In this document: positions 1 to 44,615 of the stretch, piece by piece
Position numbering within the stretch: the first letter of the stretch is position 1
Layout: each line of letters starts with the position of its first letter
Position numbers and translations under genes: made by a program
Assembly: GCA_937934595.1 (NCBI GenBank)
Contig: CALGZA010000054.1
Location: forward strand, 1 to 44,615
Direction: 5' to 3'
DNA from: an uncultured Verrucomicrobiales bacterium
GTDB taxonomy: Bacteria > Verrucomicrobiota > Verrucomicrobiia > Verrucomicrobiales > Akkermansiaceae
Length of the DNA: 44,615 bases
The notes under the pieces: model-generated
Seen by the model: only the letters and a program-made list of their open reading frames with translations
Databases searched by the model: none
What the model was told of the DNA's origin: nothing

Positions 1-350
1 CCACGGTGCAGGTGCTCTGAGCATTCGCTGTTCCCCCACCAGATGAGGGCGTTGCGCTTGGTGCCTTCTATGCGGATGACGCGGCGTCCTAGGGCATCAT
101 AGCGGTAGCTGACGGTGCGTTTGCCGGCTTTGATGGTTCTGATGCGGTTGTCTGGATCGTAGGTCACTGTGTATCTTTTATTGTTTATGTGGTAGTCAGT
201 CAAGTTCCCTTTTGCATCGTGTTTGGTGGCTTTGCCGTAGAGCTGGGTGATTTGGTCACTGGCGTTATGGCTTCTGAGTTGTGGTCTGCCGTTTTGGCTG
301 ATGCTGTTCCAGTAGCCGGCGTTGAGGCTTCTGTTTTTGCTTTCGGCTTT
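1..350 (-). pseudogene. RHS/YD-repeat protein remnant, 5'-truncated
   Basis: The minus strand is open from 350 to the window edge and reads as YD-repeat sequence, including YGKATKHDAKGNLTDY, YDPDNRIRTI and the very typical YRYDALGRRV. RHS/YD-repeat proteins are large surface or secreted proteins, often toxins with variable C-termini. The frame is closed by a TAA at 351-353 and contains no ATG, so the upstream part of the gene is missing. The gene body would continue beyond the left edge, so it is not possible to say how much remains. The region just upstream (351-600) shows no YD repeats in any frame I followed, which suggests loss by rearrangement rather than one frameshift. Confidence 0.7.
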
Positions 351-657
351 TTAGGAAGTTTCCATTTTTCCATTTTTCCATTTGCTGAACAGTAAGGCTG
401 CTCGGCAAGTTTGAGTGGATGTCTGGCTGTGAAGTTTAGCTGTGGCTGTACTTTCTGGAGTGTGGTGGATTATTCCTTGTGCAGGTCTAGTCTGATGTAG
501 TATTTTGTTTTTATGGTGAATTTGGGGTATTTTACTAATGTGGGATAGGTTTCTGCGAACTTGGGCGGGAGAGGTAGTCCGTGTGAACTCTCGACTCATG
601 ATTTTTTTAAACCACGGTATGGCTCAGGATGAGCTTCAGGCATAGAATCTCGACAAA
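351..657. other. Intergenic, no supported gene; short tandem repeat
   Basis: No convincing gene. Three perfect copies of the octamer TTCCATTT lie at 360-383. A 35-codon minus frame (about 485-592) ending in a TAA reads like a plausible protein tail (GLPLPPKFAETYPTLVKYPK), but it has no start and no family I recognise. It could be another remnant beside the broken RHS gene. Confidence 0.4.
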
Positions 658-1446
658 ATGAAAGCATCTATAACAATACCATTAGGTCTCTTGCTCTTGG
701 TGATATCTTGTACGGTAGCTCAAGAGCGTAAGACCGAATCTGGTTTAGCTCGCCTTGATGGAGTTAACATTATGTCTAGAGAGCTGTGGGGTGGGCACAA
801 AGTTAAGCCGGGTGATGAGAATCAGTATCAACTTCAGGAAGATATCGCGTATCTTTCTATTCATCATACTCAGTCTAGAGCAACTCATGTAAAGTATAGT
901 GAGGAAGAGCTTCTTCGATTTGTTCAAGAGTATCATCAAGGAGGAGAAACTGGTAAGGGCGAGCTAATTCGATTTAGAGATATTGCCTACCATTATCTTG
1001 TTGGTCATACAGGTAAGATTTACAAGGGGCGAGATGAGAATAGAGCGCCGGCAAGTTTCACTCATTATCTTAGTGATTCTGAGCTGGAGGGTGCGAGGTA
1101 TAAAAACGGCAAGGTTATGCCTGTGAAGGTGGTGTCAAAGGAGTCGCCTGGAAATTCCGTTGGGCATTTAACTGTCTCATTTATTTGTGGTAGGAACTCG
1201 AAGGGTGTGGTTCAGGATGCAGTTCTTCCCGCAGATTCAATGGCTGAGGCAGCGAGGCTTGTGGCTGAGCTGCTCGTGAAGCATGACCTCAAACCGAGTG
1301 ATATAAGAGCACACCGAGAGTTCGCGAATACTGAGTGTCCTGGTGATGAGATTTATAGATGGTTGAGGGGTGATTCTATGGATAAGGCCGGAGAGGGAGT
1401 AGGGCTAAAGCTCATAAAGAAGGAGTTCTTTAAACTTAATAAGTGA
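658..1446 (+). CDS. Exported N-acetylmuramoyl-L-alanine amidase (Amidase_2/PGRP fold)
   Basis: Probably cleaves the bond between N-acetylmuramic acid and L-Ala of peptidoglycan. The N-terminus is a hydrophobic signal ending LLLLVISC, which fits a lipobox with Cys18 as the lipidated residue. The Amidase_2 core spans about residues 62-238. Zinc ligands are probably His69 (in SIHHTQ), His219 (in RAHRE) and Cys227 (in TECPG), with tyrosines in YHYLVG near 111-113. The 262-residue length is normal for a single-domain enzyme. The start is the first ATG of the frame; no Shine-Dalgarno is seen. Its third codon positions are mixed, unlike the strongly T/G-ending plus-strand genes further right, which could mean later arrival. 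It stands alone, convergent with the cyclophilin gene. Confidence 0.85.
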   Translation: MKASITIPLGLLLLVISCTVAQERKTESGLARLDGVNIMSRELWGGHKVKPGDENQYQLQEDIAYLSIHHTQSRATHVKYSEEELLRFVQEYHQGGETGKGELIRFRDIAYHYLVGHTGKIYKGRDENRAPASFTHYLSDSELEGARYKNGKVMPVKVVSKESPGNSVGHLTVSFICGRNSKGVVQDAVLPADSMAEAARLVAELLVKHDLKPSDIRAHREFANTECPGDEIYRWLRGDSMDKAGEGVGLKLIKKEFFKLNK

Positions 1447-1648
1447 TCTCGAGTGGGACGGGGTAGGTGAGGAGTTCTAGCGTTTACTCCCTTATATGAT
1501 GGGTTATAGTGGGTGGATTATGAGGCTAATACCTTCTGTGGTTATTATGGACTTATGGCGGTTTTATGGATTTTATTTTTGCAGGATAGTTGAGTGTTTT
1601 TGGCAAGCATGACTGGGGCGTTGCTCTTGGTGGGTTTGTTTTGTTCTG

Positions 1649-2815
1649 TTATGGTTCGATGGTGAAGTTGCCAGTGAGTGGTGTGGGGGTGGGGGATGTA
1701 AATGCTGTTCCAGTAAGGCGTCCTGAACTCGGGGTGTCATAGCCTAAGGTGAAGCGAATAGGTACAATACCATTAGAGATTACCAAGATCTGAGATCCGT
1801 AGCCTTGAGTATTTTCATGCCTAATTTCAGTCACAGTATTAGAGGTTCCGTTGTTTATTGTGAGTGTTCCTATGGGGGTATTTCCTTCAGGGTTTAGGTC
1901 TAGAACAATAGTTCCTGCATTTGTAATGGCTGTGAGCTTTTTCCCATAGTATGTATCGGGTGCAATTGTATCTGCTGGCCATGTTGTAAGGCTAGTGAAG
2001 AAAAATTGCCGGGGAGCGGATATTTTTGTATCGAATAAGTTTGATGTTGTGTTGGTATTTCCGAGGTAGCGACTATTTATTTTTGTCCATGTGGTCATAT
2101 CCTCAGATGAGAATACATTGAGGCTGGTTCTGGGGGGTTGGTTGTATGTGATGGATGCTGTGTTTGAGGGGAAGGTAATTGTTGTTTTAATGCCTTCGAC
2201 TGTTGGGAGTAGCTGAGCAAATTCATTAAATGCATTGGCTGGGGCGCCTGTGCGGCGAATTGTGACTGAATTAATGATGACGGGAACCAGTGGCTTATTG
2301 TTACTAGTGGCAACGGCATTGATGACATCTACTATGTTGGTTCCGGATGTGACATTACCAAATATTGTGTGTATTCCATTGAGGTGTGCTGGGGTGCCTA
2401 CTGTAATGAAGAATTGGGATCCATTGGTGTTGGGGCCACTGTTAGCCATTGCTATTTGGTAGGGACTATTAAAGGTGAGTCCATTGGCAACTTCATCAGG
2501 GAATGTGTAGCCGGGGCCATCGGTTCCGAGTCCGTTTTGTGAACCTGCTTGATTCATGAAGCCTGCGATAACTCGGTGGAAGGTGATGCCGTTGTAATAG
2601 GGTTTATTTATTTTTACGACTCCGTTGGCGGAGTTAAGCCAGTTACGAGTGCCTTCGGCGAGTGTGATGAAGTTGGCTACGGTGCGTGGTGAGTTAGTGT
2701 AGTCTAGTTCTGTGGTGAAGTCACCTAGGGTGGTTTTAAAATCAGCGTAAATTTGTGCTTGTAGGGGGAGGCAGATGAGGAGGATTAGTTTGATGTTTAT
2801 TATGATGTGTTTCAT
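1649..2815 (-). CDS. Exported cyclophilin-type peptidyl-prolyl cis-trans isomerase with C-terminal extension
   Basis: Isomerises X-Pro bonds during folding, here probably in the periplasm. Residues 1-20 form a signal peptide (IIINIKLILLICLPLQAQ). The cyclophilin domain covers about 24-185, with the catalytic FHRVI at 79-83 (Arg81), NGSQFFIT at 131-138 and HLNGIHTIFG at 144-153. Residues about 190-388 are an extra region rich in Thr, Asn and Ser. It includes FSSEDMTTWTK, typical of exported PVC proteins, but I cannot name a family for it. The gene lies 79 bp downstream of the M16 peptidase gene on the same strand and may share its transcript. Confidence 0.85.
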   Translation of the reverse strand: MKHIIINIKLILLICLPLQAQIYADFKTTLGDFTTELDYTNSPRTVANFITLAEGTRNWLNSANGVVKINKPYYNGITFHRVIAGFMNQAGSQNGLGTDGPGYTFPDEVANGLTFNSPYQIAMANSGPNTNGSQFFITVGTPAHLNGIHTIFGNVTSGTNIVDVINAVATSNNKPLVPVIINSVTIRRTGAPANAFNEFAQLLPTVEGIKTTITFPSNTASITYNQPPRTSLNVFSSEDMTTWTKINSRYLGNTNTTSNLFDTKISAPRQFFFTSLTTWPADTIAPDTYYGKKLTAITNAGTIVLDLNPEGNTPIGTLTINNGTSNTVTEIRHENTQGYGSQILVISNGIVPIRFTLGYDTPSSGRLTGTAFTSPTPTPLTGNFTIEP

Positions 2816-2894
2816 GTTATCTTTATAATTGGTGGGGTATTTTGGTCAAGAAAAAGGGATGAGGTGGGAGGTGGGAGTGGGTGTTATTGTTGTT

Positions 2895-5408
2895 TTATGG
2901 TGTGACGGTTACGATGGTTGGTTTTTGTTTTCCGAAGTGGTGTTGAGCGGCTTCTTGGATGTCTTTGGTGGTGATTTGTTTGATTTTTTCTGCGGTTTGG
3001 CGGTGGTTTATTGGTGAGAGGCCGAGTGTGGTGTCTATGGCGCAGAGCTGAGCCATGGTGCTGTTGCTTTGGTTGGCGAGTGCTTGTTTTGCTAGCCAGG
3101 AGGTTTTGACGTTTTGGAGGGTTTTTTCTGATATTCCTGAGTTTGTGATGTCGTCGATGGTGTTAAAGAGTTCTGAGCGAGCTTGGTCTAGCTGTTCTGG
3201 TGATGTTCCGAGGTAGAAGCCGAAGAATCCGGTGGTGGTGCCGTGGAACTGAGTGGCTGAGCAGTAGTAGGCGAGTCCGAGTTTTTCTCTGATGCGAGTG
3301 AATAGTGGTCCTGCCATGTCTGCGCACCAGGCGTGGATGAGGTCTAGTGCGTGTTGGTGGGGTGAGCCGATGGGTGAGCCTTGGTAGCCTAGTGTTAGGA
3401 TGGCTTGTTGTTTGTCTAGGGTGAGGTTGGTTTCTGTTCCTTGGTTTATTTTTTGATCTGGGTAGGTGAATTGTTTACCTGTTGGTATGGATGAGAGGTG
3501 TTTTTCTGCTTGTTTGATGATGTTGTCTGGGTTGATGTCACCGAAGATGGCGATGGCGGAGTTTGATGCGTTGTAGTGGAGTGCGTGGTGTGCGTGTAGT
3601 CCGAGTCTGGTGATGTCTGTGAGGGATGATTGTGTGCCGAGTCTGTTGATTCCGTAGCCGCTGTTTTCGAAGAGGGATTCTTTGAGTGTTCGGAGTGCTA
3701 GGCTGACTGGTTCTTCGTCTTGTTCTTTGAGGCTGTTGAGTTGTGTGTCACGCTCGTGGTTGATATTATCTTGGTGTAGGGCTGGTGCTGTGAATGTGTC
3801 TGCGAAGATTTCTAGGACGGTATCGAGGTCTGGAGTGAGGCAGGATGCGGATATGAGTGAGGTGTTGTTTCCTCCTGATGCGCCTAGTCCTGCCCCTAGT
3901 GAGTCTAGTGTGGTGGCTATTTCTTCAGCTGATTTGGATGTGGTTCCTTTTTTTAGGAGTGTGGAGAGGAGTGTGGAGATGCCGGCTGATGCGGGGGTCT
4001 CGCTGGGCATTCCTGCGCGGATGGATGCTTGGATGGAGATGGTGGGGGTGCGGTGGTCTGGGCAGATGAGTAGCTTTAGGCCATTTGGTAGGGTGTGGGA
4101 TGAGATGTTCCGCTCGGTGGATTTTTTAGTTGAGGAGGGTGTGGATTTTTTATTTGTTAGTGGATTTAGTGTGGTGACTGTGAGTATGGATTTGTTGAGT
4201 AGGTATTTGGTGCAGACGTTTCTGATGTCTGCTTCGTTGATGGTTTCGATTTGGGTTAGGTAGTCGCTGGTGAAGTTGAGGTTTCTGGTTTCGTGCCAGT
4301 TTGATGCGAGGTCTGATGCTCTGCCTGATGCGGTTGTGAGTGTGGCGAATTGTGATGAGAGGCACATGCGTTTTGCCTTTTTGAGTTCTGTGTCTAGTTG
4401 TGCGTGGCTGAGTTTTTCTATTTCTTGGTGAATGGCGTTTTGGAGCTGAGTGATTTGGTTAGTTTCTGCTTCTGCGCTGATGCAGAATAGTCCTGGCGTT
4501 TGTTGAGTGATCCAGCTCCAGGTTCCTATGTGGTGGCAGAGGTTTTTTTCTTCTCTGATGGTTTGGTAGAGTCTGGATGATCTGCCGCCGCCTAGTATGG
4601 TGGATAGGAGGTCTAGTGCTGCTGCGTCTTGGTGTGTGAGTCCGACGGTTTGCCATGCCATGTTGAGTTTGGTGGCGGGGATGGAGAAGTTGTTGTTGGC
4701 GGTTCTTAGTCCTAGTTGTTTTGGTTGGCTGGTGGGTGTGGCGGGTTTGGTGAATGATCTGGGGATTTCTTTTGTTAGGGAGTTTAGGGTTTCTAGCATT
4801 TGGTTGGTTTCGAAGTCACCTGAGATGGAGATGAATGCGTTTTCTGTGGTGTAGCGGTCCTTGTGGTAGCGGACCATGTCTGTGTGTGTGATGTGGTTAA
4901 AGAGCTCGAGGTGGCCGATGACTGGCTGTGATCTGCCGTCGTCTGCGAGAGCTGTGGAGAAGAGGAGTCTGCTGGCAGCGTTGTCTGCATCATCGAGTCC
5001 CATGTCTATTTCTCTGCGGATGACGTCTTTTTCTTTTTCGAATTCGTCTATTGGGAAGGTGGGTAGGAAGACCATTTCGGTGAGAGCTTGGAGGAATGTG
5101 TGTGCATTTTCTGCTGGGCCGTCGATGTAGTATACGGTTCGGTCAAATGTGGTGTATGCGTTCCATTGACCGCCGGCTGCTTGGACTGTTTGTGAGAGTT
5201 GTTCACCTGAGAAGGATTTGGTTCCTTTGAAGACCATGTGCTCGAGGAGGTGTGAGATGCCTGCTCCCATGAATGAGTCTTCATGGATGCTTCCAGAGGC
5301 GACCCAGATTTGGGTGGAGATGACGGGTGCTGAGGCGTCTGGGTCTAGGATGATGCGTAGTCCGTTTTCGAGTGTGTGTAGTGTGGCTGTGGTGTCTGGG
5401 AATTTCAT
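2895..5408 (-). CDS. M16 family zinc metallopeptidase, tandem active + inactive halves
   Basis: Insulinase/processing-peptidase family; degrades or processes peptides inside a closed two-half chamber. The first half has the inverted zinc motif HLLEH (His53, Glu56, His57), and Glu133 in RREID lies exactly 76 residues after His57, as the family requires. A second M16 copy begins near residue 435 (SHTLPNGLKLLICPD). At the equivalent place it reads ISTLLSTLLKKGT, so its metal site is lost. Active plus inactive halves fused in one chain of 837 residues matches the full-length M16 arrangement; many bacteria encode the halves as separate proteins of about 430. No signal peptide is visible. The gene starts 16 bp after the membrane-anchored protein at 5425-6309 and is probably co-transcribed with it. 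Confidence 0.9.
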   Translation of the reverse strand: MKFPDTTATLHTLENGLRIILDPDASAPVISTQIWVASGSIHEDSFMGAGISHLLEHMVFKGTKSFSGEQLSQTVQAAGGQWNAYTTFDRTVYYIDGPAENAHTFLQALTEMVFLPTFPIDEFEKEKDVIRREIDMGLDDADNAASRLLFSTALADDGRSQPVIGHLELFNHITHTDMVRYHKDRYTTENAFISISGDFETNQMLETLNSLTKEIPRSFTKPATPTSQPKQLGLRTANNNFSIPATKLNMAWQTVGLTHQDAAALDLLSTILGGGRSSRLYQTIREEKNLCHHIGTWSWITQQTPGLFCISAEAETNQITQLQNAIHQEIEKLSHAQLDTELKKAKRMCLSSQFATLTTASGRASDLASNWHETRNLNFTSDYLTQIETINEADIRNVCTKYLLNKSILTVTTLNPLTNKKSTPSSTKKSTERNISSHTLPNGLKLLICPDHRTPTISIQASIRAGMPSETPASAGISTLLSTLLKKGTTSKSAEEIATTLDSLGAGLGASGGNNTSLISASCLTPDLDTVLEIFADTFTAPALHQDNINHERDTQLNSLKEQDEEPVSLALRTLKESLFENSGYGINRLGTQSSLTDITRLGLHAHHALHYNASNSAIAIFGDINPDNIIKQAEKHLSSIPTGKQFTYPDQKINQGTETNLTLDKQQAILTLGYQGSPIGSPHQHALDLIHAWCADMAGPLFTRIREKLGLAYYCSATQFHGTTTGFFGFYLGTSPEQLDQARSELFNTIDDITNSGISEKTLQNVKTSWLAKQALANQSNSTMAQLCAIDTTLGLSPINHRQTAEKIKQITTKDIQEAAQHHFGKQKPTIVTVTP

Positions 5409-5424
5409 TTGAGCTTGGGTTGGT

Positions 5425-6309
5425 TTATTGGGCTGCGATGCGCCATGTGAGGCGAGTGATGTATGACTGTAGGGCTTGTTTTGGGGTGATGTGTTTAGGG
5501 AGTGTTGGGGTGTGTGTGGTGCTTGATGTTAGGGAGTGTTTTTTTCTGATGGCTTTGTATATGGCGGTGTGGATGGCTGTTTCTGGGGTTGTATTGATTT
5601 GGAATGCGATGTTTGAGTTAGGGGTTCCTAGGTTGAGGTTTGCTGTTAGGTTAGTGGTTGATTTGATGGTGATGGTGGGGTTTAGAGTGCCGTCTGATGC
5701 GTTGAATATGAGGTTTTCTAGTTTGGGTATGAGTTGTTTGATGGTGGGGGTGTGTTGTTTGTGTGTGTTGATGTTGATGGTGATTTTTTTTCTGGTAGTG
5801 GGGTCTGGGTTCCAGAGTGGGGTTTGGCTGATGAGGGAGATGATGGCTGATGCGGCTTGTTTTTTGTGTTCTGGGGTGGCGTCTGATGCGCTGTCTATGA
5901 TGCGTTCGTGTGCGATGCGGGCGAGTTGGGGTTTGCCATTTTTTTGCATTTGGAGGGCGTAGTGTGTGAGTTGTTTGGTGTTGAGTTTTTGTTTGGTTAG
6001 TGAGTTGAGTGCGGGTGCGATTTCTGGGATTTTGATTTTGGCGATTGTTTTAGGTGGTGAGGGTGGTGTGGGTTTGGGGGTAATTGGTTTAGGTGTTTGA
6101 GGGGTTGGTTTTATTTTTTGTTTTTTTAGGGGTGTTGTGTTTTTGAGGATGGGGTTATTTTTTTTCCAAGATGCTACGTCTTGAGCCGTTTCTTGATGTG
6201 TGGGTGGTGTGACTGTGTCTTTATCTTTGATGCAGATGTATAGCGTCAGGAGTGTGACGATGATGCTGAGAGGAGTGTATATGTACCAGGGTGTTCTCAT
6301 GAGTGACAA
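5425..6309 (-). CDS. Membrane-anchored protein of unknown function with proline-rich linker
   Basis: I do not recognise a family. An N-terminal hydrophobic segment at about residues 8-27 (WYIYTPLSIIVTLLTLYICI) would anchor the protein with the rest outside the cytoplasm. Residues about 60-95 are a Pro/Lys/Thr-rich linker (KPTPQTPKPITPKPTPPSPP) of the kind that spans periplasm or wall. The C-terminal 190 residues are mixed and include a helical stretch QMQKNGKPQLARIAHERIID. It is the first gene of a likely operon with the M16 peptidase. Third positions are almost all A/C, as in other real minus-strand genes here. Met1 and Met4 are both possible starts. Confidence 0.7.
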   Translation of the reverse strand: MSLMRTPWYIYTPLSIIVTLLTLYICIKDKDTVTPPTHQETAQDVASWKKNNPILKNTTPLKKQKIKPTPQTPKPITPKPTPPSPPKTIAKIKIPEIAPALNSLTKQKLNTKQLTHYALQMQKNGKPQLARIAHERIIDSASDATPEHKKQAASAIISLISQTPLWNPDPTTRKKITININTHKQHTPTIKQLIPKLENLIFNASDGTLNPTITIKSTTNLTANLNLGTPNSNIAFQINTTPETAIHTAIYKAIRKKHSLTSSTTHTPTLPKHITPKQALQSYITRLTWRIAAQ

Positions 6310-6370
6310 AAATTATCATAAACCGGCGTGATGAACAGCAGGATTTTGAGATTTGGTGGTGTGGTAAACA

Positions 6371-6407
6371 AAAAAAATCGATCACTGCTTGAGTGATCGA
6401 TTTTTTT
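6371..6407. terminator. Perfect 16-bp inverted repeat, bidirectional intrinsic terminator
   Basis: Arms AAAAAAATCGATCACT (6371-6386) and AGTGATCGATTTTTTT (6392-6407) are perfect complements around the loop GCTTG. There is a T run on either strand. It ends rplS transcription on the minus strand; no plus-strand gene needs it. Confidence 0.9.
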
Positions 6408-6442
6408 GTTAAGTTTACTATGAAAAAAACTTTTAGGTGACT

Positions 6443-6784
6443 TTAGTCAGCTAGTTTAACTTTGAGAGCGCTTTTACCGACGCGGTTTCTGAGGTAGTTA
6501 AGCTTAGCGCGGCGGACTTTACCTTTAGCGACTACTTCGATTTTAGCGATGCGTGGTGTGTGGAGTGGGAATACACGCTCTACACCTTCTCCGTATGAGA
6601 TTTTACGGATGGTGAATGATGCGTTTACGCCTGATCCTTTACGGCCGATGCAGAGGCCTTGGAAAAGCTGGATACGCTCTTTACCACCTTCAACAACGCG
6701 TGTGTGGACTTTAACTGTGTCACCTACGTTGAAGTCTGCTACTTCTTTGAGCTGCTCTTGTTCGATTTTGTTGATGATGTTCAT
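6443..6784 (-). CDS. rplS: 50S ribosomal protein L19
   Basis: Large-subunit protein at the interface with the 30S subunit. The sequence is unmistakable: [55 protein letters not shown] and a C-terminal KLNYLRNR. Length 113 is normal. The usual partners rpsP, rimM and trmD are not adjacent: upstream is a divergent glutaredoxin gene and downstream a strong terminator, so rplS appears to be a single-gene unit. There is no Shine-Dalgarno before the ATG (sequence CAACACTATCCG). Confidence 0.98.
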
Positions 6785-7000
6785 CGGATAGTGTTGTTTG
6801 AAATTTTGTGTAAAAATGCACTTGGAGTGCAGTTGCGGGGCGAAGAGCTATCGGATTTTGGAGTGAATTGCAAATTATTTTTTAAATAAAAGTGGTAATA
6901 TTTTATTTTTTTAGCTTTGTGTGTTGCTTTAATGGTCTTGTGGTTGCTTTTGATTAGAGAATGGGTAAGGTTGGGGAATATAAACCAATAACTGATTATT

Positions 7001-7372
7001 ATGAGCGAAGAGATAAAGATTGTAGCGTATTTGAAGACATTTTGTGGATGGAGTGAGGGAGTGAGGGCGATCATGCGTAAGTATGGTTTGGCGTATGAGG
7101 AGAAAGATATAATTAAAAATCCAGCGTTTCGGTGGGAGATGGAGCAGAAGAGTGGTCAGCCGTTGAGTCCTTGTGTGGAGGTGAATGGGACGATGTTAGC
7201 GGATGTTTCTGGTGAGGAGGTGGAGCAGTGGCTTGTGGAGAATGGGTTATTGGAGTCTAGTTCTGCTGCTGCGGATGCTCCTACTGATAGTGCTTGTACG
7301 GATGCTCAGCATGAGGCTATGGCGCGTGGTGAGGATCCTTCTAAGGTGGGGACTATCAAGTTTATTGATTAG
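7001..7372 (+). CDS. Glutaredoxin-like protein with CGWS site and C-terminal tail
   Basis: A thioredoxin-fold redox protein. The N-terminus KIVAYLKTFCGWSEGVR gives a Cys15-Gly-Trp-Ser18 site instead of the dithiol CPYC, so only one active-site cysteine is present. GQPLSPCVEVNG supplies the cis-proline loop, and residues to about 88 complete the fold. A tail of about 35 residues follows (Ala/Ser-rich, then ACTDAQHEAMARGEDPSKVG), which ordinary glutaredoxins lack. Monothiol glutaredoxins often handle Fe-S clusters or deglutathionylation, but CGWS is not the usual CGFS, so the role is uncertain. Monocistronic, with its own terminator. Confidence 0.8.
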   Translation: MSEEIKIVAYLKTFCGWSEGVRAIMRKYGLAYEEKDIIKNPAFRWEMEQKSGQPLSPCVEVNGTMLADVSGEEVEQWLVENGLLESSSAAADAPTDSACTDAQHEAMARGEDPSKVGTIKFID

Positions 7373-7404
7373 ATAAACTTATTTTTAGGGGCTTTGTGCT
7401 AAGT

Positions 7405-7436
7405 AGACGGGTGGGTTTATTCACTCGTCTTTTTTG
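7405..7436 (+). terminator. Intrinsic terminator after glutaredoxin gene
   Basis: Stem AGACGGGTG (7405-7413) with CACTCGTCT (7422-7430), nine pairs including one G-U, then TTTTTT. It lies 32 bp after the stop codon. Confidence 0.85.
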
Positions 7437-7760
7437 TGGTTGTATTAGTCTGTGGCACAGATCAAAGAAAATTTTTATTATTCTTTGGTTTGTAGTGTGT
7501 TACAGGTTTATTGTGGGTGCGGGTGTTTCTTGTGACTGGCTGCGTTATTTTTCAGTCATGGTGAGCGCATGATTCTCTGAGTGCTTTTCATAGAGACATA
7601 CATTGCTGTGCGGTTTGTCTGGTTTGTTTCACTGTTGGTTAGTGTTTAGTGATGTTTGTGGTGTGGTTTTTATGTTTGGTGTGTGGTTTTTATGTTTGGT
7701 GTTTAGTTGTGGAGGATTTAGGGGTTCATGGATTCATCTGTATTGATTGTTCAGATGGTG
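7437..7760. other. Intergenic, no supported gene
   Basis: Gap between the glutaredoxin terminator and the end of prfB. No coding frame or tRNA is visible. It contains the two-copy direct repeat annotated separately. Confidence 0.5.
7661..7700. repeat. Two-copy 20-bp tandem repeat
   Basis: The unit GTGTGGTTTTTATGTTTGGT occurs twice in direct succession (7661-7680 and 7681-7700) with no mismatch, in non-coding sequence. Probably a slippage duplication. Confidence 0.9.
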
Positions 7761-8880
7761 TTATTTGTTTTTCTTTTGTCCTCTGAGGTATGCTTCTATG
7801 AAGTTATCGATTTCGCCGTCCATGATGTTTTGGATGTTTCCGCTTTCTTCTCCAGTTCTGAGGTCTTTTACCATTTGGTAGGGTTGGAAGACGTATGATC
7901 TGATTTGGTTACCCCAGCCGATGTCACCTTTTTCACCGTATGCGCGTTCTGACTCTGCTTTGAGTTTGTCTTCTTCGATTTGGAAGAGTTTTGCTTTGAG
8001 CATTTCTAGTGCGACTTCACGGTTGCGGAGCTGTGAGCGCTCTTGGGTGCATCTGATCATGATGCCTGTGGGTTTGTGTTTGAGTATGACTGCGGTTTCT
8101 ACTTTGTTGACGTTTTGTCCTCCGGCTCCGCCTGAGCGTGCTGTTTGGATGTCAAGGTCTGCGGGGTTGAGTTCTATTTCGATGCTGCTATCGATTTCTG
8201 GTGTGACGTCGATGGAGGTGAATGAGGTGTGGCGTTTTCCAGCGGAGTCAAATGGTGAGATTCTGACGAGGCGGTGGACGCCGCGTTCGGCTTTAAGGTA
8301 TCCGTATGCGTATTCGCCTTCTATTTTGACTGTGGCGGCGCTGATGCCTGTGGTGTCCCCAGCTTTGTAGTCGACTGATGATACTTTGAATCCGCGGCTT
8401 TCTGCCCATCTGTTGTACATACGCATGAGCATTTCAGCCCAATCGCATGCTTCTGTTCCGCCGGCTCCTGAGTTGATGGTGAGGTAGCAGCTGGATGAGT
8501 CGTTTGGTTTGTCTAGGAGGATGATGAGTTCGAATTTATCTAGTTCTGCGGAGATATCTTTGAATTCGTCTGCGGCTTCTTGTGCTGAGCTGGCGTCTTG
8601 GTATTCTTTAGCCAGGGAGATGAGTTCTGTTAGGTCTGCTGAGCGTTGTTCTATATTGATGAATGGGTGTAGCTTGCGTTTGATGTTGTTGGCTTTAGCT
8701 ACTGTTATTTGTGCTTTTTTTGAGTCATCCCAGAAGTTGGCTTCGAGCATTTTGCGATCTAGCTCTTGTAGTTGATTTTCTAGCTTGGGGACGTCAAAGA
8801 TACCTCCTGAGTGTAGTGATCCTGTCATCGATGGATGCTAGGTCTACTGCCAGGAGGTCAGCGTTATAGGTTTCAGACAT
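7761..8880 (-). CDS. prfB: Peptide chain release factor 2, with programmed +1 frameshift
   Basis: Recognises UGA and UAA stop codons and triggers peptide release. The catalytic GGQ is in [14 protein letters not shown] and the codon-reading SPF in [13 protein letters not shown]. The long frame (from 8828) lacks a natural N-terminus. The real start is the ATG at 8880-8878, giving [16 protein letters not shown] and, at residues 27-28, YL followed by an in-frame TGA at 8796-8794. Skipping one T (8796) joins this short frame to the main one, reading [16 protein letters not shown]. The product is then about 372 residues, typical of RF2. The start has no Shine-Dalgarno. This is the classic autoregulatory RF2 gene. 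Confidence 0.96.
8793..8808 (-). promoter_or_regulatory. prfB programmed frameshift site
   Basis: On the minus strand the site reads AGGAGGTATCTTTGAC: a Shine-Dalgarno-like stimulator, a short spacer, the slippery CUU codon and a weak UGA-C stop. This is the known RF2 autoregulation signal, in which low RF2 makes ribosomes pause at UGA and slip +1 to make more RF2. Confidence 0.95.
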
Positions 8881-9075
8881 GACTTTTGATAGTATGTGGG
8901 AGTTAAAGTGCAAGGCTTTAGTTTGTGATCATTTGATGGTAGGTGTTTGGGTGGGTTGTGATTTGTTTGGTCTGTGGTTGTAAGCTTTTTGATGATGGTG
9001 AGGGTGGGGAGGATGTGATTTAGTTTGGTGGTGATTTTACTTTGCTTGGGTTTTGGTATTCTGTAGTTGTTGTTT

Positions 9076-9669
9076 ATGAATATAGAGATAGTTGATAAGC
9101 CGCTTCGGTGGGGTGGTTTGGATATGAATTTGTTTGGGATTGAGGGTGACTGTGCTGGTGAGAAGTTTGCAAAGCCGATTACGTTTGGTTTGGCTGTGGA
9201 TCAGGATTATCTGTGGTTTGTTGGTGGTCATCAGGAGCCTGCTTTGATTCATCCGCAGGCTAGGCCAGGGGAGTTTCAGGGGGAGTTGTGGAAGTATGAT
9301 GTGGCTGAGTTTTTTTTATTGGATCCTGTGAGTGGGAGGTATTTGGAGTTTAATTTGGCGCCGAATGGGGCTTGGTGGTCTGCGATGTTTACTGCACCGC
9401 GTGTGCGTGCGAGTGATGAGGATGTTCCTTTTGCTGGGGTGGCGACTTATGCTGAGTTAGCTCCTGATGGGAGCTGGCTTGCAGCAGCTGCGATTCCGCT
9501 TAAGCATCTGAAGTCTGAGTTAAACTTTGGAGATGGGGTGCGGATGAATGTGAATTTTATATTGAATTCGCCTGATCAACGATTTGCATCGGCTACGGAT
9601 TTAGGTGGTGGGGATGCGGATTTTCATCAGCCTGGAAAGTTTAAGGAGGTGAATTTTTATAGGATGTGA
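9076..9669 (+). CDS. CBM9-like (DOMON-type) carbohydrate-binding domain protein
   Basis: A single-domain protein resembling the carbohydrate-binding module family 9-like group. It shows the typical order of an aromatic acidic strand (ELWKYDVAEFFLLDPVSGRY), then LEFNLAPNGAWWSAMFTAPR, and the strand SWLAAAAIPLKHL. There is no signal peptide, so it may act in the cytoplasm or be a partner subunit; ligand unknown. I chose the ATG at 9076 (MNIEIVDKPLRWGG) over the TTG nine bases earlier. It lies alone between prfB (divergent) and the small basic gene. Third positions are strongly T/G, as in the other native plus-strand genes. Confidence 0.65.
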   Translation: MNIEIVDKPLRWGGLDMNLFGIEGDCAGEKFAKPITFGLAVDQDYLWFVGGHQEPALIHPQARPGEFQGELWKYDVAEFFLLDPVSGRYLEFNLAPNGAWWSAMFTAPRVRASDEDVPFAGVATYAELAPDGSWLAAAAIPLKHLKSELNFGDGVRMNVNFILNSPDQRFASATDLGGGDADFHQPGKFKEVNFYRM

Positions 9670-9809
9670 TGGTGTATTGGTGGTGGTATATTAAGGATTT
9701 TATTTCCAGTTGACTGAAGCGGGTGGGTCGTTTAGTAGTGAGTCATCGAAACTGGATCGGGTATTTCGGTCAGTGAGGTTTTATCAATTTAACTATAATC
9801 ATTACAATC

Positions 9810-10004
9810 ATGGCTACATCATTACAACGTAACACGAATAGAACACGTCCTACAAAATCAGCAGGAGCTAAGGCTAAGCGCTCTAAGGTGCAGCGTCGCC
9901 GTCTTGTGGCTTTGGGTATGGATGCTGCGGCTGTTGAGCTCTTGAATTCTTCTGAAGTTCGCACTTTACTCAAGCACCCTAAGAAGGTGAGTGCTGTTCA
10001 GTAG
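9810..10004 (+). CDS. Small basic protein, unknown function
   Basis: A 64-residue protein. Residues 1-32 are rich in Arg and Lys ([20 protein letters not shown]), which suggests nucleic acid or ribosome binding. The second half is a predicted helical segment ([19 protein letters not shown]). I know no named family. Reasons to believe it: the leader before the ATG (ATCATTACAATC) resembles leaders of other real genes here, it has a strong terminator of its own, and its codons are not random. A histone-like or ribosome-associated role is only a guess. Confidence 0.65.
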
Positions 10005-10047
10005 GTTGGATCTTTTTTATGGTGCTGGGCTTGTTGGCTCGGCATGC

Positions 10048-10091
10048 AAATCCCCTTGTTGCTCTGATTTTGAGTGGTGTGGGGATTTTTT
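10048..10091 (+). terminator. Intrinsic terminator after small basic gene
   Basis: AAATCCCC (10048-10055) pairs with GGGGATTT (10081-10088). The inside is extended by G-U-rich pairing (GCTC with GAGT) around a TGATTTT loop, and a T run follows on the plus strand. Confidence 0.75.
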
Positions 10092-10110
10092 GTTGCTGGT
10101 TTTGGTGTGC

Positions 10111-10552
10111 AGAAAGGTAAAGACATGGGTGCTTAGGTAAGTTTTTGCTTACAAGGTAGAGGGTGATAAGATGTCTGCCTATTCGATCATTTCCATCTAG
10201 GAGGGGGTGGATCGTTTCGAATTGATAATGGCTAATCGCGATACGAATGAGTTGAGGAATGTGGATTGATTCATTGTGCCAGAATGATTCTAGATCAGAG
10301 AGTAGTAATGGCAGTTCGTAATGGTGAGGAGGGATGAATACTGCATCTGCGAGAGTGGCGCCGCCTATCCAGTTTTGACTCCTACGGAATTCTCCTGGAG
10401 TTTTTATTATCATCTCGAGTGCCACTGAGTAGTGTGCGATGAGTCTCACTGAGCAGGCGGTTTGATAATGGAAGTTTAGCGAGGTCTGAAATAGCTGTGT
10501 TCATAGCGGTAATGTCATTTCTTACTTCTTGCCAATCGTTACGTTTCTCGTG
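10111..10552 (-). pseudogene. Fic family (AMP-transferase type) gene fragment with +1 frameshift
   Basis: Fic proteins modify target proteins, usually with AMP. The signature is readable as [12 protein letters not shown]; the canonical HPFxDGNGRxGR has Gly where this has Asp. The upstream piece HEKRNDWQEVRNDITAM and [20 protein letters not shown] is typical Fic sequence but lies in another frame. It runs into [19 protein letters not shown] if one base of the A5 run (T5 on the plus strand, 10401-10405) is removed. The N-terminal part (a stop lies just before HEKR) and the C-terminal DYF/winged-helix part after LYLS are both missing. So this is a remnant broken at both ends plus one frameshift, and surely inactive as it stands. 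Confidence 0.85.
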
Positions 10553-10930
10553 AGTTTATTAATGGTTTTAAAGTGGTCAACTGGCTAAAAAAGAGTTTGG
10601 TAGTGAAGGTGATTATGGTTGTTTGGCTATTATTGCATTTAGCATGTAGATTTCAGCTTTAATGCGAATAGCTATTGAGGGCGTGACTTTGTGCTCTAGA
10701 TTAAGACCTGTTTGCAAACTTTGTGAGCTGACACTGTAGGACTTTAGGAATAGGATGTCGTTCATGAGGCGAGTATCTGTAGTAGAGTGACTAAATCCGA
10801 AAAGTTTAATATAGATATCTAGTTAGTCCCCAGCATTTATTGTAGTAGTGTAAATCTTCCAATTTAGAAGGCTGGTTAGGGGTGCTATTTACAAATTTAG
10901 GTATTCGTAGATTATGACAAGTTTAAGGCG
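10553..10930. other. Intergenic, degraded sequence upstream of Fic fragment
   Basis: No supported gene. A minus-strand frame is open from 10819 to 10613 (from the ATG at 10765, 50 codons: MNDILFLKSYSVSSQSLQTG and onward to MLNAIIAKQP). I cannot assign it, and it could be another remnant. Composition here lacks the strong G+T bias of the surroundings. Confidence 0.4.
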
Positions 10931-10966
10931 AAAAAATAGGCCTCATGGTGAACCATGAAGCCTATT
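10931..10966 (-). terminator. Intrinsic terminator of thiC
   Basis: On the minus strand ATAGGC-TTCATGG pairs with CCATGA-GGCCTAT around the loop TTCA, followed by TTTTTT (10936-10931). It lies 23 bp after the thiC stop. Confidence 0.85.
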
Positions 10967-10988
10967 GAGAAATGTGGTGGGTTGAAGA

Positions 10989-13163
<2,175 letters not shown>

Positions 13164-13352
13164 TTATTTTATTAAGTTATTACAACACATGAGCAGTGAG
13201 CTGAGGCAAATAGCTGAGGCGATGGCGAATGAGCCATTCTTTTCATTGCATGCAAATACTGTGAAAATAATGCTCACTATGAGTAGTAGCATCATCACGA
13301 TGGCTATGAATGTGTGTTGGGAAGCGTTGCTGGAGCCTGTGGTTTTATTCAT
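13164..13352 (-). CDS. Small two-helix membrane protein between TPP riboswitch and thiC
   Basis: 62 residues from an ATG at 13352. Two hydrophobic segments are obvious: FIAIVMMLLLIVSIIFTVFA (residues 15-34) and SFAIASAICLSSLLMC (about 41-56), joined by the short polar NEKNG. Third codon positions are mostly A/C, as in genuine minus-strand genes of this window. The gene starts 81 bp after the TPP aptamer and ends 36 bp before thiC, so it should be co-transcribed and controlled by thiamine pyrophosphate. I know no family. A role in thiamine or precursor uptake, or as a membrane partner, is inference from position only; it could also be an untranslated leader. Confidence 0.55.
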   Translation of the reverse strand: MNKTTGSSNASQHTFIAIVMMLLLIVSIIFTVFACNEKNGSFAIASAICLSSLLMCCNNLIK

Positions 13353-13433
13353 TTTAGTGCATGTCTATTTGTTGGGGTGACAGGCATTGATTCTGTTTGG
13401 TTAGAATCTATTGCATCCGGTGATTGGAATTTT

Positions 13434-13520
13434 CGACTTCCTCCGTCGGTGTTAGCCGATTCAGGTTCGAAGAGTTTTCTAGATCATGCAGAATCTCAGC
13501 CTTGTAGGGCACCCCTGTCG
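13434..13520 (-). promoter_or_regulatory. TPP (THI-box) riboswitch aptamer
   Basis: Read on the minus strand: P1 arm CGAC, then GGGGTGCCC, the conserved GGCTGAGAT, a P3 stem-loop, the second core GAACCTGAATCGG, then TAACACCGACGGAGGAAGTCG closing P1. All invariant THI-box elements are present in order and spacing. It precedes the small membrane protein gene and thiC. The following 81 nt contain a 6-bp hairpin GATTCT/AGAATC (13389-13408 on the plus strand) without a T run. Control may therefore be by translation or by an element I cannot resolve. Confidence 0.93.
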
Positions 13521-13654
13521 TTATGGGTTTATATTAGTGGTGTATTTTGGCTGAGTCAAGGAGGTATAAAAGGGCTGGACGGGGGAATTGATTTGTTTAG
13601 AGTTTGGTTTGAGTTGTTCATTTAAATTCTTACTAAAACTATCATCAGCTATCT

Positions 13655-14665
13655 ATGAAAATTATTATACTATTATTGTTATCGGTTATGTCTTTGTCAG
13701 CGCAGGTTACTTATCAGGGTAAAGGGGGTGAGAGTATGAAGCGTATTGTATTTGTGGCGTCTGATCATGAATACCGAGCCGAGGAGACTTGTACGGCTCT
13801 TGCTAGGATATTAGCTAGGCATCATGGTTATGAGACGACGGTTCTGTATGGGGTGAATGATGAGGGTGAGATTACAGCTGGGGCTTCAGATATTAAGGGT
13901 TTAGAGGCGCTGGAGAAGGCTGATTTGATGGTGATGTTTACGCGTTTTTTGGATTTGCCGGATGAGCAGATGAAGTTTATTGATGGTTATTTGAAGCGTG
14001 GTGGGCCGGTGGTAGGATTACGGACGGCTTCTCATGGTTTTAGGATAGCGAAAGGGAAGAAATATTCGAAGTATGATTTTAGGTCTAAGGATCCTAATTA
14101 TAAGAAAGGGTTTGGGCATCAGGTTCTGGGTAATACGTGGGTGGGGCATTATGGGGAGAATCATGAGCAAGGCACTCGGATACAATTGATACCTGAGCAG
14201 AAGGGTCATCCGATACTGAAGGGGGTCAATGATGGTGCTTTTTGTTATGCTGGGGGTTATAATGGTGTAGCGGATGAGACGTTTACAGTGCTTACTAATA
14301 GTCAGCCATTGCAGTCTATGGAGCGTGGGGCGAAGGTGGATGGGAGTAAGGAGCCGGTGCCTTCCACTTGGACACGTAGTTATACTTCTGAGTCTGGTAA
14401 GAAGGGGCGGGTTTTTCATTCTACTCAGGGGGCTTCTGAGGATTTGTTAGATATTGATTATAGGAGGATGATAGTGAATGGGATTTTCTGGGCTGTTGGT
14501 GATGAGGGTGCGATTAAGGCGACTAACGATGTGTCTTTTGTGGGTAAGTATCAGCCTAGGACATTTGCTTTTGGTGGGCATGCTAAGGGGGTGAAGCCGG
14601 CTGATATGCAGGATATTAATGGACCTATTATGCCTGTGAAGGAGGTAAAGGGAGGTGGGAAATAG
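13655..14665 (+). CDS. Exported ThuA-domain protein
   Basis: ThuA-like domain (glutamine-amidotransferase-like fold), a family linked to sugar utilisation and very common in Verrucomicrobiota and Planctomycetota. Residues 1-17 (MKIIILLLLSVMSLSAQ) are a signal peptide. The core begins RIVFVASDHEYRAEETCTAL and continues with LEKADLMVMFTRFLDLPDEQ, YLKRGGPVVGLRTASHGF and ILKGVNDGAFC. A Gly/Lys-rich tail ends the protein. Enzymatic activity of this group is not established. It is transcribed divergently from the thiC unit and converges with the second, much larger ThuA gene, sharing its terminator. Confidence 0.88.
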   Translation: MKIIILLLLSVMSLSAQVTYQGKGGESMKRIVFVASDHEYRAEETCTALARILARHHGYETTVLYGVNDEGEITAGASDIKGLEALEKADLMVMFTRFLDLPDEQMKFIDGYLKRGGPVVGLRTASHGFRIAKGKKYSKYDFRSKDPNYKKGFGHQVLGNTWVGHYGENHEQGTRIQLIPEQKGHPILKGVNDGAFCYAGGYNGVADETFTVLTNSQPLQSMERGAKVDGSKEPVPSTWTRSYTSESGKKGRVFHSTQGASEDLLDIDYRRMIVNGIFWAVGDEGAIKATNDVSFVGKYQPRTFAFGGHAKGVKPADMQDINGPIMPVKEVKGGGK

Positions 14666-14840
14666 TTAGGGGGCTTTTTTACTGGCAGCATGGCTGTTTC
14701 TGAGCTGGATTTATTTTGTGCCGTGCTGACTGTTTTTTATTCTGCTGGTCTGCAAAGTTCTGGAGAGAGGTGGGTTATGGTTCAAATGGTATTAGTTATT
14801 GGATTTTTTTCTGTATTTGTGATGGGTTGGTAGGGGATTT

Positions 14841-14876
14841 AAAAAGCCCGTAGCTTTTGATGGCTACGGGCTTTTT
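14841..14876. terminator. Bidirectional intrinsic terminator between convergent ThuA genes
   Basis: AAAAAGCCCGTAGC (14841-14854) and GCTACGGGCTTTTT (14863-14876) are perfect complements with an 8-nt loop. T runs on both strands serve both convergent genes. Confidence 0.93.
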
Positions 14877-14908
14877 GGTTATTTTATTTAAAAGATGAAT
14901 TTGATTTT

Positions 14909-17900
14909 TTAATCACGCTTCCATTGTTTCATGAATGCGATGATGTCGGCAATTTCTTGGTCTTTTAGTCCGAGTTGGCCTGCGCTGAGCATGAGTGATC
15001 TGCGCATTCTTTTGACGGATTTGATTTTGCTTTTAGGGATGATTTTTGTCATTCCGCCTGTGGATGAGACTATGAAGGGGTCGCCTCTTTGGAAGATGAG
15101 GCCGTGGACTTCTTTTCCGTCGTTAAGGATGATGCGGTTGCCTCTGAATCCGTGAGCGATGTCTGCTGATGGCATGATGATGCTGGTGGCTATGGCTTCA
15201 CGTGATTGAGTTTGTCCCCAGCCTTTGAGTGGTGGTCCGTATTCTGGGCCTACGCCTTCGATTTTATGGCACATGACGCAGCGCATGATGGATTGCTTAC
15301 CTTTGACTGGGTCACCTTTGAGAGCGAGGACTCTGGTGACGCGTTCTTTGCTGTTGGCGTCTGATGGTTTGTCTGCTGGGACGGTGATGGCTGTGACTGT
15401 GATTTTTGATGGGTCATAGATGCCGGTGTCAGCGAGGCGTTTTTTGATGTTCATTTCAGCCCATTCACCTGCTGCGTTTTTTAGGAGCCAGGTTGAGGCT
15501 GCTGTTTTGACGGCGGCGTCTTTGTCAGCGGCGATTTCGAAGAGAGCGTCTGCTGAATTAGGGTGGTTGATGAATGCGATGGATTCGATGGCGAAGTCAC
15601 GCTGAGCGGCGGTTAGTTTTTTACTAAGTGCGCGTTGTTTGAGGTCTGGGATGGCTGATGGGTTCCAGAGTCTCCAGGTGAGTTTAGCGAATGATTCTGA
15701 CCATTGGATAGGGTTTTTAGGTGCGACGCTGTCTCTGATGGCTTTCCAGATTTGTTCTTCTTTGTTTGCTGCTCCGAGGCCGATGGCTTCGATGGAGTTT
15801 TTGTCTTTTACGTCAATTTCTTTGGCGAGTGCGACGAAGATTTCTGATGATTCGTTTGCGGTTAGGTGACGTAGTGAGAGGGCTACGTCTCTTCTGACAG
15901 CTGGGTTGCTGTCTTTCATGAGTAGTTTGGCGTATGGCTGGATGTTTTTCTCTGTTCTTCTGAGTGCTCTGAATGCAACAAGGCGTTTGTTAGAGTCAGT
16001 GTCTTTTAGAAGTGCTTCACAGGCTTTTTTTCCTTCTTTGCCGAGGTGAGGGAGGAGCCAGATGGCTCTTGCGGCGATGAATTTGTTGTTGTGTTTGAGT
16101 AGCTCTTTGAGGGCTTTAAGTGCGCCTGGTTTATTTTTCTTTAGTTCGCGGAAGCCGAGGTATCTGACATTGACGGCTGGGCTGCTGAGAGCTGCGATTT
16201 GTCCTTTGATGGTAGCTAGGTCAGGGGTGGTGTTTTTTGGTTTGAATCCTTTTGGAGCGATTCTGTATATGGTTCCTGAGCAGCTTTTGTCCATGGTGCT
16301 GTGGCCTCCGACTCTGCCATCGAACCAGTCTGTGAAGTAGATGGCTCCGTCTGTTCCTACTGTGACGTCTGATGGGCGGAAGAGGAGTGCGACTTCTGCT
16401 TTTTCTTGGTCTTTGATGCCTTTGGTGAAGTCTGATCCAGCGTAGTTTCTTTCAAGGTTTGTGGTTGTGAAGTCGAAGCGGTCTAGCTGGTAGCCGGCTC
16501 CTTTTGGTTTGGGGTGGTAGCCGAAGATGGTGTTTCTGGCGGCTTCGCATGCGAGGTAGGTTCCGATCCATTTGTCACCGAGAGCGCCGTTTTCGTAGAA
16601 TGTTACTCCTGTTGGTGATCCGTGGCCGTAGACGTCACCGACGTCAAATGTTCCTGGGTCGTTTTGTCTCCAGTGTGAGCTTCCGATGGATTCTCCGTTT
16701 CTGCGGACGCTGCGCCATGTGCGTTTACCGCTTCTGGTGAAGAATCCAGCTGATCCGTATTCAAGGATGTATGAGTTTCTGCAGCTGCCTACGTCGTCGT
16801 TGTCGTTCTGGAACATTTCGCCGAGTGAGTTTATGGTTTGCTCGTATGAGTTTCTGTATCCGTGGCCGACGATTTCTGCGTTTGTGGCGTCTGGGTTCAT
16901 TCTGATGGTGGATCCTGCAGTCCAGATGAATCCGTCGCTGCTTTTTGCTCCTTTGTTGTTATCGACGTACCATTGGCCTCCGCCGCTTTTATAGGATCCG
17001 TTCATGAAGAATGTTTTTCCGGATTTGTCTTTAAAGATTCCTCCGCAGTTGCCGTTGTTGAAGTACCATTTTCCGTCAGGTCCTGCGGTAAGTGCGTGGA
17101 GTGAGTGGTCGTGTTGGCGAGCGTTGAATCCTGTGAGTAGGATTTCTCTTTTGTCTACTTTGGGGTCAAATTTTAAGTCACGGTTGGTGTCTGTGTAGAT
17201 GATTAGGTTAGGTGGTTGTGAGACGACGATTTGGTTGTCGAAGACGGCGATGCCTAGTGGGCAGTCGAGGTCTTTGTCTTGGAGGAAGACTTTGGAGCTG
17301 TCAGCTTTACCGTCGCCAGTGGTGTCTTCTAGGATCATGATGCGGTCACCTGCAGGTCGGCGGTCTTTTTTTCTTCTGTAGTTAACCCCTTCGAGGACCC
17401 ACATGCGGCCGTTTTGGTCGACGTCCATGTTTGTTGGGTTATAGAGCATGGGTGATGTGGCCCATACTGTGACTTCTAGGTTTGATCCTTTTGGTGTGGT
17501 GAATAGTTCTTTAGGAACGAGTGTGGCGGGTAATTCTGGTTGCCATTTTTTGTTGGATACTTTTTTGACTGCCTTTTTTTTCTTTGGAGCCGGTGCTTTT
17601 TCTCTGTGAAGAGGGCGTTTCATGGGTTTTTGGAGGAGGAGTTCTTTGGTGGGCAGAGCGACGGGCTTTCCTTCGACTGGTCTGTCGAGGTTTTTCTGGA
17701 GCATTTCTTTGGTGACTGTTTTTGATTTGACTCCGGTTGCTGGGACTTCGCCTCTGGCGACCCAGACGATGGCGTTTAGGACGAGTTTACGGAATTCGTC
17801 TATTGCCCAGTTTCTGTGGTAGTGGCCGCCGACGAATCCGATTCCTCTGCCGCCTTTGTTTTTTTCTGGTGCGCGGCACCACATGAGGGCTTGTTTTGTT

Positions 17901-18550
17901 CCGAAGCATTTGGCGCCTTTGGCGTTCCACATGTTGATGTAGTGGACGATTTTATCTGGGGTGGGGATGGCGGTGGCAACTGGGTGGTAGCAGTCACATT
18001 GTTTTTTGGTAGGGATCTGCATGTTGAAGTAGAATTCATCGTATGCGGTGAAGTTTTCTTTCATTCCGCGTGCGATGGGGTGAGATTTTTCTGGTGTGAT
18101 GTCTGCGATCCAGTGTGGGTTTACTGAGATTTCGTCAGTCATGTAGGCACCGATCCAGTCAGTGAAGTATTTTTCACCGATTGCTTTTGGTGGGTGAACG
18201 CCGTAGTGCATGAACATGATACCCATACCTTCTTTGACTTTTTTGTCTAGGAATGCGTATTTTTCACCGAATCTGCCACCTGCGTCTGCGTAGATGATGC
18301 ATGCGTCAACTCCATCGAATATGGATTCGTCTTTTGGCCAGCCGTAGTAGTGGACTTTAGCTTCGATGTCTATGCCGCTTTCGTTGAGTGCGTCAGCGAG
18401 TAGCATGCAACCTGCGCGGAATTCGTGTTCTCCGTTTGAGTGGCTGGGTTTGCCTGCAAGGAAAAGGACTTTCTTTTTAGCGGATGCTGTGAAGGCGGTG
18501 AGTATACTCAGTGTGAAGAGTAGGGTGATGGCTTTGACGAATTGTTTCAT
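14909..18550 (-). CDS. ThuA / PVC-type dehydrogenase / HEAT / cytochrome c fusion protein
   Basis: A 1213-residue exported multidomain protein of a type typical of PVC bacteria. Order: signal peptide (1-24, ITLLFTLSILTAFTASA); ThuA domain (about 27-265, KKVLFLAGKPSHSNGEHEFR); Lys/Pro-rich linker (about 300-340); a beta-propeller membrane-bound dehydrogenase domain (about 345-780, PTNMDVDQNGRMWVLEGVNY, VTVGTDGAIYFTDWFDGRVG); HEAT repeats (about 790-1050); and a C-terminal cytochrome c domain with haem motif CVMCH near residue 1090. It probably oxidises a sugar-type substrate and passes electrons to haem; substrate unknown. The second ThuA gene across the shared terminator suggests a common pathway. 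No Shine-Dalgarno at the start. Confidence 0.9.
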   Translation of the reverse strand: MKQFVKAITLLFTLSILTAFTASAKKKVLFLAGKPSHSNGEHEFRAGCMLLADALNESGIDIEAKVHYYGWPKDESIFDGVDACIIYADAGGRFGEKYAFLDKKVKEGMGIMFMHYGVHPPKAIGEKYFTDWIGAYMTDEISVNPHWIADITPEKSHPIARGMKENFTAYDEFYFNMQIPTKKQCDCYHPVATAIPTPDKIVHYINMWNAKGAKCFGTKQALMWCRAPEKNKGGRGIGFVGGHYHRNWAIDEFRKLVLNAIVWVARGEVPATGVKSKTVTKEMLQKNLDRPVEGKPVALPTKELLLQKPMKRPLHREKAPAPKKKKAVKKVSNKKWQPELPATLVPKELFTTPKGSNLEVTVWATSPMLYNPTNMDVDQNGRMWVLEGVNYRRKKDRRPAGDRIMILEDTTGDGKADSSKVFLQDKDLDCPLGIAVFDNQIVVSQPPNLIIYTDTNRDLKFDPKVDKREILLTGFNARQHDHSLHALTAGPDGKWYFNNGNCGGIFKDKSGKTFFMNGSYKSGGGQWYVDNNKGAKSSDGFIWTAGSTIRMNPDATNAEIVGHGYRNSYEQTINSLGEMFQNDNDDVGSCRNSYILEYGSAGFFTRSGKRTWRSVRRNGESIGSSHWRQNDPGTFDVGDVYGHGSPTGVTFYENGALGDKWIGTYLACEAARNTIFGYHPKPKGAGYQLDRFDFTTTNLERNYAGSDFTKGIKDQEKAEVALLFRPSDVTVGTDGAIYFTDWFDGRVGGHSTMDKSCSGTIYRIAPKGFKPKNTTPDLATIKGQIAALSSPAVNVRYLGFRELKKNKPGALKALKELLKHNNKFIAARAIWLLPHLGKEGKKACEALLKDTDSNKRLVAFRALRRTEKNIQPYAKLLMKDSNPAVRRDVALSLRHLTANESSEIFVALAKEIDVKDKNSIEAIGLGAANKEEQIWKAIRDSVAPKNPIQWSESFAKLTWRLWNPSAIPDLKQRALSKKLTAAQRDFAIESIAFINHPNSADALFEIAADKDAAVKTAASTWLLKNAAGEWAEMNIKKRLADTGIYDPSKITVTAITVPADKPSDANSKERVTRVLALKGDPVKGKQSIMRCVMCHKIEGVGPEYGPPLKGWGQTQSREAIATSIIMPSADIAHGFRGNRIILNDGKEVHGLIFQRGDPFIVSSTGGMTKIIPKSKIKSVKRMRRSLMLSAGQLGLKDQEIADIIAFMKQWKRD

Positions 18551-18688
18551 GATATTTATACGTTGGTCGCGCGGGATTATTACGTGTGAAGGGAAATTTG
18601 ATAGTAAAAATTTTGTTTTTTTTGAAATTTTATGGTTAGGAGTTACATGTTTATTTTTTATTGTTTTAAGTGGAGTTGTGCTGTTGAT

Positions 18689-19993
18689 TTATTGTTGGTT
18701 TTGGTATAGTGTTTCTTTTTCACTTTTAGCGATGATGACAGCGGCGCATGAGTCTCCGAAGACATTGACTGCGGTTCGGCTCATGTCGAGGAGTCTGTCT
18801 ACAGCGAATAGTGCGAGGATGGCGTTGTTAGCGCCTGGGATGCCTGAGTTGTTCATGATGATGAGGATGGCGACCATGGATGCTGATGGTACGCCTGCGA
18901 CTCCGATGCTGGTGAGGAGTGCTGAGATGACGACGAGCATTTGAGCTGTGAGAGTCATGTCTAGGCCCATGACTTGTGCGACGAAGATGACGGCGATGCA
19001 TTCGTAGAGTGCGGTGCCATCCATATTTACTGTGGCACCGAGTGGTAGTGTGAAGCTGGCGGTTTTTTTGCTGACTCCTGCGTTGTCTTGAACGCAGCGC
19101 ATGGTGATGGGGAGGGTGGCGGATGAGCTGGATGTGGAGAAGGCGGTGAGGAGAGCTGTTTTCATGGCTTTGAAGTGCTGTATGGGGTTTATTTTGCCGA
19201 TGACTTTGAGTAGTATGGGGAGGATGATGAACATGTGGAGAGCGAGTGCGAGGAGGACGGTGAAGAAGTAGGGGGCGAGCTGGGTGAAGATTTCTGTTCC
19301 GCTTTTGTGAACGGTGACTACGATCATGCCGAATATGCCTATGGGTGCGCAGGTCATGATCCATTGTGTGATTTTGATCATGACGTCGTTTAGGCTTTGG
19401 AAGAACGTGGTGAGTGGTTGCATTTGGTTTTTAGGGAGTTGGGTCATTGCGATGCCGAACATGAGGCTGAAGACGAGGAGGCCGAGGAGCTGTCCATCTG
19501 CGCCTGCTTTTATGATGTTAGAGGGGAGCATTCGTTTGAAGATGGCGGTCCAGTCTTTGGCTTGTTCTTGGCGGTTTTCTGCGAATCTAAGTTTGTCGTT
19601 TTCTGTGGTTTGTGCTGGAGCGTTGTTGAATACTTCTTGGAGTTCTGTGTTTGGTTGACCGTCGATGAGTCCTGGCTGGATGAGGTTTACGATGATGAGT
19701 CCGAGGATGACTGCGGAGAGGGTGCTGAGGAGGTAGAAGCTGAGGGTTTTTAGTCCCATGCGGCGGAAGCCATCGAATCCGGCGAGTCCGGCGAGTCCAG
19801 CGATGATGGATGAGACGACGAGTGGGACGATGATCATTTTGAGTGCTTGGAGGAAGAGGTCACCGAGTAGGGAGCAAATGTTTAGGGTTTGGTCGATCCA
19901 GTTGGAGTTGTTGAATTGTTTAAGTGTGGTGCCTACGATGATGGCTAATACGAGAGCGATGATGATTTGCCAGTGGGCTGCTACTTTCTTCAT
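18689..19993 (-). CDS. Dicarboxylate/amino acid:cation symporter (DAACS family)
   Basis: Inner-membrane Na+ or H+ coupled uptake of glutamate, aspartate or C4-dicarboxylates. Multiple hydrophobic helices are visible, with the family signature in SFTLPLGATVNMDGTALYE (substrate and cation site) and the upstream serine-rich re-entrant loop TAFSTSSSSATLPITM. Length 434 is usual. A segment of about 40 polar residues near 120-155 forms the extracellular loop. Sequence alone does not distinguish GltP, GltT and DctA types. It is divergent from gltX, with which glutamate uptake would make functional sense, but that link is only inferred. Confidence 0.92.
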   Translation of the reverse strand: MKKVAAHWQIIIALVLAIIVGTTLKQFNNSNWIDQTLNICSLLGDLFLQALKMIIVPLVVSSIIAGLAGLAGFDGFRRMGLKTLSFYLLSTLSAVILGLIIVNLIQPGLIDGQPNTELQEVFNNAPAQTTENDKLRFAENRQEQAKDWTAIFKRMLPSNIIKAGADGQLLGLLVFSLMFGIAMTQLPKNQMQPLTTFFQSLNDVMIKITQWIMTCAPIGIFGMIVVTVHKSGTEIFTQLAPYFFTVLLALALHMFIILPILLKVIGKINPIQHFKAMKTALLTAFSTSSSSATLPITMRCVQDNAGVSKKTASFTLPLGATVNMDGTALYECIAVIFVAQVMGLDMTLTAQMLVVISALLTSIGVAGVPSASMVAILIIMNNSGIPGANNAILALFAVDRLLDMSRTAVNVFGDSCAAVIIAKSEKETLYQNQQ

Positions 19994-20077
19994 GGGCGTA
20001 GCTTACAGATAAGTGGGGTGGTGTAAAAAAATAAATTTCACGTTGCAATTTCAGGGGGAGGATATTGACTGTTTGTC

Positions 20078-21391
20078 ATGAGTAAACCTGTTCGCACCCG
20101 TTTCGCACCGTCGCCCACTGGTTATTTACATATTGGTGGTGCACGCACTGCTTTGTTTAATTGGTTGTATGCTAAGAAGCATGGTGGGGATTTTATTTTA
20201 CGTGTGGAGGATACTGATGAGAGTAGGAATACTGATGAGGCAAGGGCTGCTATTTTTGAGGGATTGGCTTGGTTGGGTATAAGTGTGGATGAGGGGCCGA
20301 ATGAGGGTGGGGGCTGTGGACCTTATAATCAGTCTGAGAGGCAAGATATATATGAGAAGTGGTTTCAGAAGTTGGTAGTGGCTGGGAGGGTTTATGAGGA
20401 TGCTGGGGCTTGGAGATTCCGATTTGAGCGAAAGCCGATAACGATGCATGATATGGTGTGTGGTGAGGTGACTATAGATTATACGGATGAGTCTATAAAT
20501 CCTGATATGACGGTTAAGCGATCAAATGGTGCGTTTGTGTTTCATTTTGTGAATGTTGTGGATGATATAGAGATGGGGATGACGCATGTGATCCGAGGTG
20601 AGGATCATTTGATGAATACGCCTAAGCATTTGCAGTTGTTTGAGGCTTTGGGTGAGGAGCCGCCTGAGTATGCGCATATTCCTTTGATTTTGAATCAGGA
20701 TGGTTCGAAGATGTCTAAGCGTGATGAGGGGGCTGCTGTGGCTGGATATTCTGAGATGGGTTTTGTTTCTGATGCTGTGGTTAATTACATAGCGATGCTG
20801 GGGTGGTCATCTAAGGGAGATCAGGAGGTGTTTTCAGTGGATGAGTTAGTGCGTTATTTTGATTTGGAGGGAGTGAACCGTTCTGGAGCTAAGTTTGATG
20901 TGGAGAAGTGTGCATGGTTTAACCAGCAGCATTTATTGGCGATGGGTGGTGATGAGTTTGCGGCGTTGGCAGTTCCTTATGTTGAGGGTGCGGGGGTGGC
21001 TGTTGATGGTGATTATGTGAGGATGGCTGGTTCTGTTCAGGAGAAGGTGAAGTTACTTGCTGAGGTGCCGGGGATGATTTCTTTTTTCAGGGATGGGGAT
21101 TATCCTTTTGATGATGCTGCGATGGAGAAGGTGAGGGGGAATGAGCAGGCGGTGGTTCTGTTGGAGAAGCTGGCTGAGAGTTTTTCAGGGTTAAGTGACT
21201 GGGGAGAGGCTAAGGGGAGTATAGGTGAGACTGCGAAGGCGAATGGAGCGAAGCCTGGTCAGTTGATGTTTCCTACGCGTGTGGCGCTGAGTGGGATGAT
21301 GGGTGGGCCTGATTTGGGTGAGATTTTGAGTATTTTAGGTCAAGAGGAGTCTGTGAGGAGATTACGAAGAGCTATTGGGGAGCTGTCATGA
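20078..21391 (+). CDS. gltX: Glutamyl-tRNA synthetase
   Basis: Charges tRNA(Glu) with glutamate. The HIGH-type motif is in FAPSPTGYLHIGGARTALFN (residues 8-27) and the KMSKR loop in GSKMSKRDEGA near 210-220. The class Ia fold is clear throughout. At 437 residues it is somewhat shorter than the usual 465-500, mainly in the C-terminal anticodon-binding part. With gatB elsewhere in the window, a non-discriminating enzyme that also mischarges tRNA(Gln) is possible. Its stop overlaps the start of aroE by 4 bp, so the two are translationally coupled. Confidence 0.96.
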   Translation: MSKPVRTRFAPSPTGYLHIGGARTALFNWLYAKKHGGDFILRVEDTDESRNTDEARAAIFEGLAWLGISVDEGPNEGGGCGPYNQSERQDIYEKWFQKLVVAGRVYEDAGAWRFRFERKPITMHDMVCGEVTIDYTDESINPDMTVKRSNGAFVFHFVNVVDDIEMGMTHVIRGEDHLMNTPKHLQLFEALGEEPPEYAHIPLILNQDGSKMSKRDEGAAVAGYSEMGFVSDAVVNYIAMLGWSSKGDQEVFSVDELVRYFDLEGVNRSGAKFDVEKCAWFNQQHLLAMGGDEFAALAVPYVEGAGVAVDGDYVRMAGSVQEKVKLLAEVPGMISFFRDGDYPFDDAAMEKVRGNEQAVVLLEKLAESFSGLSDWGEAKGSIGETAKANGAKPGQLMFPTRVALSGMMGGPDLGEILSILGQEESVRRLRRAIGELS

Positions 21392-22266
21392 TGGAGGTTT
21401 ATAGGGTTGATGATCTGAGGGGTGGGTTGGTTCCTGAGGGAGCGAGGTTGGCTGTTTTGGGTTATCCTGTTTCTCATTCGGCGTCTCCGCAGATGCATCA
21501 GGCTGCTTTGGATGCGCTGGGGTTAGAGATGAGTTATATTAGGGTAGAGGTAGAGCCTGGTTGTGTGCGTGAGGTGTTAGGTTTGTTAGAGGGTTTGGGT
21601 TTTTTGGGATGTAATGTGACTATTCCGCATAAGCTTGAGGCGATGGAGTGTTGTGATGTTTTATCTGATGCGGTTAGGGCATTGGGGGTAGCTAATACGA
21701 TTCATTTTAGGGGGGGGGAGATTTTTGGTGATAGTACGGATGGTCCTGGCTTGGTGAGGGCGATTGAGGAGGATTTTGGGATGGTGCTTGAGGGTGCGAG
21801 GGTGTTGGTTCTGGGTGCTGGTGGGGGTGCTGGTAAGGCGATTTCTATGCAGCTACATTCAGAGGGGTGTGCTGATTTGTATTTATCTAACAGGACTGTA
21901 AGTAAGGTGGAGGAGCTGAGGGCTGGGTTACCTGATTCTGGTACGGTTGTGCATGTTTTAGGTAATGATGCGGCTGGGATAGATGCTGTTATTGGGGGTG
22001 TGGATTTGGTAATAAATGCGACTTCGATGGGGATGGGTGATGATGATGATTTACCGATGTCTGTTGGGGGGCTTGGATCAGGGCATAGGGTTTATGATGT
22101 TGTTTATAGTCCTCCTGTTACGCGGTTCATGGAGGCGGCTGGTGAGCGAGGAGCTGAGGTGGCGAATGGGTTGTCGATGTTGGTTCACCAGGGAGCGATT
22201 TCTTTTGAGTTATGGACTGGGAGGGAGCCTGACACGGGGTTGATGCGGCGTGCTGTTATGGGTTAG
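21388..22266 (+). CDS. aroE: Shikimate dehydrogenase
   Basis: NADP-dependent reduction of 3-dehydroshikimate to shikimate in aromatic amino acid synthesis. The substrate site is in YPVSHSASPQMH (27-37), with catalytic Lys82 in NVTIPHK and Asp118 in DSTDG. The nucleotide loop is VLGAGGGAGKA (141-151), followed by SNRT. The 292 residues include about ten extra at the N-terminus. The ATG overlaps the gltX stop (ATGA), and the 3' end overlaps the convergent zinc-ribbon gene by 4 bp. Codons are strongly T/G-ending. Confidence 0.95.
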   Translation: MMEVYRVDDLRGGLVPEGARLAVLGYPVSHSASPQMHQAALDALGLEMSYIRVEVEPGCVREVLGLLEGLGFLGCNVTIPHKLEAMECCDVLSDAVRALGVANTIHFRGGEIFGDSTDGPGLVRAIEEDFGMVLEGARVLVLGAGGGAGKAISMQLHSEGCADLYLSNRTVSKVEELRAGLPDSGTVVHVLGNDAAGIDAVIGGVDLVINATSMGMGDDDDLPMSVGGLGSGHRVYDVVYSPPVTRFMEAAGERGAEVANGLSMLVHQGAISFELWTGREPDTGLMRRAVMG

Positions 22267-23381
22267 TTTTGTTTTGGTGGGGATTGCCAGTCTAGTCTGT
22301 GAATTTCTTTGAGTACCATTACTGTTTGTCCTTCGATGTCTTCAAAGTCTATGGTGACATCGAGTCTGATGCTTTCGGTGGGGTCAAATGTTCTGAAGAC
22401 GTCATCTTTGTTTAATTTTTTTCGTCTGCGTTCTCGTAGTAATTTGAATTGTTTATTGAGTGTGGATCTGGCTTTAGTTTGGTGTTTTACGAAGACTGGT
22501 TGAGGGAGTTGGCTAGGTTTGTTGCTGTTGTTTAGAGCTTCTGAGAATTTGTATTCTGAGTATCCGCTTATGGAGATGGATCCTGTGGCTGGTTCTCTGG
22601 CGTAGAGTTTGAATTTTTTTGGTGTATTTTTGGTTTTATTTTCACCGAATCTGAACCAGCTCATTTCACCGAGTCTGACGAAGTGAGGCCAGTCGATGAG
22701 CCATTCTTCGCCTTGTTTCCAGAAAAGGATTTCGAATTTGAATGATGATGATTTTTTATCAGATTGTGGTGTGTATTCTAGGAGGAGTTCTGCTTTTGTT
22801 GAGTTTTTTTCTTCGATGAGTCTGAAGTTTAGATGGCGGGATGATGTGAGCTGGTTGTTCATGAAATTGCTGGCGTAGTAGCGGTCAATATCTAGAACGA
22901 GCTCACTGCCGTTTAGGATGTGCGTTGATTTTGTGTTGATGATGTTAGCGGATACGAAGCTGGAGAAGCGGTTGATGCATTTGTTGTATGCTGTTTTTTT
23001 TCTGATGAAGTAGTCTTTGTCTTCATTATCAAGTTGGTCGTTTTTTATAGATGCTACTTCAGCTTCTTTGTTTAGTTTAGAGACTGAGAAGAGTACGCCA
23101 GCGAGGCCCATGATCCAGAGGATACAGATGATGGTCCACTTGGTGCGTTTTTTTTTCTTCTGCATGGATAGGAAGTCTGCTTCATCCATTCCAGGGATGC
23201 CGTGTCTGGTTCTTTGCCTTGGTTGTTGTGATGGAGGCATGACGGGCATGGAGTTAAACTTTGATCTGACTGGATTTTCGCCACAAACATCACAGCGTAT
23301 GTCTTCTTTGTTGATGATGGTTGACTTGAATAGTGCGCTACAGCGTTCGCAGTGGTATAGAAATTTGTTGTTTTCAGACAT
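22263..23381 (-). CDS. Zinc-ribbon single-pass membrane protein, unknown function
   Basis: The N-terminal 35 residues form a probable zinc ribbon: two Cys pairs in YHCERCSALF and IRCDVCGENP. After a basic stretch (KKKKRTKW), one transmembrane segment follows at about residues 82-101 (WTIICILWIMGLAGVLFSVS), so the ribbon lies in the cytoplasm and about 270 residues outside. The outer part contains EEWLIDWPHFVRLGEMSWFR and a Lys/Arg-rich stretch; I recognise no family. It is the last gene of a minus-strand group after hisF (69-bp gap). A sensor or regulatory role is possible but unsupported. Confidence 0.75.
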   Translation of the reverse strand: MSENNKFLYHCERCSALFKSTIINKEDIRCDVCGENPVRSKFNSMPVMPPSQQPRQRTRHGIPGMDEADFLSMQKKKKRTKWTIICILWIMGLAGVLFSVSKLNKEAEVASIKNDQLDNEDKDYFIRKKTAYNKCINRFSSFVSANIINTKSTHILNGSELVLDIDRYYASNFMNNQLTSSRHLNFRLIEEKNSTKAELLLEYTPQSDKKSSSFKFEILFWKQGEEWLIDWPHFVRLGEMSWFRFGENKTKNTPKKFKLYAREPATGSISISGYSEYKFSEALNNSNKPSQLPQPVFVKHQTKARSTLNKQFKLLRERRRKKLNKDDVFRTFDPTESIRLDVTIDFEDIEGQTVMVLKEIHRLDWQSPPKQN

Positions 23382-23450
23382 AGGGATGGAGTGATTATTG
23401 ATTTAGTTTTGATAAGATCAATTCTTTTATAGTTGTTGTGGATGGGTGTT

Positions 23451-24221
23451 TTAGTGGGAGAACATGGGGCGTGCGGGGATGCCTTTTTCTGCGAAGTATT
23501 GTTTTGCTTCTTTGACTGAGTGCTGTCCGAAGTGGAAGATGCTAGCGGCTAGGACTGCGTCTGCTTTTCCTTGTTCTAGGACGTCAACCATGTGTTGTAA
23601 ATTCCCTGCTCCTCCGCTGGCGATGACTGGGATGCCAACTGCTTCACTGACTGCTGCGGTTAGTTCTATGTCGTATCCGTCTTTTGTTCCGTCTGCGTCC
23701 ATGCTTGTGAGTAGGATTTCTCCTGCTCCTCTGTTGTAGGCTTCTTTGGCCCATTGAATGGCGTCTATACCGACGGGTTTTCTGCCACCGTGGGTGTAAA
23801 CTCCCCATTTGCCGTTGGCTTCTTTTTTGGCATCGATGGCGATGACGATGCATTGGTTTCCGAATGCTTCTGCACCTGCGTTTATTGCGTCTGGGTTGAC
23901 GATTGCGGCTGTGTTCATGGCGATTTTATCTGCGCCTGCGAGGAGCATTTTACGCATGTCATCTACGTTACGGATTCCGCCTCCGACGGTGAGTGGAATG
24001 AAGCATTTTTCTGCGGTTCTTCTGACGACATCGACCATGGTGTCTCTGCCGTCGCTGGATGCTGTGATGTCTAGGAATACGAGTTCATCGGCTTCTTGTT
24101 GATTGTATGCGATGGCGCTTTCGACTGGGTCTCCTGCGTCACGTAGGTCAACGAAGTTAGTTCCTTTGACTACTCTGCCGTTTGTGACATCTAGGCAGGG
24201 GATGATTCTTTTTGCTAGCAT
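23451..24221 (-). CDS. hisF: Imidazole glycerol phosphate synthase cyclase subunit
   Basis: A TIM-barrel cyclase that with HisH makes imidazole glycerol phosphate and AICAR in histidine synthesis. The catalytic pair is present: Asp11 in IIPCLDV and Asp130 in VIAIDAK. The phosphate-binding motifs [10 protein letters not shown] and [10 protein letters not shown] are intact, and length 256 is standard. No hisH, hisA or hisI is adjacent. It sits 19 bp after the nuclease gene and before the zinc-ribbon gene, an odd place for a his gene. Confidence 0.97.
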
Positions 24222-24240
24222 GATTTGTGGTTGTTGTTTT

Positions 24241-24936
24241 TTACATTCCCCATGCTCCGACTTTGCGTTTTTTGGCGTTGTTTTCCATGGCTTTGAGGCG
24301 CTCTTTTTGTTTTTTCCAGTTGGTTCCGTCTGGAAGGTTTCCGCCTCTTGTTGATAGGCGAACGAGTCCTTCGTTAACGAGGAGCTCGTGGAGGTAGAAT
24401 TCTTTTCCTTTGTCTTCTAGGATGATGAATGCGTGGATTCTATTTTCTGATGGTCTGTCTGTGACTGGTTCCCATTTTGTGATGACTTTGAATGTTTTTC
24501 CTTTGATGAGGCTCATGGTTCTTTTTTTGCCGAGTGTGCCGAGTGTGGCAGTTTGGTCACGATTGAGTCCGCCGAAGTATTTTCCTTGTTTGTCTAGTCT
24601 TTCTCCGTTGTTTTCTCCTCCTCCGTATGTTTTGTATGCGCTTTCAGCTGTGTCTGCGTAGTAGAGACGGATTTCGCTTTGTCCTTTGGCGTGTTTGATG
24701 TGGAAGCTGTCACCGTCGTTGTGTTTGTGGTTTACGAGGCGACAGTTTTCGAGGATTTGGTATTCTGATCCTTTGACTTTGACTTCTGTTAGTCCGTTTA
24801 CGCTGATGGCGCTGGGTTTAGCTGAGGTGAGGTTGTCTATTAGGTTTGGGTTATGGTTTTTGATGTACCATGTGACAGCGGCGATTAGGAGTGTTACGAT
24901 GAGCATCAGTGTGGATTGTTTTTTCTTCTTGGACAT
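24241..24936 (-). CDS. Membrane-anchored staphylococcal nuclease-like protein
   Basis: SNase-fold (thermonuclease) domain, a probable Ca-dependent nuclease outside the cytoplasm. An N-terminal anchor or signal ([17 protein letters not shown], about 9-25) follows a lysine-rich start. Catalytic features are readable: DGD at 74-76, Arg90, then DTAES with Asp95, Thr96 and Glu98, matching the DTPE motif with one change. The C-terminal [10 protein letters not shown] and [10 protein letters not shown] are also typical. Length 231 is a little above the single-domain norm because of the linker. It lies between an M23 peptidase (26 bp) and hisF (19 bp), likely in one transcript. Confidence 0.85.
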
Positions 24937-24962
24937 AGTGTTTTTTTGTTTGAGGGGGTGTT

Positions 24963-25607
24963 CTACAGTCCAGAGTAGCCTTTGTAAACCTTGTATGTTT
25001 TGGTGGGGACAGCTTGTTTACGCCATTCTTTTCTGAGTTTACGGTATTTTTTGATAAATAGTGTGGGGTTAGCCCAGTTGCTGTATGATTTTCTGACGCT
25101 ATTTCTGTGCATTCCTATGGAGAGATTGTGTCTGATTTCGAAGTGTAGGTGAGCGGGGTACATGCCTCTGTTGTTGCCCATTGTGGCGATTTTTTGTCCA
25201 CGGGTGACGAGGTCGCCTTTTTTGACTAACATTTTACGGTTGTGTCCGTAGAGTGAGTCTGCATATTTAATTTTGCCAGATTTTGGGTCACGGTATGCGT
25301 GGCGTATTATGATGACGCGACCCCAGCCGCCTTTGACGTCGTGAGCGAATGTGACTATTCCATTAGCGCAGGCGTAGATGGGGTCATGTAGGTCTGTGTT
25401 TCCACCGCCTGTGCCGTTCCAGTCCTCGCCGAAGTGGACGGGTTTTTTGAGGCGGATTCCGCGAGCTTTGTAGTATTTTTTTGCGTTTGGTTTGCCGACT
25501 GGGAAGTCGAATCCGTCAGCGAGTAGGACGCGAACTTGTTGTGCGCATGATGGGTGTGTAGTAAGCAGTGTGATTGCAGTTATTAATGAATATAAAAGAT
25601 GGTTCAC
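24963..25607 (-). CDS. Exported M23 (LytM-type) metallopeptidase
   Basis: A peptidoglycan endopeptidase or a related regulator in the periplasm. The signal peptide is MNHLLYSLITAITLLT with likely cleavage near HPSCAQ (a possible lipobox at Cys21). Zinc ligands appear as His58 and Asp62 in VHFGEDWN, with His153 and His155 in AHLHFE, and YGH near 120-122. All catalytic residues look intact, so activity is likely. It is the first gene of the four-gene minus-strand group and is divergent from the CvpA-like gene. Confidence 0.88.
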   Translation of the reverse strand: MNHLLYSLITAITLLTTHPSCAQQVRVLLADGFDFPVGKPNAKKYYKARGIRLKKPVHFGEDWNGTGGGNTDLHDPIYACANGIVTFAHDVKGGWGRVIIIRHAYRDPKSGKIKYADSLYGHNRKMLVKKGDLVTRGQKIATMGNNRGMYPAHLHFEIRHNLSIGMHRNSVRKSYSNWANPTLFIKKYRKLRKEWRKQAVPTKTYKVYKGYSGL

Positions 25608-25688
25608 TGTTGTTAGTTTATGTTTTATTGTGGGTTGTGACGATTCAAAAATGTGGGTTTGTTATTGGGGGTTGAATAAATGGTGTTA

Positions 25689-25718
25689 TTGATTAGAGTT
25701 TTTTATCTTATCTATTAT
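25689..25718 (+). promoter_or_regulatory. Candidate promoter of CvpA-like gene
   Basis: TTGATT (25689-25694) and TATTAT (25713-25718) are 18 bp apart. The -10 element ends only 8 bp before the ATG, so transcription would begin at or very near the start codon. Pattern match only. Confidence 0.3.
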
Positions 25719-25726
25719 ACTTAAGC

Positions 25727-26554
25727 ATGAATATACTTGGAGAATTTAACATACATGAACTTGGCACTAGTGGTGTGATCACAGTGGTGGTGGCGGTGCT
25801 GACATTACTTGGATTTATCAAGGGTGCTGTGAAGTTGGTGTTTCTTTTGTTTACACTGGCTGGAGCTGGTTATGCTGGGTATTGGGGTTCTGAGGTGGGT
25901 GTGAATTATATACAGGGCTTGTGGGCTGGGGCTCCTGAGTATTTGGGGACTGCTTGTGCTGCTGTGTGTGGGTTGGTAGTTTTTTATTTACTGTCTAAGA
26001 TATTTGGATTTTTTACTGATCCTTTTGAGAATAGTGGTTTTATATCTCGGATAGCTTTTGGGATACCTGCTGCATTGGTTAGTTTGGTAGCTGCTGTGGG
26101 GTTGGTGTGGTTGAGTTTGAATTTTTTGAAGGATAAGGGTGGTGAGGGTGAGCTTAAGTATTGGATCACACAGGATGACTCGGAGGATGGGGGGCGTTTG
26201 AAGGGTTATCCTTTGTTGGCGAGTTTGAAGCAGAAGTTTGATTCATCTGTGGTAGGTAAGACGGTGTCTAGTTTTTACGGTTCTCATGATAGTGAGAAGC
26301 ATAATTTAGCAAAGTTGCTGGTGATAGCAAATACTTCGATGGATAAGATGAGGCATTTAGCTCAGGATGAGAGGGTGGCTAAACTATTAGGTAATGCTGA
26401 TGTGCAGCGGTTAATTAATGATGAGGGGGTGCAGGATCAGATATCTGAGAATGACGTGCAGGGCTTGTTGGATAATCCTGCGTTGATGGATGCGTTAAAG
26501 GATGGTGATTTGTTAGATGATTTATTGGCCATTGGGGCAGATAAGCTGAGGTGA
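25727..26554 (+). CDS. CvpA-like membrane protein
   Basis: The N-terminal 135 residues have four hydrophobic segments (near 16-32, 36-55, 72-90 and 110-131), including VVVAVLTLLGFIKGAVKL. This general layout fits the CvpA/colicin V production family, but I cannot confirm it. The C-terminal 140 residues are soluble and helical, with short acidic leucine-rich units (LLGNADVQRLINDEGVQDQI, GLLDNPALMDALKDGDLLDD). That tail arrangement is often seen in PVC members. Function unknown. It lies 38 bp upstream of gatB and may be co-transcribed with it. Confidence 0.6.
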   Translation: MNILGEFNIHELGTSGVITVVVAVLTLLGFIKGAVKLVFLLFTLAGAGYAGYWGSEVGVNYIQGLWAGAPEYLGTACAAVCGLVVFYLLSKIFGFFTDPFENSGFISRIAFGIPAALVSLVAAVGLVWLSLNFLKDKGGEGELKYWITQDDSEDGGRLKGYPLLASLKQKFDSSVVGKTVSSFYGSHDSEKHNLAKLLVIANTSMDKMRHLAQDERVAKLLGNADVQRLINDEGVQDQISENDVQGLLDNPALMDALKDGDLLDDLLAIGADKLR

Positions 26555-26592
26555 GAGATGCTTTTTTAATTATGATTTATTAGATATAAGAT

Positions 26593-28056
26593 ATGCCTAG
26601 AGAAGATTATATAGCTACGATTGGTTTGGAGGTTCACTGCCAGATTACTGCGAATTCTAAGATGTTTTGTGGTTGTAGGGCTGCGTATGGGGATGATCCT
26701 AATACGAATGTTTGTCCGGTTTGTCTTGGTTTGCCTGGAGCTCTGCCTGTTTTAAACAAGCATGCAATAGAGCAGACTATTTTGGCTGGGATGTTATTAG
26801 GCTGTGAGACTCCTGAGGTTTCTAGGTGGGATAGGAAGAATTATTTTTATCCTGATATGCCTAAGAATTATCAGTTGACGCAGTTAGATGTTCCTTTGTG
26901 TTTGGGGGGTGGTGTTCCATTGTATGATATAGCCTATCCGAAGGATGTGCAGAAGGGTATAGCGAATCCTGGGAAGGTTGTGAAGATGAATAGGATTCAT
27001 CTTGAGGAGGATGTGGCTAAGTCGACTCATTTTTCTAATCATTCTTTGATTGATTATAACCGTGCAGGTATGCCGCTGATGGAGCTGGTGACTGAGCCGG
27101 ATATAGATACGGCTGATGAGGCTTATGCTTTTTTGAAGTCACTGCAGCAGATATTGGTTTATGGGGGGATTTCTGATGCTGATATGGAGAAGGGGCAGAT
27201 GCGTTGTGATGTGAATATATCTGTAAGGCCGGTGGGGACGGCTGAGTTAAGGACGAAGTTAGAGGTAAAGAATTTAAATTCGATTACGGCTGTTAGGAAG
27301 TCTATAGAATTTGAGATTCAGCGTCAGTGTGATGAGTATGATGAGGGGATAGAGCAGAAGCAGGCTACGATACGATGGGATGATGCGATAGGGGAGACTG
27401 TGGTGATGAGGGTTAAGGAGGATTCTGCAGATTATCGTTATTTTACGGAGCCTGATTTGTTACCGGTAAGGACGGTTGAATTGGTGGCTAAGATGCGGAG
27501 TTTTGTCCCTGAGTTACCCCATGAGAAGCGTGAGCGGTTTGTGGTTGATTACGGTGTGTCTGAGTATGATGCTGGTGTGCTGACGTCTGAGAAGGCTCTG
27601 GCGGATTATTTTGAGAAAGCTGCTGAGGGTTCTAAGGTGGCTAAGAAGGTGGCGAACTGGGTGATTAATGGGTTACTGGGTAAGTTGAACGAGACTGATG
27701 TGAGTGTGAGGGATAATCCTTTTCCTGCTGGTTCTTTGAGAGCTTTGGTGGATTTGGTAGAGGCGGGAACGGTGACGAATAAGCAGGCTAGGGAGGTGTT
27801 TGATGTGATCTGGGAGTCACCAGATGAGTCACCGGCAGATGTGGCTAAGGGGCTTGGTTTTGAGCCGGCGGACCAATCTGCTGTGGAGGGTATTATTGAT
27901 CAAGTAATTTTAGATAATCCGGATAAGGTGGAGGAGATCAAGGGAGGGAATCCTAGGATGGTGAACTGGCTGACAGGTCAGGTGATGAAGGCTTCTCAGG
28001 GGAAGGCTAATCCGAAGCTGGTAACGGATAGTATTTCTGCGAAGTTGGGTCTTTAG
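26593..28056 (+). CDS. gatB: Asp/Glu-tRNA amidotransferase subunit B
   Basis: Part of GatCAB, which converts mischarged Glu-tRNA(Gln) or Asp-tRNA(Asn) to the correct amide. Family signatures are clear: IGLEVHCQ, KMFCGCRAAYGDDPNTNVCP with the zinc cysteines, GLPGALPVLN, KNYFYPDMPKNYQLTQ and DYNRAGMPLMELVTEPD. The C-terminal YqeY-like tail contains GGNPRMVNWLTGQVMKASQG. The 487 residues are standard. gatA and gatC are not in this window. The start is a plain ATG without Shine-Dalgarno. The 3' end overlaps the convergent CBS/DUF21 gene by 4 bp. Confidence 0.97.
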   Translation: MPREDYIATIGLEVHCQITANSKMFCGCRAAYGDDPNTNVCPVCLGLPGALPVLNKHAIEQTILAGMLLGCETPEVSRWDRKNYFYPDMPKNYQLTQLDVPLCLGGGVPLYDIAYPKDVQKGIANPGKVVKMNRIHLEEDVAKSTHFSNHSLIDYNRAGMPLMELVTEPDIDTADEAYAFLKSLQQILVYGGISDADMEKGQMRCDVNISVRPVGTAELRTKLEVKNLNSITAVRKSIEFEIQRQCDEYDEGIEQKQATIRWDDAIGETVVMRVKEDSADYRYFTEPDLLPVRTVELVAKMRSFVPELPHEKRERFVVDYGVSEYDAGVLTSEKALADYFEKAAEGSKVAKKVANWVINGLLGKLNETDVSVRDNPFPAGSLRALVDLVEAGTVTNKQAREVFDVIWESPDESPADVAKGLGFEPADQSAVEGIIDQVILDNPDKVEEIKGGNPRMVNWLTGQVMKASQGKANPKLVTDSISAKLGL

Positions 28057-29075
28057 GTGGTAGCGACCTCGCGCATGTCTTCGTCCATGTCGGTTTCATC
28101 GACGATTTCGCCTGTGAGTTCTTCGATGATATCTTCTAGAGTGACGACGCCGTCAACTCCGCCAAATTCGTCTCTTACGATGGCGAGGTGTTGGCGGCTT
28201 TTTTGGAATATGGGTAGGATGTCATCTGCTTTATTGCTGTGTTCTACTTCGACTGGTTTGTAGCCGTGGAGTTTTACTTTTTCGTCGCCTTGACCTTTGA
28301 TCATGGCGATGAGTAGGCTGGATTTTAGTACGACTCCGAGGACGTCATCACGTGATTCTCCGATGACTACGATGCGGCTGTGTTGGGACTCGATGACTTC
28401 ATCGATGACTGAGTTTATGGATACGTCACCTTCGATGCATGTTAGTGAGATACGTGGTGTCATGAGTGCTCTGGCGTCCATGTCGTTTAGCTGGAAGACT
28501 CCTTGGAGCATTTCTAGTTCGTCTGCTTCGATGACGCCTTCTTCTTCACCTAGCTGAGCCATGTAGCGGATTTCTCTTTCGTCTGTGCTCATGATTTGTC
28601 TCTCTTTGCCGGTGAATGGGCGTGTGAGTATTTCTATGAGCCAGATGAGGGGGGTGAGTATTTTGGTGAGGAGGAGCACTGGTCTTGCCATGAAGAGGGA
28701 GATTTTGATGTTGTGTTTTTCTCCGATGGTCTTGGGAATGATTTCTGCGAAGATGATGACTAGGAATGTGAGTGAGCCTGAAATGATGGCGACTATAAGG
28801 CTGGGGTATATTTTGTTAGCTAGAACGGTTACTATGGTGGTGCCGCCGATGTTTGCGATATTGTTTAGTATGACTATGGTTGATATGGGGCGGCTCATCC
28901 TTTCTTGGATGGTGAGTAGTGCTTTGGTGGCTCGTTTGCGTTTGGCTTTGATGTTGTCTTCATCAGCCATCTGCCGAACTTTCATTATGGGCACGGAAAA
29001 TAGCGCGGCTTCTGTGCCGGAGCAGAGTGCTGAAATGAGAATCACCATTAAGGCTGCAATCAATATGGTCGTCAT
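28053..29075 (-). CDS. DUF21/CBS-domain membrane protein (CNNM/CorC-type)
   Basis: A likely metal-ion (Mg or Co) transport or homeostasis protein. The DUF21 region (about 1-175) begins ILIAALMVILISALCSGTEA with the family's SGxEAA motif, then further hydrophobic segments (VILNNIANIGGTTIVTVLAN, LVIIFAEIIPKTIGEKHN). Two CBS domains follow at about 195-325 (LMTPRISLTCIEGDVSINSV, IVRDEFGGVDGVVTLEDIIE). The C-terminal CorC/HlyC domain common in longer members is absent, so the protein ends soon after the second CBS. Substrate unproven. Confidence 0.88.
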   Translation of the reverse strand: MTTILIAALMVILISALCSGTEAALFSVPIMKVRQMADEDNIKAKRKRATKALLTIQERMSRPISTIVILNNIANIGGTTIVTVLANKIYPSLIVAIISGSLTFLVIIFAEIIPKTIGEKHNIKISLFMARPVLLLTKILTPLIWLIEILTRPFTGKERQIMSTDEREIRYMAQLGEEEGVIEADELEMLQGVFQLNDMDARALMTPRISLTCIEGDVSINSVIDEVIESQHSRIVVIGESRDDVLGVVLKSSLLIAMIKGQGDEKVKLHGYKPVEVEHSNKADDILPIFQKSRQHLAIVRDEFGGVDGVVTLEDIIEELTGEIVDETDMDEDMREVATT

Positions 29076-29200
29076 AAATATTTAATAGAGGGGATACTAT
29101 ACTTGTATGTGTTGAGATACAACTAAAACTAGGTATAATACTTTAGTGTTATGTGGTTGGGTGGTATTTTGCTAGTTTATTTATTATGGTTGTAAATAAG

Positions 29201-29231
29201 AAGATCCTCCCGAGGGTTTCGGCAGGATCTT
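29201..29231 (-). terminator. Intrinsic terminator of PEP-CTERM gene
   Basis: On the minus strand AAGATCCT pairs with AGGATCTT and CCGA with TCGG around the loop AACCC (one G-G mismatch), followed by a weak T-rich stretch. It lies 25 bp after the stop. Confidence 0.75.
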
Positions 29232-29255
29232 GTGATTTTAATGGGGTGTATAGTG

Positions 29256-29930
29256 TTATTTACGGCTGCGGCGAGCGAGGAGAGCAAGGCCTGCAAGTCC
29301 TAGTAGAGCGGAGGATGTAGGCTCAGGGACTGCCTCGCCATCGAATCTCACTTCACTGAGGCCGGCGAAGTCGAAGCCTGCACCGTGGTTGGAGGTGATG
29401 TTAAAGCGCACGAGTCTTGCGTCATCAGCAGCAGCTGCTGCTAGTGCGATGTCTTCTCCGAATGAGGTTGTGTCATTTCCTGGAGCTTGAGCGAATGTGA
29501 AATTACCAAGTGAGGTGAATGGTCCACCAACGCTTGATGCTACTAGGATTTCTACGCCGTTTACCCCGCGGTTAGAGAAGTTTACTTCATTGTAGTTCCA
29601 GACTGTTAGTGAGCTGAGGTTGTAGTTTGCTTCAAGGTCGAATGTGATTTCAGCGGGAAGAGTATCAGAGGCGCCGTTGAACGTTCCGTGGCTGAGCCAG
29701 CTTACAGTGTCTGTAAGATCGCTGTGAGTATTAGTGACTCCTGCCTGGTATCCAGTTCCATCTAGTGTGAATCCAGCCAAGCGATTAAATCCGCTGGTAT
29801 TTAGCTCTGAAGATACACTTTCGATGGTTACACCTGAGATGGTTGCTGCTTGTAAAGAGCTGGCGGTGATAACTGCTGTTATTGATGTTGTAATGAAAGA
29901 TTTCATATTGCTACGTATTTTATTAATCAT
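29256..29930 (-). CDS. PEP-CTERM exported protein with discoidin-like domain
   Basis: A signal peptide (FITTSITAVITASSLQAAT) and a C-terminal sorting tail (VPEPTSSALLGLAGLALLAR, then RSRK) mark it as an exosortase/PEP-CTERM substrate carried to the cell surface, perhaps with exopolysaccharide. The central region resembles an F5/8 type C (discoidin) jelly roll: ITFDLEANYNLSSLTVWNYN, NGVEILVASS and ARLVRFNITSNHGAGFDFAG. The exosortase itself is not in the window. Monocistronic, with a terminator. Confidence 0.85.
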   Translation of the reverse strand: MINKIRSNMKSFITTSITAVITASSLQAATISGVTIESVSSELNTSGFNRLAGFTLDGTGYQAGVTNTHSDLTDTVSWLSHGTFNGASDTLPAEITFDLEANYNLSSLTVWNYNEVNFSNRGVNGVEILVASSVGGPFTSLGNFTFAQAPGNDTTSFGEDIALAAAAADDARLVRFNITSNHGAGFDFAGLSEVRFDGEAVPEPTSSALLGLAGLALLARRSRK

Positions 29931-30062
29931 GTTATATATTAATGATGCTATTATTGTTTAGATCGTGGGCAGAGTATTTTTAGTTTGTAAAATAGCAATA
30001 TTAAATTTTAATTGTATTTTGTGATTTATTGCGTCTTTCTGAATGTGTGCTAGTGGGTTGCA

Positions 30063-31514
30063 TTAGGAGATGATTTCTTTTACGACGCGGGCTTTTTCTA
30101 CGCCTGTGAGTTTTTGGTCTAGTCCTTGGAATGGGAATGTGAGGCGCTCGTGGTCGATGCCTAGGAGGTGGAATATGGTGGCGTGTAGGTCACGGATGTG
30201 GACTGGGTTTTCTACTACGTTGTAGCTGAAGTCATCAGTTTTACCGAAGTGGATACCTCCTTTAACTCCGCCACCGGCGAGCCAGCCTGAGAAGCAGCGG
30301 GGGTGGTGGTCACGGCCGTAGAAGTTTGGTTTGGTGTTTCCTTGTCCGAAGACTGTGCGACCGAACTCTCCTGCGAATACGACTAGGGTGTCGTCTAGGA
30401 GGCCGCGCATTTTGAGGTCTTTGAGTAGTGCGGATGTGGGCTGGTCTACGTCACGGCATTGGCCTTGTAGGTTTTCTGGGAGTCTGGTGTGGTGGTCCCA
30501 GCCACGGTGGAAGAGCTGGACGAAGCGGACATCTCTTTCTGCCATTCTGCGTGCGAGGAGGCAGTTACGTGCGTATGATCCGGGTTTGTGTACTTCGGGG
30601 CCGTACATGTTGAGGACTTCTTTTGGTTCGTTGGAAATGTCAGTGAGTTCTGGGACTGATGTTTGCATACGGAATGCCATTTCTTGTTGGCTGATGGTTG
30701 TTTCTATTTCTGGATCACCGATTTCTGCGAGGTGTTTGCGGTTGAGGTCATCTAGTGAGTCTAGCATGCGTCGTCTGATATTGGCGTTGATTCCTTTTGG
30801 GTTTGAGAGGAAGAGGACTGGGTCGCCAGTGGATTGGAATGCTGATCCTTGGTGTTTGGATGGGAGGAATCCGCTTCCCCACATGCGTGAGTAGAGTGCT
30901 TGGACGTTGACTTTACCGCTCCAGCGTGCTGAGGGCATGACGACGTAGTCTGGGAGGTTTTTGTTGAGTGTTCCGAGGCCGTAGCTTAGCCATGATCCCA
31001 TGCTTGGTTTTCCTGGTATTTCTGATCCTGTGCAGAAGGCGGTTTTTCCTGGGTCGTGGTTAATGGATTCGGTATTAAATGAGTGGATGAGGCAGAGGTC
31101 ATCAGCGACGGTAGAGAGGTGTGGGAGTAGTTCGCTCATGAAGACTCCGCTTTTGCCTTGTTGGCTGAAGTTGAATTTTGATGGGACGATGAGTTTTTCT
31201 TTGCCTAGTGTCATGGCGGTAACTCGTTGTCCGTTGCTGATGGATTCTGGGAGTTTGGTGTTGTATAGTTTATGGAGGTTAGGTTTGTGGTCGAATAGGT
31301 CGATTTGGCTGGGTGCACCTGCCATGAAGAGGAAGATGATTCTTTTTGCTTTAGGAGTGTGATGTGAGCCGAATGGTGATGCGCTGTTTGGTGATGCTCC
31401 GAGGACTTTTGGTATGAGTGATCCGAATGCAGCTGAACCTAGTCCCATTCCGCTGTTTAGAAGGAATGAGCGGCGGGACTGGATGTTTGATGGTTCGTTT
31501 ACGAGTGGGTTCAT
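30063..31514 (-). CDS. DUF1501 family protein (Tat-exported, sulfatase-like fold)
   Basis: A twin-arginine signal is present ([20 protein letters not shown]). The body matches DUF1501: [43 protein letters not shown] and [20 protein letters not shown]. The alkaline phosphatase-like fold suggests a hydrolase, possibly a sulfatase relative, but the reaction is not established. It starts 7 bp after the DUF1549/DUF1553 gene, the usual two-gene arrangement in Planctomycetota and Verrucomicrobiota, so the two products probably act together outside the cytoplasm. Confidence 0.92.
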
Positions 31515-31521
31515 GTTCTGG

Positions 31522-33969
31522 TTATTGGCGGGTTTTGGTGATGTCCAGGTTGTAGATGGTGCTGGTGATGAGTGTCCAGGCGGCTAGTTGTGCTTTGGCT
31601 TCGTTGTCGTTTATTTTGAGTCCTTGGCAGAGTTGGTTTACGAGGTTTGGTTTTTTGCGGTATGTGTTTAGGAGGTCTTTGAGTAGGGTAGAGAATGTGG
31701 CTATTTCTTTTTTGTCTGGGAGCTGGGATGTTATGGTCTCGTAGATGTTGCTGATGCGCTCTGATTCGGTAATGTTAAGTTTGAGTTCTGTGTGAGCGAG
31801 TGTGCGGGCTGCTTTGAGGTATTCGCTCTCGTTTAGGAGGAGAAGTGCTTGAGCTGGGGTGTTAGTGCGTTCACGTCTGGCGATGCATGCGTCACGGAAT
31901 GGTGCGTTTAGTATGGTCATTTGAGGGGGTGGTATGGCGCGTTTCCAGAAGGTGTAGATGCTTCTGCGGTAGATGTTGTCTCCGGAGCTGGGTTTGAAGC
32001 GTTGACCTGTCATGGATACAGCTGCCCAGAGTCCGTCTGGCTGTGGGGGCATGACGCTTTTTCCGAACATGGTTTTTGATAGTTTTCCGCTGCTTGCTAG
32101 GATCTGGTCACGGATCATTTCTGCGTCCATGCGGAAACGGGAGCCGCGGGCAAGGAGTCTGTTTTCTGGGTCTTTGTTGAATTGTTCGGTGGTTGAGGGT
32201 GAGGATTGTTGGTATGCTTTTGACATGACGATTTGTTTGACTAGAGCTTTGATGTTCCATCCTGATTTGACGAAGGAGACGGCGAGGTGGTCTAGAAGTT
32301 CTGGGTGGCTTGGTACTTCGCCTTGTGCGCCGAAGTCTTCTGCGGTTTTTACGAGTCCGACGCCGAAGAATTGTTGCCAGATTCGGTTTACTTTAACGCG
32401 AGCTGTGAGTGGGTTATCTGGCTGGATGAACCATTCTGCGAGGTCAAGGCGAGAGGCTATTTTTCCTTTCTTTTTGAGTGGGGGTAGGAAGCTTGGTGTG
32501 TCGCGCGGGACTTCGAAGGCGGGGTCGTCATATTGGCCACGGTTCATGAGGAATGTGGGGCGTATTTTTGCCCTTTCTTTCATGACCATTGCTTTTGGGA
32601 TGGAAGCCTCTAGTTTGTTGCGCTGTTTTTTGATGGTGGCTAGTTGTGCTTTTAGGGTGTTGTTTTTTTGGTTGAGTTCGGTTTTTTTTGTGGGGTCTTG
32701 CTCTTGTTTTTCATCGTTGCTTGTGGTTAGTAATTGTTGAGTGATTTTGGTGAGTTGTTCTTTGAGTAGATTGAGTTGATTTTTTTGTTCTGGGCTGGGG
32801 AGGGCGGCGTATGGTTGCTGGAGGCCGTTTCTTTCTCTTCCGTTGGTTTCTGGTGGTGAGTCGATGTTGTTGAAGAAGGCGGATAGTGAGAAGAAGTCTT
32901 TTTGGGTTATGGGGTCGTATTTATGGTCGTGGCATTGTGCGCACTGGACGGTGAGTCCCATGAATGCGGTTCCTACGGCGGTGACGCGGTCTAGGACGTT
33001 TTTGAAGCGGCTTTCTTCTGGTAGGGCTGTTCCTTTGTCGATGATGAGGTGGAGGCGGTTAAAGCCTGAGGCGGCTAGTTGGTCGTTGGTGGGTTTTGGC
33101 ATGAGGTCACCTGCGAGCTGGTAGCGGAGGAAGTCGTCGTATGGGAGGTTTTGGTTGAAAGCTCTGATTACCCAGTCCCGGTATGCGATGTTGTTTCTGT
33201 AGAAGTCTTTGTGCATTCCGTTGGTGTCAGCGAAGCGGACGAGGTCGAGCCAGTAGCGGGCGCTTTGTTCGCCGTATTGTGGTCTGGCGATGAGTGAGTC
33301 TACGAGTTTTTCGTATGCGTTTGTGGAGTTGTCTTCGAGGAATGTTTTGATTTCTGTGCGAGTGGGTGGGAGTCCAGTGATGTCTAGTGTTAGGCGTCGT
33401 ATGAGTGTTCGTTTGTTGGCGTTTTCTGCTGGTTTGATTTTGTTTTCTTCTAGTTTTTTCATGACGAAGCTGTCTATGGGGAAGGAGCTCCATGTTGTGT
33501 TGGTTAGGGTGGGTTTTTTGGGTTCAGAGGGTGGGACGAATGCCCAGAAATTGTCGTATTTAGCTCCGTTTAGAATCCATTGTTTGATGATTTCTTGTTC
33601 GTTTTTGGATAGGAGTTTTTTGTGTGAGGTGGGAGGAGGCATCATTTTGTCTTCGTCTTTTGATATGATTCTGCTCCAGACTTCACTTTTTTCTAGGGAT
33701 CCGGGTTTGATGGCTGTGGAGCCTCCGATGGTTCTGTATGCTCCGTATTTGCCGTCTGGTTGGTCGAGTCTGAGTTCGCCTTTTCGGTCATGTTTGTCGA
33801 AGCCATGGCATGCGAAGCATTTGTCGGATAGGATGGGTCGGACATCGTGGTTGAAAGATAGTTCTTTAGCTGAGGCGAAGGAGCTTAGCAGAAGTATGAT
33901 GGCTGCTGGAATGGATAATTTGGATGTGGATATTTTGTAAGAAGGCATGGCGTTGGTTTTGGTATACAT
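31522..33969 (-). CDS. PSCyt1 / DUF1549 / DUF1553 planctomycete-type cytochrome protein
   Basis: Exported protein typical of PVC bacteria. Order: signal peptide ([15 protein letters not shown]); cytochrome-like domain with CFACH (Cys51, Cys54, His55) and later [19 protein letters not shown]1549 (about 150-360, [30 protein letters not shown]); a coiled Lys/Gln stretch near 390-460; DUF1553 (about 500-770, [40 protein letters not shown]). The haem motif implies electron transfer. The partner DUF1501 gene follows 7 bp downstream. Met8 (33948) may be the better start, since the signal peptide then begins MPSYK. Confidence 0.92.
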
Positions 33970-34252
33970 GCGGATTGTATGTGATCTTGCGGATGCAGGA
34001 TAGAATTTGCAGACTTATGGTGATTTTGCTTACTGATTGGATGATAAGCGATTTTCTGGGTAAAATAAAAGTTTAATGCTTAAAAGTTGGTAAATTGTCT
34101 TTTGGTTGCGTGAGGTGACATTTCTTTGATTCTTGTCAAAAGAGGCTTGCTAGATTATTGCTTATGGATATTTTTCCGTGACTCTGGTGATGCTCGGATT
34201 GAGTGTTGCTGTATAAGGGGCTTATTTAAGATTTAATTTATCATATACCGTC

Positions 34253-36394
34253 ATGTCTGCATCACCGAATCATCCGAAACGACCTTATCCACTTGAGCGT
34301 ACACGAAATATTGGAATAGCTGCGCATATTGATGCTGGTAAGACGACGTTAACTGAGCGGGTTTTGTTTTATACTGGTATGATTCATCGTTTGGGTGAGG
34401 TTCATGATGGTGCGGCTACGACGGATCATATGGAGCAGGAGCGGGAGAGGGGGATAACGATTACGTCAGCTGCGGTGACTTGTGAGTGGCTGCAGAAGCC
34501 TGTGGAGGGTGTGGTTAAATTATATGAGGATCAGAAGCAGCGGATTAATATTATTGATACGCCTGGTCATGTTGATTTTACGGCTGAGGTGGAGCGATCT
34601 TTGAGGGTTTTGGATGGTGCTATAGTTGTTTTCTGTGGTGTGGCAGGTGTTCAGCCGCAAACTGAGACGGTGTGGAGGCAGGCGAGTAAGTATAAGGTTC
34701 CACGCATAGTGTTTGTGAATAAGATGGACCGGACGGGGGCTGATTTTGATTATGTATTGAATGATGTTAGGGAGAAGTTGGGAGCTAATGCTGGGGCGAT
34801 ACTTATACCCATTGGGTCTGAGGAGAATTTGCGAGGTCAGATAGATGTGGTGAATCAGAAGGCTATTATATTTAATGATGATGATAAGCAGGGGTCTACG
34901 TTTGATGTTAGGGATCTTGAGGGTGATGAGGTAGGTGTGGCAGAGGCTGCGAGGCTTGATTTGATTGATCAGATTGCTGATATTGATGAGGAGTTGGGTG
35001 AGAAGTTTTTGATGGAGGAGGAGATTACTGGTGTGGATCTTAAGTCTGCGATACGGCGTGTTACGATTAGCAATGATTTTATTCCTGTTTCTGGTGGTTC
35101 TGCTTTTAAGAATAAAGGGGTTCAGTTTTTGATTGATGCTGTTGTGGATTATTTGCCTAGTCCTTTGGATGTGGATGCTGCACAGGGTTTGCATCCGGAA
35201 GATCCGGAGAGTGAGGTGCATATTGAATCTAGTGATCATGGTAAGTTTTGTTCGTTGGCATTTAAGTTGTGGGCGGATAAGTTTGTTGGGAAGCTAGTGT
35301 TTTTCCGTGTTTATTCGGGGACGGTGTCTAAGGGTGATATGGTGTTTAATCCAAGGACGGGAAAACAGGAAAGGGTTCAACGTTTGATTCAGATGCAGGC
35401 GGATAAGACTGAAGAGATAGAGACTGCTTATGCAGGTGATATAGCTGCTTATGTGGGGATTAAGAATGTGACTACTGGGGACACGCTGTGTGATAAGAAG
35501 TTTCAGATATTGCTTGAGCCACCATCATTTCCTGAGCCTGTTATTGCTATGGCTGTGGAGCCTAAGACGGTAGCGGATTCAGATAAGATGGCTGTGGGGC
35601 TTGCTAGGTTGCAGGAGGAGGATCCTACGTTTTTAGTGAAAACTGATGATGATACTGGGCAGACGATTATTGCTGGGATGGGTGAGTTGCATTTAGAGAT
35701 TATTGTGGACCGCTTAAAGAGAGAGTTTAATGTTGCGGCTAATGTGGGTAAACCGCAGATTGCGTATCGAGAATCTATTTCTACCAATGCTAAGGGGCAT
35801 GGAGAGTTGAAGAAGCAGTCTGGCGGGACTGGTCAGTATGGAGTGGTTGATATAGAGGTGAGGCCTAATGAGAAGGGTAAGGGGCTCACTATAGAGAATA
35901 AGGTGACAGGAGGAGCTATTCCTAAGGAGTTTATTAAGTCGGTTATTTCTGGTGTTGAAGATTCGATGTCCAATGGTGTGGTAGGAGGTTATCCTGTTAT
36001 TGATGTGCATGTGGATATAGTTGATGGTGAGGCTCATGATGTGGATTCTACGGATAATTCGTTTAAGGTTGCGGCGGTTTTTGCGGTTCGAGATGCTTTT
36101 GAGAAGGCTGGGCCACAGTTGCTGGAGCCTGTTATGGATGTGGAGATTTCTACGCCTATTGAGTATCAGGGTGATATTATGGGAGATCTTAATCGTAGAA
36201 GGGCGCTTATTGGTGGGATGGAGGCTAAAGGGAATGTGAGCACGCTCAGGGCTCAGGTGCCACTCGCGGAGATGTTTGGTTACATGACTGCTTTGAGGAC
36301 CGTGTCTTCTGGGAGGGCGTCGTATACGATGGAGCCAGCTAGTTTCGAGCCAGTTCCCCAGGCTATTGTAGATGAGAAATTTGGGGCTCGTTAA
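34253..36394 (+). CDS. fusA: Elongation factor G
   Basis: The GTPase that moves tRNA and mRNA through the ribosome. G motifs are intact: AHIDAGKTTL, RGITITSAA, DTPGHVDFTAE and NKMDRTGADF. Domain IV and V signatures follow (IPKEFIKSVISGVEDSMSNG, GYPVIDVHVDIVDG, DIMGDLNRRRALIGGMEAKG). Length 713 is normal. It is not flanked by rpsL or rpsG upstream, nor by tuf downstream. Although EF-G should be highly expressed, its codons are extremely T/G-ending: none of the first 80 ends in C by my hand count. The S10 operon genes 390 bp further on behave quite differently. Confidence 0.98.
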   Translation: MSASPNHPKRPYPLERTRNIGIAAHIDAGKTTLTERVLFYTGMIHRLGEVHDGAATTDHMEQERERGITITSAAVTCEWLQKPVEGVVKLYEDQKQRINIIDTPGHVDFTAEVERSLRVLDGAIVVFCGVAGVQPQTETVWRQASKYKVPRIVFVNKMDRTGADFDYVLNDVREKLGANAGAILIPIGSEENLRGQIDVVNQKAIIFNDDDKQGSTFDVRDLEGDEVGVAEAARLDLIDQIADIDEELGEKFLMEEEITGVDLKSAIRRVTISNDFIPVSGGSAFKNKGVQFLIDAVVDYLPSPLDVDAAQGLHPEDPESEVHIESSDHGKFCSLAFKLWADKFVGKLVFFRVYSGTVSKGDMVFNPRTGKQERVQRLIQMQADKTEEIETAYAGDIAAYVGIKNVTTGDTLCDKKFQILLEPPSFPEPVIAMAVEPKTVADSDKMAVGLARLQEEDPTFLVKTDDDTGQTIIAGMGELHLEIIVDRLKREFNVAANVGKPQIAYRESISTNAKGHGELKKQSGGTGQYGVVDIEVRPNEKGKGLTIENKVTGGAIPKEFIKSVISGVEDSMSNGVVGGYPVIDVHVDIVDGEAHDVDSTDNSFKVAAVFAVRDAFEKAGPQLLEPVMDVEISTPIEYQGDIMGDLNRRRALIGGMEAKGNVSTLRAQVPLAEMFGYMTALRTVSSGRASYTMEPASFEPVPQAIVDEKFGAR

Positions 36395-36551
36395 GTGTGA
36401 TTATGGATTTCCGAGGTGATTTTATGTGGTGATAGTTGATACTGATCTTGGCTTTGGTTCAATATTAAGCTGTTTTTTATATAAAATTTCAAAAAAATAA
36501 AAATAGGGCTTGTCAGTTTGCGTTTTCTAGGTAAGTTCGCCGCCCCACATC

Positions 36552-36636
36552 GTGCTTCAAGTTAAATATGAAGCGCTTAATCAGATAAATTATCGGGAGC
36601 AGCTCCGGAAAACATGGCTATACGAGGAAATCTCGT
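36552..36636 (+). promoter_or_regulatory. Structured leader upstream of S10 operon
   Basis: Three hairpins lie in the 386-bp gap between fusA and rpsJ: GTGCTTCA/TGAAGCGC (36552-36559 with 36569-36576, one G-U), GGAG/CTCC around CAG (36596-36606), and ACGAG/CTCGT around GAAAT (36622-36636). A candidate autoregulatory leader of the ribosomal operon. No known leader class is recognised; inferred from structure and position. The rest of the gap is A/T-rich and holds no other gene. Confidence 0.4.
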
Positions 36637-36667
36637 TCGTCTTGGTGACCGTGTAAATGACCTGTAG
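36614..36667 (+). CDS. Possible 17-residue leader peptide
   Basis: ATG to TAG with product MAIRGNLVRLGDRVNDL. It starts after the second hairpin of the S10 leader and ends 113 bp before rpsJ. Codon choice (CGT, CTC, GAC) is like that of the ribosomal genes. It could be a leader peptide, a relic of a lost gene or chance. Confidence 0.25.
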   Translation: MAIRGNLVRLGDRVNDL

Positions 36668-36780
36668 TGCATCTTCTTATACACAAAAAACATGAATATA
36701 AGTTATTAGGTTCTAGTTCTCAGTATTTGAGTGATTAAGTGGTATATTTTTAATATCAACAACATATAACAAAGACAAAC

Positions 36781-37089
36781 ATGCAAAACCAAAAGATAAG
36801 AATCCGACTTCGTGCATACGACCATCGAGCAATCGATCGTTCTGCGCTCGAAATCGTAGAGACTGCCAAGCGCACAGGGGCCAAGGTAGCTGGACCGATT
36901 CCTCTGCCGACAAGAGTTGAGAAGTTCTCAGTGAACGCCTCAGTTAACCAAGATAAGAAGTCAGCTGATCAGTTTGAAATAAGAACTCATAAGCGTGTTC
37001 TTGATATAGTAGATCCTACAGCCCGAACTGTTGATGAGCTCAAGAAGCTTAATTTGCCAGCTGGAGTTGATATCCAAATTAAAATTTGA
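36781..37089 (+). CDS. rpsJ: 30S ribosomal protein S10
   Basis: First gene of the S10 operon; S10 sits in the 30S head and also acts in antitermination with NusB. Typical sequence: [34 protein letters not shown] and [20 protein letters not shown]. Length 102 is standard. The ATG follows an A-rich leader (ACAAAGACAAAC) without Shine-Dalgarno. Here codon use switches sharply from the T/G-ending style of fusA: 14 of about 62 early codons end in C. Confidence 0.98.
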
Positions 37090-37118
37090 ACCACGAAACA
37101 ATCTAACCATTTATTACT

Positions 37119-37772
37119 ATGTCACTAGGACTATTAGGAAAAAAGATAGGAATGACCCGTGTTTTCGATAAAGAAGCTGGTGTTATGATCCCTGTAAACG
37201 TCATTGATGTATCAGGAAACGAGTTTCTTCAAGTTAAGACGACTGAGACTGACGGCTATTCAGCGGTTCAGATCGGTTATGATGACCAGAAGGAACAACG
37301 TGTGAATAAGGCTAAACTTGGTCACATTAAGAAGAACGGAGGGACGCCAAAGAAGCAGATAAAAGAGTTTCGGTTTGCTTCTGACGCAGATCTTCCAGAT
37401 ACTGAAGGTGCTCATCCTGGAGCGGCTGTATTTACTGACGGCCAGACCGTTGACGTGATTGGAACCACTAAAGGTAAGGGTTTCCAAGGTGTTGTTAAGC
37501 GTTACAACTTCGCAGGACAACCTGATTCACACGGTCACATGATGCACAGGCGCCCAGGTGGTGTTGGAGCAGGTACGTGGCCGGGTCGGATCTGGAAGAA
37601 TAAGAAGATGCCGGGACGTCATGGTCAGTATAACCGCACTGTTCAGAATCTTAAAATCGTACAGGTTCGCCCTGAAGACAATGTAATCCTCGTTTCAGGT
37701 GCTGTTCCAGGACCTAATGGAGGATACGTTACCGTCCGCCCTGCAATTAAAGCAGCTAAGGCTAAATCATAA
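37119..37772 (+). CDS. rplC: 50S ribosomal protein L3
   Basis: Large-subunit core protein near the peptidyl transferase centre. GLLGKKIGMTRVFDKEAG opens the protein; the conserved loop TKGKGFQGVVKRYNFAG and GHMMHRRPGGVGAGTWPGRI contains the glutamine commonly methylated by PrmB. Length 217 is normal. It starts 29 bp after rpsJ, second in the operon. Confidence 0.98.
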   Translation: MSLGLLGKKIGMTRVFDKEAGVMIPVNVIDVSGNEFLQVKTTETDGYSAVQIGYDDQKEQRVNKAKLGHIKKNGGTPKKQIKEFRFASDADLPDTEGAHPGAAVFTDGQTVDVIGTTKGKGFQGVVKRYNFAGQPDSHGHMMHRRPGGVGAGTWPGRIWKNKKMPGRHGQYNRTVQNLKIVQVRPEDNVILVSGAVPGPNGGYVTVRPAIKAAKAKS

Positions 37773-37797
37773 TCAACTATAGAAAGAAACCACTGTA

Positions 37798-38409
37798 ATG
37801 TCAGTAAAACAACTTTCACTCGAAGACGCTGCTTCAGCCAACATCACTGTTGTCTCTGGTACATCTAAGGGTAATCAAGCCGTGCACGATCTTATCGTAG
37901 CATACCGTGCTAATCGCAGAACTGGATCAGCATGCACAAAGACTCGTGGAGAGATCCGTGGATCTGGTAAGAAGATCTATAAGCAAAAGGGTACCGGTGG
38001 CGCGCGTCATGGAGCTCGCTCAGCACCTATTTTTGTAGGAGGTGGTGTGGTTTTCGGTCCTCGCCCGCGTGACTATTCTAAGAAGGTCACTAAGAGCACA
38101 CGTAAGCTAGCTCTTCGTAAGGCTCTTGGTGAGAAGATAGCAGCTGGAGAAGTTGCTTCAACCGCTTCATTTGCCGTTCCAGAAGCTAAGACAAAACTAT
38201 TTATTGCTGCTGTTAATGAGATTACAGACGCAAAGAAGACGCTTATCATCGCGAAGTCATTTGACGAGAAGACTTACTTATCTGGGCGCAATGTTAAGGG
38301 CGTGCAGCTCATAACAGCAGACGAAGTCAACATTGAGCAGATCCTTCACGCCAACGCGGTCATCATTGTAGAGGACTCATACGAGATACTCGCAAAGAGA
38401 ACTGCATAA
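37798..38409 (+). CDS. rplD: 50S ribosomal protein L4
   Basis: Large-subunit protein lining the exit tunnel, and the autoregulator of the S10 operon in enterobacteria. Recognised by VAYRANRRTGSACTKTRGEI, the tunnel loop GSGKKIYKQKGTGGARHGAR and VFGPRPRDYSKKVTKSTRKL. Length 203. If the leader upstream of rpsJ is regulatory, L4 is the first candidate to bind it, although no enterobacterial-type leader is visible. Confidence 0.97.
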   Translation: MSVKQLSLEDAASANITVVSGTSKGNQAVHDLIVAYRANRRTGSACTKTRGEIRGSGKKIYKQKGTGGARHGARSAPIFVGGGVVFGPRPRDYSKKVTKSTRKLALRKALGEKIAAGEVASTASFAVPEAKTKLFIAAVNEITDAKKTLIIAKSFDEKTYLSGRNVKGVQLITADEVNIEQILHANAVIIVEDSYEILAKRTA

Positions 38410-38435
38410 TCACTAATTAGAAAAGAATCAAACAG

Positions 38436-38720
38436 ATGAAAGATATATACCAAGTCATCGACACTGTTCGTCTCAGCGAAAAAGCATCACTCCTACAGGA
38501 GCAGAATAACGAAGTTGTTCTTAAGGTGGCGCAGGGGGCAAACAAACTCGAGATCAAACGCGCAGTTGAGCAACTCTTCGGCGTTAAAGTAGAAGCGGTC
38601 CGCACATGTAATTACAGTGGTAAGAAAAAGCGCCAGCGTAGAGCTGATGCTGGACGCACGGCAAATTGGAAAAAAGCTATTGTGCGTCTTAAGGAGGGCG
38701 AGTCACTAGATTTAGTCTAA
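38436..38720 (+). CDS. rplW: 50S ribosomal protein L23
   Basis: Sits at the tunnel exit and docks SRP and trigger factor. Typical features: VIDTVRLSEKASLLQEQNNE, KVAQGANKLEIKRAVEQLFG, VKVEAVRT and KKAIVRLKEGESLDLV. Length 94 is normal. A-rich leader without Shine-Dalgarno. Confidence 0.96.
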   Translation: MKDIYQVIDTVRLSEKASLLQEQNNEVVLKVAQGANKLEIKRAVEQLFGVKVEAVRTCNYSGKKKRQRRADAGRTANWKKAIVRLKEGESLDLV

Positions 38721-38772
38721 ATTGCTTTACGCTGCAAAACGAAACATTAAAAATCGAAAAGAATAGCGAACA

Positions 38773-39609
38773 ATGAAAACATTTAAACCAGTAACACCAT
38801 CAAACAGATATAAGGTGTGGAATACATTTGAGGAGATAACTAAGACTACTCCTGAAAAGTCACTTCTACGTCCTAAGAAAAGATCTGGTGGTCGTAACAA
38901 TCAAGGTCGTATTACATGCCGTCACATAGGTGGTGGACATAAGAAGAAGTATAGGCTAGTGGATTTCAAGCGTAAGAAGTTTGATGTCGAGGCAACTGTT
39001 GTAGGCATAGAGTATGATCCAAACAGAACATGCCGCATCGCGCTTATTCAGTATACTGATGGTGAGAAAGCTTATATACTAGCTCCTCAGGGTCTTGAAG
39101 TAGGTGCTACAGTAGTCTCAAGTGCCACAGCAGCACCTAAGCTTGGTAATGCAACGCCACTAAGCAATGTTCCTCTTGGAACAGCTATACATAATATTGA
39201 GCTCACTCCTGGATCAGGCGGCAAGATTGCTCGTTCAGCAGGCCAGCAGGCAGTGCTTTCCAACCGTGAGGAGGGAGTAGCTCTTGTTAAGATGCCATCA
39301 GGAGAAATTCGTAAGTTTAACGATCGATGCCTCTGTACTATTGGTCAAGTGGGCAACCGTGATCACATGAATGTAGTTTCTGCTAAAGCAGGTCGTTCAC
39401 GTTGGATGGGTATTCGTCCTACAGTTCGCGGAATGTGTATGAACCCGGTAGATCACCCGAATGGTGGTGGTGAGGGTAAGTCTAAGTCCGGTGGTGGCCG
39501 ACAGCACCTCAAGTCACCTTGGGGTCATGTTAAGGGTCAGAAGACACGTCAGAAGCGAAAAGCATCAGACAAAGTCATCGTTCAACGTCGTAAGACAAAG
39601 AATCAATAA
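38773..39609 (+). CDS. rplB: 50S ribosomal protein L2
   Basis: Essential for subunit joining and peptidyl transferase assembly. Sequence is typical: [26 protein letters not shown]-type strand [40 protein letters not shown] and the C-terminal GVGP-region equivalent [20 protein letters not shown]. The functionally important histidine is in that [10 protein letters not shown] loop. Length 278. Confidence 0.98.
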
Positions 39610-39637
39610 TTTATAACCACTAACTGAAACTAAATTT

Positions 39638-39907
39638 ATGCCAAGATCACTTAAAAAAGGACCATTTGTTGACCAGAAACTACTCATCAAGATTGATGCA
39701 GCGAGTGAAGCTGGGAACAAGAAGCCTATCAAGACGTGGAGCCGTAGATCAATGATCACACCAGACTTCGTAGGCCTCAACTTTGCAGTTCATAACGGTA
39801 AATCATTTGTAGCTGTATATGTAACTGAGAACATGGTCGGTCACAAGCTCGGTGAATTCGCTCCAACTCGTATTTTTAAAGCACACGGAACCGTAGGTAA
39901 GAAGTAA
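39638..39907 (+). CDS. rpsS: 30S ribosomal protein S19
   Basis: 30S head protein near the A-site t[41 protein letters not shown] and [20 protein letters not shown] are diagnostic. Length 89. In nearly all bacteria rplV follows directly, but here an unrelated gene for an exported protein intervenes. Confidence 0.98.
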
Positions 39908-39933
39908 TTCTGAACTTTGCCATTTATCATTTT

Positions 39934-40683
39934 ATGAAATTTAATGTCCATACACAACATATACAATTAACAAGAGCTTTGCTTTTCTTAATAAGTGTAT
40001 TTATGGTGTCAGGACTAGTTTCAGGGGATGAAGGTGGCACCGATGCTGTTTATGTTCGTCAGCTTGAGCAAAGTGTTAAAGCTTTACGACTAAAGAATCA
40101 GAACCTCTCAAAAGCTCTCGTTGTATCTAATCAGGATACTGTAAGAGCTAAAGGGAAGTTAAATAAAATCCGCTTGGAATTAGAAGCGCTCGGAACCTAT
40201 CCATTGGGTACGGATGATGAGCGTCTCATTCAGGCAGTGGCCAACCGCAAGGTGCTCGAGGATCGCCTCGCTAAGCTGGAAACAGCAGCGACGACTCTCA
40301 CCGCTCAGGTACGTGAATACCTAAAGCACGCCTTTGTAGCCGATGACCAAAAGCGCGTTAAACTCGAAAAAGAAATTAGAGGACTTGACGTGTTATTGGG
40401 AATCATAGATAAGCCGCGTCCGCAGATAGATCTGGGTTCATTATTTGAAGCTAAGATTATCGGTAAAGATCGCCAATCAGGTGCACTCATACTGAATGCT
40501 GGGGAGAAGCAGCAAGTCCGCATAGGAATGACATTCCGTATCCTACGTGGTAAGAGCCAAATAGCAGAAGCAAGGATTGCAGAGGTAAGACCAGAAATAG
40601 CTGGTGCCTTAGTAATCCAACTCGATGATCCAAACAACGCGGTTCGCTTAGGCGACATCGCATCAATCAAGACACAAAAATAA
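39934..40683 (+). CDS. Exported coiled-coil protein inserted between rpsS and rplV
   Basis: Not a ribosomal protein. Residues about 11-31 form a signal peptide or anchor (QLTRALLFLISVFMVSGLVS). Residues about 38-150 are a heptad-rich coiled coil (VRQLEQSVKALRLKNQNLSK, VLEDRLAKLETAATTLTAQV). Residues about 168-249 look like a small beta domain (LFEAKIIGKDRQSGALILNA, VRIGMTFRILRGKSQIAEAR, VRLGDIASI) resembling the C-terminal beta domain of some envelope proteins. No family is certain. It is cleanly spaced (27 bp after rpsS, 20 bp before rplV), in the same direction and with similar codon use to its neighbours, so it appears to be a stable operon member. An envelope role coupled to ribosome synthesis is inference. 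Confidence 0.85.
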   Translation: MKFNVHTQHIQLTRALLFLISVFMVSGLVSGDEGGTDAVYVRQLEQSVKALRLKNQNLSKALVVSNQDTVRAKGKLNKIRLELEALGTYPLGTDDERLIQAVANRKVLEDRLAKLETAATTLTAQVREYLKHAFVADDQKRVKLEKEIRGLDVLLGIIDKPRPQIDLGSLFEAKIIGKDRQSGALILNAGEKQQVRIGMTFRILRGKSQIAEARIAEVRPEIAGALVIQLDDPNNAVRLGDIASIKTQK

Positions 40684-40702
40684 CAATCAACATCTTAAAA
40701 CG

Positions 40703-41368
40703 ATGGAAGTAAAATCAACTTATAAATTCGCTCGCGTCTCCGCTAAAAAAGCCCGTGACGTATGCCGTGCTATCCAAGGCCTTCCAGTATCGTCTGCCCT
40801 AGACACGCTGAACTTCACACCGAAGAAATCAGCATTTCTAATCGGTAAGACACTGAAGAGTGCTGTAGCAAATGCAGAAAACAATCATGACCTTGACGCT
40901 GATGATCTCATCGTAAAGGAAGCAACAGTGGGAGTAGGACCAACATTTAAGCGCTTCAAGCCACGAGCTAGAGGTTCTGCAGGTGGTATTCTTAAGCGCA
41001 CAAGTCACATCTATATCACACTTGATAAAGCTGTTGAAGTAGCTGAACAGTCATCACCGAAGAAGGTAGCCCCGGTTAAGAAAAAAGCTGTGGCAGCTGA
41101 AACTGAGGCACCTGCTGGGTCACGCGGTAAGACTTATGAATCGGCACCAGACAAGGTAGATGACTTGAAGGTCATCAGTGGTGTAGGTCCGGCTATTGAG
41201 GAAAAGCTAAATGGTTTCGGTATTTACACCTATGAGCAGATAGCGAACTGGAATGCAGATAATGTAGCAACATTTGATGATCTGTTATCATTTAAGGGGC
41301 GTATTGACCGTGATGACTGGATATCTCAGGCTAAGGAGCTTAACACAGGAGGGGCAGATGCGTCCTAG
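40703..41368 (+). CDS. rplV: 50S ribosomal protein L22 fused to a helix-hairpin-helix domain
   Basis: Residues 1-112 are an ordinary L22 (YKFARVSAKKARDVCRAIQG, VGVGPTFKRFKPRARGSAGG, TSHIYITLDK), which lines the exit tunnel. A Lys/Ala-rich linker (about 113-150, SPKKVAPVKKKAVAAETEAP) leads to a C-terminal domain (153-213) with the helix-hairpin-helix pattern ISGVGPAIEEKLNGFGIYTY, then EQIANWNADNVATFDDLL, FKGRIDRDDWISQA. Similar domains occur fused to other proteins, including L21 in some Alphaproteobacteria. Total 221, twice the usual length. No frameshift or stop separates the parts, so it is one protein. The HhH could bind nucleic acid; its role on the ribosome is unknown. Confidence 0.95.
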   Translation: MEVKSTYKFARVSAKKARDVCRAIQGLPVSSALDTLNFTPKKSAFLIGKTLKSAVANAENNHDLDADDLIVKEATVGVGPTFKRFKPRARGSAGGILKRTSHIYITLDKAVEVAEQSSPKKVAPVKKKAVAAETEAPAGSRGKTYESAPDKVDDLKVISGVGPAIEEKLNGFGIYTYEQIANWNADNVATFDDLLSFKGRIDRDDWISQAKELNTGGADAS

Positions 41369-41410
41369 AAATAATTAAAGAAACAACTCAACAACTAATC
41401 AATTAAAATT

Positions 41411-42133
41411 ATGGGACAAAAAGTAAATCCGATTGGATTCCGTCTAGCACTTAGTAAAGACTGGCGCTCAAAGTGGTATGCCACAGGAAGTGACTATGCT
41501 GATAAGCTTCACGAAGACCTGAAGATACGTAAGTATATTAAAGGGCGTCTTCAGTTTGCGGCGTTATCACGTGTTACAATAGAGCGTGCATGGAACACCG
41601 TGAGAGTGACTCTTCATACCTCAAGGCCTGGGCTGGTAATTGGCCGTAAAGGATCTGAGATTGAAAAGATGACATCTGATATTTCTAAGTTATGTGGAGG
41701 ATGTTCAGTTAAGATAGATATTCTTGAGATACGCAAGCCTGAGTTAGATGCTCAGCTTGTTGCTGAGAACATAGCTGTTCAGCTTGAGCGCCGTATTGCA
41801 TTCCGTCGCGCGATGAAGCGTGCTATCCAGACTACTATGGAGTTTGGTGCTGACGGTATCCGTGTTCGTTGCGCTGGCCGCCTTGGAGGCGCTGACATTG
41901 CGCGTGCAGAGTGGTATCGTGAAGGGAAAGTGCCTCTACAGACACTACGTGTTCCAATCGACTATGGATTCGCAGAAGCTGCTACGACATACGGGATAAT
42001 CGGTGTCAAAGTATGGATTAACAAGAAAGAAGAAAAGCCAGGAGCACCGGGCGCTAACAATCGTGGGGGCCGAGGAGGTCGCCGAGGAGGTGGGCGTAAC
42101 GAGCGCGGAGGACGTCCAGAGCGTCAAGGCTAG
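41411..42133 (+). CDS. rpsC: 30S ribosomal protein S3 with RGG-rich tail
   Basis: S3 lies at the mRNA entry channel. [20 protein letters not shown], the KH motif [12 protein letters not shown], and [10 protein letters not shown] are diagnostic. The last 30 residues are an Arg/Gly-rich extension ([20 protein letters not shown]) that would be disordered and positively charged. Extended S3 tails occur in several phyla. Length 240. It starts 42 bp after rplV. Confidence 0.98.
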
Positions 42134-42174
42134 AATAGAATTAACCACTAACAAATTTAGGAAGAAATAATAAT

Positions 42175-42597
42175 ATGCCTTTAATGCCAAAACGCACCAA
42201 GTTCCGCAAAACTCAGCGAGGAAATCGCGGAGGAAATGCGCAGCGTGGTACAGACGTAAGTTTCGGAGACTTTGGTCTTCAGTCACTTGGTCGCTCATGG
42301 ATGAGTAACCGCCAAATCGAAGCGTGTCGTATCTCAATCAACCGTTTTCTCAAACGTAAGGGGAAAGTATGGATTCGAGTATTTCCACATAAATCAGTCA
42401 CAGGTCGTCCACCAGAAACTCGAATGGGTAAAGGTAAGGGAGCTGTTGACCGTTGGGTAGCTGTAATTAGGCCTGGAACTATGATCTTTGAGATTGCAGG
42501 TGTTCCAGAGTCAGCAGCTAAAGAGGCGCTCCGACTTGCATCTAACAAGCTCGGATTCCGCACTAGATTCGTTCAGCGTAACAAGCTCGCTAAATAA
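42175..42597 (+). CDS. rplP: 50S ribosomal protein L16
   Basis: Organises the A-site region of the large subunit. [60 protein letters not shown] and [20 protein letters not shown] are diagnostic. Length 140. A weak GGAAG lies about 12 bp before the ATG, the nearest thing to a Shine-Dalgarno in this operon. Confidence 0.98.
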
Positions 42598-42632
42598 TCA
42601 AATCAAACCTAAAAATAGAAAAAATAACTATT

Positions 42633-42839
42633 ATGGCAAAATTTAAGGAATTAAGTGAGCTGACAGCTGATGAGCTTTCAAATCGCCTTAGAGACCTCAA
42701 GCAAGAAGGTCTTAATCTACGTCTCCAAGCGGCTACTGGCCAATTAGAGAATACCGCCCGCATCAAAGCAGTCCGCCGTGAAATAGCGCAAGTAAATACT
42801 CTATTTACTTCGCTTCGCAACAAGGCTGCTTCACAATAA
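42633..42839 (+). CDS. rpmC: 50S ribosomal protein L29
   Basis: Small helical protein at the tunnel exit next to L23. KFKELSELTADELSNRLRDL, then LNLRLQAATGQLENTARIKA and VRREIAQVNTLF are typical. Length 68. Usual place between rplP and rpsQ. Confidence 0.95.
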   Translation: MAKFKELSELTADELSNRLRDLKQEGLNLRLQAATGQLENTARIKAVRREIAQVNTLFTSLRNKAASQ

Positions 42840-42861
42840 ACCATAGACAAACACATACACT

Positions 42862-43116
42862 ATGAGCGAAAAAACAAATTTACGTAAAACAAGGGTAGGT
42901 AACGTAGTTTCTACATCCATGGATAAAACCATCGTTGTTGAATACGTGGCACGTGTGCCGCACCCCCGCTTCAAGAAGATCGTTAAGAAGACCAAGAAGT
43001 TTTACGCGCACGATGAAGACAGTAAGGCTGCAGTTGGCGACAAAGTTCGTATTACTGAGACGAAGCCTATTTCAAAGAAGAAATGCTGGGTTCTCTCAGA
43101 GATTCTCACTCACTAA
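42862..43116 (+). CDS. rpsQ: 30S ribosomal protein S17
   Basis: 16S rRNA-binding OB-fold protein. [40 protein letters not shown] and [19 protein letters not shown] are diagnostic. Length 84. Confidence 0.97.
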
Positions 43117-43143
43117 ATCAACCAATCAACATTTACTAATATC

Positions 43144-43509
43144 ATGATCCAAATGGAATCAAGCGTATCAATCTGTGATAACACAGGTGCGCGTTCAGCA
43201 AAAATGATCGGTGTTCTAGGCACTCGTTCTAAGGTAGCTAATGTAGGCGATATTATCACAGCACACGTGCGTGAGGCTATCCCAACTGCATCTATCAAGA
43301 AGGGCGCAGTGATCAAGGCGGTTGTTGTAAGGACAGCTGCTCCAATCCGCCGTAAGGATGGTTCTATACTCCGTTTCGATGGCAACGCTATTGTTGTTAT
43401 CGATAAGGACAATAACCCCAAAGGAACACGTATTTTCGGACCTGTAGCTCGTGAACTCCGCGAGAAGAAGTTCATGAAAATCGTTTCTTTAGCTCCTGAG
43501 GTGCTCTAA
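43144..43509 (+). CDS. rplN: 50S ribosomal protein L14
   Basis: Subunit-interface protein contacting 16S r[57 protein letters not shown] and [20 protein letters not shown] are diagnostic. Length 121. First gene of what is elsewhere the spc operon, here continuous with the S10 genes (27 bp after rpsQ). Confidence 0.98.
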
Positions 43510-43535
43510 TTATTAACTCAAAGCAAATAATCATT

Positions 43536-43757
43536 ATGAAGACTCACGTTAAAAAAGGCGACACTGTTGTAGTGATCTCAGGTGGCCATAAAGGCAAGTC
43601 TGGCAAGGTGCTCTCAATCAATGAGGCGAAGCAGCAAGTCACAGTTGAAGGCGTCCGTAAGATCAAAAAGGCAGTGCGACCTACACAAGAAGATCAAGAA
43701 GGTGGTATCAAAGAGCTTGATGGTCCTATCCATATCTCTAACGTTAAGAAGGCCTAG
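43536..43757 (+). CDS. rplX: 50S ribosomal protein L24, last gene of the operon
   Basis: Assembly initiator protein with a KOW motif: [58 protein letters not shown]. At 73 residues it is shorter than the usual 100 or so, lacking the C-terminal extension, but complete. In most bacteria rplE follows; here a terminator follows 30 bp later and the next gene is unrelated. Confidence 0.96.
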
Positions 43758-43786
43758 TGTTTTCTTAAAAGTATCATCTAAATTTA

Positions 43787-43814
43787 AGCGGCACCTTAAT
43801 GGTGTCGCTTTTTT
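43787..43814 (+). terminator. Intrinsic terminator of S10 operon
   Basis: AGCGGCACC (43787-43795) pairs with GGTGTCGCT (43801-43809) with one G-U, loop TTAAT, then TTTTTT. It lies right after rplX and so ends the operon. Confidence 0.92.
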
Positions 43815-43983
43815 ATGTCAGTATAAGTTAGTGGACATTAACCTTGGGGTTAGGGTAGTAAAACTTACCAACTAGCTGGATTAAAAATACCCGCTAAGTT
43901 TAGGTGATTATATTTCAAGTATACATCAAGACGAAGTTCACCCTTGCGGTATTTTGAGTCACCTTTAACGTTCGCCTAAAAAT

Positions 43984-44349
43984 ATGAGCATCACAGTAAC
44001 CCATATCATGTTAGGATTCACTGTCATATGTGCTAGTGTAGCTATATGGCATGAGATTTTTTGGTATCGCAAACGGTCATGGAAAAAAGCTGAGGGTGAA
44101 GTCGTTGATACCGTAGGTGTTTCAGATGACGAACGTCCTGTTATTAATTACACACATGAAGGAACTACTCATTCATTTACCTCTATCTATAGTGGAAGTG
44201 GGTGCCCATCTATAGGTGATATTACACAGGTAATTTATAATCCTAAAACTTTCCAAGCTGAATATTTCACTCTTTCCAATAGATGGTTTTTCACTATCAT
44301 CCCTCTGTTTTTCGCTGTTGTATTTGCTATTTTAAGCCCAAACATATAA
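43984..44349 (+). CDS. DUF3592 family membrane protein
   Basis: A short protein with a transmembrane helix at each end (about residues 6-25 and 98-117, WFFTIIPLFFAVVFAIL) and a small domain between (KKAEGEVVDTV, INYTHEGTTHSFTS, GDITQVIYNPKTFQAEYF), which is the DUF3592 layout. Function of this family is unknown. It stands alone after the S10 terminator, with 169 bp of non-coding sequence before it. Third positions are mixed, not T/G-biased. Confidence 0.75.
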   Translation: MSITVTHIMLGFTVICASVAIWHEIFWYRKRSWKKAEGEVVDTVGVSDDERPVINYTHEGTTHSFTSIYSGSGCPSIGDITQVIYNPKTFQAEYFTLSNRWFFTIIPLFFAVVFAILSPNI

Positions 44350-44390
44350 TATAAATATTCACTCATACAAATGAAGCCCAATAAAAATGG

Positions 44391-44458
44391 CGAATCGGGT
44401 AGGTAGCGGGTTCTAACCGCCACCCCCCACACCACCGGCCATACGGATCCGTAGCACA
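44391..44458 (-). mobile_element. Possible group II intron 3' end (domain V/VI-like)
   Basis: Read on the minus strand: CTACGGATCCGTATGG, GGTGGTGTGGGG, a hairpin GGTGGCGG/CCGCTACC, then CTACCCGATTCG. This order (CGGATCCGTA, GGTGGTGTG, GC-rich hairpin, TACCCGAT) resembles the 3' terminal part of bacterial group II introns carrying a reverse transcriptase. The domain V helix is not perfectly formed by eye, so the element may be degenerate. Identified from memory of the pattern. Confidence 0.4.
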
Positions 44459-44490
44459 ATACTAAGTGCACAATAGATCGGTGTGGAAAA

Positions 44491-44615
44491 CTAAGTTGGA
44501 TTTTTCAACCAATATATCTTCAATAGATGCATAGATTCACTCCAGGGAGCTTGTCGATAAAGTTGGTGACGTAGCCAGCGGATGAAACGTTGCGTCCTGT
44601 GACTGGCGCGATCGA
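44491..44615 (-). CDS. C-terminal end of an unidentified protein, cut by window edge
   Basis: Open from the right edge to a TAG at 44493-44491; 41 codons including TQRFIRWLRHQLYRQAPWSE and ending IYWLKNPT. Its position just before the group II-like 3' end would suit the end of an intron-encoded maturase, but the sequence does not look like a maturase tail to me, so it may be a transposase or something else. Confidence 0.35.
   Translation of the reverse strand, partial: DRASHRTQRFIRWLRHQLYRQAPWSESMHLLKIYWLKNPT

Follow-up and report, generated by a model that had tools for sequence, protein, structure and literature searches.

The gene order rpsS–rplV is among the steadiest gene neighborhoods in bacteria. 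Non-ribosomal envelope genes within ribosomal protein operons have a well-known representative in secY, which is located in the spc operon. FlgT, with which the protein described here shares a fold, is periplasmic, the location that is also predicted for the inserted protein. Among the proteins common to the PVC phyla, the signature protein CT421.2 is small, with approximately 53 to over 80 amino acids (PMC3444138), and another report describes the wider ribosomal cluster as stable in two groups (PMC8046335). In the uncultured Verrucomicrobiales bacterium studied here, an additional gene encoding a predicted exported protein is located between rpsS and rplV. The window, i.e., the whole stretch of 44,615 nucleotides that was analyzed, is contig C54 of an assembly of 3.15 Mb, and its genes are ordered rpsJ-rplC-rplD-rplW-rplB-rpsS-[orf]-rplV-rpsC-rplP-rpmC-rpsQ-rplN-rplX. 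The genus to which the genome belongs, referred to below as the same genus, is most likely Rubritalea. The features of the locus are summarized in the table.

Table. Position and support of the inserted gene, its parts, and its neighbors in the window.
Feature	Positions	Strand	Basis
rpsS (ribosomal protein S19), upstream neighbor	39638..39907	+	ORF list; PF00203 match in own genome
Inserted gene, 249-aa predicted exported coiled-coil and beta-barrel protein	39934..40683	+	ORF; genus, family, and phylum conservation; dN/dS
Residues 6–27, N-terminal hydrophobic helix, predicted signal peptide or anchor	39949..40014	+	AlphaFold2; hydrophobic segments of homologs
Residues 36–85, long helix, predicted coiled coil	40039..40188	+	AlphaFold2 pLDDT mostly 76–90; matches generic coiled-coil families only
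Residues 96–154, two helices, D...R...E...R motif conserved in family	40219..40395	+	AlphaFold2; alignment A1
Residues 173–245, six-strand beta barrel, phylum-conserved part	40450..40668	+	pLDDT above 90; fold and profile matches
rplV (L22) with C-terminal helix-hairpin-helix extension, the neighbor kept by the insert	40703..41368	+	PF00237 E 5e-36; HHH_5 E 1.4e-4

The original prediction, made from the letters of the window, placed a 249-residue frame with normal spacing and direction between rpsS and rplV, and this was borne out by the window sequence and the ORF list. The ORF is an ATG frame of 249 codons that follows the rpsS stop codon after 26 nt and precedes the rplV start codon by 19 nt, with all three genes on the same strand. 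Among the homolog loci, the median gap was 22 nt on either side of the insert. By its shared strand, short gaps, and conserved adjacency, the ORF belongs to the S10 operon. Promoter-like and terminator-like sites around the ORF showed no excess over shuffled sequence, and this result, together with the short gaps, is compatible with co-transcription. The codon use of the ORF, which had been called normal, is indeed so, but is uninformative: in the window, the codon adaptation index (CAI) to ribosomal genes was about 0.65–0.71 on the plus strand and 0.45–0.56 on the minus strand, with a value of 0.617 for the ORF (strand effect over positions 1–34000). Because codon bias in the window follows the strand, the CAI of the ORF is not diagnostic of high expression, and codon adaptation was dropped as an expression proxy.

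The surroundings of the gene show some further peculiarities. The C-terminal extension of rplV comprises approximately 75 residues and its HHH_5 match is sub-threshold; typical rplV frames in the phylum are approximately 115–150 amino acids in length. In two genomes of genus g63 (G253 and G296), rplV lies inside a 426-amino-acid open frame, which may reflect a long extension or a fusion. The ribosomal cluster stops at rplX, with no rplE after it in the window (43757–44615) or in two Rubritalea relatives (L006 and L007), and the gene after rplX in the window is weakly DUF3592-like.

In a single-sequence search, homologs of the inserted gene were found in each of the 12 genomes sampled from the same genus and in 183 of the 195 family genomes, and the named carriers include Rubritalea species and Akkermansiaceae (e.g., Rubritalea marina DSM 17716). 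Identity to the window protein was 61–81% in nine other genus genomes and 43% and 30% in two further ones. The dN/dS ratios ranged from 0.08 to 0.26 across 11 pairs, and the gene is under purifying selection. The residues D137, R141, E145, R149, and G156 are invariant in alignment A1. When the 12 family genomes with no match were re-checked for rplV together with six weak-match genomes, 15 of the 18, including all 12 without the inserted gene, had no rplV match whatsoever, so the 12 missing cases are assembly gaps and not gene losses; two of the remaining three (G014 and G015) carry the inserted gene in place. The order rpsS-orf-rplV was present in all family loci examined with ribosomal context except that of G004. 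In this genome, which belongs to the same genus, the region is rearranged: rplV has a different upstream neighbor, rpsS is on a separate contig, and the homolog, 30% identical, lies at another locus next to genes for a HAD-like protein and an Mpl-like ligase (neighbor names read from the sequence). Because the operon is split and the 30%-identical copy is elsewhere, the operon position is not absolutely required. The sampled family appears to include Akkermansia, and the family taken to be that of Verrucomicrobium carries the gene (L076 and L080), so that a genetically tractable relative with the gene probably exists.

Beyond the family, a 24-row profile matched 149 of 236 class genomes, a tally that is slightly high, as two of the matched loci (L106 and L108) lie outside the operon; with these set aside, nearly all the distant class-level loci have the order rpsS-orf-rplV. 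The spacing between the S19 and L22 domain matches, measured over 155 phylum genomes, fell into classes of approximately 55–190 bp (no insert), 375–490 bp (short insert), and 565–1160 bp (long insert), or the two matches were far apart or on different contigs. The inserts read in other classes terminate in the same barrel, and in hhalign comparisons homology to the window protein was found both for these inserts of other classes (98.7%, E 1.5e-16) and for the short inserts (98.1%, E 7e-14). When the same 155 genomes, 150 of which had a listed rplV match, were searched with a 52-row barrel profile, the barrel gene was immediately 5′ of rplV in at least 82 of the 150 (median of 46 bp to the L22 domain match), and the genomes without an adjacent barrel match give an upper bound on absence. 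This adjacency persists even where the barrel is as little as 14–30% identical to that of the window protein. Of seven rplV loci fetched from genomes with a separated rpsS, six had the barrel gene as the immediate upstream neighbor of rplV. Among the matches listed, no barrel gene was adjacent to rplV in many lineages (f10, most of f15, f60, f62, f66, f67, and others), so the inserted gene is not universal in the phylum, and in several lineages rpsS and rplV are adjacent without an insert. In eight genomes of g144, the best barrel match among those listed was away from rplV, representing a relocated gene or a paralog.

The barrel distances track the S19+L22 distances (Mantel r = 0.73, 0 of 999 permutations), and the overall distribution is consistent with vertical descent, interrupted by several losses and breaks of the operon, the insertion itself probably lying deep in the phylum. 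A single-genome insertion or a mobile gene was ruled out by the synteny and the distance correlation. The gene before rplV is an old, selected feature across much of Verrucomicrobiota, not a single-genome oddity: gene-order comparison found it intact throughout the family and in much of the phylum, and in place of the decayed relatives that an insertion peculiar to this genome might have had, there are intact ones at both levels.

In several families of other classes, a break in the S10 operon separates rpsS from the insert and rplV (G400, G405, G427, G451, G474, G477, and G496; L135–L148). Paralogs with the same plan of a hydrophobic N-terminus, a coiled region, and a barrel were also observed outside the ribosomal operons (L155:420–1232 and 1270–2094, L019, L020, L156, L157, and L158). 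Within the family they are arranged in tandem pairs, elsewhere they are single, and genomes that lack the operon copy can also carry them. Their barrels scored approximately E 1e-8 to 1e-14, and those of most inserts between rpsS and rplV approximately 1e-20 to 1e-31; the scores of the split-operon inserts overlap the paralog range.

The AlphaFold2 model of the window protein contains helices at residues 6–27, 36–85 (the long helix), 96–133, and 138–154, followed by the barrel at residues 173–245 with pLDDT above 90; with a low pTM (0.40), the model does not define how these parts are placed relative to one another. A homolog from another class was modeled with a helix at residues 7–36, a linker, a coil at 99–162, and the same barrel at 173–244, and each of the two models has one six-strand barrel. 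This fits the signal peptide, long coiled coil, and C-terminal beta-like domain that had been read from the window, the signal peptide being a prediction. A hydrophobic N-terminal segment was found in 121 of 127 homolog loci, and the N-termini are predicted to be anchor-like in four homologs (L111, L112, L118, and L120) and resemble cleavable signal peptides in many others. From these features, we infer an exported protein that is either periplasmic or anchored in the inner membrane. The short versions of 110–130 amino acids consist of a signal-like N-terminus and the barrel, without the coiled coil. The rod is thus dispensable in some lineages, and because the short lineages keep just these two parts, the hydrophobic N-terminal segment and the barrel constitute the conserved core. 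Across the phylum, the conserved positions are two glycines, the arginine of the VVDVR strand, and, close to the end, a GD. Structure prediction and profile searches of the C-terminal part, which had been suggested together with the original prediction, yielded a confident beta barrel of approximately 75 residues, of the FlgT C-terminal/F1-ATPase N-terminal type (Z 10–11), that belongs to no Pfam or NCBIfam family; the searches of these two databases returned generic or sub-threshold matches alone, and a PDB sequence search returned coiled coils.

The closeness of this gene to rplV could have a regulatory meaning, if the ORF were a SecM-type leader whose translation or export state controls the translation of rplV, and a predicted exported ORF ending 19 nt upstream of rplV would suit such a role. 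However, RNA folding at the orf/rplV junction was not clearly beyond that of shuffled sequences (z = −1.7, −0.2, and −1.5), the conserved part of the protein is a folded barrel, the last residues vary, and a homolog survives away from rplV. We regard a regulatory leader as very improbable.

The interpretation we favor, with a probability of approximately 55%, is that the gene encodes a lineage-specific structural protein of the envelope, periplasmic or inner-membrane-anchored and probably oligomeric, whose dose follows ribosome production. The product of this ancient Verrucomicrobiota gene would be exported by Sec and would combine a coiled coil with a barrel of the FlgT-C/MreC type. If the ORF is read within the S10 operon, the amount of product would track ribosome synthesis and growth rate. 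The coiled coil may multimerize and determine how far the protein extends from the membrane, and protein–protein contacts may be made by the barrel, by analogy with the FlgT rings, the F1-ATPase crown, and MreC. The narrower proposal of a phylum-specific envelope assembly factor, with its dose wired to ribosome synthesis through the ancestral S10-operon site beside rplV, is put forward tentatively.

The original prediction that an envelope protein is made in step with ribosomes holds to the extent that the operon has a predicted exported protein among its fixed members, but the split operon of G004 and the insert-free lineages speak against strict coupling. On the gene orders compared here, retention beside rplV after operon breakage would be the strongest argument for a meaningful linkage, and G004 and the gene-free lineages the strongest against its necessity. 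A serious rival, in our judgment less probable than the favored reading, is that an exported protein with a function unrelated to ribosomes or growth coupling once came to lie downstream of a strong constitutive promoter and has simply been inherited in that position. The homolog of G004 away from its split operon, the barrel genes located away from rplV in the g144 genomes, the same-plan paralogs outside the ribosomal operons, and the several lineages without the gene are all in keeping with such a passive position. Nevertheless, the gene mostly stays with rplV once rpsS and rplV part, and the adjacency survives deep divergence (barrel identity of 14–30%), whereas more frequent breaks would be expected at a purely passive site. 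The fixed linkage to rplV would also suit an accessory of the translocon or of membrane-bound ribosomes, close to a second idea in the original prediction, in which an inner-membrane-anchored protein works with translating ribosomes or with Sec/YidC on the periplasmic side, so that stoichiometry matters. The predicted anchor-like N-termini of the four homologs mentioned above agree with this, but many other N-termini resemble cleavable signal peptides and not anchors, and the Pfam, NCBIfam, and fold searches linked the protein to no known translocon factor, either by sequence or by fold, making such an accessory unlikely.

Returning to the structural envelope protein, an envelope gene held beside rplV across the phylum points to a strong requirement for the protein, at levels that may be tied to growth. 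If true, a dose-wired envelope factor would be a direct genetic link from ribosome production to envelope growth, and one new to the literature. We found no description of an S10-operon insertion in Verrucomicrobiota in the largely open-access literature searched. The protein, apparently unstudied, represents an unnamed family that merits a Pfam entry, and the gene is a synteny marker for Verrucomicrobiota. In this context, a study of the essential genome of V. spinosum counts 100 essential proteins with function unknown (PMC12283558).

Of the known systems, the C-terminal domain of FlgT (PF16538; PDB 3w1e and 8z5n) resembles the barrel of the window protein (Z 11.3 and 10.7) and that of the out-of-class homolog (Z 11.3 and 10.9), with an rmsd of approximately 2 Å over 74–77 residues in the comparisons of both proteins; sequence identity, however, is 11–22%. 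The window protein had no PF16538 (FlgT_C) match at E 1, L118 scored 12.8 bits against the curated cut-off of 27, and none of the six genomes searched had a match above this cut-off. The inserted protein also differs from FlgT in having a helical rod or coiled coil in place of the N and middle domains, and in being encoded in the S10 ribosomal operon, not in a flagellar context. The N-terminal barrel of the F1/V1-ATPase alpha and beta subunits has the same fold (Z 9.4–10.3; 9.8 for the F1 N-barrel against the window protein), but the inserted protein lacks the nucleotide-binding and C-terminal domains and is predicted to be exported, so probably only the fold is shared. Because the FlgT and F1/V1 matches differ by just 1–1.5 Z units, our claim concerns a fold type and not a family, and because the fold is common to unrelated functions (FlgT, F1/V1-ATPase, and MreC), it fixes no role.

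MreC (PF04085; PDB 2j5u and 6zm0) has the same layout of an N-terminal helix, a coiled coil, and a beta barrel, which raises the question of whether the inserted protein is a diverged cell-shape protein of the MreC type that acts with the elongasome. Foldseek matched MreC structures (2j5u with E 4e-4, 6zm0, and 7eft), and one homolog had a weak NCBIfam MreC match (E 0.003). However, the window protein has no PF04085 match and one barrel where MreC has two, FlgT is the better fold match, and the sole PF04085 match of the genome, on C49, is a canonical MreC (E 2e-39). The latter belongs to an mreB-mreC-mreD-mrdA-like cluster located elsewhere in the genome (L150), and the inserted gene does not follow mreB. 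Identity with MreC was rejected on account of this separate canonical mreBCD, and a diverged protein of this type is, in our estimation, a rather poor prospect. secY is near-universal and belongs to the translocon core, whereas the inserted gene was examined within Verrucomicrobiota only. From CT421.2, as that protein has been described, the inserted protein is set apart by its length and its predicted exported plan.
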